Source of the DNA: an uncultured Burkholderiales bacterium
GTDB taxonomy: Bacteria > Pseudomonadota > Gammaproteobacteria > Burkholderiales > Burkholderiaceae_C
DNA length: 64,000 bases
Reading direction: 5' to 3'
Assembly (NCBI GenBank): GCA_903886485.1
Contig: CAISMH010000019.1
Coordinates: 1-64,000, forward strand
The position numbers were made by a program, and so were the translations under genes. Below the pieces are notes generated by a model. It saw only the letters and a list, made by a program, of their open reading frames with translations, was not told the origin of the DNA and made no database searches. Below, in pieces: positions 1 through 64,000 of the stretch; the first letter of the stretch is position 1; the number at the start of each line of letters is the position of its first letter.

Positions 1-9
1 CACTCAGTT

Positions 10-85
<76 letters not shown>

Positions 86-104
86 ATTGGGTGTCGAGAG
101 CAAT

Positions 105-134
105 AGTATAGCCAAATTTTCAGCGTTTGGTCAA
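105..134 (-). promoter_or_regulatory. Probable sigma-70 promoter of the tRNA-Ala gene
   Basis: On the minus strand a -35 box TTGACC (129-134) and a -10 box TATACT (105-110) are separated by 18 nt. Transcription would start near position 98, about 13 nt before the tRNA 5' end at 85. The -35 box lies inside the last codons of gltX, within a perfect inverted repeat (121-140). The assignment rests on hexamer match and spacing only. Confidence 0.55.
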
Positions 135-1508
135 ACGCTGCAAAACTTTTTCTTGGCCGCACAGCCAAAGCACCGCATCGACAGAGGGCGTTTGGGGCGT
201 GCCCATGACCAGCACACGAACGGGCATCGCCAATTGAGGCATCTTCAGCCCTTGTTCGGTCAGCACTTCTTTGAAGGCCGCACTGACATTGGCCATGCTC
301 CACTCCGTCACAGCATTGAGTTTGGTGGCCAACGCATCCAGCGCTGGCAGCACAGCTGGCGTGATGTGCTTAGCGACATCGTCGGCTTGCGGTGTGACGT
401 CTTTGTAAAAAGCAGTTGCCCAATCGGCCAAGACCAACAAGGTGTCGCAACGGTCTTTGAACAAACCACAGATGGCTGGCAAACGGCCATCCACTGTGAT
501 GCTGCGCTTGGCCAACTCTGCTTTGACCAAAGGCGCCAATGCATCGTCAGCCATGGCTTTCAAATGCTGGGCATTGACCCAGCGCAGCTTGGCTTCGTCA
601 AACTGCGCTGCGCTGCGACCCAGGTGGTCGAGGTTGAACCACGCTAAAAACTGAGCGCGGCTGAAAATTTCATCATCGCCATGGCTCCAGCCCAAACGGG
701 CCAAGTAGTTCACCATCGCGTCAGGCAAGTAGCCCTCGTCGCGGTATTGCGTCACGGCCTTGGCGCCATTGCGCTTGCTCATCTTCTCCCCCTGCTCGTT
801 GAGCACGGTGGGCAAATGGGCATACACAGGCGGCTCTTTGCCTAGGGCTTTGAAGATGTTGATCTGGCGCGGGGTGTTGTTCACATGGTCATCACCTCGG
901 ATGACGTGCGTGATGGCCATGTCGATGTCATCCACCACCACGCAGAAGTTGTAGGTGGGTGTGCCATCAGGGCGCGCGATGACCAAGTCATCTAACTCAT
1001 CATTGCTGATTTCGATGCGACCTTTGACTTTGTCTTCCCAGACGACAGAACCACCTTGTGGATTCTTAAAGCGCAAAACAGGTTTCACGCCTTCTGGAAT
1101 GACAGGCAGGGTCTTGCCCGACTCAGGCCGCCATGTCCCGTCATAGCGCGGTTTTTCTTTGTTGGCCATTTGCTGCTCGCGCAGAGCGTCCAGCTCTTGC
1201 ATGCTCATGTAGCAGGGATAGACATGGCCAGCCGCTTTCAACTCTTCCAAGACCGCTTTGTAGCGGTCCATGCGCTGCATTTGATAAAAAGGGCCTTCGT
1301 CGTGGTCCAGGCCCAACCACTTCATGCCTTCGATGATGACATCGACCGACGCTTGGGTGGATCTTTCCAAGTCAGTATCTTCGATGCGCAAAATAAAGTC
1401 GCCGCCCGTGGCGCGTGCAAATGCCCATGGGTACAGCGCAGAGCGAATGTTGCCTAAGTGAATAAAGCCCGTGGGGGATGGCGCAAAGCGCGTGCGAATT
1501 TTGGTCAT
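120..1508 (-). CDS. gltX: Glutamate--tRNA ligase
   Basis: Charges tRNA-Glu with glutamate in the cytoplasm. The 462-aa protein has the usual bacterial GluRS length. The class I HIGH-type signature appears as [11 protein letters not shown] at residues 10-20 and the KMSKR loop at residues 242-246. The Rossmann catalytic domain fills the N-terminal two thirds and the alpha-helical anticodon-binding domain the rest. The ATG at 1508 is the only sensible start because the HIGH motif follows at residue 10. The gene stands alone; its last codons overlap the likely promoter of the downstream tRNA-Ala gene. Whether it is discriminating or non-discriminating toward tRNA-Gln cannot be read from this alone. 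Confidence 0.97.
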
Positions 1509-1521
1509 GCAAAAATTGAAA

Positions 1522-2733
1522 TCAAAGGGTATCGAGACCGCGCAACAAGTCGGCCTTCATGTCATCTAGATGCTCTAAACCTACCGCCACGCGAATCAAG
1601 CCCTGACCGATACCTGCGGATTGCCGCTGGTCTTCGGATAGCTTGCCATGCGAGGTACTGGCAGGGTGAGTGAGCAAGGTTTTGGTGTCGCCCAAATTGG
1701 TACACAGTGACAAGGTGCGCAAGCTGTCAAGCACATGGAAAGCGCGGGTGCGTGCCACCTGTGGATCAGCCGCCTTCACATCAAACGACAACACGGCACC
1801 ACCCAAACCCGACATTTGCTTCATCGACAAAGCGTGTTGCGGGTGACTGGCCAAACCGGGGTAGTAGACGCGCGCGACGCTGGGGTGTTGCTCTAGCCAC
1901 AGCGCCAAGTCATGCGCACGTGCGCTTTGGGCGCGCATGCGAATGTCCAGCGTCTCTAAGCCTTTGAGAACCACCCACGCATTGAAAGGTGACAACACCA
2001 TGCCACTGTTCTTCATCACAGGCAGGCACTTTTCTTTGATCAGTTGTTCGCTGGCACACAAAGCGCCAGCCATCACACGACCCTGTCCATCCAAATACTT
2101 GGTGCCCGAGTGCATGACGATGTCTGCCCCCATGTCCACGGGGCGCTGCAAGATAGGCGTGGCAAAGCAGTTATCAACGGCCAACAAAGCACTCGCGTTA
2201 TGGGCCAACTCGGCCAAGGCCGCAATGTCACACACCTCGGTCAAGGGGTTGGTCGGCGTCTCAGCAAATAAGATTTTGGTGTTCGGGCGAATGGCAGCTT
2301 TCCAAGCGGCTAAATCAGTTTGCGACACCACGGTGGACTCCACGCCAAAGCGTGCGAACTCTGAGCCAATCAGCTTGAGAGTGGAGCCAAACATGGACTG
2401 CGAATACACCACATGGTCACCCGCCTTGAGCAAGCTGAACAGCATGAGCATCACGGCAGACATGCCCGAGGAAGTGGCCAATGCCGCCTCAGTGCCTTCC
2501 AACGCGGCCAACCGCATTTCAAAACTGCTCACCGTGGGGTTGCCGGAGCGGCCATAGGTATAGCCCTCTTCCTCACCCGCAAAACGACGAGCCGAGGCTT
2601 GCGCAGAAGGTTGTACATACCCGCTGGTCAGATAAAGCGCTTCGGAATTTTCACCGTACTGGCTGCGGTCTGCGGCCAAACGCACAGCGAGGGTTTCCAA
2701 ATGCAAATCGTCGGGTAATGGGTGTTGACTCAT
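1522..2733 (-). CDS. metZ: O-succinylhomoserine sulfhydrylase
   Basis: PLP-dependent enzyme of the Cys/Met metabolism family that makes homocysteine from O-succinylhomoserine and sulfide. The protein is 403 aa from the ATG at 2733. An in-frame upstream start at 2814 would lie inside purF and adds 27 unconserved residues, so it is rejected. The Schiff-base lysine is K212 in [11 protein letters not shown]; substrate-loop features [10 protein letters not shown] and ATSSGMSA are present. It starts 7 nt after the purF stop, so it is probably the last gene of the folC-dedD-cvpA-purF-metZ run, an order common in Burkholderiales and Pseudomonas. O-acetylhomoserine sulfhydrylase or cystathionine synthase activity is less likely given this context. 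Confidence 0.93.
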
Positions 2734-2740
2734 ACCTAGG

Positions 2741-4255
2741 TCACTCCGATTGATTCGGCAAAGCGAGGCGCGAGTTATCTTCGGCGCCCTCTTCTTGCCC
2801 CACACGTTTTTCATTCAGGCGAACGATGTCGCTGGCCGACACATCGCCCGTCACATACACGCCATCAAAACATGAGGCGTCAAAGCCATCGAGCTGAGGT
2901 GCGTGACCCGCAGTGGCTGCGCGAACAGCTTGCTTCATCGCATCCACATCTTGGTAGATCAACGCATCGCAGCCAATCAGTTCACGCACTTCGTCGATGG
3001 TGCGGTTGTGCGCAACCAACTCTTCGGGCGTGGGCATGTCGATGCCGTACACGTTTGGAAAGCGCACAGGTGGCGCCGCACTGGCCAAGTAGACCTTGCG
3101 TGCGCCTGCGTCACGTGCCATTTGCACAATCTCGCGGCTGGTGGTGCCGCGCACGATGGAGTCATCCACCAGCAACACATTGCGGCCTTTGAATTCGCTG
3201 GCAATCACATTGAGCTTTTGACGCACAGATTTTTTGCGCACACCTTGACCGGGCATGATGAAGGTGCGGCCTACATAACGGTTTTTCACAAACCCTTCGC
3301 GGTACGGCACACCCAACAAATGCGCCAGCTGCGTGGCGCTGGGGCGGCTGGACTCAGGAATAGGAATGATCACATCGATCTCGTTCGGTGGCACGGTAGA
3401 CACCACGCGCTTGGCCAAGGTCTCACCCAAGTTCAAACGCGCTTGATACACCGAGATGCCATCCATCGTGGAGTCAGGGCGGGCCAAATACACGTATTCA
3501 AAAATACAAGGCTTGAGTTGCGGCGTATCTGCACACTGCATGAAGTGCGCATGGCCTGCGAGGTCAATGAACACCGCCTCACCTGGCGCGATGTCGCGCT
3601 CAAACACATGGCCTGTGCCTTCCAAAGCCACCGATTCGCTGGCCACCATGTAAGTGCCATCTGCCCCTCGGCCAATGCACAACGGGCGAATACCAAATGG
3701 GTCACGGAAAGCCAACAAGCCGTGGCCTGCAATCATCGAAATGACCGCATAAGAACCTTGGATGCGACGGTGTACGCGGCGCACCGCTTCAAACACATCG
3801 GCGGGCTTGAGCGACAGGCCACGCGTGGCTTTGTCAATCTCGTGGGCCAGCACGTTGAGCAAGACCTCGGAGTCACTCTCGGTGTTGATATGGCGGTGAT
3901 CTTGTGAAAACAACTCTGCTTTCAAGGCATGCGCGTTGGTCAAGTTGCCGTTGTGCACCAACACCAAGCCAAACGGCGCATTCACATAAAAAGGCTGCGC
4001 CTCTTCTTCGCTGAACGCATTGCCTGCGGTGGGGTAACGCACTTGGCCCAAGCCGTTGTTACCGGGCAAGGCACGCATGTTGCGGGTGCGAAACACATCA
4101 CGCACCATGCCCTTGGCTTTGTGCATGAAAAATTTACGGTCCAGTTGGGTCACGATGCCTGCGGCATCTTGGCCTCGATGCTGCAACAGCAACAAGGCGT
4201 CATAAATCAACTGGTTCACGGGTGCGTTGCTTGCAACGCCGACGATGCCACACAT
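2741..4255 (-). CDS. purF: Amidophosphoribosyltransferase
   Basis: First committed step of purine synthesis: PRPP plus glutamine give 5-phosphoribosylamine. The protein is 504 aa. The N-terminal class II glutamine amidotransferase domain begins MCGIVGV, so Cys2 becomes the Ntn nucleophile after Met removal. The PRPP-binding motif LLVDDSIVRGTTS sits near residues 358-370. The ATG overlaps the cvpA stop by one base (TAATG), which indicates translational coupling. The cvpA-purF order is conserved across Proteobacteria. Confidence 0.97.
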   Translation of the reverse strand: MCGIVGVASNAPVNQLIYDALLLLQHRGQDAAGIVTQLDRKFFMHKAKGMVRDVFRTRNMRALPGNNGLGQVRYPTAGNAFSEEEAQPFYVNAPFGLVLVHNGNLTNAHALKAELFSQDHRHINTESDSEVLLNVLAHEIDKATRGLSLKPADVFEAVRRVHRRIQGSYAVISMIAGHGLLAFRDPFGIRPLCIGRGADGTYMVASESVALEGTGHVFERDIAPGEAVFIDLAGHAHFMQCADTPQLKPCIFEYVYLARPDSTMDGISVYQARLNLGETLAKRVVSTVPPNEIDVIIPIPESSRPSATQLAHLLGVPYREGFVKNRYVGRTFIMPGQGVRKKSVRQKLNVIASEFKGRNVLLVDDSIVRGTTSREIVQMARDAGARKVYLASAAPPVRFPNVYGIDMPTPEELVAHNRTIDEVRELIGCDALIYQDVDAMKQAVRAATAGHAPQLDGFDASCFDGVYVTGDVSASDIVRLNEKRVGQEEGAEDNSRLALPNQSE

Positions 4256-4749
4256 TAGGGGAGGTACTTTCCAAAATCAGCCGGTAACACCGGCTTCAAC
4301 ACATGCAAAAACTGTTGCAACCACTGCGCGCCTTGGGCTTGCTTCCAAGCCTCGGTTTCGCGCATGGGCGTCATGCCCACCAGCACCGTGACGGCCAGCA
4401 AAATGACCACGCCACGCATCAATCCAAACAAGCTGCCCAACAATCGGTCCAAGGGGCCAAGGCCAACTGCTGACACCAGTTTCTTCACCATCCAACTGAC
4501 CAATACTGTGGCGATCAGCACCGCGATGAACACCACCACAAAGCCAGCGGCGTAACGCAACATCTGACTGCTGCCTTCCATAGGCAACCAAGCAGCAGCT
4601 TGCGGGGCATACATCTGCGACACATAAAACGCTGCCACCCAACCGGCCAGCGACAGCACCTCTTGCACAATGCCGCGCCACATGCCCAGCAGCAAGGACA
4701 GGCCCAAGGCAGCCAGCAGAATCCAATCTACGGCTGAAAGTGTGTGCAT
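4255..4749 (-). CDS. cvpA: CvpA family inner-membrane protein
   Basis: Small integral membrane protein of the colicin V production family, linked in other bacteria to purF expression, biofilm and envelope stress. The start chosen is the ATG at 4749 (164 aa); a TTG at 4758 directly after the dedD stop would add three residues and neither has a clear Shine-Dalgarno. Four hydrophobic segments are visible, at about residues 8-24, 28-45, 65-85 and 98-118. The motif GMWRGIVQEVLSLAGW is typical of the family. It is coupled to purF by a one-base overlap. Biochemical function is not known. Confidence 0.9.
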   Translation of the reverse strand: MHTLSAVDWILLAALGLSLLLGMWRGIVQEVLSLAGWVAAFYVSQMYAPQAAAWLPMEGSSQMLRYAAGFVVVFIAVLIATVLVSWMVKKLVSAVGLGPLDRLLGSLFGLMRGVVILLAVTVLVGMTPMRETEAWKQAQGAQWLQQFLHVLKPVLPADFGKYLP

Positions 4750-4758
4750 ATCGGGCAA

Positions 4759-5445
4759 TTACAGAGTTAAGACCTGCGGCTGCAATTGCAACTGCTTGAC
4801 CTTGCGTGCCACTTTGTCGGCTTCTTCGCGACTGGTGAACGGGCCCACACGCACACGGGTGCGAGCACCTTCTTTGGTTTGTGCCACATTGGTGTAGGTT
4901 TTGATGCCTTCCTTCTCTACCTTAGCGCGCACCTCGCGCACTTTGGTTTCATCGTTGAAGGCGCCAATTTGCACCACAAAACGCGCACCCGTTTCTTTGC
5001 TGTCGGACGTCGGCTTTGCTTCTGGTTTCACGTCTGTTGGGGCGGGTGATTTGGCCTCCACCTTGTTGACAGGCTCTGGTTTGGCTTCAGGCTTGGGCAA
5101 CACCGCAGCAACCGCCGCTTCAGGCTTGGTGTCTGGCACGACTTCTTCCTTGGCATCCAAGCCAGCACCCGCTGATAAGGGCTTGGGCTTAGAGGTATCG
5201 ACCAAGGGCTTGCTGTTGGCGCGGTCTGGAATATCGACCGCAATGTCCACCGACACAGGACGAGGCTGCGTATCAAACAACAAAGGAAAACCAACCACAC
5301 CCACGATGACCAGCACGGAAGCGCCAATCAGGCGGTGACGCGCGCGACGGCGCATCACGTCCACGCTCTCTGCGGGACTATTGCTGTGGTTGCCTTGGGG
5401 CTCGCTGGTCGGTTGACCGGGCAATCGAAACTTGAAAAAAGCCAT
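4759..5445 (-). CDS. dedD: DedD-like SPOR-domain cell-division protein
   Basis: Single-pass inner-membrane protein with a C-terminal SPOR domain that binds denuded septal peptidoglycan. The protein is 228 aa. A short basic cytoplasmic tail (RRRARHR) precedes a membrane segment at about residues 39-57. A low-complexity Pro/Glu/Lys/Ala linker of about 90 residues follows, and the SPOR domain fills residues 148-228 (FVVQIGAF ... RVRVGPFTSREEADKVA). It lies between folC and cvpA in one run, the conserved neighbourhood of dedD. Involvement in septation is inferred from the family. Confidence 0.88.
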   Translation of the reverse strand: MAFFKFRLPGQPTSEPQGNHSNSPAESVDVMRRRARHRLIGASVLVIVGVVGFPLLFDTQPRPVSVDIAVDIPDRANSKPLVDTSKPKPLSAGAGLDAKEEVVPDTKPEAAVAAVLPKPEAKPEPVNKVEAKSPAPTDVKPEAKPTSDSKETGARFVVQIGAFNDETKVREVRAKVEKEGIKTYTNVAQTKEGARTRVRVGPFTSREEADKVARKVKQLQLQPQVLTL

Positions 5446-5457
5446 GTAAATGGGGCC

Positions 5458-6756
5458 TCAGGAGCTCAAATGTGGGGCATCTAGACGGGGTATGCCATTC
5501 GCCAAAACCCCCCCGACCGTGAAGAACGATCCGAAGACCACGATTCTATCAGCGGGGTCTGCCGCCGCCACCGCTGCGTCCAGCGCAGCTTGTGGGCCAG
5601 CATGCGTACTCGCCTGCGCATCTTTGCGGCTGTTGCCTGCTTGCCAAATCGCTTGCAAATGCACGGCTTTGGCCGCGCGCTCAGTTGGCAAATCACAAAA
5701 GTACCAACGGTCGACCAAAGGCCCCACACGCGCCAACATAGGGGCCACGTCTTTGTCAGCCATGGCACCAAACACCACGTGGGTGGTGGGATAAAAACCC
5801 ATCGCATCCAAGTTTTCGGTCAGCGCAGCCACGGCGTGCGCGTTGTGCGCCACATCCAACACCAAAGCCGGTTGCCCCGGAATGATTTGAAAGCGCCCCG
5901 GCAACTCCACCATGGCCAAACCATTGCGAATCGCCTGTGCCGTCACAGGCATCTCACTGCGCAGGGCTTCAAGCGCCGCCAGCACACCACTGGCGTTGAC
6001 CAGCTGATTCGCTCCCCGCAAAGCGGGGTAAGCCAGACCGCTGTAGCGACGGCCCCGCCCTGCCCAGCCCCATTGCTGCTTATCGCCTGTGAAGTTGAAG
6101 TCTCGGCCAAACAGCCACAGGTCCGCGCCAATTTCGGTCGCGTGATCAATCACGCTTTGTGGCGGCACAGGATCGCTCACGATGACGGGACGGCCCGTGC
6201 GCATGATGCCCGCCTTCTCGCGGCCAATGGTTTCTCGGTCTGGGCCTAAAAAATCCATGTGGTCCAAGTCCACGCTGGTGACGATGGCACAGGTCGGCTC
6301 AATCACATTGACCGCATCCAAGCGTCCGCCTAAACCCACCTCCAAAATGGCCACATCCAACGGCGACGAAGCCATCAAACTCAAAATAGCCAAGGTGGTG
6401 AATTCGAAGTAAGTCAGCGACACCTCACCGCCTTGCGTACGAGCCGCCTCAACCCGTGCAAAGTGCGGTAACAAGTCATCGGGTTGCACGGTGTCACCGT
6501 GCAGGCGGCAACGCTCTTGAAAGTGGACCAGATGCGGCGAGGTGTACACACCGGGTCGGTAGCCCGCCTCTAGCAAACAAGCCTCCAACATGGCGCAGGT
6601 GGAGCCCTTGCCGTTCGTACCCGCCACGGTGATGACGGGGCAAGCAAATTTCAGCGCCATGCGCTCGGCGACAGTGCGCACACGGTCCAAGCCCATGTCA
6701 ATGTTTTGAGGGTGCAAACGCTCGCAATGCGCGAGCCAACTGGCAAGTGAATTCAT
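5458..6756 (-). CDS. folC: Bifunctional dihydrofolate synthase/folylpolyglutamate synthase
   Basis: Mur-ligase family enzyme that adds glutamate to dihydropteroate and extends polyglutamate tails on folates. The start chosen is the ATG at 6756 (432 aa, MNSLASWLAHC); an upstream TTG at 6780 adds eight unconserved residues. The ATP P-loop VAGTNGKGST lies at about residues 46-55 and the Mur-type centre is followed by LEVGLGGRLDAVN. It starts the folC-dedD-cvpA-purF-metZ run and is divergent from the ArsC-like gene at 6812, with only 55 nt between the two starts. Confidence 0.95.
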   Translation of the reverse strand: MNSLASWLAHCERLHPQNIDMGLDRVRTVAERMALKFACPVITVAGTNGKGSTCAMLEACLLEAGYRPGVYTSPHLVHFQERCRLHGDTVQPDDLLPHFARVEAARTQGGEVSLTYFEFTTLAILSLMASSPLDVAILEVGLGGRLDAVNVIEPTCAIVTSVDLDHMDFLGPDRETIGREKAGIMRTGRPVIVSDPVPPQSVIDHATEIGADLWLFGRDFNFTGDKQQWGWAGRGRRYSGLAYPALRGANQLVNASGVLAALEALRSEMPVTAQAIRNGLAMVELPGRFQIIPGQPALVLDVAHNAHAVAALTENLDAMGFYPTTHVVFGAMADKDVAPMLARVGPLVDRWYFCDLPTERAAKAVHLQAIWQAGNSRKDAQASTHAGPQAALDAAVAAADPADRIVVFGSFFTVGGVLANGIPRLDAPHLSS

Positions 6757-6811
6757 CCGCGAATTGTCGCCCACGCACAAGGACTTTTGGGTTTACGGCA
6801 TCATTCACCCT

Positions 6812-7171
6812 ATGAGTCAAACAACCATCACCGTTTACGGCATCCCCAACTGCGACAGCGTCAAAAAAGCCCGTGTGTGGCTCGCCGAACGCGGCATTGA
6901 CTACGTGTTCCACGATTTCAAAAAACAAGGCGTCCCGCCCGAAGCGCTGAACTTGTGGCTCAAACAGGTCGGCTGGGAGGTGTTGGTCAACCGCAAAGGC
7001 ACCACATGGCGCAAGCTAGATGCCGACTTGCAAAGTGGCGTGACTGACAACACCTCCGCGCGCGCCTTGATGCTGACGCACCCCAGCGTCATCAAGCGTC
7101 CGGTGGTCGTGCAAGACCGAACTGTCATCGTGGGTGTCAACCCAGAGGCGTGGGCTCACGTTTCAGGCTGA
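6812..7171 (+). CDS. ArsC/Spx-superfamily YffB-like reductase
   Basis: A 119-aa thioredoxin-fold protein of the ArsC family. The start is the ATG at 6812 (MSQTTITVYG); an in-frame codon at 6764 overlaps the folC promoter and is rejected. The motif YGIPNCDSVKKA holds one cysteine, as in YffB proteins, without the second Cys of Spx-type CXXC. The conserved KRPVV segment typical of ArsC/YffB is near residue 98. It probably uses glutathione, as proposed for YffB, but no substrate is established. It is divergent from folC and not near arsenic genes, so a role in arsenate resistance is not supported. Confidence 0.8.
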   Translation: MSQTTITVYGIPNCDSVKKARVWLAERGIDYVFHDFKKQGVPPEALNLWLKQVGWEVLVNRKGTTWRKLDADLQSGVTDNTSARALMLTHPSVIKRPVVVQDRTVIVGVNPEAWAHVSG

Positions 7172-7249
7172 CCCAAGTTTTACCAGCGCTTTACAAGCCC
7201 TCCACAGCCAAAGCACTACACTCCTGCCAAGCTAAAAGAGAGATTCACT

Positions 7250-7789
7250 ATGAAAAACACATGGATTCAAAACACCTTCATCGTCGGTTTGATGGCCACG
7301 TTGAGCACCTTCGCTGCGCAAGCCCAAGAGGTCGGCAAAGTCATCTCCAGCACGCCCATCATTCAGCAAGTGGCGGTTCCCCGTCAGGTGTGTAACAACC
7401 AACAAGTCGTCACCGAAGGCCAGAAATCTGGCGCCGGTGCTGCAATGGGTGCCATCGCAGGTGGCGCCGTTGGCAACCAAATCGGCAACGGTACAGGCCG
7501 TGCCTTGGCCACGATGGCTGGTATTTTTGGCGGCGCCATCATGGGCGACAAAATCGAAGGGCCTAGCGCCCCCGAAGTGCGCAACGTCCAAAGTTGCAGC
7601 CAACAAATGTTTTACGAGAACCGCACCATGGCTTACAACGTGGTGTATGAGTTCGCTGGCAAGCAATACACCGTGCAAATGCCCCAAGACCCAGGCCCTA
7701 CCGTGCGTTTGCAAATTACCCCTGTCGCGCCCGCACCTAGCAACGGTGGCTATGGCGTTCCCCCTGCTGGCTCGGCCCCCCGCTACTAA
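7250..7789 (+). CDS. Glycine-zipper 2TM-domain envelope protein
   Basis: A 179-aa exported protein. A Sec signal peptide with an Ala-rich cleavage site (FAAQAQ, about residue 25) is followed by a mature region with two Cys residues. A glycine-zipper segment at about residues 62-100 (GAGAAMGAIAGGAVGNQIGNG) fits the Rick_17kDa/SlyB-like 2TM family. There is no lipobox, so this is not a SlyB-type lipoprotein; it is probably a periplasmic or outer-membrane-associated structural protein. The tail is rich in Pro, Gly and Ala. A purine-rich Shine-Dalgarno AGAGAG precedes the ATG. It is monocistronic, ended by the hairpin at 7827-7849. Confidence 0.75.
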   Translation: MKNTWIQNTFIVGLMATLSTFAAQAQEVGKVISSTPIIQQVAVPRQVCNNQQVVTEGQKSGAGAAMGAIAGGAVGNQIGNGTGRALATMAGIFGGAIMGDKIEGPSAPEVRNVQSCSQQMFYENRTMAYNVVYEFAGKQYTVQMPQDPGPTVRLQITPVAPAPSNGGYGVPPAGSAPRY

Positions 7790-7826
7790 GGCGGTCATCG
7801 CGTCACTTTCAGCGTGATGGACAAGC

Positions 7827-7849
7827 AAAAGCCGCGTTCAGCGGCTTTT
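7827..7849 (+). terminator. Rho-independent terminator after the glycine-zipper gene
   Basis: A 9-bp perfect stem AAAAGCCGC/GCGGCTTTT closes a 5-nt loop. The T-run is part of the 3' arm. It lies 37 nt after the stop codon and before ppnP. Confidence 0.8.
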
Positions 7850-7904
7850 GTCGTTTTGGGTCACCTAAAATCCACGTTTTTGCAATTCATACCGAGCGCA
7901 CACC

Positions 7905-8222
7905 ATGACCACAGAAAAAATCGACCACGTCAGCATCACCACCCAAGCCAATGTGTTTTTTGACGGCAAGTGCATCAGCCACGCCATCACCACAGCCAAC
8001 GGCACCAAGCTGTCGGTCGGCGTCATCTTGCCCGCGACGTTGACATTCAACACCGCCGCCCCCGAAGTGATGGAGTGCGTGGCTGGTTTTTGTGAATACA
8101 AACTCGACGGCAGCCACGACTGGGTCAAGTCCAGCGCGGGCGAAAAGTTCAATGTGCCCGGCAACTCGAAATTCGACATCCGCGTGACCGAGCCCTACCA
8201 CTACATCTGCCACTTCGGTTAA
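7905..8222 (+). CDS. ppnP: Pyrimidine/purine nucleoside phosphorylase
   Basis: A 105-aa cupin-fold protein of the DUF1255/PpnP family. The E. coli member (YaiE) splits several nucleosides with phosphate, giving the free base and ribose-1-phosphate. The sequence covers the entire family length, with the conserved C-terminal PGNSKFDIRVTEPYHYICHF. Start at the ATG 7905. It lies 21 nt upstream of argG and may be cotranscribed, although the two functions are unrelated. Confidence 0.85.
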   Translation: MTTEKIDHVSITTQANVFFDGKCISHAITTANGTKLSVGVILPATLTFNTAAPEVMECVAGFCEYKLDGSHDWVKSSAGEKFNVPGNSKFDIRVTEPYHYICHFG

Positions 8223-9584
<1,362 letters not shown>

Positions 9585-9602
9585 ACCCTTCTCTCCACCC
9601 AT

Positions 9603-9632
9603 AAAAAAAGCGACCTTCGGGTCGCTTTTTTT
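9603..9632. terminator. Bidirectional Rho-independent terminator between argG and murB
   Basis: A 13-bp perfect stem closes a TTCG tetraloop. It has an A-run on the 5' side and a T-run on the 3' side, so it can work on both strands. It lies between two convergent genes, 19 nt after argG and 7 nt from the murB stop. Confidence 0.92.
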
Positions 9633-9638
9633 ATGGGC

Positions 9639-10691
9639 TCACACCACCACCGGCTCTGGCTCCAACCGAATCCCAAACCGCTCATACACACTGGTTTGAA
9701 TGGCTTTGGCCAAAGTCATCACCTCACCGCCGGTGCAGGGGTGCTCTTTGCCGCCCACGTTGACCAAGACCAAGGCTTGCTTGTCGTACACGCCGGCATT
9801 GCCCACGGTTTTGCCTTTCCAGCCGCAGGCGTCAATCAGCCAGCCTGCTGCGAGTTTGATGCGGCCATCGTCCAACAGGTAGTGCACAAGCTTTGGCTCA
9901 CGCGCAATGATGTCGTCGCACTGGTCTTGGGTGACGGTGGGGTTTTTGAAGAAACTGCCCGCATTGCCAATGACGGCAGGGTCGGGCAACTTGGCACGAC
10001 GAATCGCGCAGACCCATTCAAAAATTTGCTGGGCCGTGGGGTGGTGAATGCCCGTCTCGGTCATTTTGCGTTCGAGGTCGAGGTAGCCCAGCACCGGCTT
10101 CCAGTCTTTGCGCAGCAAAAACCGCACGCGGGTAATCAAGGCTTTGCCCGCCAGTCCTATGCCGTTGGGCCCACTGCTCTCGTGCTTGAACACCGAGTCG
10201 CGGTAGCCAAAGGCGCATTGCGCCGCTTCTAGGCTAAAGGCTTGGCCGGTGGTGAGGTCGATCGCGTCCAGCGAATGAAAGCGGTCTTGCAACTCCACGC
10301 CATAGGCGCCTATGTTTTGCACGGGTGAGGCGCCCACGCTGCCCGGAATCAACGCCATGTTCTCCAAGCCGGGCCAGCCCTTGTCCAGCGTCCAGCGCAC
10401 CAAGTCGTGCCAGTTTTCACCGGCGGCGGCCTCGATCACCCACGCCTTGTCGGTCTCTTCGACCAATCGCATGCCTTTGATTTCCACCTTGAGCACCAAA
10501 GGTTTCACATCTCCAGTCAACACAATGTTGCTGCCACCACCCAGCACAAACTTGGGCGCTTCGCGCAAGGCGGCATCAGCCAACACGGCCTGCACATCGG
10601 CCTCGGTGTGGATGCGCACCAGTTGCAGGGCTTTGGCTGAAATGCCAAAGCTGTTGTGCGCTTGAAGGGGGGTGTTGGGTTCCACTAACAT
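9639..10691 (-). CDS. murB: UDP-N-acetylenolpyruvoylglucosamine reductase
   Basis: FAD- and NADPH-dependent reductase that makes UDP-MurNAc for peptidoglycan. The 350-aa type I (E. coli-like) protein has the FAD-binding segment VLGGGSNIVLTGD near residue 50. It also has the GSVGASPVQNIGAYG loop near residue 126 and NAGSFFKNP, whose Ser is the proton donor. It ends in an acidic stretch (LEPEPVVV) that provides the catalytic Glu. Start ATG 10691, divergent from yajQ with 38 nt between the starts. Confidence 0.96.
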   Translation of the reverse strand: MLVEPNTPLQAHNSFGISAKALQLVRIHTEADVQAVLADAALREAPKFVLGGGSNIVLTGDVKPLVLKVEIKGMRLVEETDKAWVIEAAAGENWHDLVRWTLDKGWPGLENMALIPGSVGASPVQNIGAYGVELQDRFHSLDAIDLTTGQAFSLEAAQCAFGYRDSVFKHESSGPNGIGLAGKALITRVRFLLRKDWKPVLGYLDLERKMTETGIHHPTAQQIFEWVCAIRRAKLPDPAVIGNAGSFFKNPTVTQDQCDDIIAREPKLVHYLLDDGRIKLAAGWLIDACGWKGKTVGNAGVYDKQALVLVNVGGKEHPCTGGEVMTLAKAIQTSVYERFGIRLEPEPVVV

Positions 10692-10729
10692 AGGGCGATT
10701 GTCTCATTCTGATTTTGAAAGCCGACGCC

Positions 10730-11215
10730 ATGCCCTCTTTTGACACCGTCCTCGAACCCAATTTGGTCGAAGTGAAAAACGCTGTGGAAAACACGGCCAA
10801 AGAAATCGCCACCCGCTTTGACTTCAAAGGCACCTCTGCCGCCGTTGAACTTAAAGACAAAGAAATCACCCTGTTTGGCGATGCCGATTTTCAATTGGTG
10901 CAAGTCGAAGATGTGTTACGCAACAAGCTCGCCAAGCGTGAAGTGGATGTGCGTTTTCTGGACAAAGGCGACGTGCAAAAAGTCGGCGGTGACAAGGTCA
11001 AACAAGTCATCAAAATCCGCAACGGCATTGAAACTGAAGTCTCTAAAAAGATTCAGCGTTTGCTCAAGGACAGCAAGATCAAAGTGCAAGCCGCTATCCA
11101 AGGCGATGCGGTGCGTGTCAGTGGCACCAAGCGCGACGATTTGCAAGCGGCCATGGCCTTGATTCGCAAAGACATGACCGACTTGCCTTTGTCGTTCAAC
11201 AACTTCCGCGATTAA
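10730..11215 (+). CDS. yajQ: YajQ family nucleotide-binding protein
   Basis: A 161-aa protein of the YajQ/DUF520 family with two ferredoxin-like domains. Some members bind cyclic di-GMP (Xanthomonas XC_3703) or RNA/GTP. The start [11 protein letters not shown] at 10730 is the family start; a TTG at 10715 is rejected. Conserved RFDFKG and FNNFRD ends are present. Its TAA stop overlaps the stop of the convergent plsY within the palindrome TTAA. Confidence 0.9.
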
Positions 11216-11853
11216 CTGGCGTCTTGCTTCGACCCAATCTTCGACTCTTGCCCTGACACCAAACGCACGATGTTGTCTTTGTGACGCATCAGCAGCAAGG
11301 CACTCATTCCCGTCACGGCCAACAGTTCGGCCTCACTGGTCTGCCAAGCCAGTTTGTCGCCAAACACATAGTAGGCCGGTGCAAACACCGAGGCCGCCAA
11401 AGCCGCCAGCGAGGAATAGCGAAAGAAGAACGCCACGATCAACCAAGTGCCGATGGTGGCCACGCCCAGCAAGGGTTCGATGCCGAACAAAACACCAGCG
11501 GCAGTCGCCACACCTTTGCCACCTTTGAAGCTAAAGAACACCGGCCACAAATGACCGATGAAGGCAGAAATGGCCACCAAAGCCACGGCGCGGTCATCCA
11601 AGCCAAAGGCGGGGCCAAACAGCTTGACCAGCAACACGGGAAAGTAGCCTTTGAGGGCATCCAACAACAAGGTGGCAGCTGCCGCTTGCTTGTTGCCTGA
11701 GCGCAGCACATTGGTGGCTCCTGGGTTTTGACTGCCGTAGGTGCGTGGATCGTCCAAGCCCATGAGACGGCTCACGATGACCGCGAAAGACAAAGAGCCC
11801 ACCAAGTAAGCGGCCAAAGTGAGCACCACAACCACCGAAGAATCAGCAAACAT
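11212..11853 (-). CDS. plsY: Glycerol-3-phosphate acyltransferase PlsY
   Basis: Inner-membrane enzyme that acylates glycerol-3-phosphate with acyl-phosphate, the first step of phospholipid synthesis. The protein is 213 aa with about five membrane segments. Catalytic and binding loops [14 protein letters not shown] and [12 protein letters not shown] are present. The last codon region overlaps the yajQ stop. The partner plsX is not in the window. Confidence 0.95.
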
Positions 11854-11867
11854 TTATTTTTTCCTCT

Positions 11868-12935
11868 TTACTGCGCAGGATCGCGCATGTCCCAACGGAT
11901 GGCATCGATGGCAGCCAAAAGCTCTGGCTTCAAGGTGGTTCCCCACGCATCCAAATCAGCGTCCAATTGGGCCAACGAGGTCACGCCAATGATGGTGCTG
12001 GCCACTTGCCACTTGGTGTAACAAAACGCCAGCGCCATTTGCGTAGGGGTCATGCCGTGCTCTAGGGCAAGCGCGTTGTAGCGACGCGCTGCCACCAAGG
12101 CCTCGGGGCGTCCCCAGCGTTGCTTGCGCACGCTCTCGTACCCAGAAATGCGCGCACCTTGGGGTGCATCTGGGCCAGTGGTACCACTGGCGTCGTACTT
12201 GCCGGTCAGCAAGCCAAAGCCCAGCGGCGAATAGGCCAACAAAGACACATTCAAACGGTGACAGGTTTCATCCAAGCCGTTTTCGTAGCTGCGGTTGATC
12301 AAACAGTACGGGTTTTGCGTGGTGGCCACGCGTGGCAACCCATGTTGCTCGGCCAAGCGTACAAACTCATGCACACCATAGGGCGTTTCATTGGACAAAC
12401 CCACATGACGCACCTTGCCTGATTTGACCAGTTGCGCCAGCGCATCGAGTTGTTCATGGATCGTGGTTTGTGAGTTCTCTTTGCTGGGCTCGTAATACAC
12501 GCCACCAAAGGCGGGCACATGGCGCTCAGGCCAGTGGATTTGGTAGAGGTCAATCACATCGGTTTGCAAGCGGCGCAAGCTGCCTTCGCAGGAGGTGATG
12601 AAGTCTTTGGCAGTCAAGCCCATGTGGTCACGAACCCAAGGCATGCCGCGTGAGGGGCCTGCGACTTTGGTCGCCAACACCAGCTTTTGACGTGCGCCTG
12701 GGTGCTTGGCAAACCAGTTGCCAATGATGGTCTCGGTGTGACCGCACGTCTCGGCCTTGGGCGGTACCGAATACATCTCAGCCGTGTCGATGAAGTTCAC
12801 ACCACGCGCCAACGAGTGGTCGAGGATGGCGTGTGAGTCGGCTTCGTTGACTTGCTCACCAAAGGTCATGGTGCCTAGGCAAATGGGGGTGACGTGCAAA
12901 TCGCTGGTACCCAGCTGAACAAAGGGAAATGTCAT
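11868..12935 (-). CDS. Aldo/keto reductase (Tas-like)
   Basis: NADPH-dependent oxidoreductase with a TIM-barrel fold. The start chosen is the ATG at 12935 (355 aa, MTFPFVQLGTS); a longer reading from 13037 adds 34 atypical residues. The catalytic Asp-Tyr pair is in FIDTAEMYSVPP and the Lys in LATKVAG; the His is in IHWPERH. The insertion PPKAETCGHTE and length match the Tas/YghZ-like group. Substrate unknown. It lies 58 nt downstream of the acyl-CoA synthetase on the same strand. Confidence 0.87.
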   Translation of the reverse strand: MTFPFVQLGTSDLHVTPICLGTMTFGEQVNEADSHAILDHSLARGVNFIDTAEMYSVPPKAETCGHTETIIGNWFAKHPGARQKLVLATKVAGPSRGMPWVRDHMGLTAKDFITSCEGSLRRLQTDVIDLYQIHWPERHVPAFGGVYYEPSKENSQTTIHEQLDALAQLVKSGKVRHVGLSNETPYGVHEFVRLAEQHGLPRVATTQNPYCLINRSYENGLDETCHRLNVSLLAYSPLGFGLLTGKYDASGTTGPDAPQGARISGYESVRKQRWGRPEALVAARRYNALALEHGMTPTQMALAFCYTKWQVASTIIGVTSLAQLDADLDAWGTTLKPELLAAIDAIRWDMRDPAQ

Positions 12936-12993
12936 GTGTCTACTCACGTATGGAAGCTGATAAAACCCGCCAAGTCTAAAGCCTCGCAGACCT

Positions 12994-14853
12994 TCATTTG
13001 ACTTTTGCACGCGCCTCTTCTTGCAAGCGCAGGACACGCCGCTGCACCTTGCCTGTGGTGGTCATGGGCAATTCGGGCGTGAATTCAATTTCTTTGGGGT
13101 ATTCGTAGGGAGCCAACTTGCCGCGCACATGCGCTTGCAACTCGGCCACCAAGGCAACGCTGGCTTCAAACCCTGGGGCCAACACCACATAGGCCTTGAC
13201 CAACGCGCCGCGTTCGGCATCCTGTTTGGGCACCACGGCCGCATTGGCCACCGCTGGGTGTTTGACCAAGCAGTTTTCAATTTCACTGGGGCCAATGCGG
13301 TAGCCCGCCGCTTTGAACACATCGTCGGCACGGCCTTGGTACCAAAGGTAGCCGTCTGCATCGCGCACGGCCATATCCCCAGTGCGGCACCAGTCACCCG
13401 TGAATTTGCCTTGGGTGGAGCTGTCGTTTTTCCAGTAGCCCAAAAAGAAAATTGGGTCGGGCTGACCGTGCTGATTGAAGCGATTGAGCGCCACATCGCC
13501 CGGCACGCCCACGGGGCACTCGTGGCCGTCTTCGTCAATCACCGCCACACGGTGGCCGGGATAGCCCTTGCCCATGCTGCCGGGTTTGGCAGGCCAACCA
13601 ACATTCAAACGGTGCGCTGCTAACCCAGCGCCGGTGTGCCCCACGGTCGTCGACGCTCCTTCAGGGGCCCATTCCATCGCACAGTTGCCGACGATGTAGT
13701 TGATCTCGGTTTGACCAAACATCTCATTGGCGGTGACGCCCAGTTGCTCTTGGCAGTAACCAAAGACCGTATCGCCCAAAGCCTCGCCCGCGCTCATGAT
13801 GGCTTGCAGCTTGAGTTTGAATTGGCGGCGAGCTTGGGGGTAGGCCTTCATCATGGCTTTCAAGGCCGTGGGGAACAAAAAGGTGTGCGTCACCCCGTGC
13901 TGCTGCATCAGCGTGAAGGCCAATTCAGGACTGAAACGCCCATTCCACGCCACGATGGGGCGACCAAAGTACAGCGTGGGCAACAAGGCGTCCATCAAGC
14001 CGCCTGTCCATGCCCAGTCGGCGGGCGACCAAAACACGGCTGAACTGCCTGTGGGTAGGTCCTTGGCGTGCTTCGCCGAAGTCTGCGTCGTTGCAAACCC
14101 AAACCAGTTTTGGCTGCACACAAAGCCGGTCAAGTTCCCGATCAGGGCACGGTGAGGAATCAATGCGCCCTTGGGTGGCCCCGTGGTGCCACTGGTGTAG
14201 ATCAGCACGGCGCCTTCCTCGGCCTTGGTTTGCACTGCGGTGAAATGGCGTTGCTGCGCAGCCATCGCATTGGCGTAGTCCACATCCACATGCAGCATGT
14301 CGGTGGCGTCGTTCAGGTCAATCCCGATCACTTCACGCAACGCGGGGCACTGGGCGCGCACGGCCAACACATGGCGGACCGAGGACGCATCCACGATCGC
14401 CACCACGGCCTCGCTGTCTTGCAAGCGGTATTCCAAGGCCTCTGGCCCAAACAGCTGTGACAGCGGCATGGCCACTGCCCCCATTTGCATCACAGCGATA
14501 TAGGCCACCGCTGTTTCAAAGCGTTGCGGCAACACAATGGCCACGCGGTCGCCGCGCTTCACACCCAAGTCGGTCAGCACATGGCTCAGTGCATCGGCCG
14601 ATTGTTGCAACTGCGCGTAGCTCAGGCTTCGGGGCGGCGTGGACTGACCCTGTGCATCGGCTGCTTGGTGTTCGAGGATGGCCAAACGCTCGTGCGACTT
14701 GGCTTGCATGGCCCAACGGCGGCTGCACACCTCGGCCATGTTGAAGTACTCGGGCACGGCCCAACCAAAGTCGTGCTGCATGGCGTGATAAAAATCACGC
14801 GACTCAGAGTGGCGCGGTGAATGAGATGTGCGATGCGGAAAAGCTTGGGCCAT
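12994..14853 (-). CDS. AMP-forming acyl-CoA synthetase
   Basis: Adenylate-forming enzyme that activates a carboxylic acid to its CoA thioester. The protein is 619 aa. The P-loop-like AMP motif IYTSGTTGPPKG is near residue 219, YLWYQGRADDVFKAAGYRIGP carries the hinge, and the catalytic Lys is in TTTGKVQRR near the C-terminus. The ANL-superfamily subtype resembles acetyl/propionyl- or medium-chain synthetases; the substrate cannot be fixed. AAGGA eight bases before the ATG supports the start at 14853. Its start codon overlaps possible starts of the divergent hydrolase at 14852-14879. Confidence 0.85.
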   Translation of the reverse strand: MAQAFPHRTSHSPRHSESRDFYHAMQHDFGWAVPEYFNMAEVCSRRWAMQAKSHERLAILEHQAADAQGQSTPPRSLSYAQLQQSADALSHVLTDLGVKRGDRVAIVLPQRFETAVAYIAVMQMGAVAMPLSQLFGPEALEYRLQDSEAVVAIVDASSVRHVLAVRAQCPALREVIGIDLNDATDMLHVDVDYANAMAAQQRHFTAVQTKAEEGAVLIYTSGTTGPPKGALIPHRALIGNLTGFVCSQNWFGFATTQTSAKHAKDLPTGSSAVFWSPADWAWTGGLMDALLPTLYFGRPIVAWNGRFSPELAFTLMQQHGVTHTFLFPTALKAMMKAYPQARRQFKLKLQAIMSAGEALGDTVFGYCQEQLGVTANEMFGQTEINYIVGNCAMEWAPEGASTTVGHTGAGLAAHRLNVGWPAKPGSMGKGYPGHRVAVIDEDGHECPVGVPGDVALNRFNQHGQPDPIFFLGYWKNDSSTQGKFTGDWCRTGDMAVRDADGYLWYQGRADDVFKAAGYRIGPSEIENCLVKHPAVANAAVVPKQDAERGALVKAYVVLAPGFEASVALVAELQAHVRGKLAPYEYPKEIEFTPELPMTTTGKVQRRVLRLQEEARAKVK

Positions 14854-14878
14854 GTCTCGTGTCCTTATGATTCGTTCA

Positions 14879-15784
14879 ATGTACTCAATCCAAAAGCTTT
14901 CACGCAGCGAATTTATCCCTATCCGTCACTTGCGTTACCACGTGCGGCAATGGGGCACGCCCTCACCCGACAAAACGCCACTGGTCATGGTGCACGGCTG
15001 GATGGATGTGGCGGCCTCGTTCCAGTTCGTGGTCGATGCACTGCACAACGACCACTGGGTGATCGCCCCTGATTGGCGTGGCTTTGGGCTGACAGAGGCC
15101 CCTCACACCGACAACTTTTGGTTCCCAGACTATCTGGCCGACTTAGACCAACTGCTGGACCACTTCGTGGGCGCGCGTCCCATCCACCTGCTGGGCCACA
15201 GCATGGGCGGCCATGTGGCGACGATGTATGCAGGTATCCGACCTGCGCGTGTGAAAAAACTCATCAACCTCGAAGGCTTTGGCATGCCCGCCACAAGACC
15301 CACCCAAGCCCCCACACGCTTGGCCAAATGGATGGACGAACTCAAAGCACAGACTCGCGGTGAGATCGCGCTCAAGCCCTACCCCAGCTTAGAAGCAGTC
15401 GCACAACGCCTCATCAAAACCAACCCGCGCTTGGGTTCAGACAAAGCCCATTGGCTGGCCCAACATTGGGCGCAGGTCAATGACCAAGGCGAGTGGCGTA
15501 TCTTGGGCCATGCGGCGCACAAAGTGGTCAATGCGCAATTGTTCAAAACCGATGAAACACAAGCCATTTACGAACGCATCACCGCCCCCACGCTCTGCGT
15601 GGTGGCCAGCAGCGACAGCATGAGCCAGTGGTGGAAAGACACTTACACCCTGACTGAGTTCATGCAACGCATCGCCGCAGTGCCCCACATCACCCACGCC
15701 GTCATCGACGATGCAGGCCACATGCTGCACCACGATCAGCCAGAAATATTGGCACGATGGGTGGAGGATTTTCTAGCGGCCTGA
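14879..15784 (+). CDS. Alpha/beta hydrolase
   Basis: Cytoplasmic alpha/beta-fold hydrolase, about 301 aa. The oxyanion loop VMVHGWMD, the nucleophile elbow LLGHSMGGH (Ser) and the His in DDAGHMLHHDQPE form a complete catalytic triad set. The start is unsure: in-frame ATGs lie at 14852, 14867 and 14879, and the first exactly overlaps the ATG of the divergent acyl-CoA synthetase. The 14879 start leaves a 25-nt gap and is preferred for that reason only. Substrate unknown; epoxide hydrolase, esterase or C-C hydrolase are all possible. Confidence 0.8.
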   Translation: MYSIQKLSRSEFIPIRHLRYHVRQWGTPSPDKTPLVMVHGWMDVAASFQFVVDALHNDHWVIAPDWRGFGLTEAPHTDNFWFPDYLADLDQLLDHFVGARPIHLLGHSMGGHVATMYAGIRPARVKKLINLEGFGMPATRPTQAPTRLAKWMDELKAQTRGEIALKPYPSLEAVAQRLIKTNPRLGSDKAHWLAQHWAQVNDQGEWRILGHAAHKVVNAQLFKTDETQAIYERITAPTLCVVASSDSMSQWWKDTYTLTEFMQRIAAVPHITHAVIDDAGHMLHHDQPEILARWVEDFLAA

Positions 15785-15835
15785 GCTTTGACGAAAGCAG
15801 ATAAGATTCCATTTTTAGCAATTTAAATTCAATCG

Positions 15836-16387
15836 ATGCTTTCCCAACACACATTGCGTTCGTTGCTACTGCCTGTTTTGTTCGCTGGCATTGGGGCCGT
15901 CACATCGGCGCAAGCCGCCGACAACAACCTCTACGACTGGCAACCTTGCCCCGATAGCTTGGCGGTTGAAGGGGGAGCACAACCCACCAAAAAGTGGGAT
16001 CTGACCCTCTCCCCCTACACCCACCACTGGAGTTACAGCCCGGAGCACAAGCAAGTCATGCTGGGCGCCTTAGACAGCCATGTCAGCGGCGGTCGTTTCT
16101 GCGGCATGGCCTTGTTCACCAACTCCTTCGGCCAGGGCTCGACCTACGTCTATGTCGGCCAGCAGTGGGATGGCATTTGGGGCAACCCCCAGCTGTTCAC
16201 CAAAGTGTCTGCGGGGCTTTTGTATGGCTATCGTGGCGCCTACAAAGACAAAATTCCATTCAACCAAGCAGGCATTGCCCCTGCCATCATTCCATCGCTG
16301 GGCTACGCCATCACCCCCAAAGACTCGGCTCAAGTCTTTTTGCTGGGGAATGCGGGTCTTTTGTTCGCTTACGCACGCAGCTTCTGA
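15836..16387 (+). CDS. Secreted PagP-like outer-membrane beta-barrel protein
   Basis: A 183-aa exported protein with a signal peptide cleaved after TSAQA at about residue 27. The mature part alternates polar and hydrophobic residues and ends in an aromatic YARSF, as outer-membrane barrels do. Layout resembles PagP, the lipid A palmitoyltransferase: an early His-rich YTHHWSY segment, a central GQQWDG segment, a glycine-rich LLYGYRGAY, and an AIIPSLGYA stretch. This is a resemblance by eye, not an alignment. Some Burkholderiales PagP-like proteins are annotated as antimicrobial-peptide resistance factors. It sits alone between the hydrolase and prfB. Confidence 0.5.
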   Translation: MLSQHTLRSLLLPVLFAGIGAVTSAQAADNNLYDWQPCPDSLAVEGGAQPTKKWDLTLSPYTHHWSYSPEHKQVMLGALDSHVSGGRFCGMALFTNSFGQGSTYVYVGQQWDGIWGNPQLFTKVSAGLLYGYRGAYKDKIPFNQAGIAPAIIPSLGYAITPKDSAQVFLLGNAGLLFAYARSF

Positions 16388-16447
16388 GGCTTGGTCTGAA
16401 CGTGAGAAAATCTGCGGTTTTCTCAGACACCTAAAGAAGACCGCATC

Positions 16448-17552
16448 ATGGAAGCAGAACGCATCAACCTCATTGGATCTACCCTCGCCGACCTGAGCGT
16501 GCGCACGGTAGATCTCCGGAGGTATCTTTGACTACGATGCCAAAGCCGAACGCCTGCGCACCGTCAACGCCTCGCTAGAAGATCCCACCATCTGGAACGA
16601 CCCCAAAAAAGCGCAAGAGCTGGGTCGTGAAAAGAAAGCCCTCGACGGTGTAGTCGTCACCCTCACCCGCCTCACACAAGAGCTCGCCGACAACACCGAG
16701 TTGTTTGAGATGAGCAAGGCCGAAGCCGACGAAGACGGCCTACTCACCATCGAAACCGACACCCAAGGCTTGGTCAAAACCATTGAAGAGCTTGAATTCC
16801 GCCGCATGTTCAGCAACGAAGCGGATCCGCTGAATTGCTTCTTGGACATCCAAGCCGGTGCCGGTGGCACCGAAGCCTGCGATTGGGCCAGCATGTTGCT
16901 GCGCCAGTACCTCAAATACGCCGAGCGCAAAGGCTTCAAAACCACGGTAGAGGACGAATCTGCCGGTGATGTGGCGGGTATCAAAGGCGCCACCATCAAA
17001 ATTGAAGGCGAATACGCTTTTGGTTTGCTGCGTACCGAAACCGGTGTGCACCGCTTGGTGCGCAAATCGCCCTTCGACAGCTCGGGCGGACGCCACACCT
17101 CGTTTGCGTCGGTGTTTGTGTACCCTGAAATTGACGACTCGATTGAGATCGACATCAACCCCGCCGACGTGCGCACCGACACCTACCGCGCCTCGGGCGC
17201 GGGCGGTCAGCACATCAACAAAACCGACTCGGCCGTGCGTTTGACCCACATCCCTACAGGCATCGTGGTGCAGTGCCAAGACGGACGCAGCCAACACAGC
17301 AACCGTGACGTGGCTTGGAAACGCCTGCGCTCGCGCTTGTATGACTTTGAGATGCGCAAGCGCCAAGAAGAGCAACAAAAACTCGAAGACACCAAGACCG
17401 ATGTGGGCTGGGGTCACCAAATTCGCAGCTATGTGTTGGACAACAGCCGCATCAAAGACTTGCGCACCAACGTCGAAATTTCAGCCACACAAAAAGTCTT
17501 GGATGGCGACCTCGATGCCTTCATCGAAGCGTCCCTCAAGCAAGGAATTTAA
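16448..17552 (+). CDS. prfB: Peptide chain release factor 2 (programmed +1 frameshift)
   Basis: Recognises UGA and UAA stop codons and triggers peptide release. The gene is read in two frames: 27 codons from the ATG at 16448 to an in-frame TGA at 16529, then a +1 shift to the frame that runs to 17552, giving 367 aa. The stop-codon-reading tripeptide SPF is in [10 protein letters not shown] and the GGQ catalytic loop in [13 protein letters not shown] tool that ignores frameshifting would call only the second part. Downstream of it is pepN, not lysS as in E. coli. Confidence 0.96.
16517..16532 (+). promoter_or_regulatory. RF2 autoregulatory +1 frameshift signal
   Basis: The sequence CGGAGG TAT CTT TGA C matches the E. 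coli prfB site almost exactly. An internal Shine-Dalgarno (GGAGG, 16518-16522) lies three bases before the slippery CTT. The in-frame TGA at 16529-16531 is followed by C, a weak termination context. Low RF2 lets the ribosome slip +1 and finish the protein. Confidence 0.96.
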
Positions 17553-17560
17553 GGTTATTT

Positions 17561-20314
17561 ATGCACCGTGAAGGCACAGCCCCCTTGATTCAACGCGCCG
17601 ACTACACAGCGCCCGCGTTTTGGATTGACACCGTCGAGCTGACGTTTGACTTGGATCCCGCCAAGACGCGCGTGCTCAACCAAATGACCGTGCGCCGCAA
17701 CCCTGACGTGGCGGCCCAGCCGCTGCGTTTGGATGGCGACGAACTCAACTTGGCACGCGTCTTGGTCAACGGCCAAGGCACCTCGTTCAAGATGGACGGC
17801 AGCCAGTTGATGCTAGAAAACCTGCCTGAAGGCCACGCGCCTTTCACGCTGGAAATCTTCACCACCTGCAACCCCGCGAAGAACACCAAGCTCATGGGCT
17901 TGTATGTCAGCAACGATTCGTTCTTCACCCAGTGTGAAGCCGAGGGCTTTCGACGCATCACCTATTTCTTGGACCGCCCTGATGTGATGTCAATCTACAG
18001 CGTCACGCTGCGCGCCGACAAAAAGGCCTTTCCTGTTTTGCTGAGCAACGGCAACTTGGTGGAAGAAGGCGACCTTGAAGAAGGCCGTCACTTTGCCAAG
18101 TGGGTAGACCCCCATAAAAAACCTTGCTACTTGTTTGCCTTGGTCGCAGGCCAATTTGTGTGCCGTGAACAGCGCGTCACAGCGCCATCGGGCAAATCGC
18201 ATCTGCTGCAAGTGTTTGTGCGCTCGGGCGATTTGGACAAAACCGAACACGCCATGAAATCACTCATGGCCAGCATCAAGTGGGACGAACAGCGCTTTGG
18301 TTTGAGCCTTGATTTGGAACGCTTCATGATCGTCGCCACCAGCGACTTCAACATGGGCGCCATGGAAAACAAGGGCCTCAACATCTTCAACACCAAGTTT
18401 GTGTTGGCCAACTCCGCCACCGCCACCGATGTGGACTACTCCAACATTGAAAGCGTGGTCGGCCATGAATACTTCCACAACTGGACCGGCAACCGCGTGA
18501 CCTGCCGCGACTGGTTCCAGCTCTCACTCAAAGAAGGTCTCACGGTTTTCCGCGACCAAGAGTTCAGTCAAGACTTGGCGGCTCAAGCCTTGAAAAACAA
18601 CGCACAGGGCCACGCGCACAGCGAAGCGGCCGCGGCCTCGGCGCAAGCGGTCAAACGCATCGAAGATGTGCGCTTGTTGCGCACCGCGCAGTTCCCAGAA
18701 GATGCAGGCCCGATGGCCCACCCCGTGCGTCCTGACAGCTATGTCGAGATCAACAACTTCTACACCGTCACGATTTACGAAAAAGGTGCCGAAGTCGTGC
18801 GCATGATGCGAACCTTGGCGGCAACGCCAGCTTCCAATATTTCGCCGCGTGAAGGCTTTGCCAAAGGCATGTCGCTCTACTTCGAACGCCACGATGGACA
18901 AGCTGTCACTTGCGACGACTTCGCCCAAGCGATTGCCGATGCCAACCCAGACTCGGCCTTGGCCGCACACTTGGCACAGTTCAAACGTTGGTACGCGCAA
19001 GCTGGCACACCCCGTGTGCAAGCGGCTGGCCGCTACAACGCCGACACGCGTACCTACACACTCACACTCAGCCAAAGCTGCCCACCCAGCCCCGGCCAAG
19101 ACCACAAAGAACCCTTTGTCATTCCCGTGCAAATGGGTCTGTTGGGCGCCGATGGCCGTGAAGTCTTGCCCACACAACTCTTGGTCCTCACCGAAGCCAC
19201 TCAAAGCTTCGAGTTCAAAGACTTGGCACTGCAAGCGGGTGAAGAACCCGTGCCCTCGCTCTTGCGCGGTTTCAGCGCCCCCGTGGTGTTGCAGTCGGAT
19301 CTCACCTCCGCGCAACTCCTCACCCTCTTGGCCCACGACACCGACCCCTTCAACCAATGGGAAGCGGCCCAGCACCTGTGCCTCACTGCGGCTCTCACCG
19401 CCGTCGCTGCCGACGCGGCACCAACACAAGTCTTGGATGCAGCCTTGCTGCAAGCGCTTCGCACTGTGCTGCGTCACCCAGCACTCGACGCGGCATTCAA
19501 AGAGCTGGTGCTCACCTTGCCCGCCGAAACCTACATGGCTGAACAGCTCGACGTGGTGGATCCCCAACGCGTCCACGCGGTGCGCGAAACCATGCGTGCG
19601 CAACTCGCGCATGAACTGCACGACGATTGGGTTTGGGCTTTTGAAACCCACCGCGACAACGGTAGCTTCACACCCGACCCCGTCTCCAGCGGTCGCCGCG
19701 CTTTGAGCGGCATGGCCCTCAGCATGCTTTGTTTGGACGCTCGCCGCAGTGGTGATACGGCGTGGCTTAATCGCGCCCACCAGTGCTTCAAAGAAGCGCA
19801 CAACATGACCGACCGCTTCAATGCCCTGAGCGCACTGGTTCAAGCTGGATCAGTCGGCGCCGACCACACCTTGGCGAGTGAGGCGCTGCAGCACTTCTAC
19901 AACTTGTTCTCGCGCGAACCTTTGGTGATGGACAAATGGTTTGCGCTGCAAGCCGGCAGCACCGACCGCGGCGGCAATGTGCTGCCTTTGGTGCGTCACC
20001 TCATGCTGCACCCCGATTTCCACATCAAAAACCCCAACCGCGCACGCAGCCTGATCTTCAGTTTCTGTAGCGCCAACCCCGGCGCATTCCACCGCAGTGA
20101 TGCGGCGGGCTATGTGTTTTGGAGTGAACGCGTGTTGGAGCTCGACGCCATCAACCCCCAAGTCGCCGCCCGTTTGGCGCGCGCCTTGGACCGTTGGTCC
20201 AAACTCGCCGAGCCATACCGCACGGCGGCGCACGAAGCCATCAAACGCGTCGCCGCCAAAGCCGATTTAAGCAACGATGTGCGCGAGGTGGTCTCGCGCG
20301 CGCTCTCCAACTAA
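17561..20314 (+). CDS. pepN: Aminopeptidase N (M1 family)
   Basis: Zinc metallopeptidase that removes N-terminal residues from peptides. The protein is 917 aa. The exopeptidase motif GAMEN is at about residue 265 and the zinc motif HEYFHNWTGNR at about 302, with the third ligand Glu in SLKEGLTVFRDQEF. Domain order is the M1 beta domain, thermolysin-like domain, beta sandwich and the alpha-helical C-terminal domain. An AAGG ribosome site precedes the ATG. It starts 8 nt after prfB and ends 9 nt before fbp, so the three may be cotranscribed. Confidence 0.96.
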   Translation: MHREGTAPLIQRADYTAPAFWIDTVELTFDLDPAKTRVLNQMTVRRNPDVAAQPLRLDGDELNLARVLVNGQGTSFKMDGSQLMLENLPEGHAPFTLEIFTTCNPAKNTKLMGLYVSNDSFFTQCEAEGFRRITYFLDRPDVMSIYSVTLRADKKAFPVLLSNGNLVEEGDLEEGRHFAKWVDPHKKPCYLFALVAGQFVCREQRVTAPSGKSHLLQVFVRSGDLDKTEHAMKSLMASIKWDEQRFGLSLDLERFMIVATSDFNMGAMENKGLNIFNTKFVLANSATATDVDYSNIESVVGHEYFHNWTGNRVTCRDWFQLSLKEGLTVFRDQEFSQDLAAQALKNNAQGHAHSEAAAASAQAVKRIEDVRLLRTAQFPEDAGPMAHPVRPDSYVEINNFYTVTIYEKGAEVVRMMRTLAATPASNISPREGFAKGMSLYFERHDGQAVTCDDFAQAIADANPDSALAAHLAQFKRWYAQAGTPRVQAAGRYNADTRTYTLTLSQSCPPSPGQDHKEPFVIPVQMGLLGADGREVLPTQLLVLTEATQSFEFKDLALQAGEEPVPSLLRGFSAPVVLQSDLTSAQLLTLLAHDTDPFNQWEAAQHLCLTAALTAVAADAAPTQVLDAALLQALRTVLRHPALDAAFKELVLTLPAETYMAEQLDVVDPQRVHAVRETMRAQLAHELHDDWVWAFETHRDNGSFTPDPVSSGRRALSGMALSMLCLDARRSGDTAWLNRAHQCFKEAHNMTDRFNALSALVQAGSVGADHTLASEALQHFYNLFSREPLVMDKWFALQAGSTDRGGNVLPLVRHLMLHPDFHIKNPNRARSLIFSFCSANPGAFHRSDAAGYVFWSERVLELDAINPQVAARLARALDRWSKLAEPYRTAAHEAIKRVAAKADLSNDVREVVSRALSN

Positions 20315-20323
20315 GGACGGTCC

Positions 20324-21337
20324 ATGTCTGTTTCTCTCACCCGCTATCTGGTCGAACAACAACGTGCCAAAGGCCTGATTCCCTCTGAGCTGCGTTTGCT
20401 TCTTGAAGTGGTGGCACGTGCTTGCAAAAGCATCAGCCACGCGGTCAACAAAGGCGCTTTGGGCAGCGAGTTGGGCGACGTCATGGGCTCGGCTGGCAGC
20501 GAAAACGTGCAAGGCGAAGTGCAAAAGAAACTCGACATCATTGCCAACGATGTGTTGATCGAAGCCAACGAGTGGGGGGGCCACTTGGCGGCGATGGCCT
20601 CTGAAGAAATGGACAGCATCCACGTCGTGCCCAACCGCTACCCCCAAGGCGAATACCTCTTGATGTTTGACCCCCTCGATGGCTCCAGCAACATCGAAGT
20701 CAACGTCAGCATTGGCACCATCTTCAGCGTGCTCAAAAAAGTAGACCCAAGCAAAGGCGTGAGCGAAGACGACTTCTTGCAGCCCGGCACCCAACAAGTG
20801 GCAGCGGGCTACTGCGTGTATGGCCCACAAACCACCCTGGTACTCACCGTGGGTGATGGCGTGTCCATGTTCACCTTGGACCGCGAACAAGGCTCGTTTG
20901 TCTTGACCCAAGAAAACGTCACAGTGCCCGCCGACACCCAAGAGTTCGCCATCAACATGAGCAATATGCGCCACTGGGACGAGCCCGTGAAACGCTACAT
21001 CGATGAATGTTTGCAAGGCGTTGAAGGCCCACGTGGCAAAAACTTCAACATGCGCTGGATCGCCTCCATGGTGGCCGACGTGCACCGCATCCTCACGCGC
21101 GGTGGCGTGTTCATGTATCCCTGGGACAAGCGCGAGCCTGGCAAGGCTGGCAAGCTGCGCCTGATGTACGAAGCCAACCCCATGAGCTGGTTGATTGAAC
21201 AAGCCGGTGGTGCGGCCACCGACGGGCGTCAACGCATCTTAGAGATTCAACCCACACAGCTGCACCAACGTGTGAGTGTGGTCTTGGGTTCTAAGAACGA
21301 AGTGACGCGTGTAACGGGTTATCACACACACAACTGA
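20324..21337 (+). CDS. fbp: Fructose-1,6-bisphosphatase class I
   Basis: Gluconeogenic enzyme that removes the 1-phosphate of fructose-1,6-bisphosphate. The protein is 337 aa. The metal and substrate motif [12 protein letters not shown] lies near residue 116, preceded by ASEEMDS. An AAGGA Shine-Dalgarno precedes the ATG. No Calvin-cycle genes are near, so gluconeogenesis is the likely role. A terminator follows. Confidence 0.96.
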
Positions 21338-21357
21338 GCTAGAACCCACCCTCTACC

Positions 21358-21382
21358 AAGGCCCGCTTTGCGGGCTTTTTTT
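21358..21382 (+). terminator. Rho-independent terminator after fbp
   Basis: A 6-bp stem GCCCGC/GCGGGC with a TTT loop is followed by seven T residues. It ends the prfB-pepN-fbp run and insulates the next operon. Confidence 0.88.
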
Positions 21383-21408
21383 ACGCGCAATTGCGGTCGC
21401 AAACCCTC

Positions 21409-21437
21409 TTGACAGACTTTGCGTTTTCGCAGATATT
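21409..21437 (+). promoter_or_regulatory. Sigma-70-like promoter of the aryl-CoA catabolic operon
   Basis: A perfect -35 box TTGACA (21409-21414) and a -10 box GATATT (21432-21437, four of six matches) are separated by 17 nt. The palindromic operator begins at the next base, so a bound repressor would block the start site. Confidence 0.65.
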
Positions 21438-21455
21438 TATTTCAATATTGAAATA
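21438..21455 (+). promoter_or_regulatory. Palindromic operator, probably MarR-type
   Basis: TATTTCAATATTGAAATA is an 18-bp perfect palindrome directly after the -10 box. Size and AT-rich character fit MarR-family operators, and a marR gene lies inside the operon at 24640. A second copy with 15 of 18 identical bases is at 35930-35947. Confidence 0.7.
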
Positions 21456-21485
21456 TTCAATCAAAAAACAAAACTGGAGCGTTGC

Positions 21486-23840
21486 ATGAATATCGTCTGT
21501 ATTGGTGGCGGACCCGCTGGCTTGTACTTTGGCTTACTGATGAAAGCACGCTGGCCAGATCATCACATCACAGTGGTGGAACGCAACCTGCCCTATGACA
21601 CCTTTGGTTGGGGTGTGGTGTTCTCTGATGCCACGATGGACAACATGCGTGAATGGGATCGCACCACCGCCGACCAAATTCAAGAAGCCTTCAACCATTG
21701 GGATGACATTGAGCTGTTGTTCAAAGGTCGAACCATTCGCTCGGGCGGCCATGGCTTTGTGGGCATCGGACGTAAAAAACTCCTGAACATTCTGCAAGCC
21801 CGTTGCGAGGCCTTAGGCGTGATTTTGAAGTTTGATTGCGACGTCAACTCAGACCTCGATTTTCCTGAGGCAGACCTGATCATTGCAAGCGATGGCATCA
21901 ACTCCAAGATTCGCACGCAGTATGAATCCGTCTTCAAGCCCGACATTGTGACGCGGCCCAATCGCTATATCTGGCTGGGTACGCATCGCCAATACGACGC
22001 TTTCACCTTTGATTTCCAAAAAACCGAACACGGTTGGTTTCAGGCACACATTTACAAGTTCGACGATCAGACATCGACGTTCATTGCCGAATGTCCCGAG
22101 CATGTGTGGCTGGCACATGGGCTGGACAAAGCAGATCAAGCCGAATCGATCGCGTTTTGCGAAAAAATATTTGCTGACAACTTGCAAGGCGCCAAGTTGA
22201 TGACGAACTCACGACATCTGCGCGGCTCGGCCTGGCTGAACTTTCAACGCGTGGTGTGTGAGCACTGGTGGCTCAAGAACAAACACGGTAGCCATGTGGT
22301 GCTGATGGGAGATGCCGTGCACACCGCACACTTCGCCATTGGTTCGGGTACCAAACTCGCCTTAGAAGATGCAATTGAACTGACACGCCAATTTGAAATT
22401 CATGGGTGTGAGGCTGGACAGATTTCGCAGGTATTGACGGACTACCAAGAGAGCCGCCGCATTGAAACGCTCAAAATTCAAAATGCAGCCTGGAATGCCA
22501 TGGAATGGTTCGAGGTCTGTGGCGAGCGTTACTGTGATCAACTCGAACCAGAGCAGTTCATGTACTCAATGTTGACGCGCAGTCAGCGCATCAGCCACGA
22601 GAATCTGCGTCTGCGCGACAAGAACTGGTTAGATGGTTATGAGCACTGGTTCGCCCAACGTGCTTTCGATCCAGCGACATCCGCGGCAGCGCCTACACCA
22701 CCGATGTTCACCCCTTACACCGTGCGCTCTGTCACGCTCAAAAATCGTGTGGTGGTCTCACCAATGGCGCAATACTCAGCGCAAGACGGCTTGCCCTCCG
22801 ACTTCCACTTGGTTCACCTCGGCGCGCGTGCGATGGGCGGAGCTGCCATGGTATTTGCCGAAATGATTTGTGTGAGTGCAGATGCGCGTATCACCCCCGG
22901 CTGCCCTGGTCTTTGGAACGATGCACAAACACTCGCCTGGAAAAAAATTGTCGACTGGGCGCATCACCACAGCAATGCACGTATGGCTGCTCAACTGGGC
23001 CATGCAGGCGCTAAAGGCTCCACGCGACGCGCGTGGGACGGTATTGACCAGCCGCTGACAACCGATGACACCGAGGCTAATTGGCCCTTGATCAGCGCTT
23101 CACCGCAGCAATACTTGGCGGGTGTGAGCCAAACCTCACGCGCCATGACACAGGCAGACATGGCCCGCGTGACGGCCGACTTTGTAGCCTCCACCCAGCG
23201 CGCTGCTGAAGCTGGCTTTGACTGGTTGGAATTGCATTGCGCACATGGCTATTTGTTGTCGAGCTTTATTTCGCCGCTGACCAACCACCGCACCGACGCC
23301 TATGGCGGTAGCCTAGAAAACCGACTGCGTTACCCCCTCGAGGTGTTTGCCGCTGTGCGCGCCGCTTGGCCAAAGCACCTGCCCATGTCCGTGCGCATTT
23401 CTGCCCATGATTGGGTGGATGGTGGCATCACCCCAAGCGATGCGGTGCAAATTGCAAAAGCCTTCAAGGCAGCAGGCGCCGATGTGATTGACTGCTCGTC
23501 AGGTCAAGTTAGCAAGCAAGAAAAACCAGTGTTTGGCCGCATGTTTCAAACCCCGTTTTCTGACCGTATTCGCCAAGAGGCTGGCATCGCCACCATCGCG
23601 GTGGGGGCCATCAGCGAAGCCGATCATGTGAACAGCATCATCGCGGCTGGACGTGCAGACTTGTGTGCCGTTGCGCGACCGCATTTGGCCAACCCGGCTT
23701 GGACCTTGACCGAAGCCGCCCGCATTGGCTACCAAGCCATCGTCTGGCCTAAGCCATACATCTCGGGCAAGCGACAACTGGAAGCTAATTTTGAACGTGC
23801 CGCCGCGCAGTCGGCTGCTGCGAATCAAGGAACTAAATGA
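21486..23840 (+). CDS. Bifunctional anthraniloyl-CoA/salicylyl-CoA monooxygenase-reductase
   Basis: Fusion of two flavoenzymes (784 aa). Residues 1-390 are a group A FAD monooxygenase, with GGGPAGLYFG at 7-16 and GDAVHTAHFAIGSG near 276. Residues 405-775 are an Old Yellow Enzyme-type FMN reductase (SPMAQYSAQDG, GHAGAKGSTRRAW, HCAHGYLLSSFISPLTNHR). This architecture is that of Azoarcus evansii 2-aminobenzoyl-CoA monooxygenase/reductase, which hydroxylates and dearomatises anthraniloyl-CoA, and of proteins annotated as salicylyl-CoA 5-hydroxylase/oxidoreductase. The ligase, hydratase, dehydrogenase and RidA genes downstream favour an amino substrate. TGGAG precedes the ATG. Its stop overlaps the next gene as ATGA. 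Confidence 0.9.
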   Translation: MNIVCIGGGPAGLYFGLLMKARWPDHHITVVERNLPYDTFGWGVVFSDATMDNMREWDRTTADQIQEAFNHWDDIELLFKGRTIRSGGHGFVGIGRKKLLNILQARCEALGVILKFDCDVNSDLDFPEADLIIASDGINSKIRTQYESVFKPDIVTRPNRYIWLGTHRQYDAFTFDFQKTEHGWFQAHIYKFDDQTSTFIAECPEHVWLAHGLDKADQAESIAFCEKIFADNLQGAKLMTNSRHLRGSAWLNFQRVVCEHWWLKNKHGSHVVLMGDAVHTAHFAIGSGTKLALEDAIELTRQFEIHGCEAGQISQVLTDYQESRRIETLKIQNAAWNAMEWFEVCGERYCDQLEPEQFMYSMLTRSQRISHENLRLRDKNWLDGYEHWFAQRAFDPATSAAAPTPPMFTPYTVRSVTLKNRVVVSPMAQYSAQDGLPSDFHLVHLGARAMGGAAMVFAEMICVSADARITPGCPGLWNDAQTLAWKKIVDWAHHHSNARMAAQLGHAGAKGSTRRAWDGIDQPLTTDDTEANWPLISASPQQYLAGVSQTSRAMTQADMARVTADFVASTQRAAEAGFDWLELHCAHGYLLSSFISPLTNHRTDAYGGSLENRLRYPLEVFAAVRAAWPKHLPMSVRISAHDWVDGGITPSDAVQIAKAFKAAGADVIDCSSGQVSKQEKPVFGRMFQTPFSDRIRQEAGIATIAVGAISEADHVNSIIAAGRADLCAVARPHLANPAWTLTEAARIGYQAIVWPKPYISGKRQLEANFERAAAQSAAANQGTK

Positions 23841-24643
23841 CGATGACCAAGAACAACTCCCACCTTCAGCAGCGTCATGCGGTCGTCACTGGCGCCTCGC
23901 GTGGCATAGGCGCAGCCATTGCACGTCAACTCGCACAAGCGGGTGCACAGCTGACCCTGATCGGTAGATCACGCGAGGGCTTAGACAACATAGCCGCCGA
24001 ACTCCAAGCCGACACACGGGTCCATATCGAAGCGGTGGACGTGACCGACAACGCGGGCGTTCAAGCCGCTATTCAGAGAGCCGAACAGGCCCTCGGACCA
24101 ATTCATATCTTGGTCAACAACGCGGGCCAAGCCATCAGCCAAACTTTTGACAAAACGGACTTTGCCTTGTGGCAAGCGATGATCGACATCAACCTCACCG
24201 GCACCTACATCTGCACCCATGCTGCTCTGCCTTCGATGCTCAAAGCGGCAGCCACGGGCACGCCCGGACGCATCATTCACATCGCCAGCACCGCTGGCCT
24301 GCAAGGCTACGCCTACGTCAGCGCTTACACGGCTGCCAAGCACGGCGTGATCGGACTCACAAAGGCCTTGGCCCTCGAGCTCGCACGTAAAAATATCACC
24401 GTGAATGCGCTGTGTCCGGGCTACACCGAGACAGACATCGTGCAGACCGCGATAGGCAACATCGTCGCGAAAACTGGCAAGACCGCGCAACAAGCACGTG
24501 ACACGCTGGCTTCTGGCAATCCGCAACAACGCTTGGTGCAGCCCGAAGAAATCGCCCAAGCGGTGATTTGGCTGTGCAGCCCAGGCAGCGGTGCGATCAA
24601 CGGCCAAGCCATTGCCATCGACGGTGGGGAGTTAGCAGGATGA
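23837..24643 (+). CDS. SDR family NAD(P)-dependent 3-hydroxyacyl-CoA dehydrogenase-like protein
   Basis: A 268-aa short-chain dehydrogenase with TGASRGIG near residue 18, NNAG near 94, and the catalytic Ser and YTAAK motif near residues 150-166. By position it should oxidise the 3-hydroxyacyl-CoA formed by the enoyl-CoA hydratase of the same operon; that is inference. It overlaps the monooxygenase stop (ATGA) and has AAGGA upstream. An alternative ATG lies two codons later. Confidence 0.85.
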   Translation: MTMTKNNSHLQQRHAVVTGASRGIGAAIARQLAQAGAQLTLIGRSREGLDNIAAELQADTRVHIEAVDVTDNAGVQAAIQRAEQALGPIHILVNNAGQAISQTFDKTDFALWQAMIDINLTGTYICTHAALPSMLKAAATGTPGRIIHIASTAGLQGYAYVSAYTAAKHGVIGLTKALALELARKNITVNALCPGYTETDIVQTAIGNIVAKTGKTAQQARDTLASGNPQQRLVQPEEIAQAVIWLCSPGSGAINGQAIAIDGGELAG

Positions 24644-25152
24644 CCTCTAGCGCAGAATTGCAAGACCAAGAACTGCGGGCCCATGCGGACCACCACGCCT
24701 CTTTGAGGCTGTGGCTTCGCTTCCTGTCGTGCACCACGCTGGTCGAAGAAACGATACGCCAAAAGCTGCGCGAGCAATTCGACATCACTCTGTCACGTTT
24801 TGATTTGATGGCGCAGCTCGAACGGCACCGTGAGGGGCTCACCATGGGAAATCTGTCCCGCCGCATGATGGTGAGTGGCGGCAACATCACCGTGATCGTG
24901 GACCAACTGGAAAAAGAACAGCTGGTACAGCGTCAAGTCGCGGCCACCGACAGGCGTTCATACCGCGTCATGCTCACTGCATCAGGACGCAAATCATTTG
25001 CACGCATGGCCGTCGCCCATGAACGTTGGGTGGTTGATCTGTTCAGCGGACTCGATGTGCACGAACAAGAACAACTCAATCATTTATTAGGCCATCTGAA
25101 AACTGGCATCCATCGCCACAACGCCACCCTCAGTGCAAAGGAAACCCCATGA
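24640..25152 (+). CDS. MarR family transcriptional regulator
   Basis: A 170-aa winged-helix regulator. The DNA-binding part spans about residues 40-115 ([23 protein letters not shown], then a wing with [12 protein letters not shown]). Members that control aromatic CoA pathways often bind the aryl-CoA thioester as inducer. It overlaps its neighbours on both sides (ATGA at each end), so it is made together with the enzymes and is likely autoregulated through the palindrome at 21438-21455. The ligand is not shown by the sequence. Confidence 0.88.
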
Positions 25153-26009
25153 GCCAGCGCTATTTGCCCGGTCAGCCACACCAACTGCCACGCCACAGAA
25201 AAGGCTTGGCCCACTACCAAGGCCAGCATGTGTTGTTCACGTTCAAAGAGGGGGTGGCCACCATCGCGCTGAACCGACCAGAGCGCAAAAACCCTTTGTC
25301 GTTTGAGTCGTATGCAGAGCTCAGAGATCTGTTTCGTGCCATGTGCGACGCGGACGATGTGCATGCCATTGTGATGACCGGTGCCGGCGATAACTTCTGC
25401 TCTGGCGGAGATGTTCATGAAATCATTGGCCCGCTCACGCAGCTGGACATGCCAGGCCTGCTGAGCTTCACCCGCATGACAGGTGATGTGATCAAAGCGA
25501 TGCGCGCCTGCCCACAACCCATCATCGCGGCAATTGACGGCATCTGTGCGGGCGCGGGCGCACTGCTGGCACTGGCTTCTGACCTGCGCTATGGCACTGA
25601 GCGCAGCAAAACCTATTTCTTATTTAACAAAGTAGGGCTGGCTGGCTGCGACATGGGCGCCTGCGCGTTGTTGCCGCGCGTGATTGGACAAGGACGCGCC
25701 TCGGAACTGCTTTACTCTGGCCGCGGCTTGCAAGGTGGAGAAGCCGAACGCTGGGGTTTTTACAACCGCCTCTGCACCCCAGAGGATGTGTTGGCACAAG
25801 CGCAAGCCATGGCCCATGAGCTGGCGAGCGGCCCCACCTTCGCCAACGGCATGACGAAGAAGATGCTGCAACAAGAATGGAACATGGGGGTGGACGAAGC
25901 CATTGAAGCAGAAGCCCAAGCCCAAGCCATTTGCATGATGACCAACGACTTTCATCGCGCTTACCACGCCTTTGTCGCCAAGCAAAAACCTGAGTTTGAG
26001 GGAGATTGA
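25149..26009 (+). CDS. Enoyl-CoA hydratase/isomerase family protein
   Basis: Crotonase-fold enzyme of 286 aa. The oxyanion-hole segments are [10 protein letters not shown] near residue 80 and [13 protein letters not shown] near residue 135. Like the enoyl-CoA hydratases found with 2-aminobenzoyl-CoA and salicylyl-CoA pathways, it has an N-terminal extension of about 25 residues. It probably hydrates or opens the alicyclic CoA intermediate formed by the upstream monooxygenase/reductase. ATGA overlap with marR. Confidence 0.85.
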
Positions 26010-26010
26010 C

Positions 26011-27177
26011 ATGAGCGCCAATCGCCAGATGGACTGGCCTTTTTTTGATCCGCACCATCGCCAACTCAAGCAAAACTTGAGCGAATGGGCATCCGCACAC
26101 ATCCACCCGACCCACGCCGACGACGCCAACGTGGACGCTGAATGCCAACACTTGGTGCGCCAACTGGGAGGGGCTGGCTGGCTGCGCCATGCCATCGCTG
26201 GCAAGGCTTATGGAGCCTTGAACGAGAGCATCGACACCCGCAGCATTTGCCTGCTGCGTGAAGAACTGGCGTGGCACCATGGTCTGGCTGATTTTGCGTT
26301 TGCCATGCAAGGTTTAGGTTCTGGTGCCATCAGCTTGCTTGGCTCAGAAGCACAAAAGCAACACTACCTGCCCCGCGTGGCGAAAGGTGACGCAATTGCG
26401 GCATTTGCCCTCAGTGAACCTGATGCGGGCTCTGATGTAGCCGCCATGCGTTGCAAAGCCCAGCGTGTGGGCGATGACTACGTGTTGAATGGCGAGAAGA
26501 CTTGGATTTCCAATGGCGGCATCGCTGACTTCTATGTGGTGTTTGCACGCACCGATGACGCCCCCGGCGCCAAAGGCATCAGCGCCTTCATCGTCGACGC
26601 CAATTGCCCAGGTTTAGAAATTGCCGAGCGCATCGATGTGGTGGCACCCCATCCATTGGCACGTTTGCGTTTTGTCGATGTACGTATTCCAGTCACCCAA
26701 CGCGTTGGAGAGAGTGGCGGCGGTTTCAAAGTGGCCATGATGACCTTGGATGTCTTTCGCACCTCGGTCGCAGCCGCCGCACTCGGGTTTGCTGCGCGCG
26801 CGCTGCATGAATCCTTGCAATGGGTGAAGCAGCGCCAGATGTTTGGCCAGACTTTGGCAGATTTTCAAATCACGCAAACCAAGTTGGCTGACATGGCCAC
26901 CCTGCTGGATGCCGCCCGATTGTTGACCTACCGTGCCGCGTGGCTGCGCGACCAAGGGCAACGCATCACGCAAGAAGCAGCGATGGCCAAGTTGACTGCT
27001 ACAGAAAATGCCCAGCGCATCATTGATATGGCGGTGCAACTGCACGGTGGAATGGGCGTGAGGAAGGGTTGCATTGTTGAATCGCTGTACCGTGAAATCC
27101 GCGCGCTGCGCATTTATGAAGGTGCGACAGAGGTGCAACAACTCATCATCGGGCGCGAGCTACTCAAATCGAATTGA
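26011..27177 (+). CDS. Acyl-CoA dehydrogenase
   Basis: FAD flavoprotein of 388 aa that makes the alpha,beta double bond in an acyl-Co[21 protein letters not shown] is the flavin-binding signature near residue 130. The C-terminal helical part has QLHGGMGV and a [13 protein letters not shown] segment that contains the usual catalytic Glu position. The start MSANRQMD at 26011 has GAGGGAG upstream. It is one base after the hydratase stop, within the operon. It would act in the beta-oxidation-like lower part of the pathway. Confidence 0.88.
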
Positions 27178-27184
27178 GGTTTCT

Positions 27185-28852
27185 ATGCCATCCCACGCAC
27201 TACTTCCTTCGTCGCATGAAGACACGTATGTCTACGAGCAATTGCCGCCCAGGGATCAATGGCCTGAATTCATCTTTGACAGGCCAGAGCTTCAGTACCC
27301 AGACTTGGTCAATGTCGCCTCAGAGCTGATCGATATCCATGTCGCGCAAGGCCACGGCGACCGACCCGCGCTACATGGGTACGACGGTGACGCACCTTTC
27401 ACGTGGACTTATGCAGAACTTCAAGACCGAGTGGACCGCATCGCCCATGTGCTGACTCAGGACATGGGGTTGGTCTCAGGCAACCGCTTGCTCTTGCGCG
27501 GCACCAATACCCCGATGATGGCCGCCTGTTTTTTGGCGGGCTTGAAAGCGGGGTTGGTGATGGTGCCCACCATGCCTTTGCTGCGCGCCACAGAACTCAA
27601 GCAAGTCATTCAAAAGGCCAAAATCACCGCTGCGCTGTGTATGCATCACCTGGCCGACGAACTTGGCTATTGCCAAGACAAGCGCCATTCGCAGTACGCC
27701 CCCGAACTCAAGCAAGTGCTTCACTTTGGCCTCAAAGATGGCAGCACAGGTTTAGAAGGCTTGATGCTCGGACACGCTAGGCCCTTCTCTGCCCACCCCA
27801 CCTCACGCGATGATGCATGCTTGATTGCTTTCACCAGTGGCACCACCGGCAGCCCCAAGGGCACGGTGCACTTTCAGCGCGATGTGCTGGCCATGTGCGA
27901 CTTGTTTCCGCGCCACATCCTGAACATGACACCCTCGGATGTGGTGTGCGGCACGCCCCCCATCGCCTTCACTTTTGGCTTGGGTGGATTGCTTGCCTTC
28001 CCTTTACGGTATGGCGCCTCCACGGTGTTGTTAGAAAAGCACACACCAGAGTCCTTGCTTCAAACGATCGCTACGTACCGCGTCACGCAGTGCTACACAG
28101 CACCCACTTTTTATCGACAAATGGCGCACTTGGCGCACCAGTTTGATCTAGGAAGCTTGCGCCATCCGGTGTCTGCGGGTGAGGCCTTGCCAGATGCCAC
28201 TCGCCAGCTGTGGAAAGAAAAAACAGGTATCGACATCACCGATGGCATTGGTGGCACCGAGATGATTCATATCTACATCTCCAGTGCGGGCGCTGAAGTG
28301 CGAGCGGGCAGCATCGGACGAGTGGTCCCTGGCTACACCGCACAAATTGTGGATGACGACATGCAAGCCGTGGCTCCCGGCGTACCTGGCCGCTTAGCCG
28401 TGCGTGGGCCCACGGGCTGCCGATATTTGAACGATGCAAGGCAAACCAACTACGTGAGAGACGGATGGAACTTACCGGGCGACACGTTCTCGATGGATGC
28501 CGATGGATATTTTTATTACGTCGCCCGCAATGACGACATGATCATCTCAGCGGGTTACAACATTGCCGGACCAGAGGTCGAAAGCGCTTTGATGCAACAC
28601 CCTGCGGTTGCTGAGTGTGGTGTCATCGGCGTGAGCGATCCAGAGCGCGGACAGGTTGTGATGGCCTATGTCTCGCTTAAGCCAGAATTTGTTGGCGACG
28701 ATGAGATGGTTGAGATACTGCAAAATTTTGTGAAGCAACAGATTGCACCGTTCAAGTACCCCAGACGCATTCAGTTCATGCCGACCTTGCCACGCACTGA
28801 AACTGGCAAATTGCAGCGTTTTCGATTGCGTCAACTCGCTGCAGATCATTAA
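27185..28852 (+). CDS. 2-Aminobenzoate/benzoate-CoA ligase
   Basis: AMP-forming aryl-CoA synthetase of 555 aa. The ATP motif FTSGTTGSPKGTVHF is near residue 218. The core GGTEMIHIYISS is typical of the benzoate-CoA ligase group, in which family members read an aromatic carboxylate. YYVARNDDMIISAGYNI forms the hinge, and the catalytic Lys is in TETGKLQRFRL. It has GAGG ahead of the ATG and lies 7 nt after the acyl-CoA dehydrogenase. Anthranilate is the preferred substrate guess because of the operon partners; benzoate, salicylate or a substituted anthranilate remain possible. Confidence 0.87.
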   Translation: MPSHALLPSSHEDTYVYEQLPPRDQWPEFIFDRPELQYPDLVNVASELIDIHVAQGHGDRPALHGYDGDAPFTWTYAELQDRVDRIAHVLTQDMGLVSGNRLLLRGTNTPMMAACFLAGLKAGLVMVPTMPLLRATELKQVIQKAKITAALCMHHLADELGYCQDKRHSQYAPELKQVLHFGLKDGSTGLEGLMLGHARPFSAHPTSRDDACLIAFTSGTTGSPKGTVHFQRDVLAMCDLFPRHILNMTPSDVVCGTPPIAFTFGLGGLLAFPLRYGASTVLLEKHTPESLLQTIATYRVTQCYTAPTFYRQMAHLAHQFDLGSLRHPVSAGEALPDATRQLWKEKTGIDITDGIGGTEMIHIYISSAGAEVRAGSIGRVVPGYTAQIVDDDMQAVAPGVPGRLAVRGPTGCRYLNDARQTNYVRDGWNLPGDTFSMDADGYFYYVARNDDMIISAGYNIAGPEVESALMQHPAVAECGVIGVSDPERGQVVMAYVSLKPEFVGDDEMVEILQNFVKQQIAPFKYPRRIQFMPTLPRTETGKLQRFRLRQLAADH

Positions 28853-28867
28853 CGCAAAGGACAACCC

Positions 28868-29263
28868 ATGAGGAAAGTTTTACAACCCGAAGGATGGCTC
28901 GAACCTAAGGGCTATGCCAATGGCATTGAAGCTCGGGGTCGGCAAATTTATGTGGCCGGCATGATCGGCTGGAATGGCCAAGCCCAATTCGAATCCGATG
29001 ACTTTGTGGCGCAATGCAAACAAGCTCTACAAAATATCGTGGACACCTTGGCTTGTGCGCAAGCGGGGCCTCAGCACATTGTGCGCATGACCTGGTATGT
29101 CAAAGATAAAAAAGAGTACCTCAGCAGAGCCCGCGAACTCGGACAGGCCTACCAACAGGTGATCGGTCGCCACTACCCAGTGATGGCCTTGGTGCAAGTG
29201 GCTGATTTGGTGGAAGACCGTGCTTTGGTCGAGATCGAAGCCACGGCTGTCGTCCCAGACTGA
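28868..29263 (+). CDS. RidA/YjgF family protein
   Basis: A 131-aa member of the RidA family, which hydrolyses reactive enamines and imines to ketones plus ammonia, or in aromatic pathways deaminates aminomuconate-type compounds. The C-terminal arginine-containing signature is altered: ALVEIEATAVVPD holds the Glu motif, but the usual RxxV..P arginine is not obvious. In this operon it could release the amino group from the dearomatised aminocyclohexene-CoA. AAAGGA precedes the ATG. It is the last gene of the operon and converges on the LysR gene. Confidence 0.82.
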   Translation: MRKVLQPEGWLEPKGYANGIEARGRQIYVAGMIGWNGQAQFESDDFVAQCKQALQNIVDTLACAQAGPQHIVRMTWYVKDKKEYLSRARELGQAYQQVIGRHYPVMALVQVADLVEDRALVEIEATAVVPD

Positions 29264-29276
29264 AGCCTTACTTCTT

Positions 29277-30203
29277 TCAATACTTCCCTGCGTGCTTTTT
29301 GAAGTGTTCCATGAACGCTTGCGCAGCGACGGGAAGTTTGGCCTTGGCCGGTGTGAGGGCCACGATTTCACGGGCCACGACGGGCCCCACCAACGCCACG
29401 GTCGCAATCGACAATACCTGCGAGGTAGCTTGGCCGCGTGAAATGGCGTAAGACGGCAGGATCGAGACGCCTTCACCTTCCGCCGCCAAGCCCAAGGCTG
29501 TCGCGACATGCGACACCTCATAGGCAGGTTTGAGGTGCTTGCTCCAAGTGGAAATAGTTTTGTCCACCAAGGAACGTAAGCCGCTGCCATGGCGCATCAA
29601 GATCAGCGGCTCTTCGAGCAACCTCGGCCATGCCACCTCACGCATTTGCGCGAGCGGATGGTCCACATGGCAAGCCACCATCAATTTGTCGACATACAAC
29701 AGGTGCGCCGACAGATCAGCCGCATCGCTGTTGGCGGTGCAAACCGCCATATCAACTTCACCTCGCCGCACCAGGTCGGGCAAGGAATCAATCGGCGCGT
29801 CCATCAGCACCACACTCACTTGGGGATGTTGCGCACGAAAACTGGCAATCACCTTCGGAAATAAAGCACTGGCCAACAAGGGAGAGGCGGCAACGCGCAG
29901 CTGCGATGCTTTGAGGCGCTGCGACTGCTGCAGGCTCGCGATGCCGCTGTCCAACTGCGTGAACACCTGCTCCACCGTCGGCAAAAACTGTTGACCCGCA
30001 TCGGTCAAAACCACACGACGGGTGGTGCGCTCGAACAAACGCATGCCCAAATCGTCCTCCATGCTGCGAATCAACATGGACAGTGCCGAGGGGGTAAGGT
30101 GCAGCCGCGTTGCTGCGCGGGTCATACTGGACTCTTGCGCCACAGCCAAGAAAGCACGTAATTGGCGAAGGCTCAGGTGAGACGTGGGGGGTTTGAGTGG
30201 CAT
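29277..30203 (-). CDS. LysR family transcriptional regulator
   Basis: A 308-aa LysR-type regulator. The winged-helix DNA-binding domain fills residues 11-70 (LRQLRAFLAVAQESSMTRAATRLHLTPSALS read in parts), followed by the two-lobed effector-binding domain. It is divergent from the molybdenum-hydroxylase operon, with 111 nt between the starts. It likely controls that operon and itself through the inverted repeat at 30237-30267. Effector unknown. Confidence 0.9.
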   Translation of the reverse strand: MPLKPPTSHLSLRQLRAFLAVAQESSMTRAATRLHLTPSALSMLIRSMEDDLGMRLFERTTRRVVLTDAGQQFLPTVEQVFTQLDSGIASLQQSQRLKASQLRVAASPLLASALFPKVIASFRAQHPQVSVVLMDAPIDSLPDLVRRGEVDMAVCTANSDAADLSAHLLYVDKLMVACHVDHPLAQMREVAWPRLLEEPLILMRHGSGLRSLVDKTISTWSKHLKPAYEVSHVATALGLAAEGEGVSILPSYAISRGQATSQVLSIATVALVGPVVAREIVALTPAKAKLPVAAQAFMEHFKKHAGKY

Positions 30204-30236
30204 AGGTAGAGTTTATGCGGCGCAGCGCAGCAACTG

Positions 30237-30267
30237 ATTGAACAACTAAGTTGCACGATTGTTCAAT
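30237..30267. promoter_or_regulatory. Nested inverted repeats in the LysR divergent promoter
   Basis: ATTGAACAA (30237-30245) and TTGTTCAAT (30259-30267) form a perfect 9-bp inverted repeat with a 13-bp spacer. Inside it, CAACT-A-AGTTG (30243-30253) is a second perfect palindrome. Size and position between a LysR gene and its divergent target fit a LysR recognition site. Confidence 0.6.
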
Positions 30268-30314
30268 TTTTATCGTTGGGTGAATCAACCATTATTTGCT
30301 CCAATCAACGCGTG

Positions 30315-32432
30315 ATGCAGCCAACCGCCACCTCCCCCACCTCCCCCACCTTACGCCGTGAAGACGCGGCGCTGCTGCGCGGTGCGGCATGCTTTGGTCA
30401 AGATGTGGTGTTGCCAGGTGCCCTGCACTTGGCTTTTGTGCGCAGCACACAAGCCCATGCACGCATCACACACATCCATGCCTCAGCAGCGCTCACAATG
30501 CCCGGCATACGCGCTGTGTTGTGCGCCAAAGATTTGGGTCTGCGCACCATGCCCGCCATCAACCCCCTGCTGCCCTTGCTGCAAGAAGTGCGCTTCGATT
30601 TGCTCGCGCATGAAACCGTGGACTACGTGGGACAGGCAGTTGCAGTGGTTGTTGCCGAGACCCTGCAACAAGCTAGACATGCTGCAGCGCAGGTGCAATT
30701 GAGCTTACATCCCCTTGCTGTCAGCAGCGACTTTGACACACAAAGCGCGGTGGTCACACGCACACAACACCACCACGGCGAACTGCCCCACCATGCCCCC
30801 TGCGCCAGCGTGCAATTAAAGGTACCCCGACTTACCGCGATGCCGATGGAGCCGCGCGCATGCAGTGCGTCTTGGGATGAGGACACGCAGCGGCTCACCT
30901 TCAGGCTGGCGACTCAAACGCCCTCCAGGGCTCAAGCCGATGCGGCACATGTGCTGGGGATTGATGTGGCACAAGTGCGTGTGATCTGCCCGGACGTCGG
31001 CGGTGCGTTTGGTGCTCGTGCCTCCGTCAGCCCCGAAGATCTGCTGGTGGCGCTGACGGCAAAGCATTTACGCAGCACGGTGCGCTGGACGTCTTCGCGT
31101 TCGGAGGATTTCTTAGCAGGCATGCAAGGCCGCGGCGCTCAGCTTGAAGGGCAGTTGTGGTTAGACGAACAAGGCCGCATGCAAGGGCTCGCAGCCCAGT
31201 TGCATTTCACCTTAGGTGCATGGCTGCCCTACTCGGGCGTGGTGCCTTTGCGCAATGCGGCGCGCATCTTGCCTGGGCCGTATGCGCTGAATCATTTAAA
31301 AATTGACGGAATTGCCACACGCGCCAACACAGCGCCCGTGAACATTTACCGTGGCGCTGGGCGGCCAGAAGCTGCCTTGCTGATGGAGACCTTGATCGAC
31401 ATAGCAGCGCGCCGCCATGGCATGGACCCTGTGGATGTACGTTTGAAAAACTTAATACCCAAACAAGCCATGCCCTTCACGACAGCGAACGGCGAAGTGC
31501 TCGATTCAGGAGACTACGCACAAGCACTGACCCAAGCCTGTGACCGCTTTGGCTATGCGCATGAGCGGGCAGAACAGCTCAGACGCCGTGCGCAAGGTGA
31601 ATGCATAGGCCTTGGCATCGCCATGTACATTGAACCTTGTGGTCAGGGGTGGGAATCAGCATGCGTCACGCTCCACAGCGATGGACGCGTGACGGTGGCC
31701 AGCGGCTCTCCCGCTCAAGGTCAAGGACATGCCACGACTTATGCGCAGATCGCCGCTGACAGTTTGGGATGTGAGGTGCAGCAGGTTGAAGTACTGATGG
31801 GGGACTCACACACCTGCCCTGTGGGTATCGGCGCCTTGGCCAGTCGCAGCACTGCCATCGCTGGCAGCGCCATCGTGCAAGCCTGCGCAAATGTGCAGGC
31901 ACAAGCACGGCAAGGTGCCGCCTACCCCATCACCGCTGAGGAGCGATTCACTGCCCAAGAGGCATGGAGTTATGGCTGCGTCATGCTGCGTTTGAGCATC
32001 GATAGAGACACGGGGAAACCCACCATCGAGCGCTTGGTCTGGGTTGATGATGCGGGCCATATTGTCAAGCCCGTCTTGGCACACGGACAGCTCATCGGTG
32101 GTGCCGCCCAAGGTCTGGGACAAGCGCTGATGGAGCAACTCATTTATGACGAGCAGGGTCAGCTTGTCACCGGCTCTTTGATGGACTACGCCATCCCACG
32201 CGCCAGCGACATGCCAGACATCGACATCTTTTCCATGCAGACACCCAGCCCTCACAACTTGCTGGGCGCCAAGGGTGTGGGCGAAGCCGGATGCATTGGC
32301 ATCCCCGCCGCCTTGATGAATGCCGCACGCGATGCCTTGTCACCCCAAGGCGAAACGGATCTTCAGTTTCCACTCACGCCAGAAAAAATCTGGCTGGCCA
32401 TGCACACCACTCAACCGAAGGAAAAATCATGA
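30315..32432 (+). CDS. Molybdenum hydroxylase large subunit (CoxL/xanthine dehydrogenase family)
   Basis: Molybdopterin-cytosine-dinucleotide subunit that hydroxylates a carbon, usually next to a ring nitrogen. The protein is 705 aa. The a/b hammerhead fold is followed by CPDVGGAFGAR near residue 225. NIYRGAGRPEA near residue 345 resembles the AYRGAGR motif of form II CoxL, not the AYRCSFR of true CO dehydrogenase. The catalytic Glu is in GAKGVGEAGCIG near residue 660. Compared with relatives, about 60 residues appear to be missing after QAQARQG (near residue 535). ATG 30315 begins the operon; the stop overlaps the next gene (ATGA). Substrate unknown. Confidence 0.85.
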   Translation: MQPTATSPTSPTLRREDAALLRGAACFGQDVVLPGALHLAFVRSTQAHARITHIHASAALTMPGIRAVLCAKDLGLRTMPAINPLLPLLQEVRFDLLAHETVDYVGQAVAVVVAETLQQARHAAAQVQLSLHPLAVSSDFDTQSAVVTRTQHHHGELPHHAPCASVQLKVPRLTAMPMEPRACSASWDEDTQRLTFRLATQTPSRAQADAAHVLGIDVAQVRVICPDVGGAFGARASVSPEDLLVALTAKHLRSTVRWTSSRSEDFLAGMQGRGAQLEGQLWLDEQGRMQGLAAQLHFTLGAWLPYSGVVPLRNAARILPGPYALNHLKIDGIATRANTAPVNIYRGAGRPEAALLMETLIDIAARRHGMDPVDVRLKNLIPKQAMPFTTANGEVLDSGDYAQALTQACDRFGYAHERAEQLRRRAQGECIGLGIAMYIEPCGQGWESACVTLHSDGRVTVASGSPAQGQGHATTYAQIAADSLGCEVQQVEVLMGDSHTCPVGIGALASRSTAIAGSAIVQACANVQAQARQGAAYPITAEERFTAQEAWSYGCVMLRLSIDRDTGKPTIERLVWVDDAGHIVKPVLAHGQLIGGAAQGLGQALMEQLIYDEQGQLVTGSLMDYAIPRASDMPDIDIFSMQTPSPHNLLGAKGVGEAGCIGIPAALMNAARDALSPQGETDLQFPLTPEKIWLAMHTTQPKEKS

Positions 32433-33409
32433 AGTACAAAAAATCAGAAGCCAAAGAATATGCCCGCGAACACATGGTAGGTGTGTGGGCCGCCAACCTC
32501 ACGCCCTTTGATGACGCACTGAAGCTCGATGAAAAAGCCTACCGCGAGAACTTGAACCACTGGATCAACACACTCAACTTGGGCGGTTTGTTCATCGCGG
32601 GTAAACAAGCCGAGTTCTTTTCGATGAGCTTGGCAGAGCGCAAACGGTTGATGGAATTGTCCGTAGAAGTGGCTTACGAAGCAGGCAATCGTGATGGCAA
32701 AGGACATTGCGGCATCGTCACCTCTTGCTCAGACACCAACTTGGATGTGGTGCTGGACTTGGCCAAACATTCACAAGCCATTGGCGCCGACTACGTGATC
32801 GTGCACAGCCCTGTGCTGCACTTTGGCGCCGACACGGACGAAACCATTTACGAGTACTACCGATATTTGTCGGAAAAAATTGACATCGGCTTGGCGATGT
32901 GGAACCACCCCGACTGTGGCTATGTGATGAGTCCAGAGCTCTGCGCCCGCATCGCAGACTTGCCTAACGTGGTCGCGATCAAATACAGCACAGACCGCGA
33001 AAAGTACAAACGCCTCACCGAGATGGTGGGCCACAAAATTCATGTCAGCAACCCAGATGAGCCTGATTGGCTAGAAAACATCTTGGAATACGGCTGGAAA
33101 CTCTACCTCTGCTCGACGCCTCCGTTCTTACTGCAGACAGCCGCAGACCAACGCATGAACGCTTACACCCAACTGGCTTTTGCAGGCAAGTTTGACGAAG
33201 CGCGCCAAGTACGCGACAGCTTGAACTCCGTGCGTGAGGCCTTTAAGCAATCCAAACCCAAAGGCAAACCGCAAGCGCATGCCAAGTATTGGCAAGAACT
33301 CATTGGCCAGCACGGTGGGCCCGTGCGTCGCCCTTTGTTGCAACTCACCGAAGCGGAGCGTGAAGTCACAAGACAAGCCGTGGCCCGCTCAGGTCTGAAA
33401 TTGTCCTAA
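32429..33409 (+). CDS. Dihydrodipicolinate synthase (DapA/NAL) superfamily lyase
   Basis: A 326-aa TIM-barrel protein of the class I aldolase DapA superfamily. The Schiff-base lysine is expected in VVAIKYSTD near residue 190 and the early GVWAANLTPFDD segment matches the family start. At 326 aa it is longer than DapA (about 292), with a C-terminal extension, in the size range of the hydratase-aldolases that cut pyruvate from aromatic side chains. It does not show close NahE-type sequence. It is inserted between the large and small subunits of the hydroxylase, with ATGA coupling, so it should act on the same pathway. It is not the lysine-pathway DapA. Substrate unknown. Confidence 0.8.
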   Translation: MKYKKSEAKEYAREHMVGVWAANLTPFDDALKLDEKAYRENLNHWINTLNLGGLFIAGKQAEFFSMSLAERKRLMELSVEVAYEAGNRDGKGHCGIVTSCSDTNLDVVLDLAKHSQAIGADYVIVHSPVLHFGADTDETIYEYYRYLSEKIDIGLAMWNHPDCGYVMSPELCARIADLPNVVAIKYSTDREKYKRLTEMVGHKIHVSNPDEPDWLENILEYGWKLYLCSTPPFLLQTAADQRMNAYTQLAFAGKFDEARQVRDSLNSVREAFKQSKPKGKPQAHAKYWQELIGQHGGPVRRPLLQLTEAEREVTRQAVARSGLKLS

Positions 33410-33414
33410 ATTTC

Positions 33415-33897
33415 GTGCACACCGTTCCACTCACCCTGCATCTGAATCATCGAGCCGTGTCGCTCGAGGTGGCACCATCTTCCCTGCTGATTGATGTGTT
33501 GCGGGAACAATGCCAACTCACAGGGTCACACCAAGGCTGCGACACAGCGCAATGCGGTGCCTGCACGGTACTGGTCAATGACAAAGCCATCAAATCATGC
33601 AACCGATTGGCCCTGCAGTGTGCTGATCAAACAGTGCTGACCATTGAGGGCGTGGCACCCAATGAACAAGCTTTACATGTGATGCAGCAATGCTTCAGCC
33701 AGCATCACGCCCTGCAATGCGGCTTTTGCACACCTGGATTTGTGATGCGGGCCTTGGCCATGGTGCACGAAGATGTGCCGGCCACGCCTGAAGCGGTGCG
33801 TGACGCCTTGTCTGGCAACCTTTGTCGTTGCACAGGTTATGAAGGCATCGTCGAGGCGATTTGCGAAGCCTTGGCGCTTCTGAGGCTGGAGCGCTGA
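33415..33897 (+). CDS. Molybdenum hydroxylase small [2Fe-2S] subunit
   Basis: A 160-aa iron-sulfur subunit (CoxS family). The plant-ferredoxin-like cluster ligands are in GCDTAQCGACTV with a later Cys in KSCNR. The second cluster ligands are in CGFCTPGF and NLCRCTGYEG. It passes electrons from the Mo site to FAD. A GTG at 33415 is used as start, as no earlier ATG exists and the ferredoxin domain begins at once. It lies 5 nt after the DapA-like gene and overlaps the next by TGATG. Confidence 0.92.
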   Translation: MHTVPLTLHLNHRAVSLEVAPSSLLIDVLREQCQLTGSHQGCDTAQCGACTVLVNDKAIKSCNRLALQCADQTVLTIEGVAPNEQALHVMQQCFSQHHALQCGFCTPGFVMRALAMVHEDVPATPEAVRDALSGNLCRCTGYEGIVEAICEALALLRLER

Positions 33898-35315
33898 TGT
33901 CCAACACCGACTACCTGCGGCCGCGTTCGATCGCTGAAGTCTCACAGTGCTTGGCATCGTTTCCAGAGGCGCAACTGTTGGCGGGTGGGCAGAGTTTGTT
34001 GGCGGCATGGCGACTTGGGCTTTGCAAGCCCACACATTTTGTTGATCTGCAAGACGTCCCTGACTTGAACGACATTCGCTCAGAAGATGGGGCGCTTTGG
34101 ATAGGTGCCATGTGCACGCATGCGCAAATTGCGGCCAGTCCGCTGATCGTCTCGCAAATTCCCATGCTCCGTGTCTTAGCGCAGGGCATCGCTGACGCCC
34201 AAATTCGCAACGTGGGCACAATCGGTGGGGCTTTGGCCAATAACGACCCAGCGGCATGCTGGCCCGCGGGCGTCTTAGCCATGGATGCCAGCATCGTGAC
34301 CAACCATCGCGTGATCCCTGCTGATGCATTTTTCGAGGGTCTTTTCAGCACGGCGTTACAAAACGGCGAATGGATTCTGGGCGTTCGCTTCCCACGCGTG
34401 GCATGGGCGCACTATTTGAAATTTGAGCAAGCAGCTTCGCGATTTGCATTGGTCGGCGTGGCTGTGGCGCGATCCACGCGCGGGCAAGTCCGCGTCTCGA
34501 TTACAGGCTTAGGCCAAGGCGTCACGCGCTGGACGGATGCAGAAACTGCCCTCACTTCACAGTGGGGCGTGCACGCCTTGAACGAGCTAGCCTTTGATGC
34601 AGAGGCTGCACAAACCGATGTCCATGCCAGTGGGTTCTATCGCGCGCATTTGGTATCTGTGTTAACCCGTCGCGCGGTCGCCATCGACACCGGTGAGCCA
34701 TCCCTGATGCCGCCGACTCGCACGCCTGTCTTGCGCGAAGCGCCTACGCCTTCACAAGGCCGCCTGCGGGGTAGCAGTCTGCTACAAGCTTCCCCTGATC
34801 GGGTGTGGCAGCAGTTGCTAGACCCCGCTGTGCTTCAACGCTGTATTCCCGGCTGTGCAGCCATGACACTCACCCAACCTGAGCACTACCAAGCGCTCAT
34901 CAAAGTTGGCTTAGGCCCCATTTCTGCAACTTTTACAACACAGATTGCGCTCTTCACCGAGCCACCTCAGGCCTCGCAAAGCCCCATGCGCTGTCGATTG
35001 GTTCTCACCGGCGAAGCAGGTGCTTTGGGTGAAGGCAAAGCCACTGTCTTCGTGCAACTGGATACTGTCCATGACCCACAAACGAAACACATCAACACGC
35101 GTCTGAATTGGCAAGCCACGCCAGAATTGACGGGCAAGATAGCGCAACTGGGCAACCGGCTGATGGACGCTACCGCGCTCAATTTGAGTCAACAATTTTT
35201 CAACCGTTTCAGTGGGGTGCTATCTGGCGACACCACACCTCCAAACCAAAAGTTTTCCCTTTATGCTTTGACCACCAATGTCAAGCAATGGTTTCTGCGT
35301 TTCTTTGAAAGGTAA
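33897..35315 (+). CDS. Fused molybdenum hydroxylase FAD subunit and CoxG domain
   Basis: A 472-aa fusion. Residues 1-285 are the FAD-binding medium subunit (CoxM), with the FAD motifs LLAGGQSLLAAWR near residue 29 and NVGTIGGALANNDPAA near 110. Residues about 300-450 are a CoxG/SRPBCC domain (LRGSSLLQASPDRVWQQLLDP, RCIPGCAAM, TGEAGALGEGKATV). CoxG in CO dehydrogenase anchors the enzyme to the membrane and helps electron transfer. The linker is Pro-rich. The normal arrangement is two genes. Overlaps the small subunit gene by one base. Confidence 0.87.
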   Translation: MSNTDYLRPRSIAEVSQCLASFPEAQLLAGGQSLLAAWRLGLCKPTHFVDLQDVPDLNDIRSEDGALWIGAMCTHAQIAASPLIVSQIPMLRVLAQGIADAQIRNVGTIGGALANNDPAACWPAGVLAMDASIVTNHRVIPADAFFEGLFSTALQNGEWILGVRFPRVAWAHYLKFEQAASRFALVGVAVARSTRGQVRVSITGLGQGVTRWTDAETALTSQWGVHALNELAFDAEAAQTDVHASGFYRAHLVSVLTRRAVAIDTGEPSLMPPTRTPVLREAPTPSQGRLRGSSLLQASPDRVWQQLLDPAVLQRCIPGCAAMTLTQPEHYQALIKVGLGPISATFTTQIALFTEPPQASQSPMRCRLVLTGEAGALGEGKATVFVQLDTVHDPQTKHINTRLNWQATPELTGKIAQLGNRLMDATALNLSQQFFNRFSGVLSGDTTPPNQKFSLYALTTNVKQWFLRFFER

Positions 35316-35927
<612 letters not shown>

Positions 35928-35929
35928 TT

Positions 35930-35947
35930 TATTTCAAGATTAAAATT
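35930..35947 (+). promoter_or_regulatory. Second copy of the MarR-type operator before the LIV transporter
   Basis: TATTTCAAGATTAAAATT matches the palindrome at 21438-21455 at 15 of 18 positions, in the same orientation. A -10-like CATAAT (35923-35928) lies one base upstream, the same geometry as at the first site. A separate 12-bp palindrome AAAATTAATTTT (35942-35953) overlaps it. No clear -35 box is visible. Confidence 0.6.
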
Positions 35948-35981
35948 AATTTTGCTTTTTCCTTCAACCAAGAGGCCATCC

Positions 35982-37154
35982 ATGATGAAACTAGCGGTCA
36001 AGTCTTTCTCCCTCGCCTGCGTTCTCGCACTCACCAGTGTGGGCAGCTACGCGCAACAACCTTTGAAGATTGGTTTTTTGGGGACGCTCTCGGGCCCCGC
36101 TGGTGCCCTTGGCCAAGACCAATACGATGCCTTCATGCTGGGCATTGAGCATTTGGGCGGTAAGCTGGGCAACAGCGCGGTGCAAGTGCTCAAAGAAGAT
36201 GACCAACTCAAGCCAGACTTAGGTGTTGAGTTGGCCAAGAAATTGATTGAGAAAGAAAAAGTCAACATCATCACGGGCGTGACCTTCTCCAACGTCATGA
36301 TGGCGGTTCATAAGCCGATCACCGACGCTGGCGTCTTCTTGATTGGCTCTAACGCAGGCCCCACACCGATCACGGGCAAGGGTTGTAGCCCCATGTATTT
36401 CTCTACCTCTTGGAACAACGACTCCTTGCACGAATCCATGGGCGCTTATGCACGCGAGCAAGGCTTCAAGCGTGTGTATTTGATGGCGCCCAACTACCAA
36501 GCGGGTAAAGATGCGTTGGCAGGTTTCAAAACCCAATACAAAGGTGCGGCCCTTGACGAGGTCTATACCCAAATTAACCAGCCAGACTACTCGGCTGAAA
36601 TTGCCCAAATGCAAGCGGCCAAGCCTGATGCGGTGTATGTGTTTTATCCAGGCGGCATGGGCGTGAACTTTGTGAAGCAATATCAACAAGCAGGCTTATT
36701 AGGTAAGGTGCCACTGTTGTCCGCCTCGACCGTAGACGGCACCACGCTCCCCGCGCTCAAAGACATTGCCTTGGGCGTCATCACGAGCTCGCCTTACAGC
36801 CCAGACATTGACAATCCACAAAACAAAAAATTCGTCGACGACTTCCGCAAAAAATTCAACCGCGTGCCCTCGTTGTATGCAGCACAAAGCTACGACGCTG
36901 CCATGCTGTTGAACTCTGCCTTGCTCAAAACACAGGGAAAAGTAGATCGCGAACAGTTTCGTGCCGCTCTGAAACAAGCCAACTTCAAATCAGTCGCGGG
37001 CCCCTTCAAGTTCAACAACAACCAGTTCCCGATTCGTAACTTCTACCGCGTGGACGTCGCCAAAGACAGCAGCGGTCAGGCTGCCTTGGTGAACAAAGGT
37101 ATCGTGCTGAAAGATCACGCCGACGCGTACGCCAGCCAGTGCACCATGAACTGA
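35982..37154 (+). CDS. LIV-type ABC transporter substrate-binding protein
   Basis: Periplasmic binding protein of 390 aa (peripheral-binding type 1 fold). A signal peptide ends at SYAQQ near residue 24. Mature regions GFLGTLSGPAGALGQDQYDAF and FLIGSNAGPTPITGKGC bind the ligand. Relatives in Burkholderiales import aromatic acids such as benzoate or anthranilate-like compounds. The start is one of two adjacent ATGs (35982 or 35985). AGAGG lies upstream. It leads a five-gene transporter under the operator at 35930. Confidence 0.9.
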   Translation: MMKLAVKSFSLACVLALTSVGSYAQQPLKIGFLGTLSGPAGALGQDQYDAFMLGIEHLGGKLGNSAVQVLKEDDQLKPDLGVELAKKLIEKEKVNIITGVTFSNVMMAVHKPITDAGVFLIGSNAGPTPITGKGCSPMYFSTSWNNDSLHESMGAYAREQGFKRVYLMAPNYQAGKDALAGFKTQYKGAALDEVYTQINQPDYSAEIAQMQAAKPDAVYVFYPGGMGVNFVKQYQQAGLLGKVPLLSASTVDGTTLPALKDIALGVITSSPYSPDIDNPQNKKFVDDFRKKFNRVPSLYAAQSYDAAMLLNSALLKTQGKVDREQFRAALKQANFKSVAGPFKFNNNQFPIRNFYRVDVAKDSSGQAALVNKGIVLKDHADAYASQCTMN

Positions 37155-37203
37155 TGCTGATTTTCAAGGCGTTAGCTCCAGCGACACCTCATAGGCTTGG
37201 CTC

Positions 37204-38124
37204 ATGACGTCGTCGCTGTTTTTCATCCAACTCCTCAACGGCCTACAACTCGGGGTGTTGCTCTTTATGCTGTCGGCGGGTTTGACGCTGGTGTTCGGCA
37301 TCATGAGTTTCGTTAACTTGGCGCATGGCTGCCTTTACATGATGGGGGCTTACTTCGCGGCCACGGTGTACGCAGCGACTGACTCGTTTGTTGCCGCTGG
37401 CGTTGCAGCGGTCTTGGGCGGTGGCTTGTTGGCTGCTTTGGTGGAGTGGGTGGTGGCACGACGTTTGTATAGCCGCGACCACCTCGACCATGTGCTCGCC
37501 ACCTTTGGGTTGATTTTATTTTTCAATGAACTGGCCCGTTGGGTGTGGGGTGCATCGCCCTCTTACATGAATGTGCCCCATGCCCTGTCGGGAACGCTTG
37601 ATATCTTGGGTGTGATGTACCCCATGTACCGCTTCGCCATCATCAGTGCAGGGTTAATCGCTGCGCTGGGTTGTTACCTGTTGATTGCGAAAACACGCGT
37701 GGGCATGTTGATTCGCGCAGGCTCACTCAACCCCACCATGGTGGCCGCCTTGGGGGTAAACATCCGGTTGCTCAACGCCTTGGTGTTTTCTCTTGGGGGC
37801 GCATTGGCTGGGTTGGCAGGTTTGATGAGCAGCCCCATCTTGTCGGTGCAACCCGGCATGGGGGAACCTATTTTGATTTTGGTCATGATCGTCATCGTGA
37901 TTGGCGGCATTGGCTCAGTGCAAGGTGCTTTCTATGCCGCCTTGATGGTGGGTGTGATTGATACAGCGGGGCGCGCTTTCTTGCCCATGTTGCTGCGTGA
38001 ATTCATTGACCGCAGCAGTGCTCAAGCGGCTGGACCAGCCATCGCCTCTATGCTGACTTGCATCTTCATGGCGACCGTGTTGGCCATACGACCCCAGGGC
38101 TTGTTCCCAGTAAAAAACAAATGA
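37204..38124 (+). CDS. LIV-type ABC transporter permease (LivH family)
   Basis: Inner-membrane permease of 306 aa with about eight hydrophobic segments. The N-terminal GLTLVFGIMSFVNLAHG and later ILVMIVIVIGGIGSVQGAF are the LivH signatures. It starts 49 nt after the binding-protein gene and couples with the next permease by ATGA. Confidence 0.92.
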   Translation: MTSSLFFIQLLNGLQLGVLLFMLSAGLTLVFGIMSFVNLAHGCLYMMGAYFAATVYAATDSFVAAGVAAVLGGGLLAALVEWVVARRLYSRDHLDHVLATFGLILFFNELARWVWGASPSYMNVPHALSGTLDILGVMYPMYRFAIISAGLIAALGCYLLIAKTRVGMLIRAGSLNPTMVAALGVNIRLLNALVFSLGGALAGLAGLMSSPILSVQPGMGEPILILVMIVIVIGGIGSVQGAFYAALMVGVIDTAGRAFLPMLLREFIDRSSAQAAGPAIASMLTCIFMATVLAIRPQGLFPVKNK

Positions 38125-39083
38125 AAACGCGTATCACGTTGGTCATCACCATCAGCCTCTTACTGCTTTTGGCTCTGCTACCTGTGTATGCAGGGTGGGT
38201 AGAAGAGCCTTTCTTGCTGACCTTTTCGACCCGCGCCTTGGTGCTGGCCTTGGCAGCGCTCAGTTTGAATATCGTGCTCGGCTTTGGTGGCATGGTGAGT
38301 TTTGGACATGCCTTGTACCTCGGCCTTGGCGCCTACAGCGTGGGCATTTTGGCAAGCCATGGCGTGGATAACGTTGCGGTGCAATTACTGGTCACGGTGG
38401 TGCTGTGTGGGCTGGTCGGCTTAGCCACAGGCTGGGTGTCCATGCGGACCAGTGGCATTGGTTTCATCATGATCACCTTGGCATTTGCCCAAATGTTTTA
38501 TTACTTATTTGTCAGCCTCAAACCTTATGGTGGCGATGATGGTTTGTCCATCTCGTTGCGCAGCAACTTACTTGGTTTGAATATGGGCGACCCCCTCACG
38601 CTTTACTACACGGCCTTTGCGTGTGTGTTGGCCGTGGTGGTTTGGACACAGCACATGGTGCAGGCGCCCTTTGGCATGGTGCTGCAAGGATGCCGCATGA
38701 ACGAGCGGCGAATGAATGCTTTGGGTTTTCATACCCTGCGTTACAAACTCAGCGCTTATGTGCTGGCTTGCGTGATCGCCGGTGTCGCCGGATTTCTATA
38801 TGCCAACTTGACCGGTTACGCTTCGCCCGCCTATCTGGCTTGGACTGTCTCAGGCGAACTCATTGTGATGGTGGTGCTAGGAGGCATGGGCACGGTGCTG
38901 GGTCCACTGGTCGGTGCGTTGACCTTGTTGGGCTGTGAAGAACTGCTCAAGGGTATGACTGAGCACTGGGCCATCGTCTTAGGTCCGCTGATCGTGCTGG
39001 TGGTTCTGCTCGCTCGGCGCGGCTTGTATGGCCTAGCGCTGGATTGGGATGCGCGCCATGCGCAGCTGAAGGAACAGCCATGA
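38121..39083 (+). CDS. LIV-type ABC transporter permease (LivM family)
   Basis: Second permease of the transporter, 320 aa, about nine membrane segments. ALAALSLNIVLGFGGMVSFGHA and ELIVMVVLGGMGTVLGP are typical of LivM. The ATG overlaps the LivH stop; a longer frame beginning at 38058 is rejected. Confidence 0.92.
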   Translation: MKTRITLVITISLLLLLALLPVYAGWVEEPFLLTFSTRALVLALAALSLNIVLGFGGMVSFGHALYLGLGAYSVGILASHGVDNVAVQLLVTVVLCGLVGLATGWVSMRTSGIGFIMITLAFAQMFYYLFVSLKPYGGDDGLSISLRSNLLGLNMGDPLTLYYTAFACVLAVVVWTQHMVQAPFGMVLQGCRMNERRMNALGFHTLRYKLSAYVLACVIAGVAGFLYANLTGYASPAYLAWTVSGELIVMVVLGGMGTVLGPLVGALTLLGCEELLKGMTEHWAIVLGPLIVLVVLLARRGLYGLALDWDARHAQLKEQP

Positions 39084-39847
39084 CCACGCTGCGCACAGCG
39101 CCCCTACAAACGCAAGCCTTGGTCAAACGCTATGGCGGCCTACTCGCCACAGACAATGTGAGCTTGTGCTTAGCCAGCGGCGAGCTGCACGCCATCATTG
39201 GGCCCAACGGTGCTGGCAAAACCACACTCATCGGTCAACTCGGAGGGGAGCTTCAACCCGACAGCGGTGACGTGTTTTTGCAAGGTGAATGTGTCACGGC
39301 ACTGCCCGCCGCTGAACGCGCTTTGCGAGGTTTGGCAAGGTCTTACCAAATCTCATCTGCCTTTCCTGAATTCACCGTGCTTGAGTGCGTGGCCTTGGCC
39401 AAACAGGTCCACTCTGGCCATAGCTTTGGCGCATGGCGTGCACTGCTACAACGCAGGCACTTGGTCGACACAGCGGAACTCGCTATTACCCAAGCCGGAT
39501 TGAGCCACCGCATCACCCAACGCGTGTCTGACCTGGCACACGGCGAACGCCGTCAACTCGAATTAGCCATGGTCTTGGTTGGAAATCCAAAAGTTTTGCT
39601 GCTGGACGAACCCATGGCGGGCATGAGCCACCAAGAATCCATGAAAGTGGTCGACTTATTGGCGGCACTCAAAGGTCGCTACACGCTGCTGCTGGTCGAA
39701 CACGACATGCAAGCCGTGTTCGCTTTGGCAGACACCATCTCCGTCTTGGTCAACGGTGCCATCATTGCCACTGGCAAACCCGAGGACATTCGCCAAAACC
39801 CAGAAGTACGCACGGCATACTTGGGTGATGAGGAGCTACCCGAATGA
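39080..39847 (+). CDS. LIV-type ABC transporter ATP-binding protein (LivG family)
   Basis: A 255-aa ATPase. Walker A GPNGAGKTTL is near residue 41, the Q loop is followed by a LivG-type insertion, and Walker B is LLLDEPMAGM. The ABC signature is degenerate: SDLAHGERRQLELAM in place of LSGGQ, as usual for this LivG group. AAGGA precedes the start and it overlaps livM by ATGA. Confidence 0.92.
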   Translation: MTTLRTAPLQTQALVKRYGGLLATDNVSLCLASGELHAIIGPNGAGKTTLIGQLGGELQPDSGDVFLQGECVTALPAAERALRGLARSYQISSAFPEFTVLECVALAKQVHSGHSFGAWRALLQRRHLVDTAELAITQAGLSHRITQRVSDLAHGERRQLELAMVLVGNPKVLLLDEPMAGMSHQESMKVVDLLAALKGRYTLLLVEHDMQAVFALADTISVLVNGAIIATGKPEDIRQNPEVRTAYLGDEELPE

Positions 39848-40560
39848 CCACCAAGTCTTTGCTGCAAGTGCTGGACATAGAGACCTGCTATGGCGACGCG
39901 CAAGCTTTGTTCGGTGTCAGCCTCGCTGTGGCTGAGGGTGAGTTTGTCACCTTGCTTGGACGCAACGGCATGGGTAAGACAACCACTGTGCGCTCCATCA
40001 TGGGCATCATGACACCGCGTCAAGGTCGCCTTGTATTTGCGGGACAAGACATCACGCATCTACCATCACATCAAATCGCTCGTTTGGGCATTGGCTTGGT
40101 GCCAGAGCAGCGTCAAGTGTTTGCCAATCTCACCGTTCATGAAAACTTAGTCGCCACTGCGCATAACCGTTTGAACCAACGAGCGCCTTGGACGCTAGCT
40201 CGGGTTTATGCACTGTTTCCGCGCCTCCAAGAGCGCGCAGGCAACCTAGCTGCTAATTTGTCGGGTGGCGAACAACAAATGCTGGCGATTGGTCGCGCGC
40301 TGATGACGAACCCACGCCTATTGATCTTGGATGAAGCCACCGAGGGTTTGGCCCCTTTGGTTCGCGCCGAAATTTGGCACTGCTTACAAACCCTCAAACA
40401 ATCGGGCCTGTCTGTGTTGGTGATCGACAAAAACTTGGTGCCCCTGATGCGCTTAGCTGACAACCACTTTATCTTAGAAAAAGGGCAAACCATTTGGCAC
40501 GGCAGCTCCGACAGCCTGATGGCGGCACGCCACGACCTCAAGGACAGCTTGGGTGTCTGA
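39844..40560 (+). CDS. LIV-type ABC transporter ATP-binding protein (LivF family)
   Basis: A 238-aa ATPase. Walker A is GRNGMGKTTT, the signature is NLSGGEQQMLAIGRAL and Walker B is LLILDEATEGLAP. It completes a binding protein-LivH-LivM-LivG-LivF transporter. ATGA overlap with livG; the hydrolase gene begins inside its last codons. Confidence 0.92.
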   Translation: MTTKSLLQVLDIETCYGDAQALFGVSLAVAEGEFVTLLGRNGMGKTTTVRSIMGIMTPRQGRLVFAGQDITHLPSHQIARLGIGLVPEQRQVFANLTVHENLVATAHNRLNQRAPWTLARVYALFPRLQERAGNLAANLSGGEQQMLAIGRALMTNPRLLILDEATEGLAPLVRAEIWHCLQTLKQSGLSVLVIDKNLVPLMRLADNHFILEKGQTIWHGSSDSLMAARHDLKDSLGV

Positions 40561-41482
40561 TTGGCGCACTTGGCCGCAGGCTGAATTGGAGCGTCAATAC
40601 GATGCAAGAGGCACCGTGCCTGATATTGCCCTAGAGCTCAAAGCTTACCGAGATGCGTCAACCCCCATGTATGCGCTAACGCCTTGCTGGCGTGATGTGG
40701 CTTATGGTCCTGGGCCTGACGAAACAGTTGACCTGTTCCCATTGGCTGGACATCCCGATGCGCCCCTGTTGGTCTTTATTCATGGTGGCTACTGGCGTGC
40801 ACTGCACAGTCAAGATTCTGTCTTTATGGCCCAGCAGTTCACATCTCACGGTGTTGCCGTCGCGGCCATCAACTACACCTTGGCACCGCAAGCAACACTG
40901 GCGCAGATTCTGAAGCAGTGCCAACGCGCCGTGGCATGGCTACAAAAATACGCTACGCCGTATGGAATTGCCCCGAAGCGCACCGTCTTGGCGGGCAGCT
41001 CCGCAGGCGCACACTTAGCGGCCATGCTGCTCTCGCCTGACTGGCACGATGAAGGCCAATTGCCTCCAAAGTCGCTCAATGGCGGTGTGCTGCTGAGTGG
41101 GCTTTACGACCTTGAACCCGTACAGCAATGCTTACCCAACACTTGGTTGAACCTGAACGTGCAAGAGGCCAAGCGCTTGAGCCCGATAGCGCACCTGCCA
41201 GATCCGCGACTGCCTCTGTATGTCGCAGTGGCCGAGCAAGATACGGATGAGTTCAAGCGTCAATCTAGCGACTATGCTGCCGCCTGCCATGCACAAGGCA
41301 ACTTGGTAACTTGGCATACAGCCCCGCAACGCAACCACTTCGACATCGTGCTTGATTGGATGGACCCCAAAAGCCATCTATTTCAGGCCACGATGGCCTT
41401 GCTCAGTGAGACGCCCGAACAAAAAATAAAACGGGTCAGTTCGATTGCGCCAGTTCAGCCGAAGATAACAGGCGAGAAATAG
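40553..41482 (+). CDS. Arylformamidase-like alpha/beta hydrolase
   Basis: A 309-aa alpha/beta hydrolase. The HGGYWRALH oxyanion motif, the GSSAGAHLAAM nucleophile elbow and the HFDIVLD His region resemble the AFMID type of kynurenine formamidase, which hydrolyses N-formylkynurenine to kynurenine and formate. N-formylanthranilate would be another fitting substrate next to anthranilate genes; both are inference. The start is a GTG at 40553 with AAGGA eight bases upstream, and the gene overlaps livF by 8 nt, so it belongs to the transporter operon. kynA and kynU are not in the window. Confidence 0.72.
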   Translation: MSDWRTWPQAELERQYDARGTVPDIALELKAYRDASTPMYALTPCWRDVAYGPGPDETVDLFPLAGHPDAPLLVFIHGGYWRALHSQDSVFMAQQFTSHGVAVAAINYTLAPQATLAQILKQCQRAVAWLQKYATPYGIAPKRTVLAGSSAGAHLAAMLLSPDWHDEGQLPPKSLNGGVLLSGLYDLEPVQQCLPNTWLNLNVQEAKRLSPIAHLPDPRLPLYVAVAEQDTDEFKRQSSDYAAACHAQGNLVTWHTAPQRNHFDIVLDWMDPKSHLFQATMALLSETPEQKIKRVSSIAPVQPKITGEK

Positions 41483-42255
41483 CGCTCGACCGTCGCCATC
41501 AAACTCAAACCGACCACCCAAGACGTTTTGGGATTGTCTGGCGATGGTTTGTTCACAATTTGTAATTTCATGTCGCCAAATGCGCCTGTCGCATGCACGC
41601 AATGCATGTTGCCCTTCGCATCGGGGTCCACCACGATGCGAACTCTGGTCGCGTCAAACCCCTTACCTGCCAGGGCCAAGCTTGCTGCGACATTCAAGTT
41701 TTGCGGGTAACGCAACGCTGCCTCGCGTGCATGACCATCAAACAACAACACCTCATGCCCGATTGGCTGGGTCTCACCCAAACGTTGCAACTCATCTGCC
41801 CATGCTGACGGTGGTTTGCGAGATTCATAGACGATCTGTGTGTCAGGTAAATCACGCACAGCGCGAATGTAATCCAATGAGCCGATCGCACCGCTGGGGA
41901 AAATCAACTTCGCGCGTCCCTGCTCGGCGGCTTCACAAAGTTGTTGATACAAGCGGCCGTCTGCCATCGCCCCCACCGAGACGGCCACAAATGACAAACC
42001 TGCAATCAAACACGCTTGCGCGTAGTCACGGACAGCCTGATGCCCTGCAGCCTCCACCACCAAATCAGGTTGGAAATGCAATACATCCTGAACGCTCGTC
42101 AAGCATGACACACCAACAGGAAGGTGTGCACGTGAAGCGGAGTTCGAGCGAAGTAAAACCGCCAATGTGCAATCGGTACCGTATTTGTCACGCAAACGCG
42201 CGATCAATTCGGCCGCGATCGCACCATAACCAATGATGACCAGACGAGCTTTCAT
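41455..42255 (-). CDS. Aspartate dehydrogenase-like protein
   Basis: A 266-aa NAD(P)-dependent dehydrogenase of the L-aspartate dehydrogenase (NadX/DUF108) family. The Rossmann motif is VIIGYGAIAAE near residue 5. GAIGSLDYIRA and the catalytic-domain AATLNVAASLAL-type stretch (NLNVAASLALAGKGFD) match the family. Such enzymes interconvert aspartate and iminoaspartate, which can feed NAD synthesis, or handle nitrogen in catabolic clusters. ATG 42255 is chosen over an upstream frame to 42315. It converges on the formamidase-like gene with a 28-nt overlap. Confidence 0.8.
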   Translation of the reverse strand: MKARLVIIGYGAIAAELIARLRDKYGTDCTLAVLLRSNSASRAHLPVGVSCLTSVQDVLHFQPDLVVEAAGHQAVRDYAQACLIAGLSFVAVSVGAMADGRLYQQLCEAAEQGRAKLIFPSGAIGSLDYIRAVRDLPDTQIVYESRKPPSAWADELQRLGETQPIGHEVLLFDGHAREAALRYPQNLNVAASLALAGKGFDATRVRIVVDPDAKGNMHCVHATGAFGDMKLQIVNKPSPDNPKTSWVVGLSLMATVERYFSPVIFG

Positions 42256-42400
42256 ACATATTCCAACCCTGAGGGCGTGAAGTTTAAAACCGATAGCAAG
42301 CATACATGCCGCCAAAGCTCATGCTTGGGATTGAAATTTGTATACGTGAGCTTTTTTTGCTCGAAGAAAATATTTCATTCAATACCTTCATGGGCTCGTT

Positions 42401-43540
42401 ATGAAAAAAATCCTCCTCTTGGGCTCAGGCGAGCTCGGCAAAGAATTCGTCATCAGCGCTAAGCGCTTGGGCTGCTATGTGGTCGCCTGCGACAGCTATG
42501 GGGGCGCACCCGCCATGCAAGTCGCCGATGAATGCAGCGTGTTCAGCATGCTCGACGAACCCGCGCTTCGCGCTGCCATTGCCCAGCACAAGCCCGACCT
42601 GATCGTGCCTGAGATCGAAGCCATTCGCACCGAGGTGCTGCTCGAGGTAGAAAAAGAAGGCTTTGAAGTCATCCCTAGCGCCCGCGCGGCCAACCTCACC
42701 ATGAACCGCGACCGCATCCGCGATGTGGCGGTGGGCTTGGGCGTGCGCACCGCCAAGTTCAGCTACGCCGAATCGGCAGATGAGTTGATGAACCAAGCCA
42801 AGGCCATTGGTTTTCCGGTGGTCATCAAACCCGTGATGAGTTCGTCTGGCAAAGGCCAAAGCGTGGCCAAGACCGAGGCTGACATTCAAACCAGTTGGGA
42901 CTATGCCTGCGAAGGCATGCGTGGTGACCGCCGCCGCGTCATCGTGGAAGAGTTCATCCACTTTGAATTTGAAATTACCCTGCTCACCGTGCGCCAACGC
43001 AACGGCAGCACGGTGTTTTGCCAACCCATCGGTCACGTGCAAGAACGCGGCGATTATCAATACAGCTGGCAGCCACAACCCATGAAGCCCGAGCACCTGA
43101 AGGCGGCAGAGCAAATGGCGGAGAAAGTCACGTCTGATTTGGGCGGTGCTGGTTTGTTTGGCGTGGAGTTCTTTGTCACGAAAGACGAAGTCATCTTCAG
43201 CGAACTCAGCCCTCGTCCACACGACACGGGCATGGTCACCCTCATCAGCCAAAACCTGAGCGAGTTTGATTTGCATGCGCGCGCGATTTTGGGTTTACCC
43301 ATTCCCAACATCGACACCGTCGAAGGCGCAAGCGCGGTGGTGCTCGCTACCAAAGAAGGCACATCGCCTACCTTTACGGGTGTGGCCGAAGCCATGCGCG
43401 AGCCCGGCACCGATGTGCGTATTTTTGGCAAGCCCACCACGCGCCCCTACCGCCGCATGGCGGTGGCTTTGGCCAAAGGCCCGAACGCCTTAGCACGTGC
43501 ACGCGCTGCCGCGAAAAAAATCAGCGTGATCACGCACTGA
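42401..43540 (+). CDS. purT: Formate-dependent phosphoribosylglycinamide formyltransferase
   Basis: ATP-grasp enzyme that makes formyl-GAR from GAR, formate and ATP in purine synthesis, bypassing formyl-folate. The protein is 379 aa (E. coli 392). LGSGELGKE near residue 7, [17 protein letters not shown] near residue 145, and [18 protein letters not shown] near residue 270 are conserved. It is monocistronic and ends with a terminator shared with fdsA. It is close to formate-producing and formate-oxidising genes. Confidence 0.95.
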
Positions 43541-43555
43541 GCGACGGTGCGCCAT

Positions 43556-43585
43556 GAAAAAGGGCGCTTTTCGGCGCCCTTTTTC
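43556..43585. terminator. Bidirectional terminator between purT and fdsA
   Basis: A 12-bp stem GAAAAAGGGCGC/GCGCCCTTTTTC with a 6-nt loop. The A-run and T-run allow function on both strands. It lies between convergent genes. Confidence 0.9.
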
Positions 43586-43596
43586 ATTACTCCACC

Positions 43597-46515
43597 TCAC
43601 GCGTTCACACCAAACCCTGCATAGGCTGGCAACTCGCCGCCCGCATGAATGGCCACGGCACAGTACTTGAACTCGGGAATTTTTCCAACAGGGTCTAGGG
43701 CTGGGTTGGTCATCATGTTGGCCGCCGCTTCGTAATACGCAAACGGCACAAACACCGCACCTTGCGGCGTGCCGTCATCACGACGCACACGCAAGGTCAC
43801 CTCACCACGACGTGACGCAATGGTGATGACATCACCCACCTCTACGCCCAAGCGCGCCATGTCTGCACCGCACAGCGAAGCCGTGGCCGTGGGCTCCAAG
43901 GCATCGAGCACGGTGGCACGTCGCGTCATGCTGCCGGTGTGCCAATGCTCTAACTGGCGACCTGTGATCAACACAAACGGATAGTCACTGTCTGGACGCT
44001 CATTCGCAGGAATGATGTCGGCAGGCACCAAATGCACGCGGCCATCATCCGTGGCAAAGTGGTCTATGAATTCAATGCGTTCACCCGGATCCTCCTCGCT
44101 CAAGCAAGGATAGGTCACGCTCGACTCACGCTCTAAACGTTCCCACGTGATGCCGTTGATCGCGGCATGCATGGCTTGGCGCATTTCGTCGTACACCTCG
44201 GCCACACCGTGGTGTTCGCCTTGGTAGTTCCAATGCAAACCTCCACTGCCGCCGGGCCGCCCCAAGGCAGGGGAAGCCCCCTCGGGGGGCAGCGTAGCGT
44301 GGGGGCCAAGGATGTTGGCGATTTGTTGGATGATCCACAAATCGGCCCGCGCATCACCTGGTGGCTCAATCGCCTGCTTGCCCAACTGCACCATGCGGTC
44401 GGTGTTGCTGACGGTGCCTGTTTTCTCAGGCCATGCCGTCGCGGGCAACACCACATCGGCGAGCCATGCGGTTTCGGTCATGAAGATGTCTTGCACCACC
44501 AAATGCTCCAAGGTCGCTAGCGAATGGCGTGCATGGTTCAAGTCGGGGTCACTCATGGCGGGGTTCTCGCCCATGATGTACATGCCGCGAATTTTGTGGG
44601 GGTCGCTGTCATCGGCCAAGATCTTGCCCATGATTTCCACCACGGTGTAGCCGGGCTGGTCATCCAGCGGTGTGTCCCAAAACTTTTCAAACCAATCGTG
44701 GGCGGCCTGGTTGGTGACGCGTTGGTAGTTGGGGTACATCATGGGGATGAGGCCCGCATCACTCGCACCTTGCACATTGTTTTGGCCGCGCAGCGGGTGC
44801 AACCCCGAGCCCGGCTTACCAATTTGACCGGTCACAGTGACCAAGGCAATCAAGCAACGCGCGTTGTCTGTGCCATGCACGTGCTGGCTCACTCCCATGC
44901 CCCACAACACCATCGCACCTTTGGCGGTGGCGAACTCACGCGCCACTTCACGCAAGGTCTCGGCAGGAATGCCGCAAATCGGCGCCATGGCTTCTGGGCT
45001 GTAGCCTTTGACGTTTTCTTTCAAGGCTTCGTAGTTGTTGGCGCGACGACGGATGAAGTCTTCATCCACCAAGCCTTCTTCAATCACGGTGTGAATGAGG
45101 GCATTGAGCATGGCCACATCGGTGTCAGGCTTGAACTGCAAGGTGCGCCACGCATGCTTGCCAATGTCGGTGATGCGCGGGTCGGCCAGCACAATCTTGG
45201 CACCGCGTTTGGCGGCGTTCTTCATCCATGTGGCCGCCACGGGGTGGTTGGTGGTGGGGTTGGAACCGATTACAAAAATCAAGCCCGCATGTTCCACATC
45301 ATTGACTGGGTTGCTCACCGAACCCGAGCCCACACCTTCTAACAAGGCCGCCACGCTCGATGCATGACACAAACGCGTGCAGTGGTCCACATTGTTGGAG
45401 CCAAACCCGGTGCGCACTAATTTTTGGAACAAATACGCTTCTTCGTTGCTGCCCTTGGCCGAGCCAAATCCAGCCAAGGTTTTTTTGCCATGCGTGTCGC
45501 GCAAGGCCTTGAGTTTGCCGCCGGCCAACGCCAAGGCTTCTTCCCACGTGGCTTCGCGAAACACCTCGGACCAAGCCGCTGCATCACGGTTGAGCCGAGC
45601 AATCGCCTCTGGGTCTTTGGGCACGCCGGGCTTGCGAATGAGTGGCTGGGTCAAACGCTGCGGGTTGTGGATGTAGTCGAAACCAAAACGCCCTTTCACA
45701 CACAAACGGTTGTGGTTGGCGGGGCCGTCGCGGCCCTCCACGCTAACAATTTTGTTGTCCTTCACGTGGTAGGTCAGCAAGCAACCCACGCCGCAAAACG
45801 GGCAGACGGAATCTACTTTTTTATCCACCCCTTGTGAGCCAATGTGTGTCTTGGGCATCAACGCGCCCGTGGGGCACGCTTGCACACATTCACCGCATGC
45901 CACGCAGGAGCTGTGGCCCATCGCGTCATCTAAGTCAAACACGATTTGGCTGTGTGCGCCGCGGTGGGCATAGCCGATCACATCGTTGACTTGCTCTTCA
46001 CGGCAGGCGCGTACACAACGGTTGCACTGAATACACGCATCCAAATTCACCGCCATCGCGGGGTGTGACACATCGCAGGCGGGTTGTTCGCGACGCAGGG
46101 CGTGCAACGCAGGGCGCACAGTCACGCCCATGCGAGAAGCCCAATCGCTCAACTCCCCATGTTGACCTTCATCGTTCCACTTGTAGCCCACATCTGGCAT
46201 GTCAGAGAGCAACATCTCCAACACCATCTTCTGGCTCTTCACCGCACGCTCGCTGACCAACACTTCAAGGCCCGCTGTCGCCGTGCGGCAGCAGCTCGGT
46301 GCCAAGGTGCGTTCACCTTTAATTTCCACCACACACGCGCGGCAGTTGCCGTCGGGGCGCAAACCATCTTTGTAGCAAAGGTGGGGAATGTCCACGCCGT
46401 GCCGCTGGGCCGCCTTCAAAATAGTTTCCCCTGCATAGGCTTGCACAGGCTGGTCGTTGAGCTTGAACGCCACCGTTGGCGGCATCAAGTCGGTGGGCTT
46501 GAGTGGGGCGTTCAT
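43597..46515 (-). CDS. fdsA: NAD-dependent formate dehydrogenase, molybdenum subunit
   Basis: Catalytic subunit of soluble NAD-dependent formate dehydrogenase, which oxidises formate to CO2. The protein is 972 aa. Domain order is an N-terminal [2Fe-2S] domain (CYKDGLRPDGNCRAC), a 2x[4Fe-4S] region (CIQCNRCVRAC near 161, CVACGECVQACPTG near 210), a further cluster CPFCGVGC near 245, and the bis-MGD catalytic domain. The Mo-ligand Cys is in VDHCTRLCHASS near residue 383, then a C-terminal molybdopterin dinucleotide domain. It abuts fdsGB without a gap. fdsD and fdhD are not downstream, where a terminator follows. Confidence 0.94.
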   Translation of the reverse strand: MNAPLKPTDLMPPTVAFKLNDQPVQAYAGETILKAAQRHGVDIPHLCYKDGLRPDGNCRACVVEIKGERTLAPSCCRTATAGLEVLVSERAVKSQKMVLEMLLSDMPDVGYKWNDEGQHGELSDWASRMGVTVRPALHALRREQPACDVSHPAMAVNLDACIQCNRCVRACREEQVNDVIGYAHRGAHSQIVFDLDDAMGHSSCVACGECVQACPTGALMPKTHIGSQGVDKKVDSVCPFCGVGCLLTYHVKDNKIVSVEGRDGPANHNRLCVKGRFGFDYIHNPQRLTQPLIRKPGVPKDPEAIARLNRDAAAWSEVFREATWEEALALAGGKLKALRDTHGKKTLAGFGSAKGSNEEAYLFQKLVRTGFGSNNVDHCTRLCHASSVAALLEGVGSGSVSNPVNDVEHAGLIFVIGSNPTTNHPVAATWMKNAAKRGAKIVLADPRITDIGKHAWRTLQFKPDTDVAMLNALIHTVIEEGLVDEDFIRRRANNYEALKENVKGYSPEAMAPICGIPAETLREVAREFATAKGAMVLWGMGVSQHVHGTDNARCLIALVTVTGQIGKPGSGLHPLRGQNNVQGASDAGLIPMMYPNYQRVTNQAAHDWFEKFWDTPLDDQPGYTVVEIMGKILADDSDPHKIRGMYIMGENPAMSDPDLNHARHSLATLEHLVVQDIFMTETAWLADVVLPATAWPEKTGTVSNTDRMVQLGKQAIEPPGDARADLWIIQQIANILGPHATLPPEGASPALGRPGGSGGLHWNYQGEHHGVAEVYDEMRQAMHAAINGITWERLERESSVTYPCLSEEDPGERIEFIDHFATDDGRVHLVPADIIPANERPDSDYPFVLITGRQLEHWHTGSMTRRATVLDALEPTATASLCGADMARLGVEVGDVITIASRRGEVTLRVRRDDGTPQGAVFVPFAYYEAAANMMTNPALDPVGKIPEFKYCAVAIHAGGELPAYAGFGVNA

Positions 46516-48237
46516 TTACACAATCTCCTCAGGGAAATAGGTTTGCACGCAACGCACGGGGTTAGGTGCGGCTTGGCCTAAACCACAAATCGAGGCATCC
46601 GTCATCACTTGGTTCAAGTCTTCCAAGGTGGTGTTGTCCCACACCTTGGCCTGCATCAGTTGCGCCGCTTTGGCAGTACCCACGCGGCACGGGGTGCATT
46701 GGCCACAGCTCTCGTGCGCAAAGAAGTGCATCATGTTGATGGCCGCATCGCGCGCTGAATCGTGTTGGCTCAACACAATCACAGCGGCTGAACCAATGAA
46801 GCAGCCATAGGGCTGCAAGGTGTCAAAGTCCAAGGGGATATCGTTCATGCGCGCGGGCAAGATGCCCCCCGATGCACCGCCAGGTAAATAGGCGTAGAGC
46901 TCATGACCGTCGCGCATGCCACCGCAATACTCGTCAATCAACTCTTGCAGGGTGATGCCCGCTGGGGCGAGTTTGACGCCCGGTTGTTTGACGCGACCAC
47001 TGACACTGAAACTGCGCAAACCTTTGCGTCCGTGTCGGCCAAAACCACTGAACCAGTCTGGTCCTTTTTGCACAATGTCGCGTACCCAATAGAGGGTTTC
47101 AAAGTTGTGTTCCAAGGTAGGCCTGCCAAACAAACCCACTTGGGCAATGTAGGGCGGGCGCATGCGTGGCTCACCGCGTTTGCCTTCAATGCTCTCAATC
47201 ATGGCGGACTCTTCACCGCAGATGTAGGCGCCTGCACCGCGTCGCAACTCGATGTGCGGCAACGGGCATGGTGGATGGGCTTGCAAGTGCGCCAGCGCTT
47301 GTGTGAGCAGCTCACGGCAGCCGTGGTACTCGTCACGCAAATAAATGTAAATGGCGTCGATGCCCACCACCTGTGCGGCCACCAGCATGCCTTCTAAAAA
47401 ACGGTGGGGGTCACGCTCGAGGTAAGTGCGGTCTTTGAAGGTGCCGGGCTCGCCTTCGTCAATGTTGACGGCCATCAAACGTGGGGCGGCTTGTTCACGC
47501 ACGATGCGCCACTTGCGCCCTGCTGGAAAACCTGCGCCACCTAAGCCGCGCAAGCCAGAGTCTTCCATGGCCTTGAGGACGTGCTCGGTGTCTGCTTTGC
47601 CATTGTGCAAATCAGTCACCAAGCGGTAGCCGCCGTCGGCCACATACGCATCGAAGTCCACATGCTCGGTCATGGCTTGATGGGTTTGCTTGGCGTTCAC
47701 CGCAGCCACCACCAACGCTGGTGTGGCATGTGGCACAGGGTTTTGATGCACCACGGCGACCGGCGCTTGCTCGCAACGGCCCACGCAGGGCGCAGTAATC
47801 ACACGCACATCGGCATTGCCTAGCAGGGCGGGCAATTTCTCTAACAATTGTTTGGCCCCCGACAACTCGCAGCTCAAACCCTCGCACACACGCACGGTCA
47901 AACCGGGTGCGGCTTCATCGCCACGCACCACCTCGAAGTGGTGATAGAAAGTGGCCACTTCAAACACCTCGGCCATCGGCAGCCGCATCTCGTTGGCCAA
48001 AGCCACCAAGTGACGGTCATGCAAACAACGGTACGCATCGTTGAGTTGGTGCAAATGCTCAATCAGCAAGTCACGGCGATGCGGTGCTTCGCCAATCAAG
48101 GCGCGCACCTCTTGCAATGACACCTCATCGGCTTGTCGGCCTTTGAGCTGACCTTTGCGACGAATGGTTTCGCGCAGTTGCTCAACCGTGGCGACAACGA
48201 CGTTGGGTGTGCAAGGGTTTGAAGCAGAATGGTTCAT
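46516..48237 (-). CDS. Fused formate dehydrogenase diaphorase subunit (FdsG-FdsB, NuoE-NuoF type)
   Basis: A 573-aa protein joining two parts. Residues 1-160 are a NuoE/FdsG-type thioredoxin-like [2Fe-2S] domain with ligands in CEGLSCELSG and CVGRCEQAP. Residues about 185-573 are a NuoF/FdsB-type module: NADH and FMN site LRGLGGAGFPAGRKW and GEPGTFKDR, and a [4Fe-4S] site in ESCGQCTPCRVG with a last Cys in SICGLG. It takes electrons from fdsA and reduces NAD. In Cupriavidus and Rhodobacter FdsG and FdsB are separate genes. The stop directly abuts the fdsA ATG. Confidence 0.92.
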   Translation of the reverse strand: MNHSASNPCTPNVVVATVEQLRETIRRKGQLKGRQADEVSLQEVRALIGEAPHRRDLLIEHLHQLNDAYRCLHDRHLVALANEMRLPMAEVFEVATFYHHFEVVRGDEAAPGLTVRVCEGLSCELSGAKQLLEKLPALLGNADVRVITAPCVGRCEQAPVAVVHQNPVPHATPALVVAAVNAKQTHQAMTEHVDFDAYVADGGYRLVTDLHNGKADTEHVLKAMEDSGLRGLGGAGFPAGRKWRIVREQAAPRLMAVNIDEGEPGTFKDRTYLERDPHRFLEGMLVAAQVVGIDAIYIYLRDEYHGCRELLTQALAHLQAHPPCPLPHIELRRGAGAYICGEESAMIESIEGKRGEPRMRPPYIAQVGLFGRPTLEHNFETLYWVRDIVQKGPDWFSGFGRHGRKGLRSFSVSGRVKQPGVKLAPAGITLQELIDEYCGGMRDGHELYAYLPGGASGGILPARMNDIPLDFDTLQPYGCFIGSAAVIVLSQHDSARDAAINMMHFFAHESCGQCTPCRVGTAKAAQLMQAKVWDNTTLEDLNQVMTDASICGLGQAAPNPVRCVQTYFPEEIV

Positions 48238-48293
48238 GGGGTAGAAAACAAGTGTCTATAGATACGATACTCTGAAAATTCAAGGAAACTCAT

Positions 48294-48896
48294 ATGGCGC
48301 ACCTCAGCGAAGACATGCTGTCGAACACATCGAAGAACTTATTGCTACAGATGACAGCAAGGCGCAACGTGGCCCCCAAAAGATTGATCGAACCGGGCCC
48401 GACCGAGGAGCAACTGAACCTGATCTTCAGAGCTGCCTCGCACGCCCCAGACCATGAGCGGATTCAGCCTTGGCGATTCATCGTCGTGCCCAAAAACAAA
48501 CGCGCCAATCTTGGCGAGGCTTTTGTTCAAGCCCTCAAACATCGCGCACCCAATGCAAGTCAAGTGCAGATCGATGCGGCCTACGAAAAGGCATTGAGAG
48601 CCCCGTGTCTGATGATTGCGATCATCAGCGCTTTGCCCAGCGAACCTGCGGTGCCGCTGAATGAACGACTGATCTCGTTGGGATGCGCAATCCAAAACAT
48701 GCTGCTCATGGCAGAAACGCTCGCCATTGGCAGTGGCATCACCAGCGGACAAGCCATGAATGCACAAAGCATTCGGGACTTGTTCTTTTTGACGGCGCAT
48801 GAAGAAGGTGTCTGCTTTTTGAACTTCGGCACCGTGGCTTCGCGCAAACCTGCTCGACCCAGAGCACCCCCCTCGGCCTTTGTCACCACGCTTTAG
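48294..48896 (+). CDS. Nitroreductase family flavoprotein (YdjA-like)
   Basis: A 200-aa FMN-dependent nitroreductase-fold protein. The early residues ASHAPDHERIQPWRFIVV match the YdjA group, which binds FMN as a dimer, and MLLMAETLAIGSGITSG is the conserved central helix region. Substrate unknown. AAGGA precedes the ATG. It is divergent from the formate dehydrogenase genes with 56 nt between starts. Confidence 0.82.
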   Translation: MAHLSEDMLSNTSKNLLLQMTARRNVAPKRLIEPGPTEEQLNLIFRAASHAPDHERIQPWRFIVVPKNKRANLGEAFVQALKHRAPNASQVQIDAAYEKALRAPCLMIAIISALPSEPAVPLNERLISLGCAIQNMLLMAETLAIGSGITSGQAMNAQSIRDLFFLTAHEEGVCFLNFGTVASRKPARPRAPPSAFVTTL

Positions 48897-48950
48897 CCCA
48901 TCGCGCGGTCGCGGGCTTGGGCGAATCATCACCTTGGCTATCATCGTCTT

Positions 48951-49691
48951 ATGAAATTCATGACTTGGCCTGTTCCCGCCCTGCTGGCTTGGGGCTCTTC
49001 CTGGCTCATCTTCAAAGGTTTACTCAGCGTCGGATTGACGGAGACCATCGCCTTGGTGGTGGCTGCTTTTTGGGGTGGTTTTCTCAGCCGATGGGGCCAC
49101 ACCCCCATGCGCAAGGCTTTGATTGTGTTGGGCTTTCCGCTGTCGATGGTGGCCTCGTCTGCCACCCTCAGCGTGCCACCGATGGGCTGGTTGTTGTTGC
49201 TGGGCTTGATTGTTTTGGTCTACCCACGCAAAGCGTGGCGCGATGCGCCCTTGTTTCCCACGCCCAAGAAGGCCCTGCGCGAGTTGTCACAACACATCAC
49301 CTTGCCTGCGAATGCACGCATCTTGGATGCAGGCAGCGGCATGGGAGACGGCTTGCTGGCGTTGCGTGATGCGTTTCCCCGCGCTGAACTGCATGGGGTC
49401 GAAATGAGCTGGCCGCTGCGCGTGTTGAGCGCCATGCGTTGCTCGTTCGCACGCATTCGACAAGGTGATATTTGGTTGGTCGATTGGCGCAGCTTTGTTC
49501 TGGTGTATTTGTTTCAACGCCCCGAGAGCATGCCCCGCGCTGTTGAAAAAGCCGAAGCTGAATTGCGCCGAGGCGCTTGGCTGGTCAGCCTAGAGTTTGA
49601 AGCCAGGGAGCTGGTGCCCAGCGCCATCCTGACGTGCCGCGATGGTCGCCCCGTGTGGATGTATCAAATCCCATTCAAGCGACGCGGCTGA
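48951..49691 (+). CDS. Membrane-anchored SAM-dependent methyltransferase
   Basis: A 246-aa protein with two parts. Residues 1-85 hold about three hydrophobic segments. Residues 95-246 hold a class I methyltransferase-like fold with the SAM motif ILDAGSGMGDGLLALR near residue 124 and GVEMS after it. Relatives are annotated as class I SAM-dependent methyltransferases of unknown substrate. No ribosome site is obvious. Its last 17 bases overlap the convergent CorC-like gene. Confidence 0.75.
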   Translation: MKFMTWPVPALLAWGSSWLIFKGLLSVGLTETIALVVAAFWGGFLSRWGHTPMRKALIVLGFPLSMVASSATLSVPPMGWLLLLGLIVLVYPRKAWRDAPLFPTPKKALRELSQHITLPANARILDAGSGMGDGLLALRDAFPRAELHGVEMSWPLRVLSAMRCSFARIRQGDIWLVDWRSFVLVYLFQRPESMPRAVEKAEAELRRGAWLVSLEFEARELVPSAILTCRDGRPVWMYQIPFKRRG

Positions 49692-50976
49692 CCAAGAGCT
49701 TGTCGATGCGGCGGCCATCCAAGTCCACCACCTCAAAGCGCCATTCACCATAGACCACCACATCGGCCACCGCTGGTAACGCACCCGAAATAGCCATCAC
49801 CAAACCCGCCACCGTGTTGTAGATGCCTCGGTCTTCGTCTGGCAGTTCCTTGATGCTCAAGCGTGCTTTGAATTCGCTCACCGGCATCAACCCGTCCACC
49901 AACCACGAGCCATCGGCGCGCTGCGTGGCCCACGCTTCATCGGTGGGCGTGGCTTGCAGCAACTCACCCGTGATGGCCTCTAACAAATCGCGGGGGGTGA
50001 GCAACCCATGCACCACGCCGTATTCGTCGACCACCAGCACCATGCGGCCATGTGCGGTCGCGCGTTCGGCGGGTTTGCGAAATTGCTCAAGCAAATCCAA
50101 ACCACTCAAGGTTTCTGGAATGAAGGCCACGGGCTTGGCAAGCGCCTCTACCGTCATGTCTGTGCCCGGGGGCAAACGCAACAGTTGCGACACACTCACG
50201 GCACCGACCACATTGTCCAAGTCGCCACGACACACGGGGTACCACGAGTGCGCACCACTCGCACCGACTTGCGCCAAAGCTTGCGGCACAGGCAGTTTGG
50301 AATCCAACCACTCGATGTCTGAACGGTGCACCATGATGGAGGTGAGAGGCCGCTCATCAAGGTTGAACACGTTTTGCACCATTTGATGCTCGTGCTGCTC
50401 AATCACACCGGCGTCCACACCTTCGACCAAACTGGCAGAAATTTCTTCCTCGGTCACGGTGCGTGCGCCATGCACATCAATGCGCAAGAGCTTCAAGATG
50501 CCACTGGTGCTGGCCGACAAAGAGTAGACAAATGGCTTGGCCATGGCCGCCAAGGTCAACATCAACGGCGCGGCCACGCGGGCCACCGACTCGGGGAACA
50601 ACTGCCCAATGCGCTTGGGGACCAACTCGCCAAACAAAATGGTGCTGAAAGTGATGAGGGTCACCACGAAGGCCGTGGCCAAAACAGACGCCAAGTTCTC
50701 GGGCACACCTTGGGCTAACAACCAATATGCAAAGTCGTCACTGAAAGCGGCCTCGCCCACGATGCCGTTGAGCACACCAATGGAGGTGATGCCAATTTGC
50801 ACCGTGGATAAAAACTGGGTGGGCTGCGCCATCAAGCGCAGTGCCGCTTGTGCCCCACCGTCCCCTGTCTCGGCCAATGCCGCCAAACGTGCCTTGCGGC
50901 TGGAGGCCAACGCCATCTCAGACATGGCAAACACGCCGTTGAGTAGCGTGAGAAAAACAATCAGCAGAACATCCAT
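49675..50976 (-). CDS. Hemolysin family (CNNM/CorC-HlyC) membrane protein
   Basis: A 433-aa inner-membrane protein. The N-terminal DUF21/CNNM transmembrane domain (about residues 1-190, FAMSEMALASSRKARL) is followed by paired CBS domains and a C-terminal CorC_HlyC transport-associated domain. Such proteins are linked to Mg2+/Co2+ homeostasis. The ATG at 50976 is preferred over a GTG one codon earlier because AGGAG is then six bases upstream. It is divergent from apaH with 13 nt between the starts. Confidence 0.88.
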   Translation of the reverse strand: MDVLLIVFLTLLNGVFAMSEMALASSRKARLAALAETGDGGAQAALRLMAQPTQFLSTVQIGITSIGVLNGIVGEAAFSDDFAYWLLAQGVPENLASVLATAFVVTLITFSTILFGELVPKRIGQLFPESVARVAAPLMLTLAAMAKPFVYSLSASTSGILKLLRIDVHGARTVTEEEISASLVEGVDAGVIEQHEHQMVQNVFNLDERPLTSIMVHRSDIEWLDSKLPVPQALAQVGASGAHSWYPVCRGDLDNVVGAVSVSQLLRLPPGTDMTVEALAKPVAFIPETLSGLDLLEQFRKPAERATAHGRMVLVVDEYGVVHGLLTPRDLLEAITGELLQATPTDEAWATQRADGSWLVDGLMPVSEFKARLSIKELPDEDRGIYNTVAGLVMAISGALPAVADVVVYGEWRFEVVDLDGRRIDKLLVSRVA

Positions 50977-50989
50977 CACAATCTCCTAC

Positions 50990-51847
50990 ATGGCACTTTA
51001 CTTCATTGGCGATATACAAGGCTGCGACGAAGCGCTGCAACGCTTGTTGACGCACATCGCGTTCTCACCGAGTCGCGACACGCTGTATTTGCTCGGCGAT
51101 TTGGTCAACCGTGGTCCTCACAATGCAGCGGTGCTGCGCCGTCTAATGGGCTACGGCAGCAGCGCCCAATGCTTGCTGGGCAACCATGACTTGCACGCTT
51201 TAGCCGTCTCATGCGGTGTGCGCAAACCCAACCCACAAGACACCCTGCAAGACCTCTTGACTGCGCCCGACAGCACCGAGTTGTTGCACTGGCTGCGTCA
51301 CCAACACTTGGGCCTACAAGTGGGCCAAGTGCTGATGGTGCATGCGGGCGTCTTGCCCCAATGGAGCGCCGTGCAAACCCTCGCACTGGCTGGCGAAGTC
51401 GAAACCGTTCTGCGCAGCGACGACTGGGCGGCGTTCATGCCGCAGATGTATGGCGGCCTGCCCAATGTGTGGCGTGATGACCTAGAGGGCGCAGACCGCT
51501 TGCGCGTGATCGTCAACGCCCTCACCCGCTTGCGCTTTTGCGATGCACACGGTGCGATGGATTTCAGCGTGAAAGAAGGCGCAGACCAAGCCCCCGCACA
51601 CCTCATGCCTTGGTTTGATGTGCCAGGTCGATTGACGGCCGATGTGCGCATTGCCTTTGGCCATTGGTCGACCTTGCAGATGACCTCGCGCCAAGATGTG
51701 GTGTGCCTCGATGACGGCTGCGTGTGGGGTGGGTGCCTGAGTGCGGCGAAACTAGAAGCCTCAGACACCTTGCTCGGTGTGCGCCATGCACCTGCGTGGC
51801 AGCGGGTCAGCGTGACGTGCCCGCAGACGATGGACCCGTTGGCCTAG
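50990..51847 (+). CDS. apaH: Bis(5'-nucleosyl)-tetraphosphatase, symmetrical
   Basis: Hydrolyses Ap4A to two ADP. The protein is 285 aa with the metallophosphatase signatures FIGDIQGC, LLGDLVNRGPHN and LLGNHDLHAL and a later VHAGVLP and FGHWST. The start at 50990 (MALYFIGDIQG) is the family start; a much longer open frame upstream is antisense to the CorC-like gene and not coding. No Shine-Dalgarno is visible. Confidence 0.94.
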   Translation: MALYFIGDIQGCDEALQRLLTHIAFSPSRDTLYLLGDLVNRGPHNAAVLRRLMGYGSSAQCLLGNHDLHALAVSCGVRKPNPQDTLQDLLTAPDSTELLHWLRHQHLGLQVGQVLMVHAGVLPQWSAVQTLALAGEVETVLRSDDWAAFMPQMYGGLPNVWRDDLEGADRLRVIVNALTRLRFCDAHGAMDFSVKEGADQAPAHLMPWFDVPGRLTADVRIAFGHWSTLQMTSRQDVVCLDDGCVWGGCLSAAKLEASDTLLGVRHAPAWQRVSVTCPQTMDPLA

Positions 51848-52333
51848 CCAAGCTATCTGGCTATACCAACGCACCACAAGCTTGTTGTCTGCGGCAGCTG
51901 CCAAGAAAACACAATAAACCAAAGTCATAGAAAGCTGATGAATATGCCTGTCCTGATCCATCAGCCATAGTCGACACGTTTAAACGAAGGATCTCTTTGC
52001 AGCGATAGCTGTCGGTTGACGCAGCAAGGCACGACAACAGTAAGGGTTTAAAGTCTGCTTTAGCTTGCAATGTTCGTCTGCTATGGGTCGGGAGTGTCTG
52101 TAGAGCTAGCGCAAGAGCGGTCGTTCATGTTCGCTCAAGCGCTGATCACATGCACAGCATGTCGAGCGCCCAGTATTGGCACATGCTGTCTTTGGAGGTC
52201 CTACCGGTTGAACGACGGGCAGTGATCTCCTCAACAATAACGACCACTTACCACTAGCGTCTCATAACAGTCTTAAGCCGACCTACGTAGATTTCCACAA
52301 ACTGATCAAACCAGATGCGGCAAAACCTCTCAT
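51848..52333. other. Non-coding interval between apaH and rhlE
   Basis: About 490 bases, richer in A and T than the flanks, without an open frame that resembles a protein. Only short frames exist and none has a good start or known motif. It holds the imperfect hairpin at 52139-52169 and an overlapping 9-bp inverted repeat ACAGCATGT/ACATGCTGT (52154-52162 and 52180-52188). It might be a decayed gene, an interspersed repeat remnant, or a small RNA region. No tRNA, insertion-sequence end or CRISPR pattern was seen. Confidence 0.6.
52139..52169. repeat. Imperfect hairpin in the apaH-rhlE interval
   Basis: GCGCT and AGCGC form an outer 5-bp stem and ACATGC/GCATGT an inner 6-bp stem around an ACA loop. 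The stems are separated by an internal loop of GATC against CG. There is no T-run, so it is not a terminator. Confidence 0.6.
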
Positions 52334-52362
52334 AAAAAAACGCGCCATCAGCGCGTTTTTTT
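52334..52362 (-). terminator. Rho-independent terminator of rhlE
   Basis: A 12-bp stem with A- and T-runs (AAAAAAACGCGC/GCGCGTTTTTTT) closes the loop CATCA. On the minus strand it lies at the end of rhlE and its first arm overlaps the TAA stop at 52361-52363. Confidence 0.88.
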
Positions 52363-53830
52363 AGGTGGTGGACTTAAACAAAGCCGCAATCACCCGCTTA
52401 GGCTTGATGTTGGCCGACTTGCGCAGCGGGTCGGGTGCAGCAGGCGCTGCTTCGGCGCTGCGCACTGGGGCTTCGTAGGGTTTGTCAAAGAACGGATCGT
52501 TCTTCACACGCGGTGCGGGCACGTAGCCCACTTCGCGGCTGCGGCGGCTGTCAGGCTCGCGGGGGCGTGTGTCGCGCGACAAGGCGCTGTCGCGTGGACG
52601 GCTGGAAGACTCTGAACGCTCACCACGGGAATCACCGCGAGATTCACGTGACTCACCACGCGGCTCGCGTCGTTCACGCGAACGGTCTGGCTCCACGCCC
52701 ACGGTTTCCAAGTTGATCTTGGTCTTGAGTAATTTTTCAATGTCGCCCACCAAGCGTTGATCGCTGCCCGACACAAAGCTGATGGCGTGGCCCAAAGCAC
52801 CGGCGCGACCTGTGCGGCCAATGCGGTGCACATAGTCTTCGGCGTTGAAGGGGATGTCAAAGTTGAACACCGCTGGCACGTCTTTGATGTCCAAGCCGCG
52901 TGCAGCCACATCGGTACAGACCAACAAATCCACCTCGCCTTGTTTGAAGCCTTCAAGGGCTTTCAAGCGTTCGTCTTGGCTCTTGTCGCCGTGCAAGGCG
53001 CTGGTGCGAAAACCATCGCGCTCGAGCGAGCGGGCCAAACGGGCGCAGCCGAGTTTGCTGTTGCAAAACACAAAGGCTTGCTTCATGCCGTTGGCTTTGA
53101 TGAGGTGACGCAAGGCGTTGTACTTGTCGTCCACGCTCACGCTGAAAAACTGTTGCGTGATGGTGGCAGCGGTCTCATTGGGACGGGCCACTTCAATGGT
53201 GACGGGGTTTTGCAAATAGCTGCCGGCCAAGCGTTTGATCTCGGTCGAGAAGGTGGCCGAGAACAACAGCGTGGTGCGCTGCTTGGGCAGGTGGCTCAAG
53301 ATGCGTTGCAAATCAGGCAAGAAGCCAATGTCCAACATGCGGTCGGCTTCGTCGAGCACCACGTATTCCACTTGGTTGAGCACCACGTTTTTGGCTTCGA
53401 TGTGGTCGAGCAAACGGCCGGGCGTGGCCACCAAGACCTCGACGCCTTTTTTCAGCTCCAAGGTTTGGGGCTTCATGTCCATGCCACCAAACACCACGGC
53501 ACTGCGCAGGTGGGTGTGCACAGCGTATTGTTTGATTTGCTGGGCCACTTGGTCGGCAAGCTCGCGGGTGGGCAACAGCACCAAGGCGCGCACAGGATGG
53601 CGGGCGGGCGAGGTGGAAGCGTTTTCGTGTTTGAGCAAACGTTGCAGCAGGGGCAGCGAGAAGGCGGCGGTTTTGCCGGTGCCGGTTTGCGCGGCGCCCA
53701 TCACGTCTTGGCCAGTCAGGACCACGGGAATGGCCTGGGCTTGGATGGGGGTCATGGATTCGTAGCCCATGTCGGCTACGGCACGTGCCAGCGCGGGGGC
53801 CAGCTGCAAATTGGAAAAAGAGGTCGTCAT
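52361..53830 (-). CDS. rhlE: DEAD-box ATP-dependent RNA helicase RhlE
   Basis: RNA helicase of 489 aa from the ATG at 53830 (MTTSFSNLQLAP); an upstream ATG at 53851 adds seven residues and cannot be excluded. The Q motif (MTPIQAQAIP), motif I AQTGTGKTAA, Ia PTRELADQ, II VLDEADRMLD, III SATFS and VI HRIGRTGRAG are complete. The C-terminal 110 residues are rich in Arg, Glu, Ser and Asp and contain RE/RD-type repeats (SRESRGDSRGE), typical for RhlE tails. It works in RNA remodelling and cold adaptation in relatives. Confidence 0.94.
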   Translation of the reverse strand: MTTSFSNLQLAPALARAVADMGYESMTPIQAQAIPVVLTGQDVMGAAQTGTGKTAAFSLPLLQRLLKHENASTSPARHPVRALVLLPTRELADQVAQQIKQYAVHTHLRSAVVFGGMDMKPQTLELKKGVEVLVATPGRLLDHIEAKNVVLNQVEYVVLDEADRMLDIGFLPDLQRILSHLPKQRTTLLFSATFSTEIKRLAGSYLQNPVTIEVARPNETAATITQQFFSVSVDDKYNALRHLIKANGMKQAFVFCNSKLGCARLARSLERDGFRTSALHGDKSQDERLKALEGFKQGEVDLLVCTDVAARGLDIKDVPAVFNFDIPFNAEDYVHRIGRTGRAGALGHAISFVSGSDQRLVGDIEKLLKTKINLETVGVEPDRSRERREPRGESRESRGDSRGERSESSSRPRDSALSRDTRPREPDSRRSREVGYVPAPRVKNDPFFDKPYEAPVRSAEAAPAAPDPLRKSANIKPKRVIAALFKSTT

Positions 53831-53880
53831 GTCTGGGGCATATTGTCGCATTGTGGGCGGGGGCCACCAAAACCGCCGAT

Positions 53881-54714
53881 TTAGCCCTGTGTGTGGCCTT
53901 GGCGCTTGAGTTGGGCCGCCAGCTCGCTGAGGGTTTTGTAGAGCTCGCCCGCTGAGGGGCTCCAGTGCTGCACCACCTCGCCCTGTGCGTGCACCACCGC
54001 CGTGTCACCCCGCGCGGCGGGGCCAGTCAAGGCCTGTGCTGGGCCCATGGCCAGCACGTTGTCCACGGTGCTTGTGAGCAAGGCTTCGGTCAATGGGCGC
54101 ATCAACTCAGGCGGCACGCCTGCGCTGCGCCAAGCGTCTTGCGCGATGGCTTGCAAGACCACCGTGAAGTTGCTGCTGAACACCGCGGCAGCGTGGTACA
54201 GCGGCTTGTCGGCGCTGGCGATCTCAAAGCAACGCCCGCCAAGGGCGGTGAGCGCGGTGTGCAGCCACGCCAACGCGGGGGCATCGCCCTCGAGCCCGCA
54301 AGGCGTGCCTGCAAACTGACGCACACCCGTCTGGGGAGACGCGAAGTTGAGCACGGGATGCGCACTGGCCACATGGCAGCCCAAGGCTTGCAAGGGCTGC
54401 AGCTCGGCAGCTCTTAAAAAGCCACTGTTATGAAACACGATCGCGCCCGCCAGCTTGGCCCCCTGCGCCTCGGCCAAGGCCTGCGCGGCGGCAGCCACTT
54501 GGGCATCGGGCACGCTGAGCAGCCACACATCGGCTGGGCGCATCTGCGCCAACTCGGTCACTGGCGTGCCCGCGCCTACAAATTGCGCGGCTTGTTCAGC
54601 GCTTGGGAAGCTGCGTGAATACAAGTCTTGCACCTGCACTTGGGCGTGCTGATGTAACAAGGCCGCGAGGGTTTGACCCACGCGGCCGCAACCGATGACG
54701 TTGAGATTGGCCAA
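53881..54714 (-). CDS. Rossmann-like and DUF2520 domain protein
   Basis: A 277-aa protein with an N-terminal Rossmann domain (NVIGCGRVGQT, the GxGxxG motif at residues 8-13) and a C-terminal DUF2520 helical domain (from about residue 130). It resembles the NADP-oxidoreductase family that includes F420-dependent reductases and ketopantoate reductase relatives. The start is a TTG at 54714, directly after the dcd stop; no ATG precedes the nucleotide motif. Function unknown. Confidence 0.85.
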   Translation of the reverse strand: MANLNVIGCGRVGQTLAALLHQHAQVQVQDLYSRSFPSAEQAAQFVGAGTPVTELAQMRPADVWLLSVPDAQVAAAAQALAEAQGAKLAGAIVFHNSGFLRAAELQPLQALGCHVASAHPVLNFASPQTGVRQFAGTPCGLEGDAPALAWLHTALTALGGRCFEIASADKPLYHAAAVFSSNFTVVLQAIAQDAWRSAGVPPELMRPLTEALLTSTVDNVLAMGPAQALTGPAARGDTAVVHAQGEVVQHWSPSAGELYKTLSELAAQLKRQGHTQG

Positions 54715-55290
54715 TTAAGTCTTGGGCAGTGTGACGCCCACTTGACCTTGGTACTTGCCGCCACGGTCTTTGTAGCTGGTTTCGCAGACATCATCTTTGT
54801 CGCTCTCGAAGAACAAGACTTGGGCACAGCCCTCACCTGCGTAGATCTTGGCGGGCAGCGGTGTGGTGTTGGAGAACTCCAAGGTCACATAGCCTTCCCA
54901 CTCGGGCTCAAACGGCGTGACGTTGACGATGATGCCGCAACGGGCATAGGTGCTCTTGCCCAAACACACGGTCAGCACATTGCGTGGAATGCGGAAGTAC
55001 TCCATGGTGCGGGCCAGCGCAAAGCTGTTGGGCGGGATGATGCACACATCGGACTCGATGTCCACAAAGCTTTTGGGATCAAAGTTTTTGGGGTCCACCA
55101 CCGTGCTGTAGATGTTGGTGAACACCTTGAACTCGGGGGCGCAGCGAATGTCGTAGCCGTAGCTGCTGGTGCCGTAGCTGACGATTTTTTCGCCCGCTGC
55201 GTTTTGGCGAATTTGGCCGGGCTCGAAGGGTTCGATCATGCCGTGCTCTTGGGCCATGCGGCGGATCCATTTGTCTGATTTGATACTCAT
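54715..55290 (-). CDS. dcd: dCTP deaminase
   Basis: Deaminates dCTP to dUTP, the main route to dTMP in many Gram-negatives. The protein is 191 aa (E. coli 193). [40 protein letters not shown] (in parts) with the catalytic Glu, and the C-terminal GGKYQGQ are conserved. It starts 17 nt after the adenine deaminase gene, so nucleotide-metabolism genes are grouped. Confidence 0.95.
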
Positions 55291-55307
55291 GGCATGATTT
55301 TAGGGCT

Positions 55308-56360
55308 TTAGTTATCGCCTTCGGCGTAGCGTTCAAAACACAGTTTTAGCGCATGCATCCACTGTTGGCGCTGCACCTCAGAGACAAAACTGGCCTCAAA
55401 ACTATTGCGCGCCAGCACATAGGCGTGTTGTGCCGTGAGGCCGGTCGCCTCAAAAGTTTGCACGAAGTTGTCGTTCAGGTAGCCGCCAAAGTAGGCAGGG
55501 TCATCCGAGTTGAGGGTCACGCACAAGCCAGCATCTAGCAACTGGCCGATGTTGTGGTGTTTCAAATCAGGGAACACACACAACTTTTGGTTCGACAGCG
55601 GGCACACCGTGAGCGGCGTGCGGTCTTTGGCCAAGCGAGCCATGAGTGCGGCGTCATGGACGGCTTGCACGCCATGGTCAATGCGCTCGACATGCAAGAC
55701 ATCCAAGGCACTCCAGATGTAGGCGGGCGGCCCCTCCTCCCCCGCATGGGCCACCAGATGCAGACCGTGCGCGTGCGCCAAGGCAAACACGTTTTTAAAC
55801 TTTTCAGGCGGGTGGCCCACTTCGCTGGAGTCCAAGCCCACGCCAATGAACTTGTCTTTGAACGGCAAGGCCTCTTGGAAGGTTTGCAACGCCGCCTCCT
55901 CGCTCAAATGGCGCAAGAAGCACAAGATGAGTTGCGCACTCACGCCGAGCTGGGTCTGCGCGTCCACACAGGCGCGGTGCAAGCCGTGGATGACGGTGGC
56001 CATGGACACGCCACGCTCGGTGTGCGTTTGTGGGTCAAAGAAGATTTCCGCATGCACCACATGGTCTGCCGCTGCACGCTGCAAGTAGGCCCAGGCCATG
56101 TCGTAGAAATCTTGCTCATGCAAGAGCACGCTGGCACCAGCGTAGTAAATATCCAAGAAACTTTGCAAGTCGGTGAAGGCATAGGCTGCACGCAGGGCCT
56201 CGACGTTGGCGTACGGCAATGTCACGCCATTGCGCTTGGCGAGTGCAAAGATGAGTTCGGGCTCCAAGGATCCCTCGATATGGATGTGCAACTCGGCCTT
56301 GGGCATGTCGCGCAACAGCTTGGGCAAATGAAGGGCGGCAACCGCGTGAACTTTGAACAT
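55308..56360 (-). CDS. Adenine/adenosine deaminase family protein
   Basis: Zinc amidohydrolase of 350 aa. The metal motif [16 protein letters not shown] is at residues 19-34, and [19 protein letters not shown] and LNSDDPAYF carry the remaining ligands. Proteins of this length with HIHIEGS and the [11 protein letters not shown] stretch include the bacterial adenine deaminases (Ade, as in Pseudomonas aeruginosa) as well as adenosine deaminases; adenine is favoured. GGAGA precedes the ATG. It is divergent from the polar amino-acid transporter with 212 nt between starts. Confidence 0.86.
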
Positions 56361-56487
56361 ATCGATCTCCTAGGGACGACACATGCTACTCAAGTTTTTC
56401 TTGGTGCATGACACCACTGTCGATCACGCTTTTGGTGAAGAACGTGCAAAGATTGGGAGGAATGCACCAAAATATTCACTCGCAAAA

Positions 56488-56497
56488 GTGTATACAC
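56488..56497. promoter_or_regulatory. Palindromic GntR-type operator candidate
   Basis: GTGTATACAC is a 10-bp perfect palindrome in the 212-nt divergent region between the adenine deaminase and the ABC transporter. The shape fits GntR or FadR-like sites. No regulator gene is next to it. Confidence 0.4.
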
Positions 56498-56572
56498 GAT
56501 TCAACAGGCTGGCACGTTATTCGCAACCACTTGACGGTCACACGTTCACATCCACATATCAGGAGATGCTTC

Positions 56573-57367
56573 ATGAAATTTTCTAAACGAGTGCTTTTCA
56601 CTGCCGCTTTGGCCATGAGTCTGTCGGCGATTGCAGGTTTGAGCCATGCACAAACAGCGTTAGAGGGCATTCAAAAAAGCAAGCTCATCAAGATTGCCAT
56701 TCCAACCGACTTCCCGCCTTACGGCTTTGTGGGCATCGACATGCAGCCACAGGGCTTGGACATCGACATGGCCAACTACATCGCGCAAAAAATGAATGTG
56801 AAGGTCGAACTCTTGCCCGTCACCAGCGCCAACCGCATTGCTTATTTGCAAACCAAGAAAGCCGACTTGGTGATCTCGACATTGGGGAAAAATCCTGAGC
56901 GCGAAAAAGTCATCGACTTCACCTCGGCGTATTCACCCTTCTTTCAAGCCGTGTTTGCATCCAAAGCACTGAACATCAAATCGTTCAATGACCTCACAGG
57001 CAAATCTGTCGCGGTGACTCGCGGTGCCATGGAAGATCAAGAATTGACCAAGGTGGCGCCCGCAGGCTTAGACATCAAGCGCTTCGAAGACAACAACGCC
57101 ACGGTGTCTGCGTTTGTCGCAGGCCAAACACAATTGATTGCCACAGGCGCTTCGGTGGCCGCCAACATGATTCAGCGCAACCCACAACTGGGCGCTGAAT
57201 ACAAACTGTTACTCAAGGACAGTCCCAACTTCATTGGGGTTGCCAAAGGTGAAGATGCGCTGCGCTTGAAAGTCAACGCCATCATTGCAGACGCCAAAAA
57301 GTCGGGCGACATTGAAAAGATGGCTCAAAAGTGGCTGGGTCGCGCAGCGGGCAACTTGCCTGAATAA
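56573..57367 (+). CDS. Polar amino-acid ABC transporter substrate-binding protein
   Basis: A 264-aa periplasmic binding protein of the SBP_bac_3 family. A signal peptide ends near SHAQT (residue 25). The ligand motif IPTDFPPYGFV and later DLVISTLGKNPEREKVIDFT are typical of glutamine/histidine/lysine-type binding proteins. AGGAG lies seven bases upstream of the ATG at 56573; longer frames from 56408 are rejected. Leads a four-gene transporter. Confidence 0.92.
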   Translation: MKFSKRVLFTAALAMSLSAIAGLSHAQTALEGIQKSKLIKIAIPTDFPPYGFVGIDMQPQGLDIDMANYIAQKMNVKVELLPVTSANRIAYLQTKKADLVISTLGKNPEREKVIDFTSAYSPFFQAVFASKALNIKSFNDLTGKSVAVTRGAMEDQELTKVAPAGLDIKRFEDNNATVSAFVAGQTQLIATGASVAANMIQRNPQLGAEYKLLLKDSPNFIGVAKGEDALRLKVNAIIADAKKSGDIEKMAQKWLGRAAGNLPE

Positions 57368-57378
57368 ATCGCAAACAC

Positions 57379-58053
57379 ATGATGCTCAATGCATTGGACT
57401 TTGGGGCCATTCTTCAAGAGTGGCCTCTTTTACTCAAGGGCCTGGCTTGGACTTTGGGCTTGACCACCGTGTCAGCGGTGCTGGGCTTGGCGCTTGGGAT
57501 CGCCGCCGCATGGACGCGCACCGAAGGTCCTGGCTTGGGACGTGCACTGATGTCGGTGTATGTGGAGTTGATTCGCAACACACCATTCATCGTGCAACTC
57601 TTTTTCATTTTTTTTGGCTTACCTGCGATGGGGCTGAGGCTCTCACCTGAATGGGCGTCGATCATTGCCATGGTGATCAACCTAGGCGCCTACTCTGCCG
57701 AAATCGTGCGTGCTGGCATTCAGGCAACGCCGCGCGGCCAAATCGAAGCCGCACTCAGCCTGGCCATGACCCGCACACACATCTTCCTGCGTGTGGTGTT
57801 GCCCCCAGCGCTGCAAAGGGTGTGGCCTGCACTGGTGAGTCAAATCATCATTGTCATGTTGGGTTCGGCCGTCTGTGGCCAAATCGCAACCGAGGAATTG
57901 AGCTTCGCGGCCAACTTAATTCAAAGCCGAAACTTCCGCGCGTTTGAAGCCTTCATCTTGGCCACAGGCCTGTATCTGGCGCTCGCAGTCACGGTACGTG
58001 AGGTGCTCAACCGCTTGGGGCGTCGCTTCTTGTTTGGAGGTCACCGTGGTTGA
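57379..58053 (+). CDS. Polar amino-acid ABC transporter permease
   Basis: Inner-membrane permease of 224 aa of the HisM/HisQ family, with about five membrane segments. The N-terminal LLLKGLAWTLGLTT and the EAA loop region EAALSLAMTRTHIFLRVVLP are conserved. An adjacent second ATG at 57382 is possible. Overlaps the next permease by 8 nt. Confidence 0.92.
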   Translation: MMLNALDFGAILQEWPLLLKGLAWTLGLTTVSAVLGLALGIAAAWTRTEGPGLGRALMSVYVELIRNTPFIVQLFFIFFGLPAMGLRLSPEWASIIAMVINLGAYSAEIVRAGIQATPRGQIEAALSLAMTRTHIFLRVVLPPALQRVWPALVSQIIIVMLGSAVCGQIATEELSFAANLIQSRNFRAFEAFILATGLYLALAVTVREVLNRLGRRFLFGGHRG

Positions 58054-58696
58054 GTTCTCCATCTGGGACATTGTGCGCAACTTGCTGCTTGCAGCCCGCT
58101 GGACCGTTGCGCTGTCGTTGATCGCCTTCGTCGGTGGTGGCTTCGTCGGCCTGCTCCTGCTCGTTGCGCGGACCTCACACAACCAACCTCTGCAACGCTT
58201 GGTTGCTGGCTATGTTCAACTGTTTCAAGGCACGCCTTTGCTGATGCAATTGTTTTTGGCCTACTTCGGAATGGCCATGCTCGGGCTTGAAACCTCAGCA
58301 TGGTTTGCCGCCAGCATTGCCTTGACTTTGTACAGCAGTGCCTTTTTGACCGAGATTTGGCACGGCTGCGTCAAAGCCGTTCCGCGCGGCCAATGGGAAG
58401 CGTCGCAAAGCCTCGCCATGAATTTTCGGGAGCAACTGCAATATGTCGTGCTGCCACAAGCGGGACGTTTGGCGATTGCGCCCACGGTTGGATTCTTGGT
58501 GCAAGTCATCAAAGGTACGGCATTGGCGAGCGTCATTGGTTTTGTCGAACTGACCAAAGCCGGCACGATGATCACCAATGCCACCTTCAAACCCTTCGTC
58601 GTTTACAGCTGCGTGGCACTGATGTATTTCTTGCTGTGTTTTCCCATCAGTCTCTACGCCCGCGCTTTAGAAAGAAAACTCCATGCACACCGCTGA
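58046..58696 (+). CDS. Polar amino-acid ABC transporter permease
   Basis: Second permease, 216 aa, of the HisM/GlnP family. The start is a GTG at 58046 with a perfect GGAGGT six bases upstream; no ATG fits. The EAA loop is EASQSLAMNFREQLQYVVLP. Overlaps both neighbours. Confidence 0.92.
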   Translation: MVEFSIWDIVRNLLLAARWTVALSLIAFVGGGFVGLLLLVARTSHNQPLQRLVAGYVQLFQGTPLLMQLFLAYFGMAMLGLETSAWFAASIALTLYSSAFLTEIWHGCVKAVPRGQWEASQSLAMNFREQLQYVVLPQAGRLAIAPTVGFLVQVIKGTALASVIGFVELTKAGTMITNATFKPFVVYSCVALMYFLLCFPISLYARALERKLHAHR

Positions 58697-59438
58697 CTCC
58701 CACGCCCCTCTCGCGGTTCACATCCAAGGGCTTCGCAAAGCATATGGCGAGCACGAGGTTCTCAAAGGCATTGACTTGCGTGTCAAGTCCGGTGAAGTGA
58801 TTGCCATCATTGGCAAAAGCGGTTCCGGCAAAAGTACGCTGCTGCGCTGCATCAATGGTTTGGAAACTTTTCAGCACGGCAACTTGCACGTGCAAGGGCA
58901 GCCCTTGGACTACAAGGACCCAGCGGCCATGCGCAGCTTGCGTCAGCAAGTCGGCATGATTTTTCAATCGTTCAACTTATTTCCTCATTTGAGCGTGGGC
59001 AAGAACATCATGCTCGCCCCTCAATTGGTCAAACAATTGCCGATAGATGAATTGCAGCATCTCGCGCAAAGCTTGTTGGTCAAAGTAGGCTTGGCCGAAA
59101 AATTTGAGGCTTATCCGGACCAACTATCAGGCGGTCAACAACAGCGCGTCGCTATCGCACGCGCATTGGCGATGGCCCCCAGCATCTTGTTGTGCGATGA
59201 AATCACATCGGCACTCGACCCTGAGTTGGTGGGGGAAGTGTTGGCCGTCGTGGAGTCACTGGCACAACAGGGCATGACGTTGTTGATGGTCACGCATGAA
59301 ATGAACTTTGCACGCAAGGTGAGTGATCGCGTCATCTTCATGCACCAAGGTTTGGTTCATGAAGTGGGAACACCACAAGCACTTTTCAGCAATCCCCAAA
59401 CGCCTGAGCTTCAACAGTTCTTGTCGTCCTTGCATTGA
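58683..59438 (+). CDS. Polar amino-acid ABC transporter ATP-binding protein
   Basis: A 251-aa ATPase of the GlnQ/HisP family. Walker A is GKSGSGKSTLLRC, the signature LSGGQQQRVAIARAL and Walker B ILLCDEITSALDPE. It overlaps the second permease by 14 nt and completes the operon. The transported substrate is not readable from sequence. Confidence 0.95.
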   Translation: MHTADSHAPLAVHIQGLRKAYGEHEVLKGIDLRVKSGEVIAIIGKSGSGKSTLLRCINGLETFQHGNLHVQGQPLDYKDPAAMRSLRQQVGMIFQSFNLFPHLSVGKNIMLAPQLVKQLPIDELQHLAQSLLVKVGLAEKFEAYPDQLSGGQQQRVAIARALAMAPSILLCDEITSALDPELVGEVLAVVESLAQQGMTLLMVTHEMNFARKVSDRVIFMHQGLVHEVGTPQALFSNPQTPELQQFLSSLH

Positions 59439-59480
59439 CGAGGCATCTATCGTTCGGGAGCTGCGCTCGTCTTTGCACGA

Positions 59481-60698
59481 TCAGTGTGCTGACCGAATCA
59501 AGTTACGGACCACTGGATAAATTTGCGCCTCCCAACGCTTGCCGTTGAATACCCCATAGTGGCCCACCCCCGATTGCAGATGGTGCGTTTTTCGATACGC
59601 GGGCAACATGCTGCACAAATCTTGCGCCGCCAAAGTTTGTCCCATGCCACAGATGTCATCGCGCTCGCCTTCGACGGTTAACAAAAAGGTTTTGCGAATG
59701 GCTTGCAAGTTCAAGGGGCGATCACGGTAAGTCATCTTGCCCGTAGGCAGCGCATGCTCTTGAAACAGGTGTTTCACCGTTTCCAAATAGAACGGGCCTG
59801 ACAAGTCCATGATGGCGAAATATTCTTTGTAGAAGTCACGAATGACGTCGGCTTTTTCGTCTTCGCCATTGACGCGATGCTCGTAGAGTGTTTTGAATGA
59901 TTGTTGGTGACGTTCCATGTTCATGTTCAAAAACGCCATGAGTTGCATGAAGCCGGGGTACACGCGACGACCGACGCCCTTGAAGTGCAGCGGCACCATG
60001 CCGATCAAATGCGATTCAAACCACTCGATGGGTTGACTCATGGCCAGCTCATTCACACCGGTGGGATTGACGCGGGTGTCAATCGGGCCTGCCATCAAGG
60101 TCAGAGAGGCAGGCTGGCAATCGCTGCGGTCCTCGGCCAACACAGCGGTGGCGGCCAAGCACGCCACCGTGGGCTGGCACACACCCATCAAATGCGCGTT
60201 GGGCCCGAGATGCTGCATGAACCAAATGATGTGTTCGATGTATTCATCCAAGCCAAACTCACCCTCGCTCATCGGAATGTCACGAATGTTGCGCCAGTCT
60301 GTCACGTACACCTCATGGTCTTGCACCAGCGTTTGCACCGTCCCGCGCAGCAAGGTGGCGAAATGTCCAGACATGGGCGCGACCAGCAGCAACTTGGGCA
60401 AGTCTTTTGCGTCATCACGGCAAAAACGCACCAAGTCACAAAACGGTGTGCGAAAACTCGTGGTCTCCATCACTGGCACACGCTTGCCTTGCGCGTTGGT
60501 CACGCTTGAAATATTGAACGAGGGGCGCGTGTGCGTGAAGCCCAGCAATGCGATTTGCTCGTAATACGCAGCCATGCGCTGCAAAGGTGTGATGCGCTTG
60601 TCATCAAACCAATTCAAGGTGATGTCACGCGCGTGATCTGCAAATTTGCGAATCGGGTCGGACACATCGGCCACGGCTTGGTAGTTCTGATAAATCAT
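59481..60698 (-). CDS. phaZ: Intracellular polyhydroxyalkanoate depolymerase
   Basis: Degrades stored polyhydroxybutyrate inside the cell. The protein is 405 aa from the ATG at 60698, which has GGAGA seven bases upstream; an upstream frame to 60809 is rejected. The nucleophile is a Cys in HLMGVCQPTVA near residue 180, as in Ralstonia PhaZ1, where a Cys replaces the usual Ser. The protein starts MIYQNYQAVADV and ends in GVGHYGVFNGKRWE, both typical of the family. It indicates that the organism makes PHB granules. Confidence 0.93.
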   Translation of the reverse strand: MIYQNYQAVADVSDPIRKFADHARDITLNWFDDKRITPLQRMAAYYEQIALLGFTHTRPSFNISSVTNAQGKRVPVMETTSFRTPFCDLVRFCRDDAKDLPKLLLVAPMSGHFATLLRGTVQTLVQDHEVYVTDWRNIRDIPMSEGEFGLDEYIEHIIWFMQHLGPNAHLMGVCQPTVACLAATAVLAEDRSDCQPASLTLMAGPIDTRVNPTGVNELAMSQPIEWFESHLIGMVPLHFKGVGRRVYPGFMQLMAFLNMNMERHQQSFKTLYEHRVNGEDEKADVIRDFYKEYFAIMDLSGPFYLETVKHLFQEHALPTGKMTYRDRPLNLQAIRKTFLLTVEGERDDICGMGQTLAAQDLCSMLPAYRKTHHLQSGVGHYGVFNGKRWEAQIYPVVRNLIRSAH

Positions 60699-60821
60699 TG
60701 CATCGTCTCCACGCCTTTCGGCCTTGTCTTGATGCGAAACATCGTGCAAGACGCGTGCCACGAGATGGCATATCTCTTGCAACGTGAATTGCACCCAACA
60801 CAGATGCACCAGAAGGCAACC

Positions 60822-61478
60822 ATGGCCAAAACCACGCTCACACTCAGTAGCAAGAACTACTCCTCTTGGTCATTGCGAGGCTGGCTGATGCTCAAACTGT
60901 CAGGCATTTCCTTCTCTGAAATCCCTGTGGCCACGGACAACGTGGATGCGCGTGCCGAGTTGCTGCTGCTGTCGCCTTCCATCCTCGTGCCATGCCTCAA
61001 TCACGGCAGCGCTCGTGTGTGGGACACGCTGGCGATCGGTGAGTACCTCAACGAAATCGCACCAAAAGCAAACCTGCTTCCCACCAACGCGGTGCATCGT
61101 GCACATTGCCGGTCCATCTGCGGCGAGATGCATTCGGGCTTTTCTGCCCTGCGTGCATCGCTGCCGATGAACATCAAAGCCAAGTTCAGCAAATTCAAAG
61201 TGTGGTCCAAAGCACAGCTCGACATTGACCGCGTGCTCTTCATTTGGCGCGATTGCTTGTCCACCTACAAAGGCCCGTATTTATTTGGCAAGAAACCCAC
61301 ACTGGCCGATTGCATGTTTGCGCCTGTGGTCACACGCTTCGTCACCTATGGCATTGCCCTCGACCCTGTGTGCGAGGCCTATTGCCAAACCATTTTGTCT
61401 ATGCCCGAGATGAAGGAGTGGATGGCAGCCGCAACTGCAGAGCCAGATGACATCGAAGAACTTGAAGTGGAGTTTTAA
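60822..61478 (+). CDS. Glutathione S-transferase family protein
   Basis: A 218-aa protein with an N-terminal thioredoxin-like GST domain (residues 1-80, SSKNYSSWSLRGWLMLKLSG) and a C-terminal helical domain. The N-terminal SSW motif resembles a GST subgroup common in Proteobacteria. AGAAGG precedes the ATG. The cupin gene follows 2 nt later, so they are coupled. Substrate unknown. Confidence 0.87.
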   Translation: MAKTTLTLSSKNYSSWSLRGWLMLKLSGISFSEIPVATDNVDARAELLLLSPSILVPCLNHGSARVWDTLAIGEYLNEIAPKANLLPTNAVHRAHCRSICGEMHSGFSALRASLPMNIKAKFSKFKVWSKAQLDIDRVLFIWRDCLSTYKGPYLFGKKPTLADCMFAPVVTRFVTYGIALDPVCEAYCQTILSMPEMKEWMAAATAEPDDIEELEVEF

Positions 61479-61480
61479 CC

Positions 61481-61930
61481 ATGCACAGCGCCGTTTCTAA
61501 AACCATTGCCTACGAGAGTCACACCGACTTTTCTCACGTCAAACCCGAAGACACCCAGTTCTTGCCCGGTGGCTTGCGCGACTTCTTTGTCTACCGCGAC
61601 TTAGGTGTTGCCAAAGCCACGCGTGGCAAAGTCATTGCACACATTGCCAAAGCCAATATGCCACCAGACAACGGCACAGGCTGGCACTACCACGTGGCCG
61701 AATTTCAAATCGTCATCATGCTCAAAGGTTGGGCGCGTTTCATGTACGGCGAGACGCCCACGCTGGTGTCGGCGGGTGATTGCGTACACCAGCGCCCCGG
61801 CATCATCCACTACTTGTTCGACTACTCGCCTGACATGGAGTATTTGGAAATTGTGGGCCCCGCAGACTTCGAATCGATTCCTGTCGAGGGGCCCTGTGCG
61901 GTGCCGCAGATCACGCCTTGGCTCAAGTAG
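61481..61930 (+). CDS. Cupin-domain protein
   Basis: A 149-aa single-domain cupin. Motif 1 is GTGWHYHVAEFQIVIMLKG and motif 2 is HQRPGIIHYLFDYS, with His, His, Glu and His ligands for a metal. Function unknown; the length allows nothing besides one cupin barrel. GGAG lies eight bases upstream of the ATG. It converges on the BMP gene with no gap. Confidence 0.8.
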   Translation: MHSAVSKTIAYESHTDFSHVKPEDTQFLPGGLRDFFVYRDLGVAKATRGKVIAHIAKANMPPDNGTGWHYHVAEFQIVIMLKGWARFMYGETPTLVSAGDCVHQRPGIIHYLFDYSPDMEYLEIVGPADFESIPVEGPCAVPQITPWLK

Positions 61931-63073
61931 TTACTTAGCGCCCGGCACTTTGCCCTCCACGCCTTTGACGTAGAAGTTGATGCCGCTCAAAAACTTGTCG
62001 TCAGCGACTTGGTCTTTCTTGAGGACTTCTTTGCCAGCGTTGTCGACGAGTGGGCCTTTCCAGATGGCGAAGCTGCCATCTTTCAAACCTTTTTTCACAT
62101 CATCAATCTTGGCTTTGGTTTCCGCGGGTACGTCTTCGGCAATCGACACGAGATCAATGGCACCGTCTTTCACACCCGACCATGTATGCGCGCCGCCTGT
62201 CCACTGACCGTCCAAGGCTGCACGGGTGGCGTTGATGTAGTAAGGCGTCCAGTTGATGACGGCAGAGGCCAAATGGGCTTTGGGGCCATAGGCGGTCATG
62301 TCCGAGTCCCAGCCGAACGCGCGTTTGCCTTTGTCTTGGGCTGTCTTCAACACGGCTGGAGAGTCGGTGTTTTGGAACAAGATGTCTGCCCCGCCGTTGA
62401 TGAGGGAGGTGGCCGCTTCGGTTTCTTTGGGTGGGTTGAACCACTCGTTGACCCACACCACTTTGGTCTTGACTTTGGGGTTGCTCGATTGCGCGCCCAA
62501 GGTGAAGCTGTTGATGTTGCGGATGACTTCAGGAATTGGGATGGAAGCGACAACGCCCAAGGTGTTGCTCTTGGTCATCTTGCCCGCAATCACGCCCGCC
62601 ATGTAAGCGCCTTCGTAGGTGCGGCTGTCGTAGGTGCGCATGTTGGGCGCTTGTTTGTAGCCGGTGGCGTGCTCGAACTTCACGTCTGGCGTGTCCGCAG
62701 CCACTTTGAGCATGGGCTCCATGTAGCCAAACGTGGTGCCAAAAATCAGTTTGTTACCTTGTCCCACCATGTCGCGAATGACGCGCTCGGCATCGGCTGA
62801 CTCGGGCACGTTTTCAACAAACGAGGTTTCAATCTTGTCGCCAAACTCGGCTTGCAAGGCTTTGCGCGCGTTGTCATGAGCAAAGGTCCAGCCACCATCT
62901 CCCACGGGGCCAACATAGGCGAATGCAATTTTCAATGGTTCAGGCTTGGCCGCAGATGCCGGAACTTCTGCGGGTTTGGTTTCTTCTTTTTTGCCACAGC
63001 CAACCAAAACGGCAGCAGAGATTGCGGTGAAGGCTGCAGCTTGCAACCAGCGACGTTTCAACAAGTGAGTCAT
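61931..63073 (-). CDS. BMP family ABC transporter substrate-binding lipoprotein
   Basis: A 380-aa lipoprotein of the BMP (basic membrane protein/PnrA) family, which binds nucleosides or related purines. The lipobox is AAVLVGC with lipidation at Cys26. A Lys/Glu/Pro/Ala linker precedes the periplasmic domain (FAYVGPVGDGGWTFAHDNAR). AAGGA precedes the ATG. It lies downstream of the permease gene on the same strand. Confidence 0.92.
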   Translation of the reverse strand: MTHLLKRRWLQAAAFTAISAAVLVGCGKKEETKPAEVPASAAKPEPLKIAFAYVGPVGDGGWTFAHDNARKALQAEFGDKIETSFVENVPESADAERVIRDMVGQGNKLIFGTTFGYMEPMLKVAADTPDVKFEHATGYKQAPNMRTYDSRTYEGAYMAGVIAGKMTKSNTLGVVASIPIPEVIRNINSFTLGAQSSNPKVKTKVVWVNEWFNPPKETEAATSLINGGADILFQNTDSPAVLKTAQDKGKRAFGWDSDMTAYGPKAHLASAVINWTPYYINATRAALDGQWTGGAHTWSGVKDGAIDLVSIAEDVPAETKAKIDDVKKGLKDGSFAIWKGPLVDNAGKEVLKKDQVADDKFLSGINFYVKGVEGKVPGAK

Positions 63074-63115
63074 TCCAAATCCTTCAAAGTGAAAACAAAA
63101 AAAGCGAACAAATTA

Positions 63116-64000
63116 TCAACCCGGAAAAAACTGTTTGCCCAACGAGGCTGGCATGTTCAGCCTCAACCAGCGAGGATTTTTAGACATCAGCGCCAGCACC
63201 ACGATGGTGGCAAGGTAAGGCAACATGCTCAAGAACTGGCTGGGGACATCGAGGCCCGTGGCCTGTAAATGGAACTGCAACATGGTCACCCCACCAAACA
63301 GATAAGCACCCAGCAAGACACGTGCTGGACGCCAAGTTGCGAAAGTGGTGAGTGCCAAAGCGATCCAGCCTTTGCCCGCAATCATCCCTTCCACCCACAG
63401 CGGCGTGTAGATGATAGAGATATACGCCCCCGCCAAACCACACAGCGCACCGCCAACGACGACGGCAGCCAAGCGAATGCGTCGCACGGGGTAGCCCAGC
63501 GCATGGGCAGATTCCGGCGACTCCCCCACCGCACGCAAGACCAGACCCGCACGGGTTCGGTACAAAAAGTAAATCAGCCCCAACGTCAACGCAATCGCGC
63601 CATACACCAAGGGGTGGTGTCTGAACAAGGCAGCGCCAAGCCAAGGCATGTCCGCCAAAAACGGCACCTGAAATTGCATGCGCTCCGGCAGTTTGGCTTG
63701 CACAAAGCTCACCCCCACAAACGCGGAGAAGCCCCCACCAAACAGACTGAGTGCCAAGCCCGTGGCGTACTGGTTGGTGTTCATCCAAATCACCAACACA
63801 CCAAAGAGCGCAGCCATCAGGGCGCCAGCGCCCATGCCCGCCAAAAACCCCAGCGTGTCACTGCCCGTGGTGGCCACGGTCGCAAAGCCTGCGATGGCAG
63901 CGCACAGCATCATGCCCTCGGCCCCTAAATTGACGATGCCCGCTTTTTCATTGATGAGCAGGCCCAGCGACGCCAATGCCAACACCGTCCCCGCGTTCAT
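63116..64000 (-). CDS. BMP-type ABC transporter permease (cut by window edge)
   Basis: At least 294 residues of an inner-membrane permease of the YufQ/guanosine ABC type with about eight membrane segments. LALASLGLLINEKAGIVNLGAEGMML is the family's conserved start region, shown here in part. The frame reaches the window end at an ATG, but the family usually has about 10-20 further N-terminal residues, so the real start probably lies outside. It pairs with the BMP lipoprotein gene; the ATPase and second permease would be upstream, beyond the window. Confidence 0.88.
   Translation of the reverse strand: MNAGTVLALASLGLLINEKAGIVNLGAEGMMLCAAIAGFATVATTGSDTLGFLAGMGAGALMAALFGVLVIWMNTNQYATGLALSLFGGGFSAFVGVSFVQAKLPERMQFQVPFLADMPWLGAALFRHHPLVYGAIALTLGLIYFLYRTRAGLVLRAVGESPESAHALGYPVRRIRLAAVVVGGALCGLAGAYISIIYTPLWVEGMIAGKGWIALALTTFATWRPARVLLGAYLFGGVTMLQFHLQATGLDVPSQFLSMLPYLATIVVLALMSKNPRWLRLNMPASLGKQFFPG

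Follow-up and report, generated by a model that had tools for sequence, protein, structure and literature searches.

What controls the aryl-CoA operon in a 64,000-nucleotide stretch of DNA from an uncultured Burkholderiales bacterium (hereafter the window), and does the palindrome at its start serve as an operator? A sequence-only reading had placed a perfect 18-bp palindrome there, behind a consensus −35 and a −10 hexamer at 17-nt spacing, in an operon with its own MarR gene. All of these are found in the window, with the qualification that the −10 agrees with the consensus at only 4/6 positions:

21409-21414, + strand: −35 hexamer TTGACA, identical in 9/9 of the closest promoters (window included)
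21432-21437, + strand: −10 hexamer GATATT, 4/6, with a mean pairwise identity of 80% across nine promoters
21438-21455, unstranded: operator 1, TATTTCAATATTGAAATA, a perfect 18-bp palindrome and predicted MarR dimer site
21475-21479, + strand: TGGAG, read as the likely ribosome-binding site before the ATG at 21486
21486-23840, + strand: bifunctional flavin monooxygenase/OYE reductase (NCBIfam salicylyl-CoA 5-hydroxylase/oxidoreductase, 1349.8 bits, cut-off 1078)
23837-24643, + strand: SDR-family dehydrogenase
24640-25152, + strand: MarR-family repressor gene, within the operon that it is predicted to control
25149-26009, + strand: enoyl-CoA hydratase family protein (477.4 bits, cut-off 330)
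26014-27177, + strand: acyl-CoA dehydrogenase
27185-28852, + strand: aryl-CoA ligase, benzoate-CoA ligase-like (335.2 bits, under the subfamily cut-off of 375.25)
28868-29263, + strand: Rid-family imine/enamine deaminase, the last operon gene (under the family cut-off)

The operon and its promoter

The genes are joined by 4-bp overlaps or short gaps, and the MarR gene, which overlaps both of its neighbours by 4 bp, encodes Pfam MarR and MarR_2 domains above their cut-offs (PF12802, 43.2 bits, cut-off 27; PF01047, 40.2 bits, cut-off 24.6). Taken together, the ligase, monooxygenase, β-oxidation-type enzymes and Rid protein fit a 2-aminobenzoyl-CoA pathway better than the salicylate–gentisate route, and the first gene product is probably a 2-aminobenzoyl-CoA monooxygenase/reductase; as the NCBIfam name says salicylyl-CoA, however, this is an assignment that we infer. 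Gene-cluster work has been reported for Azoarcus evansii. At one relative's locus (L231, 3033-8557), a monooxygenase relative (60%) occurs without MarR or operator, next to what by eye read as open reading frames for a gentisate-dioxygenase-like cupin, a fumarylacetoacetase-type hydrolase and a nitrilase; this locus may represent a true salicylyl-CoA branch.

The −35/−10 pair matches the consensus at 10/12 hexamer positions (the −35 perfectly) with 17-nt spacing, and as the palindrome begins right after the −10, the start point is expected inside it (predicted at approximately 21444). Palindromicity by itself is unremarkable: the window holds two perfect 18-bp palindromes (the other is GCCAGTGGTACCACTGGC at 12174-12191), and first-order Markov sequences hold 0.45 on average, with at least one in 37% of cases. 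The weight comes from position and conservation. No match to the exact TATTTCAATATTGAAATA word within 3 mismatches occurred in 100 shuffles of the window, and in the whole 2.49-Mb genome only two places lie that close to operator 1, namely 21438-21455 and 35930-35947.

Conservation of the predicted operator among relatives

When the window is set beside eight close promoters, in which the spacing is fixed and the columns are hence directly comparable, identity across the nine amounts to 100% in the −35, 48% in the spacer, 80% in the −10 and 95% in the operator, with 64% in the next 18 bp and 29% in the region before the −35.

The same site emerges without supervision. In a training set of 80 operon loci around MarR orthologues, the sequence before the monooxygenase gene was long enough in 67, and a palindromic expectation-maximisation search on these 67 promoters (window excluded) returned a single 18-bp palindromic motif (TAnTTnA..TnAAnTA, that is, TAGTTTAAGCTTAAACTA-like sites) with a log-likelihood of 547.9, compared with 45-52 on four shuffled sets. 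Sequence before other operon genes (ECH, MarR and ACD) gave 222-362, but these stretches are a poor control because they are coding and homologous, and we therefore relied on shuffles and random windows. Scored with this motif, operator 1 (21.2 bits) and the site at 35930-35947 (18.6 bits) are the top two places in the window, the third reaching 12.8 bits; in 300 simulated 64-kb windows, the two scores were reached in 0.3% and 2.7% of runs, respectively. Genome-wide, 15 places lie within one mismatch of the core pattern, of which the 13 besides the two operators score at most 9.7 bits.

A site of at least 15 bits is present in 63/67 training promoters, the other four having none directly before the monooxygenase gene. 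The fixed motif was also applied to 80 loci retrieved separately from named records, 56 of them usable (in 23 the stretch lacked a monooxygenase start and in one the upstream sequence was too short): 44/56 promoters reached 15 bits, or 42/54 once the two near-duplicates by which the sets partly overlap were dropped, and among promoters unlike any training promoter the count was 36/48. The same threshold was reached by 0.94% of 1,600 random windows from the same loci and by 0.57% of 880 simulated promoters. Most of the 12 second-set promoters that fall short of 15 bits just before the monooxygenase gene appear to have their operon head farther upstream, where a site was demonstrated only in L155, whose operon begins with the CoA ligase and carries the site before that gene. 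In four loci whose MarR gene is separated from the monooxygenase gene (L187, L189, L190 and L211), a site of at least 17 bits lies 61-122 bp before MarR. Other missing-site loci have weaker sites (8-12 bits) or none, and re-examination of 20 loci found several without a strong site anywhere in the stretch.

Probable assignment of the operator to the MarR protein

Among 220 family genomes, the monooxygenase is present in 127 and MarR in 124 of these 127 (lists compared by eye), although the two genes are neighbours and their co-occurrence alone is thus no proof of regulation. None of the loci without MarR has a good site, the best score being 12.2 bits in the near-identical L141 and L142, in which MarR is missing exactly between the SDR and hydratase genes, followed by L232 (−11.7), L230 (−15.1) and L231 (−18.7). 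L229 (10.8) was not counted because its contig ends where MarR would be, and L233 has no monooxygenase start. The earlier proposal of repression at the start site, relieved by a pathway thioester or acid, is supported in part: footprint conservation, motif discovery, the joint presence and loss of MarR and operator, and another site with the same arrangement (see below) strongly support the predicted MarR binding there.

The AlphaFold model of the MarR protein (pLDDT 87.4) has the usual fold, with helices and two wing strands, and across 130-150 residues it aligns to numerous MarR structures at Z 15-17. In 44 MarR sequences, R40 is nearly invariant and R44 invariant. The top-ranking structures are of MarR proteins determined together with operator DNA (MftR, 8ylg, Z 17.3; PecS, 8yli, Z 17.1) in a VIA-align list that is a re-look at Foldseek matches alone, so that families absent from it may match as well. 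As is typical of an autoregulated operator, a palindromic site in the 16-18 bp range lies over the promoter of the operon that bears the regulator gene; such a site fits a dimer, as expected of the MarR family with its obligate homodimers, the model itself being of the monomer. By every computational sign, the operator is real, functional and of a well-known kind.

Other origins of the palindrome can be weighed against this assignment. The LysR protein (29277-30203, − strand) is the sole other regulator gene found in the cluster and might bind in place of MarR, yet its homologue is absent from L044, L046 and L047 (L045 has only a 27% match elsewhere), where sites of 15-25 bits persist, and in L141/L142 the site has decayed where MarR is missing; on this synteny we rule LysR out as the binder, a very improbable one. 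Even less credible is that the palindrome works as a hairpin in the leader RNA, through attenuation or mRNA stability. The isolated 18-mer does fold (−3.1 kcal/mol, z −4.1), but folding in the leader context, at z −0.40 and +0.24, rules this out; moreover, a start near 21444 would leave part of the stem untranscribed, and many relatives carry the motif where it would not be transcribed, either on the −35 or within the spacer. As for a functionless chance palindrome, which simulated windows contain at the frequency given above, conservation, motif discovery and fixed position contradict it, and we discard it on conservation as the least probable reading of all, even though palindromicity alone is not significant.

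A predicted second operator before the transporter operon

The second site, which the sequence-only reading did not contain, stands before an ABC-transporter operon:

35923-35928, + strand: extended −10 of the transporter promoter, read as TG-C-CATAAT
35930-35947, unstranded: operator 2, TATTTCAAGATTAAAATT, predicted second MarR site
35982-37154, + strand: periplasmic binding protein, heading a branched-chain-amino-acid-type ABC transporter operon (to approximately 41482)

Operator 2 repeats the layout of operator 1, lying directly behind the extended −10, with 34 bp separating it from the periplasmic binding protein's start codon. The −10 overlaps the stop codon of the preceding 3-hydroxyanthranilate-dioxygenase-like gene. 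The site is retained in all five close relatives that have the transporter gene start in sequence, in two of which the downstream flank is quite different, although part of this conservation may be inherited because the site adjoins coding sequence. In the close relative L034 (genome G071; MarR 86%), the operon site is decayed and no TTGAC stands in register, and operator 2 is intact.

Between the two predicted MarR-controlled operons, a gene group at 30276-35927, divergent from the LysR gene, encodes molybdenum hydroxylase subunits (the FAD-binding one, at 33897-35315, fused to a CoxG domain), a DHDPS-family aldolase and the 3-hydroxyanthranilate-dioxygenase-like cupin. No MarR site was found in front of this group, which perhaps forms a peripheral route supplying an aminobenzoate.

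Proposed mechanism and inducer

We consider it very probable that the palindrome serves as the operator for the MarR protein that the operon's third gene encodes. This protein would repress both its own operon, whose genes would break down an anthranilate-like aromatic acid, and the transporter operon at the start site, and would be released by a metabolite. A MarR dimer would sit on the palindrome with one recognition helix in each half-site; with the last part of the −10 and the start point covered in this way, RNA polymerase could not initiate. Since the MarR gene lies within the repressed operon, the whole operon, MarR included, would be autorepressed. The same protein would repress the transporter operon through 35930-35947. 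After the pathway substrate has been taken up and activated, a metabolite would bind MarR and release it, whereupon both operons would be expressed. Binding, repression, release and the ligand are thus what we infer from a site whose position, conservation, co-occurrence with MarR and second copy were computed directly.

The ligand is most likely 2-aminobenzoyl-CoA (anthraniloyl-CoA), with the free acid second. Both thioester and free-acid sensing occur among MarR proteins (PMC5487221). Release by either kind of ligand is proposed from the operon content and from CouR, HcaR and FerC as analogues, and CouR makes an aryl-CoA thioester plausible; prediction of the ligand from the fold neighbours proved not to be possible. 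That MarR binds as proposed but answers to the aromatic acid in its free form, be it anthranilate or a related compound, is a serious contender, if clearly the less probable one. Aromatic-pathway MarR proteins do bind free acids, as documented structurally for HcaR, for PcaV with protocatechuate and for Variovorax MarR_73/IadR with indole-3-acetate (PMC9613470 and PMC5487221), and the shared operator of the transporter would suit the sensing of an imported acid. Against this, it is the CoA thioester that CouR and FerC sense, CouR being unresponsive to the acid (PMC4737184, PMC5487221), and 124/127 genomes link MarR to the CoA section of the pathway. A CouR-type mode would mean that the CoA thioester releases the protein and that neither the acid nor CoA does so, with arginines equivalent to Arg36 and Arg38 of CouR.

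For an aryl-CoA signal, the nearest described counterpart is CouR of Rhodococcus jostii RHA1, which responds to p-coumaroyl-CoA. It is likewise a MarR repressor of a CoA-dependent aromatic pathway and has inverted-repeat boxes over σ70 promoters, with a box at several promoters of its regulon (PMC4737184); its box (cATTGA-5 bp-TCAATg) lies over the −35, whereas the 18-bp palindrome of the window lies at −10/+1. In the fold comparison CouR (5cyv) ranks only 40th (Z 15.3, 17% identity to the window MarR). Vibrio PecS uses 18-bp AT-rich palindromes such as TATCTTTATATTAAGATA (PMC6391409), which match the window site in length and outer bases. PecS controls a divergent efflux gene and responds to urate/xanthine, unlike a MarR gene inside a degradation operon. 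PecS and MftR share 25-27% sequence identity with the window MarR. Urate-responsive MarR proteins (PecS, MftR and HucR) carry a urate-binding residue set. IadR/MarR_73 of Variovorax (7kfo, 7kjl) is a MarR repressor of aromatic degradation from a related bacterial group, but it binds indole-3-acetate and serves another operon (PMC9613470); its identity to the window MarR is approximately 19% in the fold alignment. The closest solved structure by sequence is 3boq, a Silicibacter pomeroyi MarR from structural genomics (profile E 4.4e-32, nearly full length), whose records give no DNA site or ligand.

In the open-access papers searched, we found no described regulator of this pathway and no MarR regulator of a 2-aminobenzoyl-CoA operon. 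The present analysis yields a specific regulon for a pathway widespread in Burkholderiales, whose monooxygenase occurs in 127/220 family genomes, and predicts that one repressor is common to the degradation and uptake of an aromatic acid. Paraburkholderia xenovorans LB400 (L202) is one of the tractable relatives that suit the question of thioester versus acid, and the parts possibly useful to specialists are the second operator and the register shifts described below.

Position of the predicted operator among related promoters

Of 106 distinct site-bearing promoters, 35 have TTGAC within the operator; it precedes the operator by 10-12 bp in 34, by 25 bp in 9 and by 29 bp, as in the window, in 14, the remaining 14 having another arrangement or none. 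These registers track branches of the MarR tree, with approximately 12 changes. We suggest, tentatively and with prospects just short of even, that an orthologous line of repressors moves a kept 18-bp operator among three discrete registers on a fixed TTGAC promoter (the −35, the −35/−10 spacer, and −10/+1 as in the window), with recognition-helix residue 85 tracking the four central bases (V with ATAT, P with GGCC and T mostly with AGCT). When tabulated, this covariation is striking; with 96 MarR rows placed on a tree, however, contrasts between residue 85 and the central bases amount to one to four independent pairs on supported branches, too few to reach significance, and the covariation of helix and operator is therefore only suggestive. 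Three registers among orthologous repressors are the less expected part of this picture; if it is true, the family would form a natural series on operator position versus repression and on drift of MarR specificity without loss of the regulon.

In the 10-12 bp group, the start codon follows the operator by no more than 10 nt in 25/34 promoters, which implies leaderless or near-leaderless messages. In L059, L061, L119 and L126, the start codon lies 7-10 nt after the operator, whose right end overlaps the likely −10, and transcripts from promoters of this type are probably leaderless.

A further palindromic motif, GGGWWWNCCC (consensus CGGGTTAACCCG), occurs in the relatives, with a log-likelihood of 127.7 compared with 15-17 on permuted sequence, and in many of them it stands upstream of the MarR operator, mostly at a distance of approximately 11, 21 or 28-34 bp. 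The window's own genome has 35 near-matches to AGGGTTTNCCCT, versus 19 for the reversed control. This motif is possibly an activator site, and the window keeps only a half-site of it, AAACCCT, at 21401-21407.
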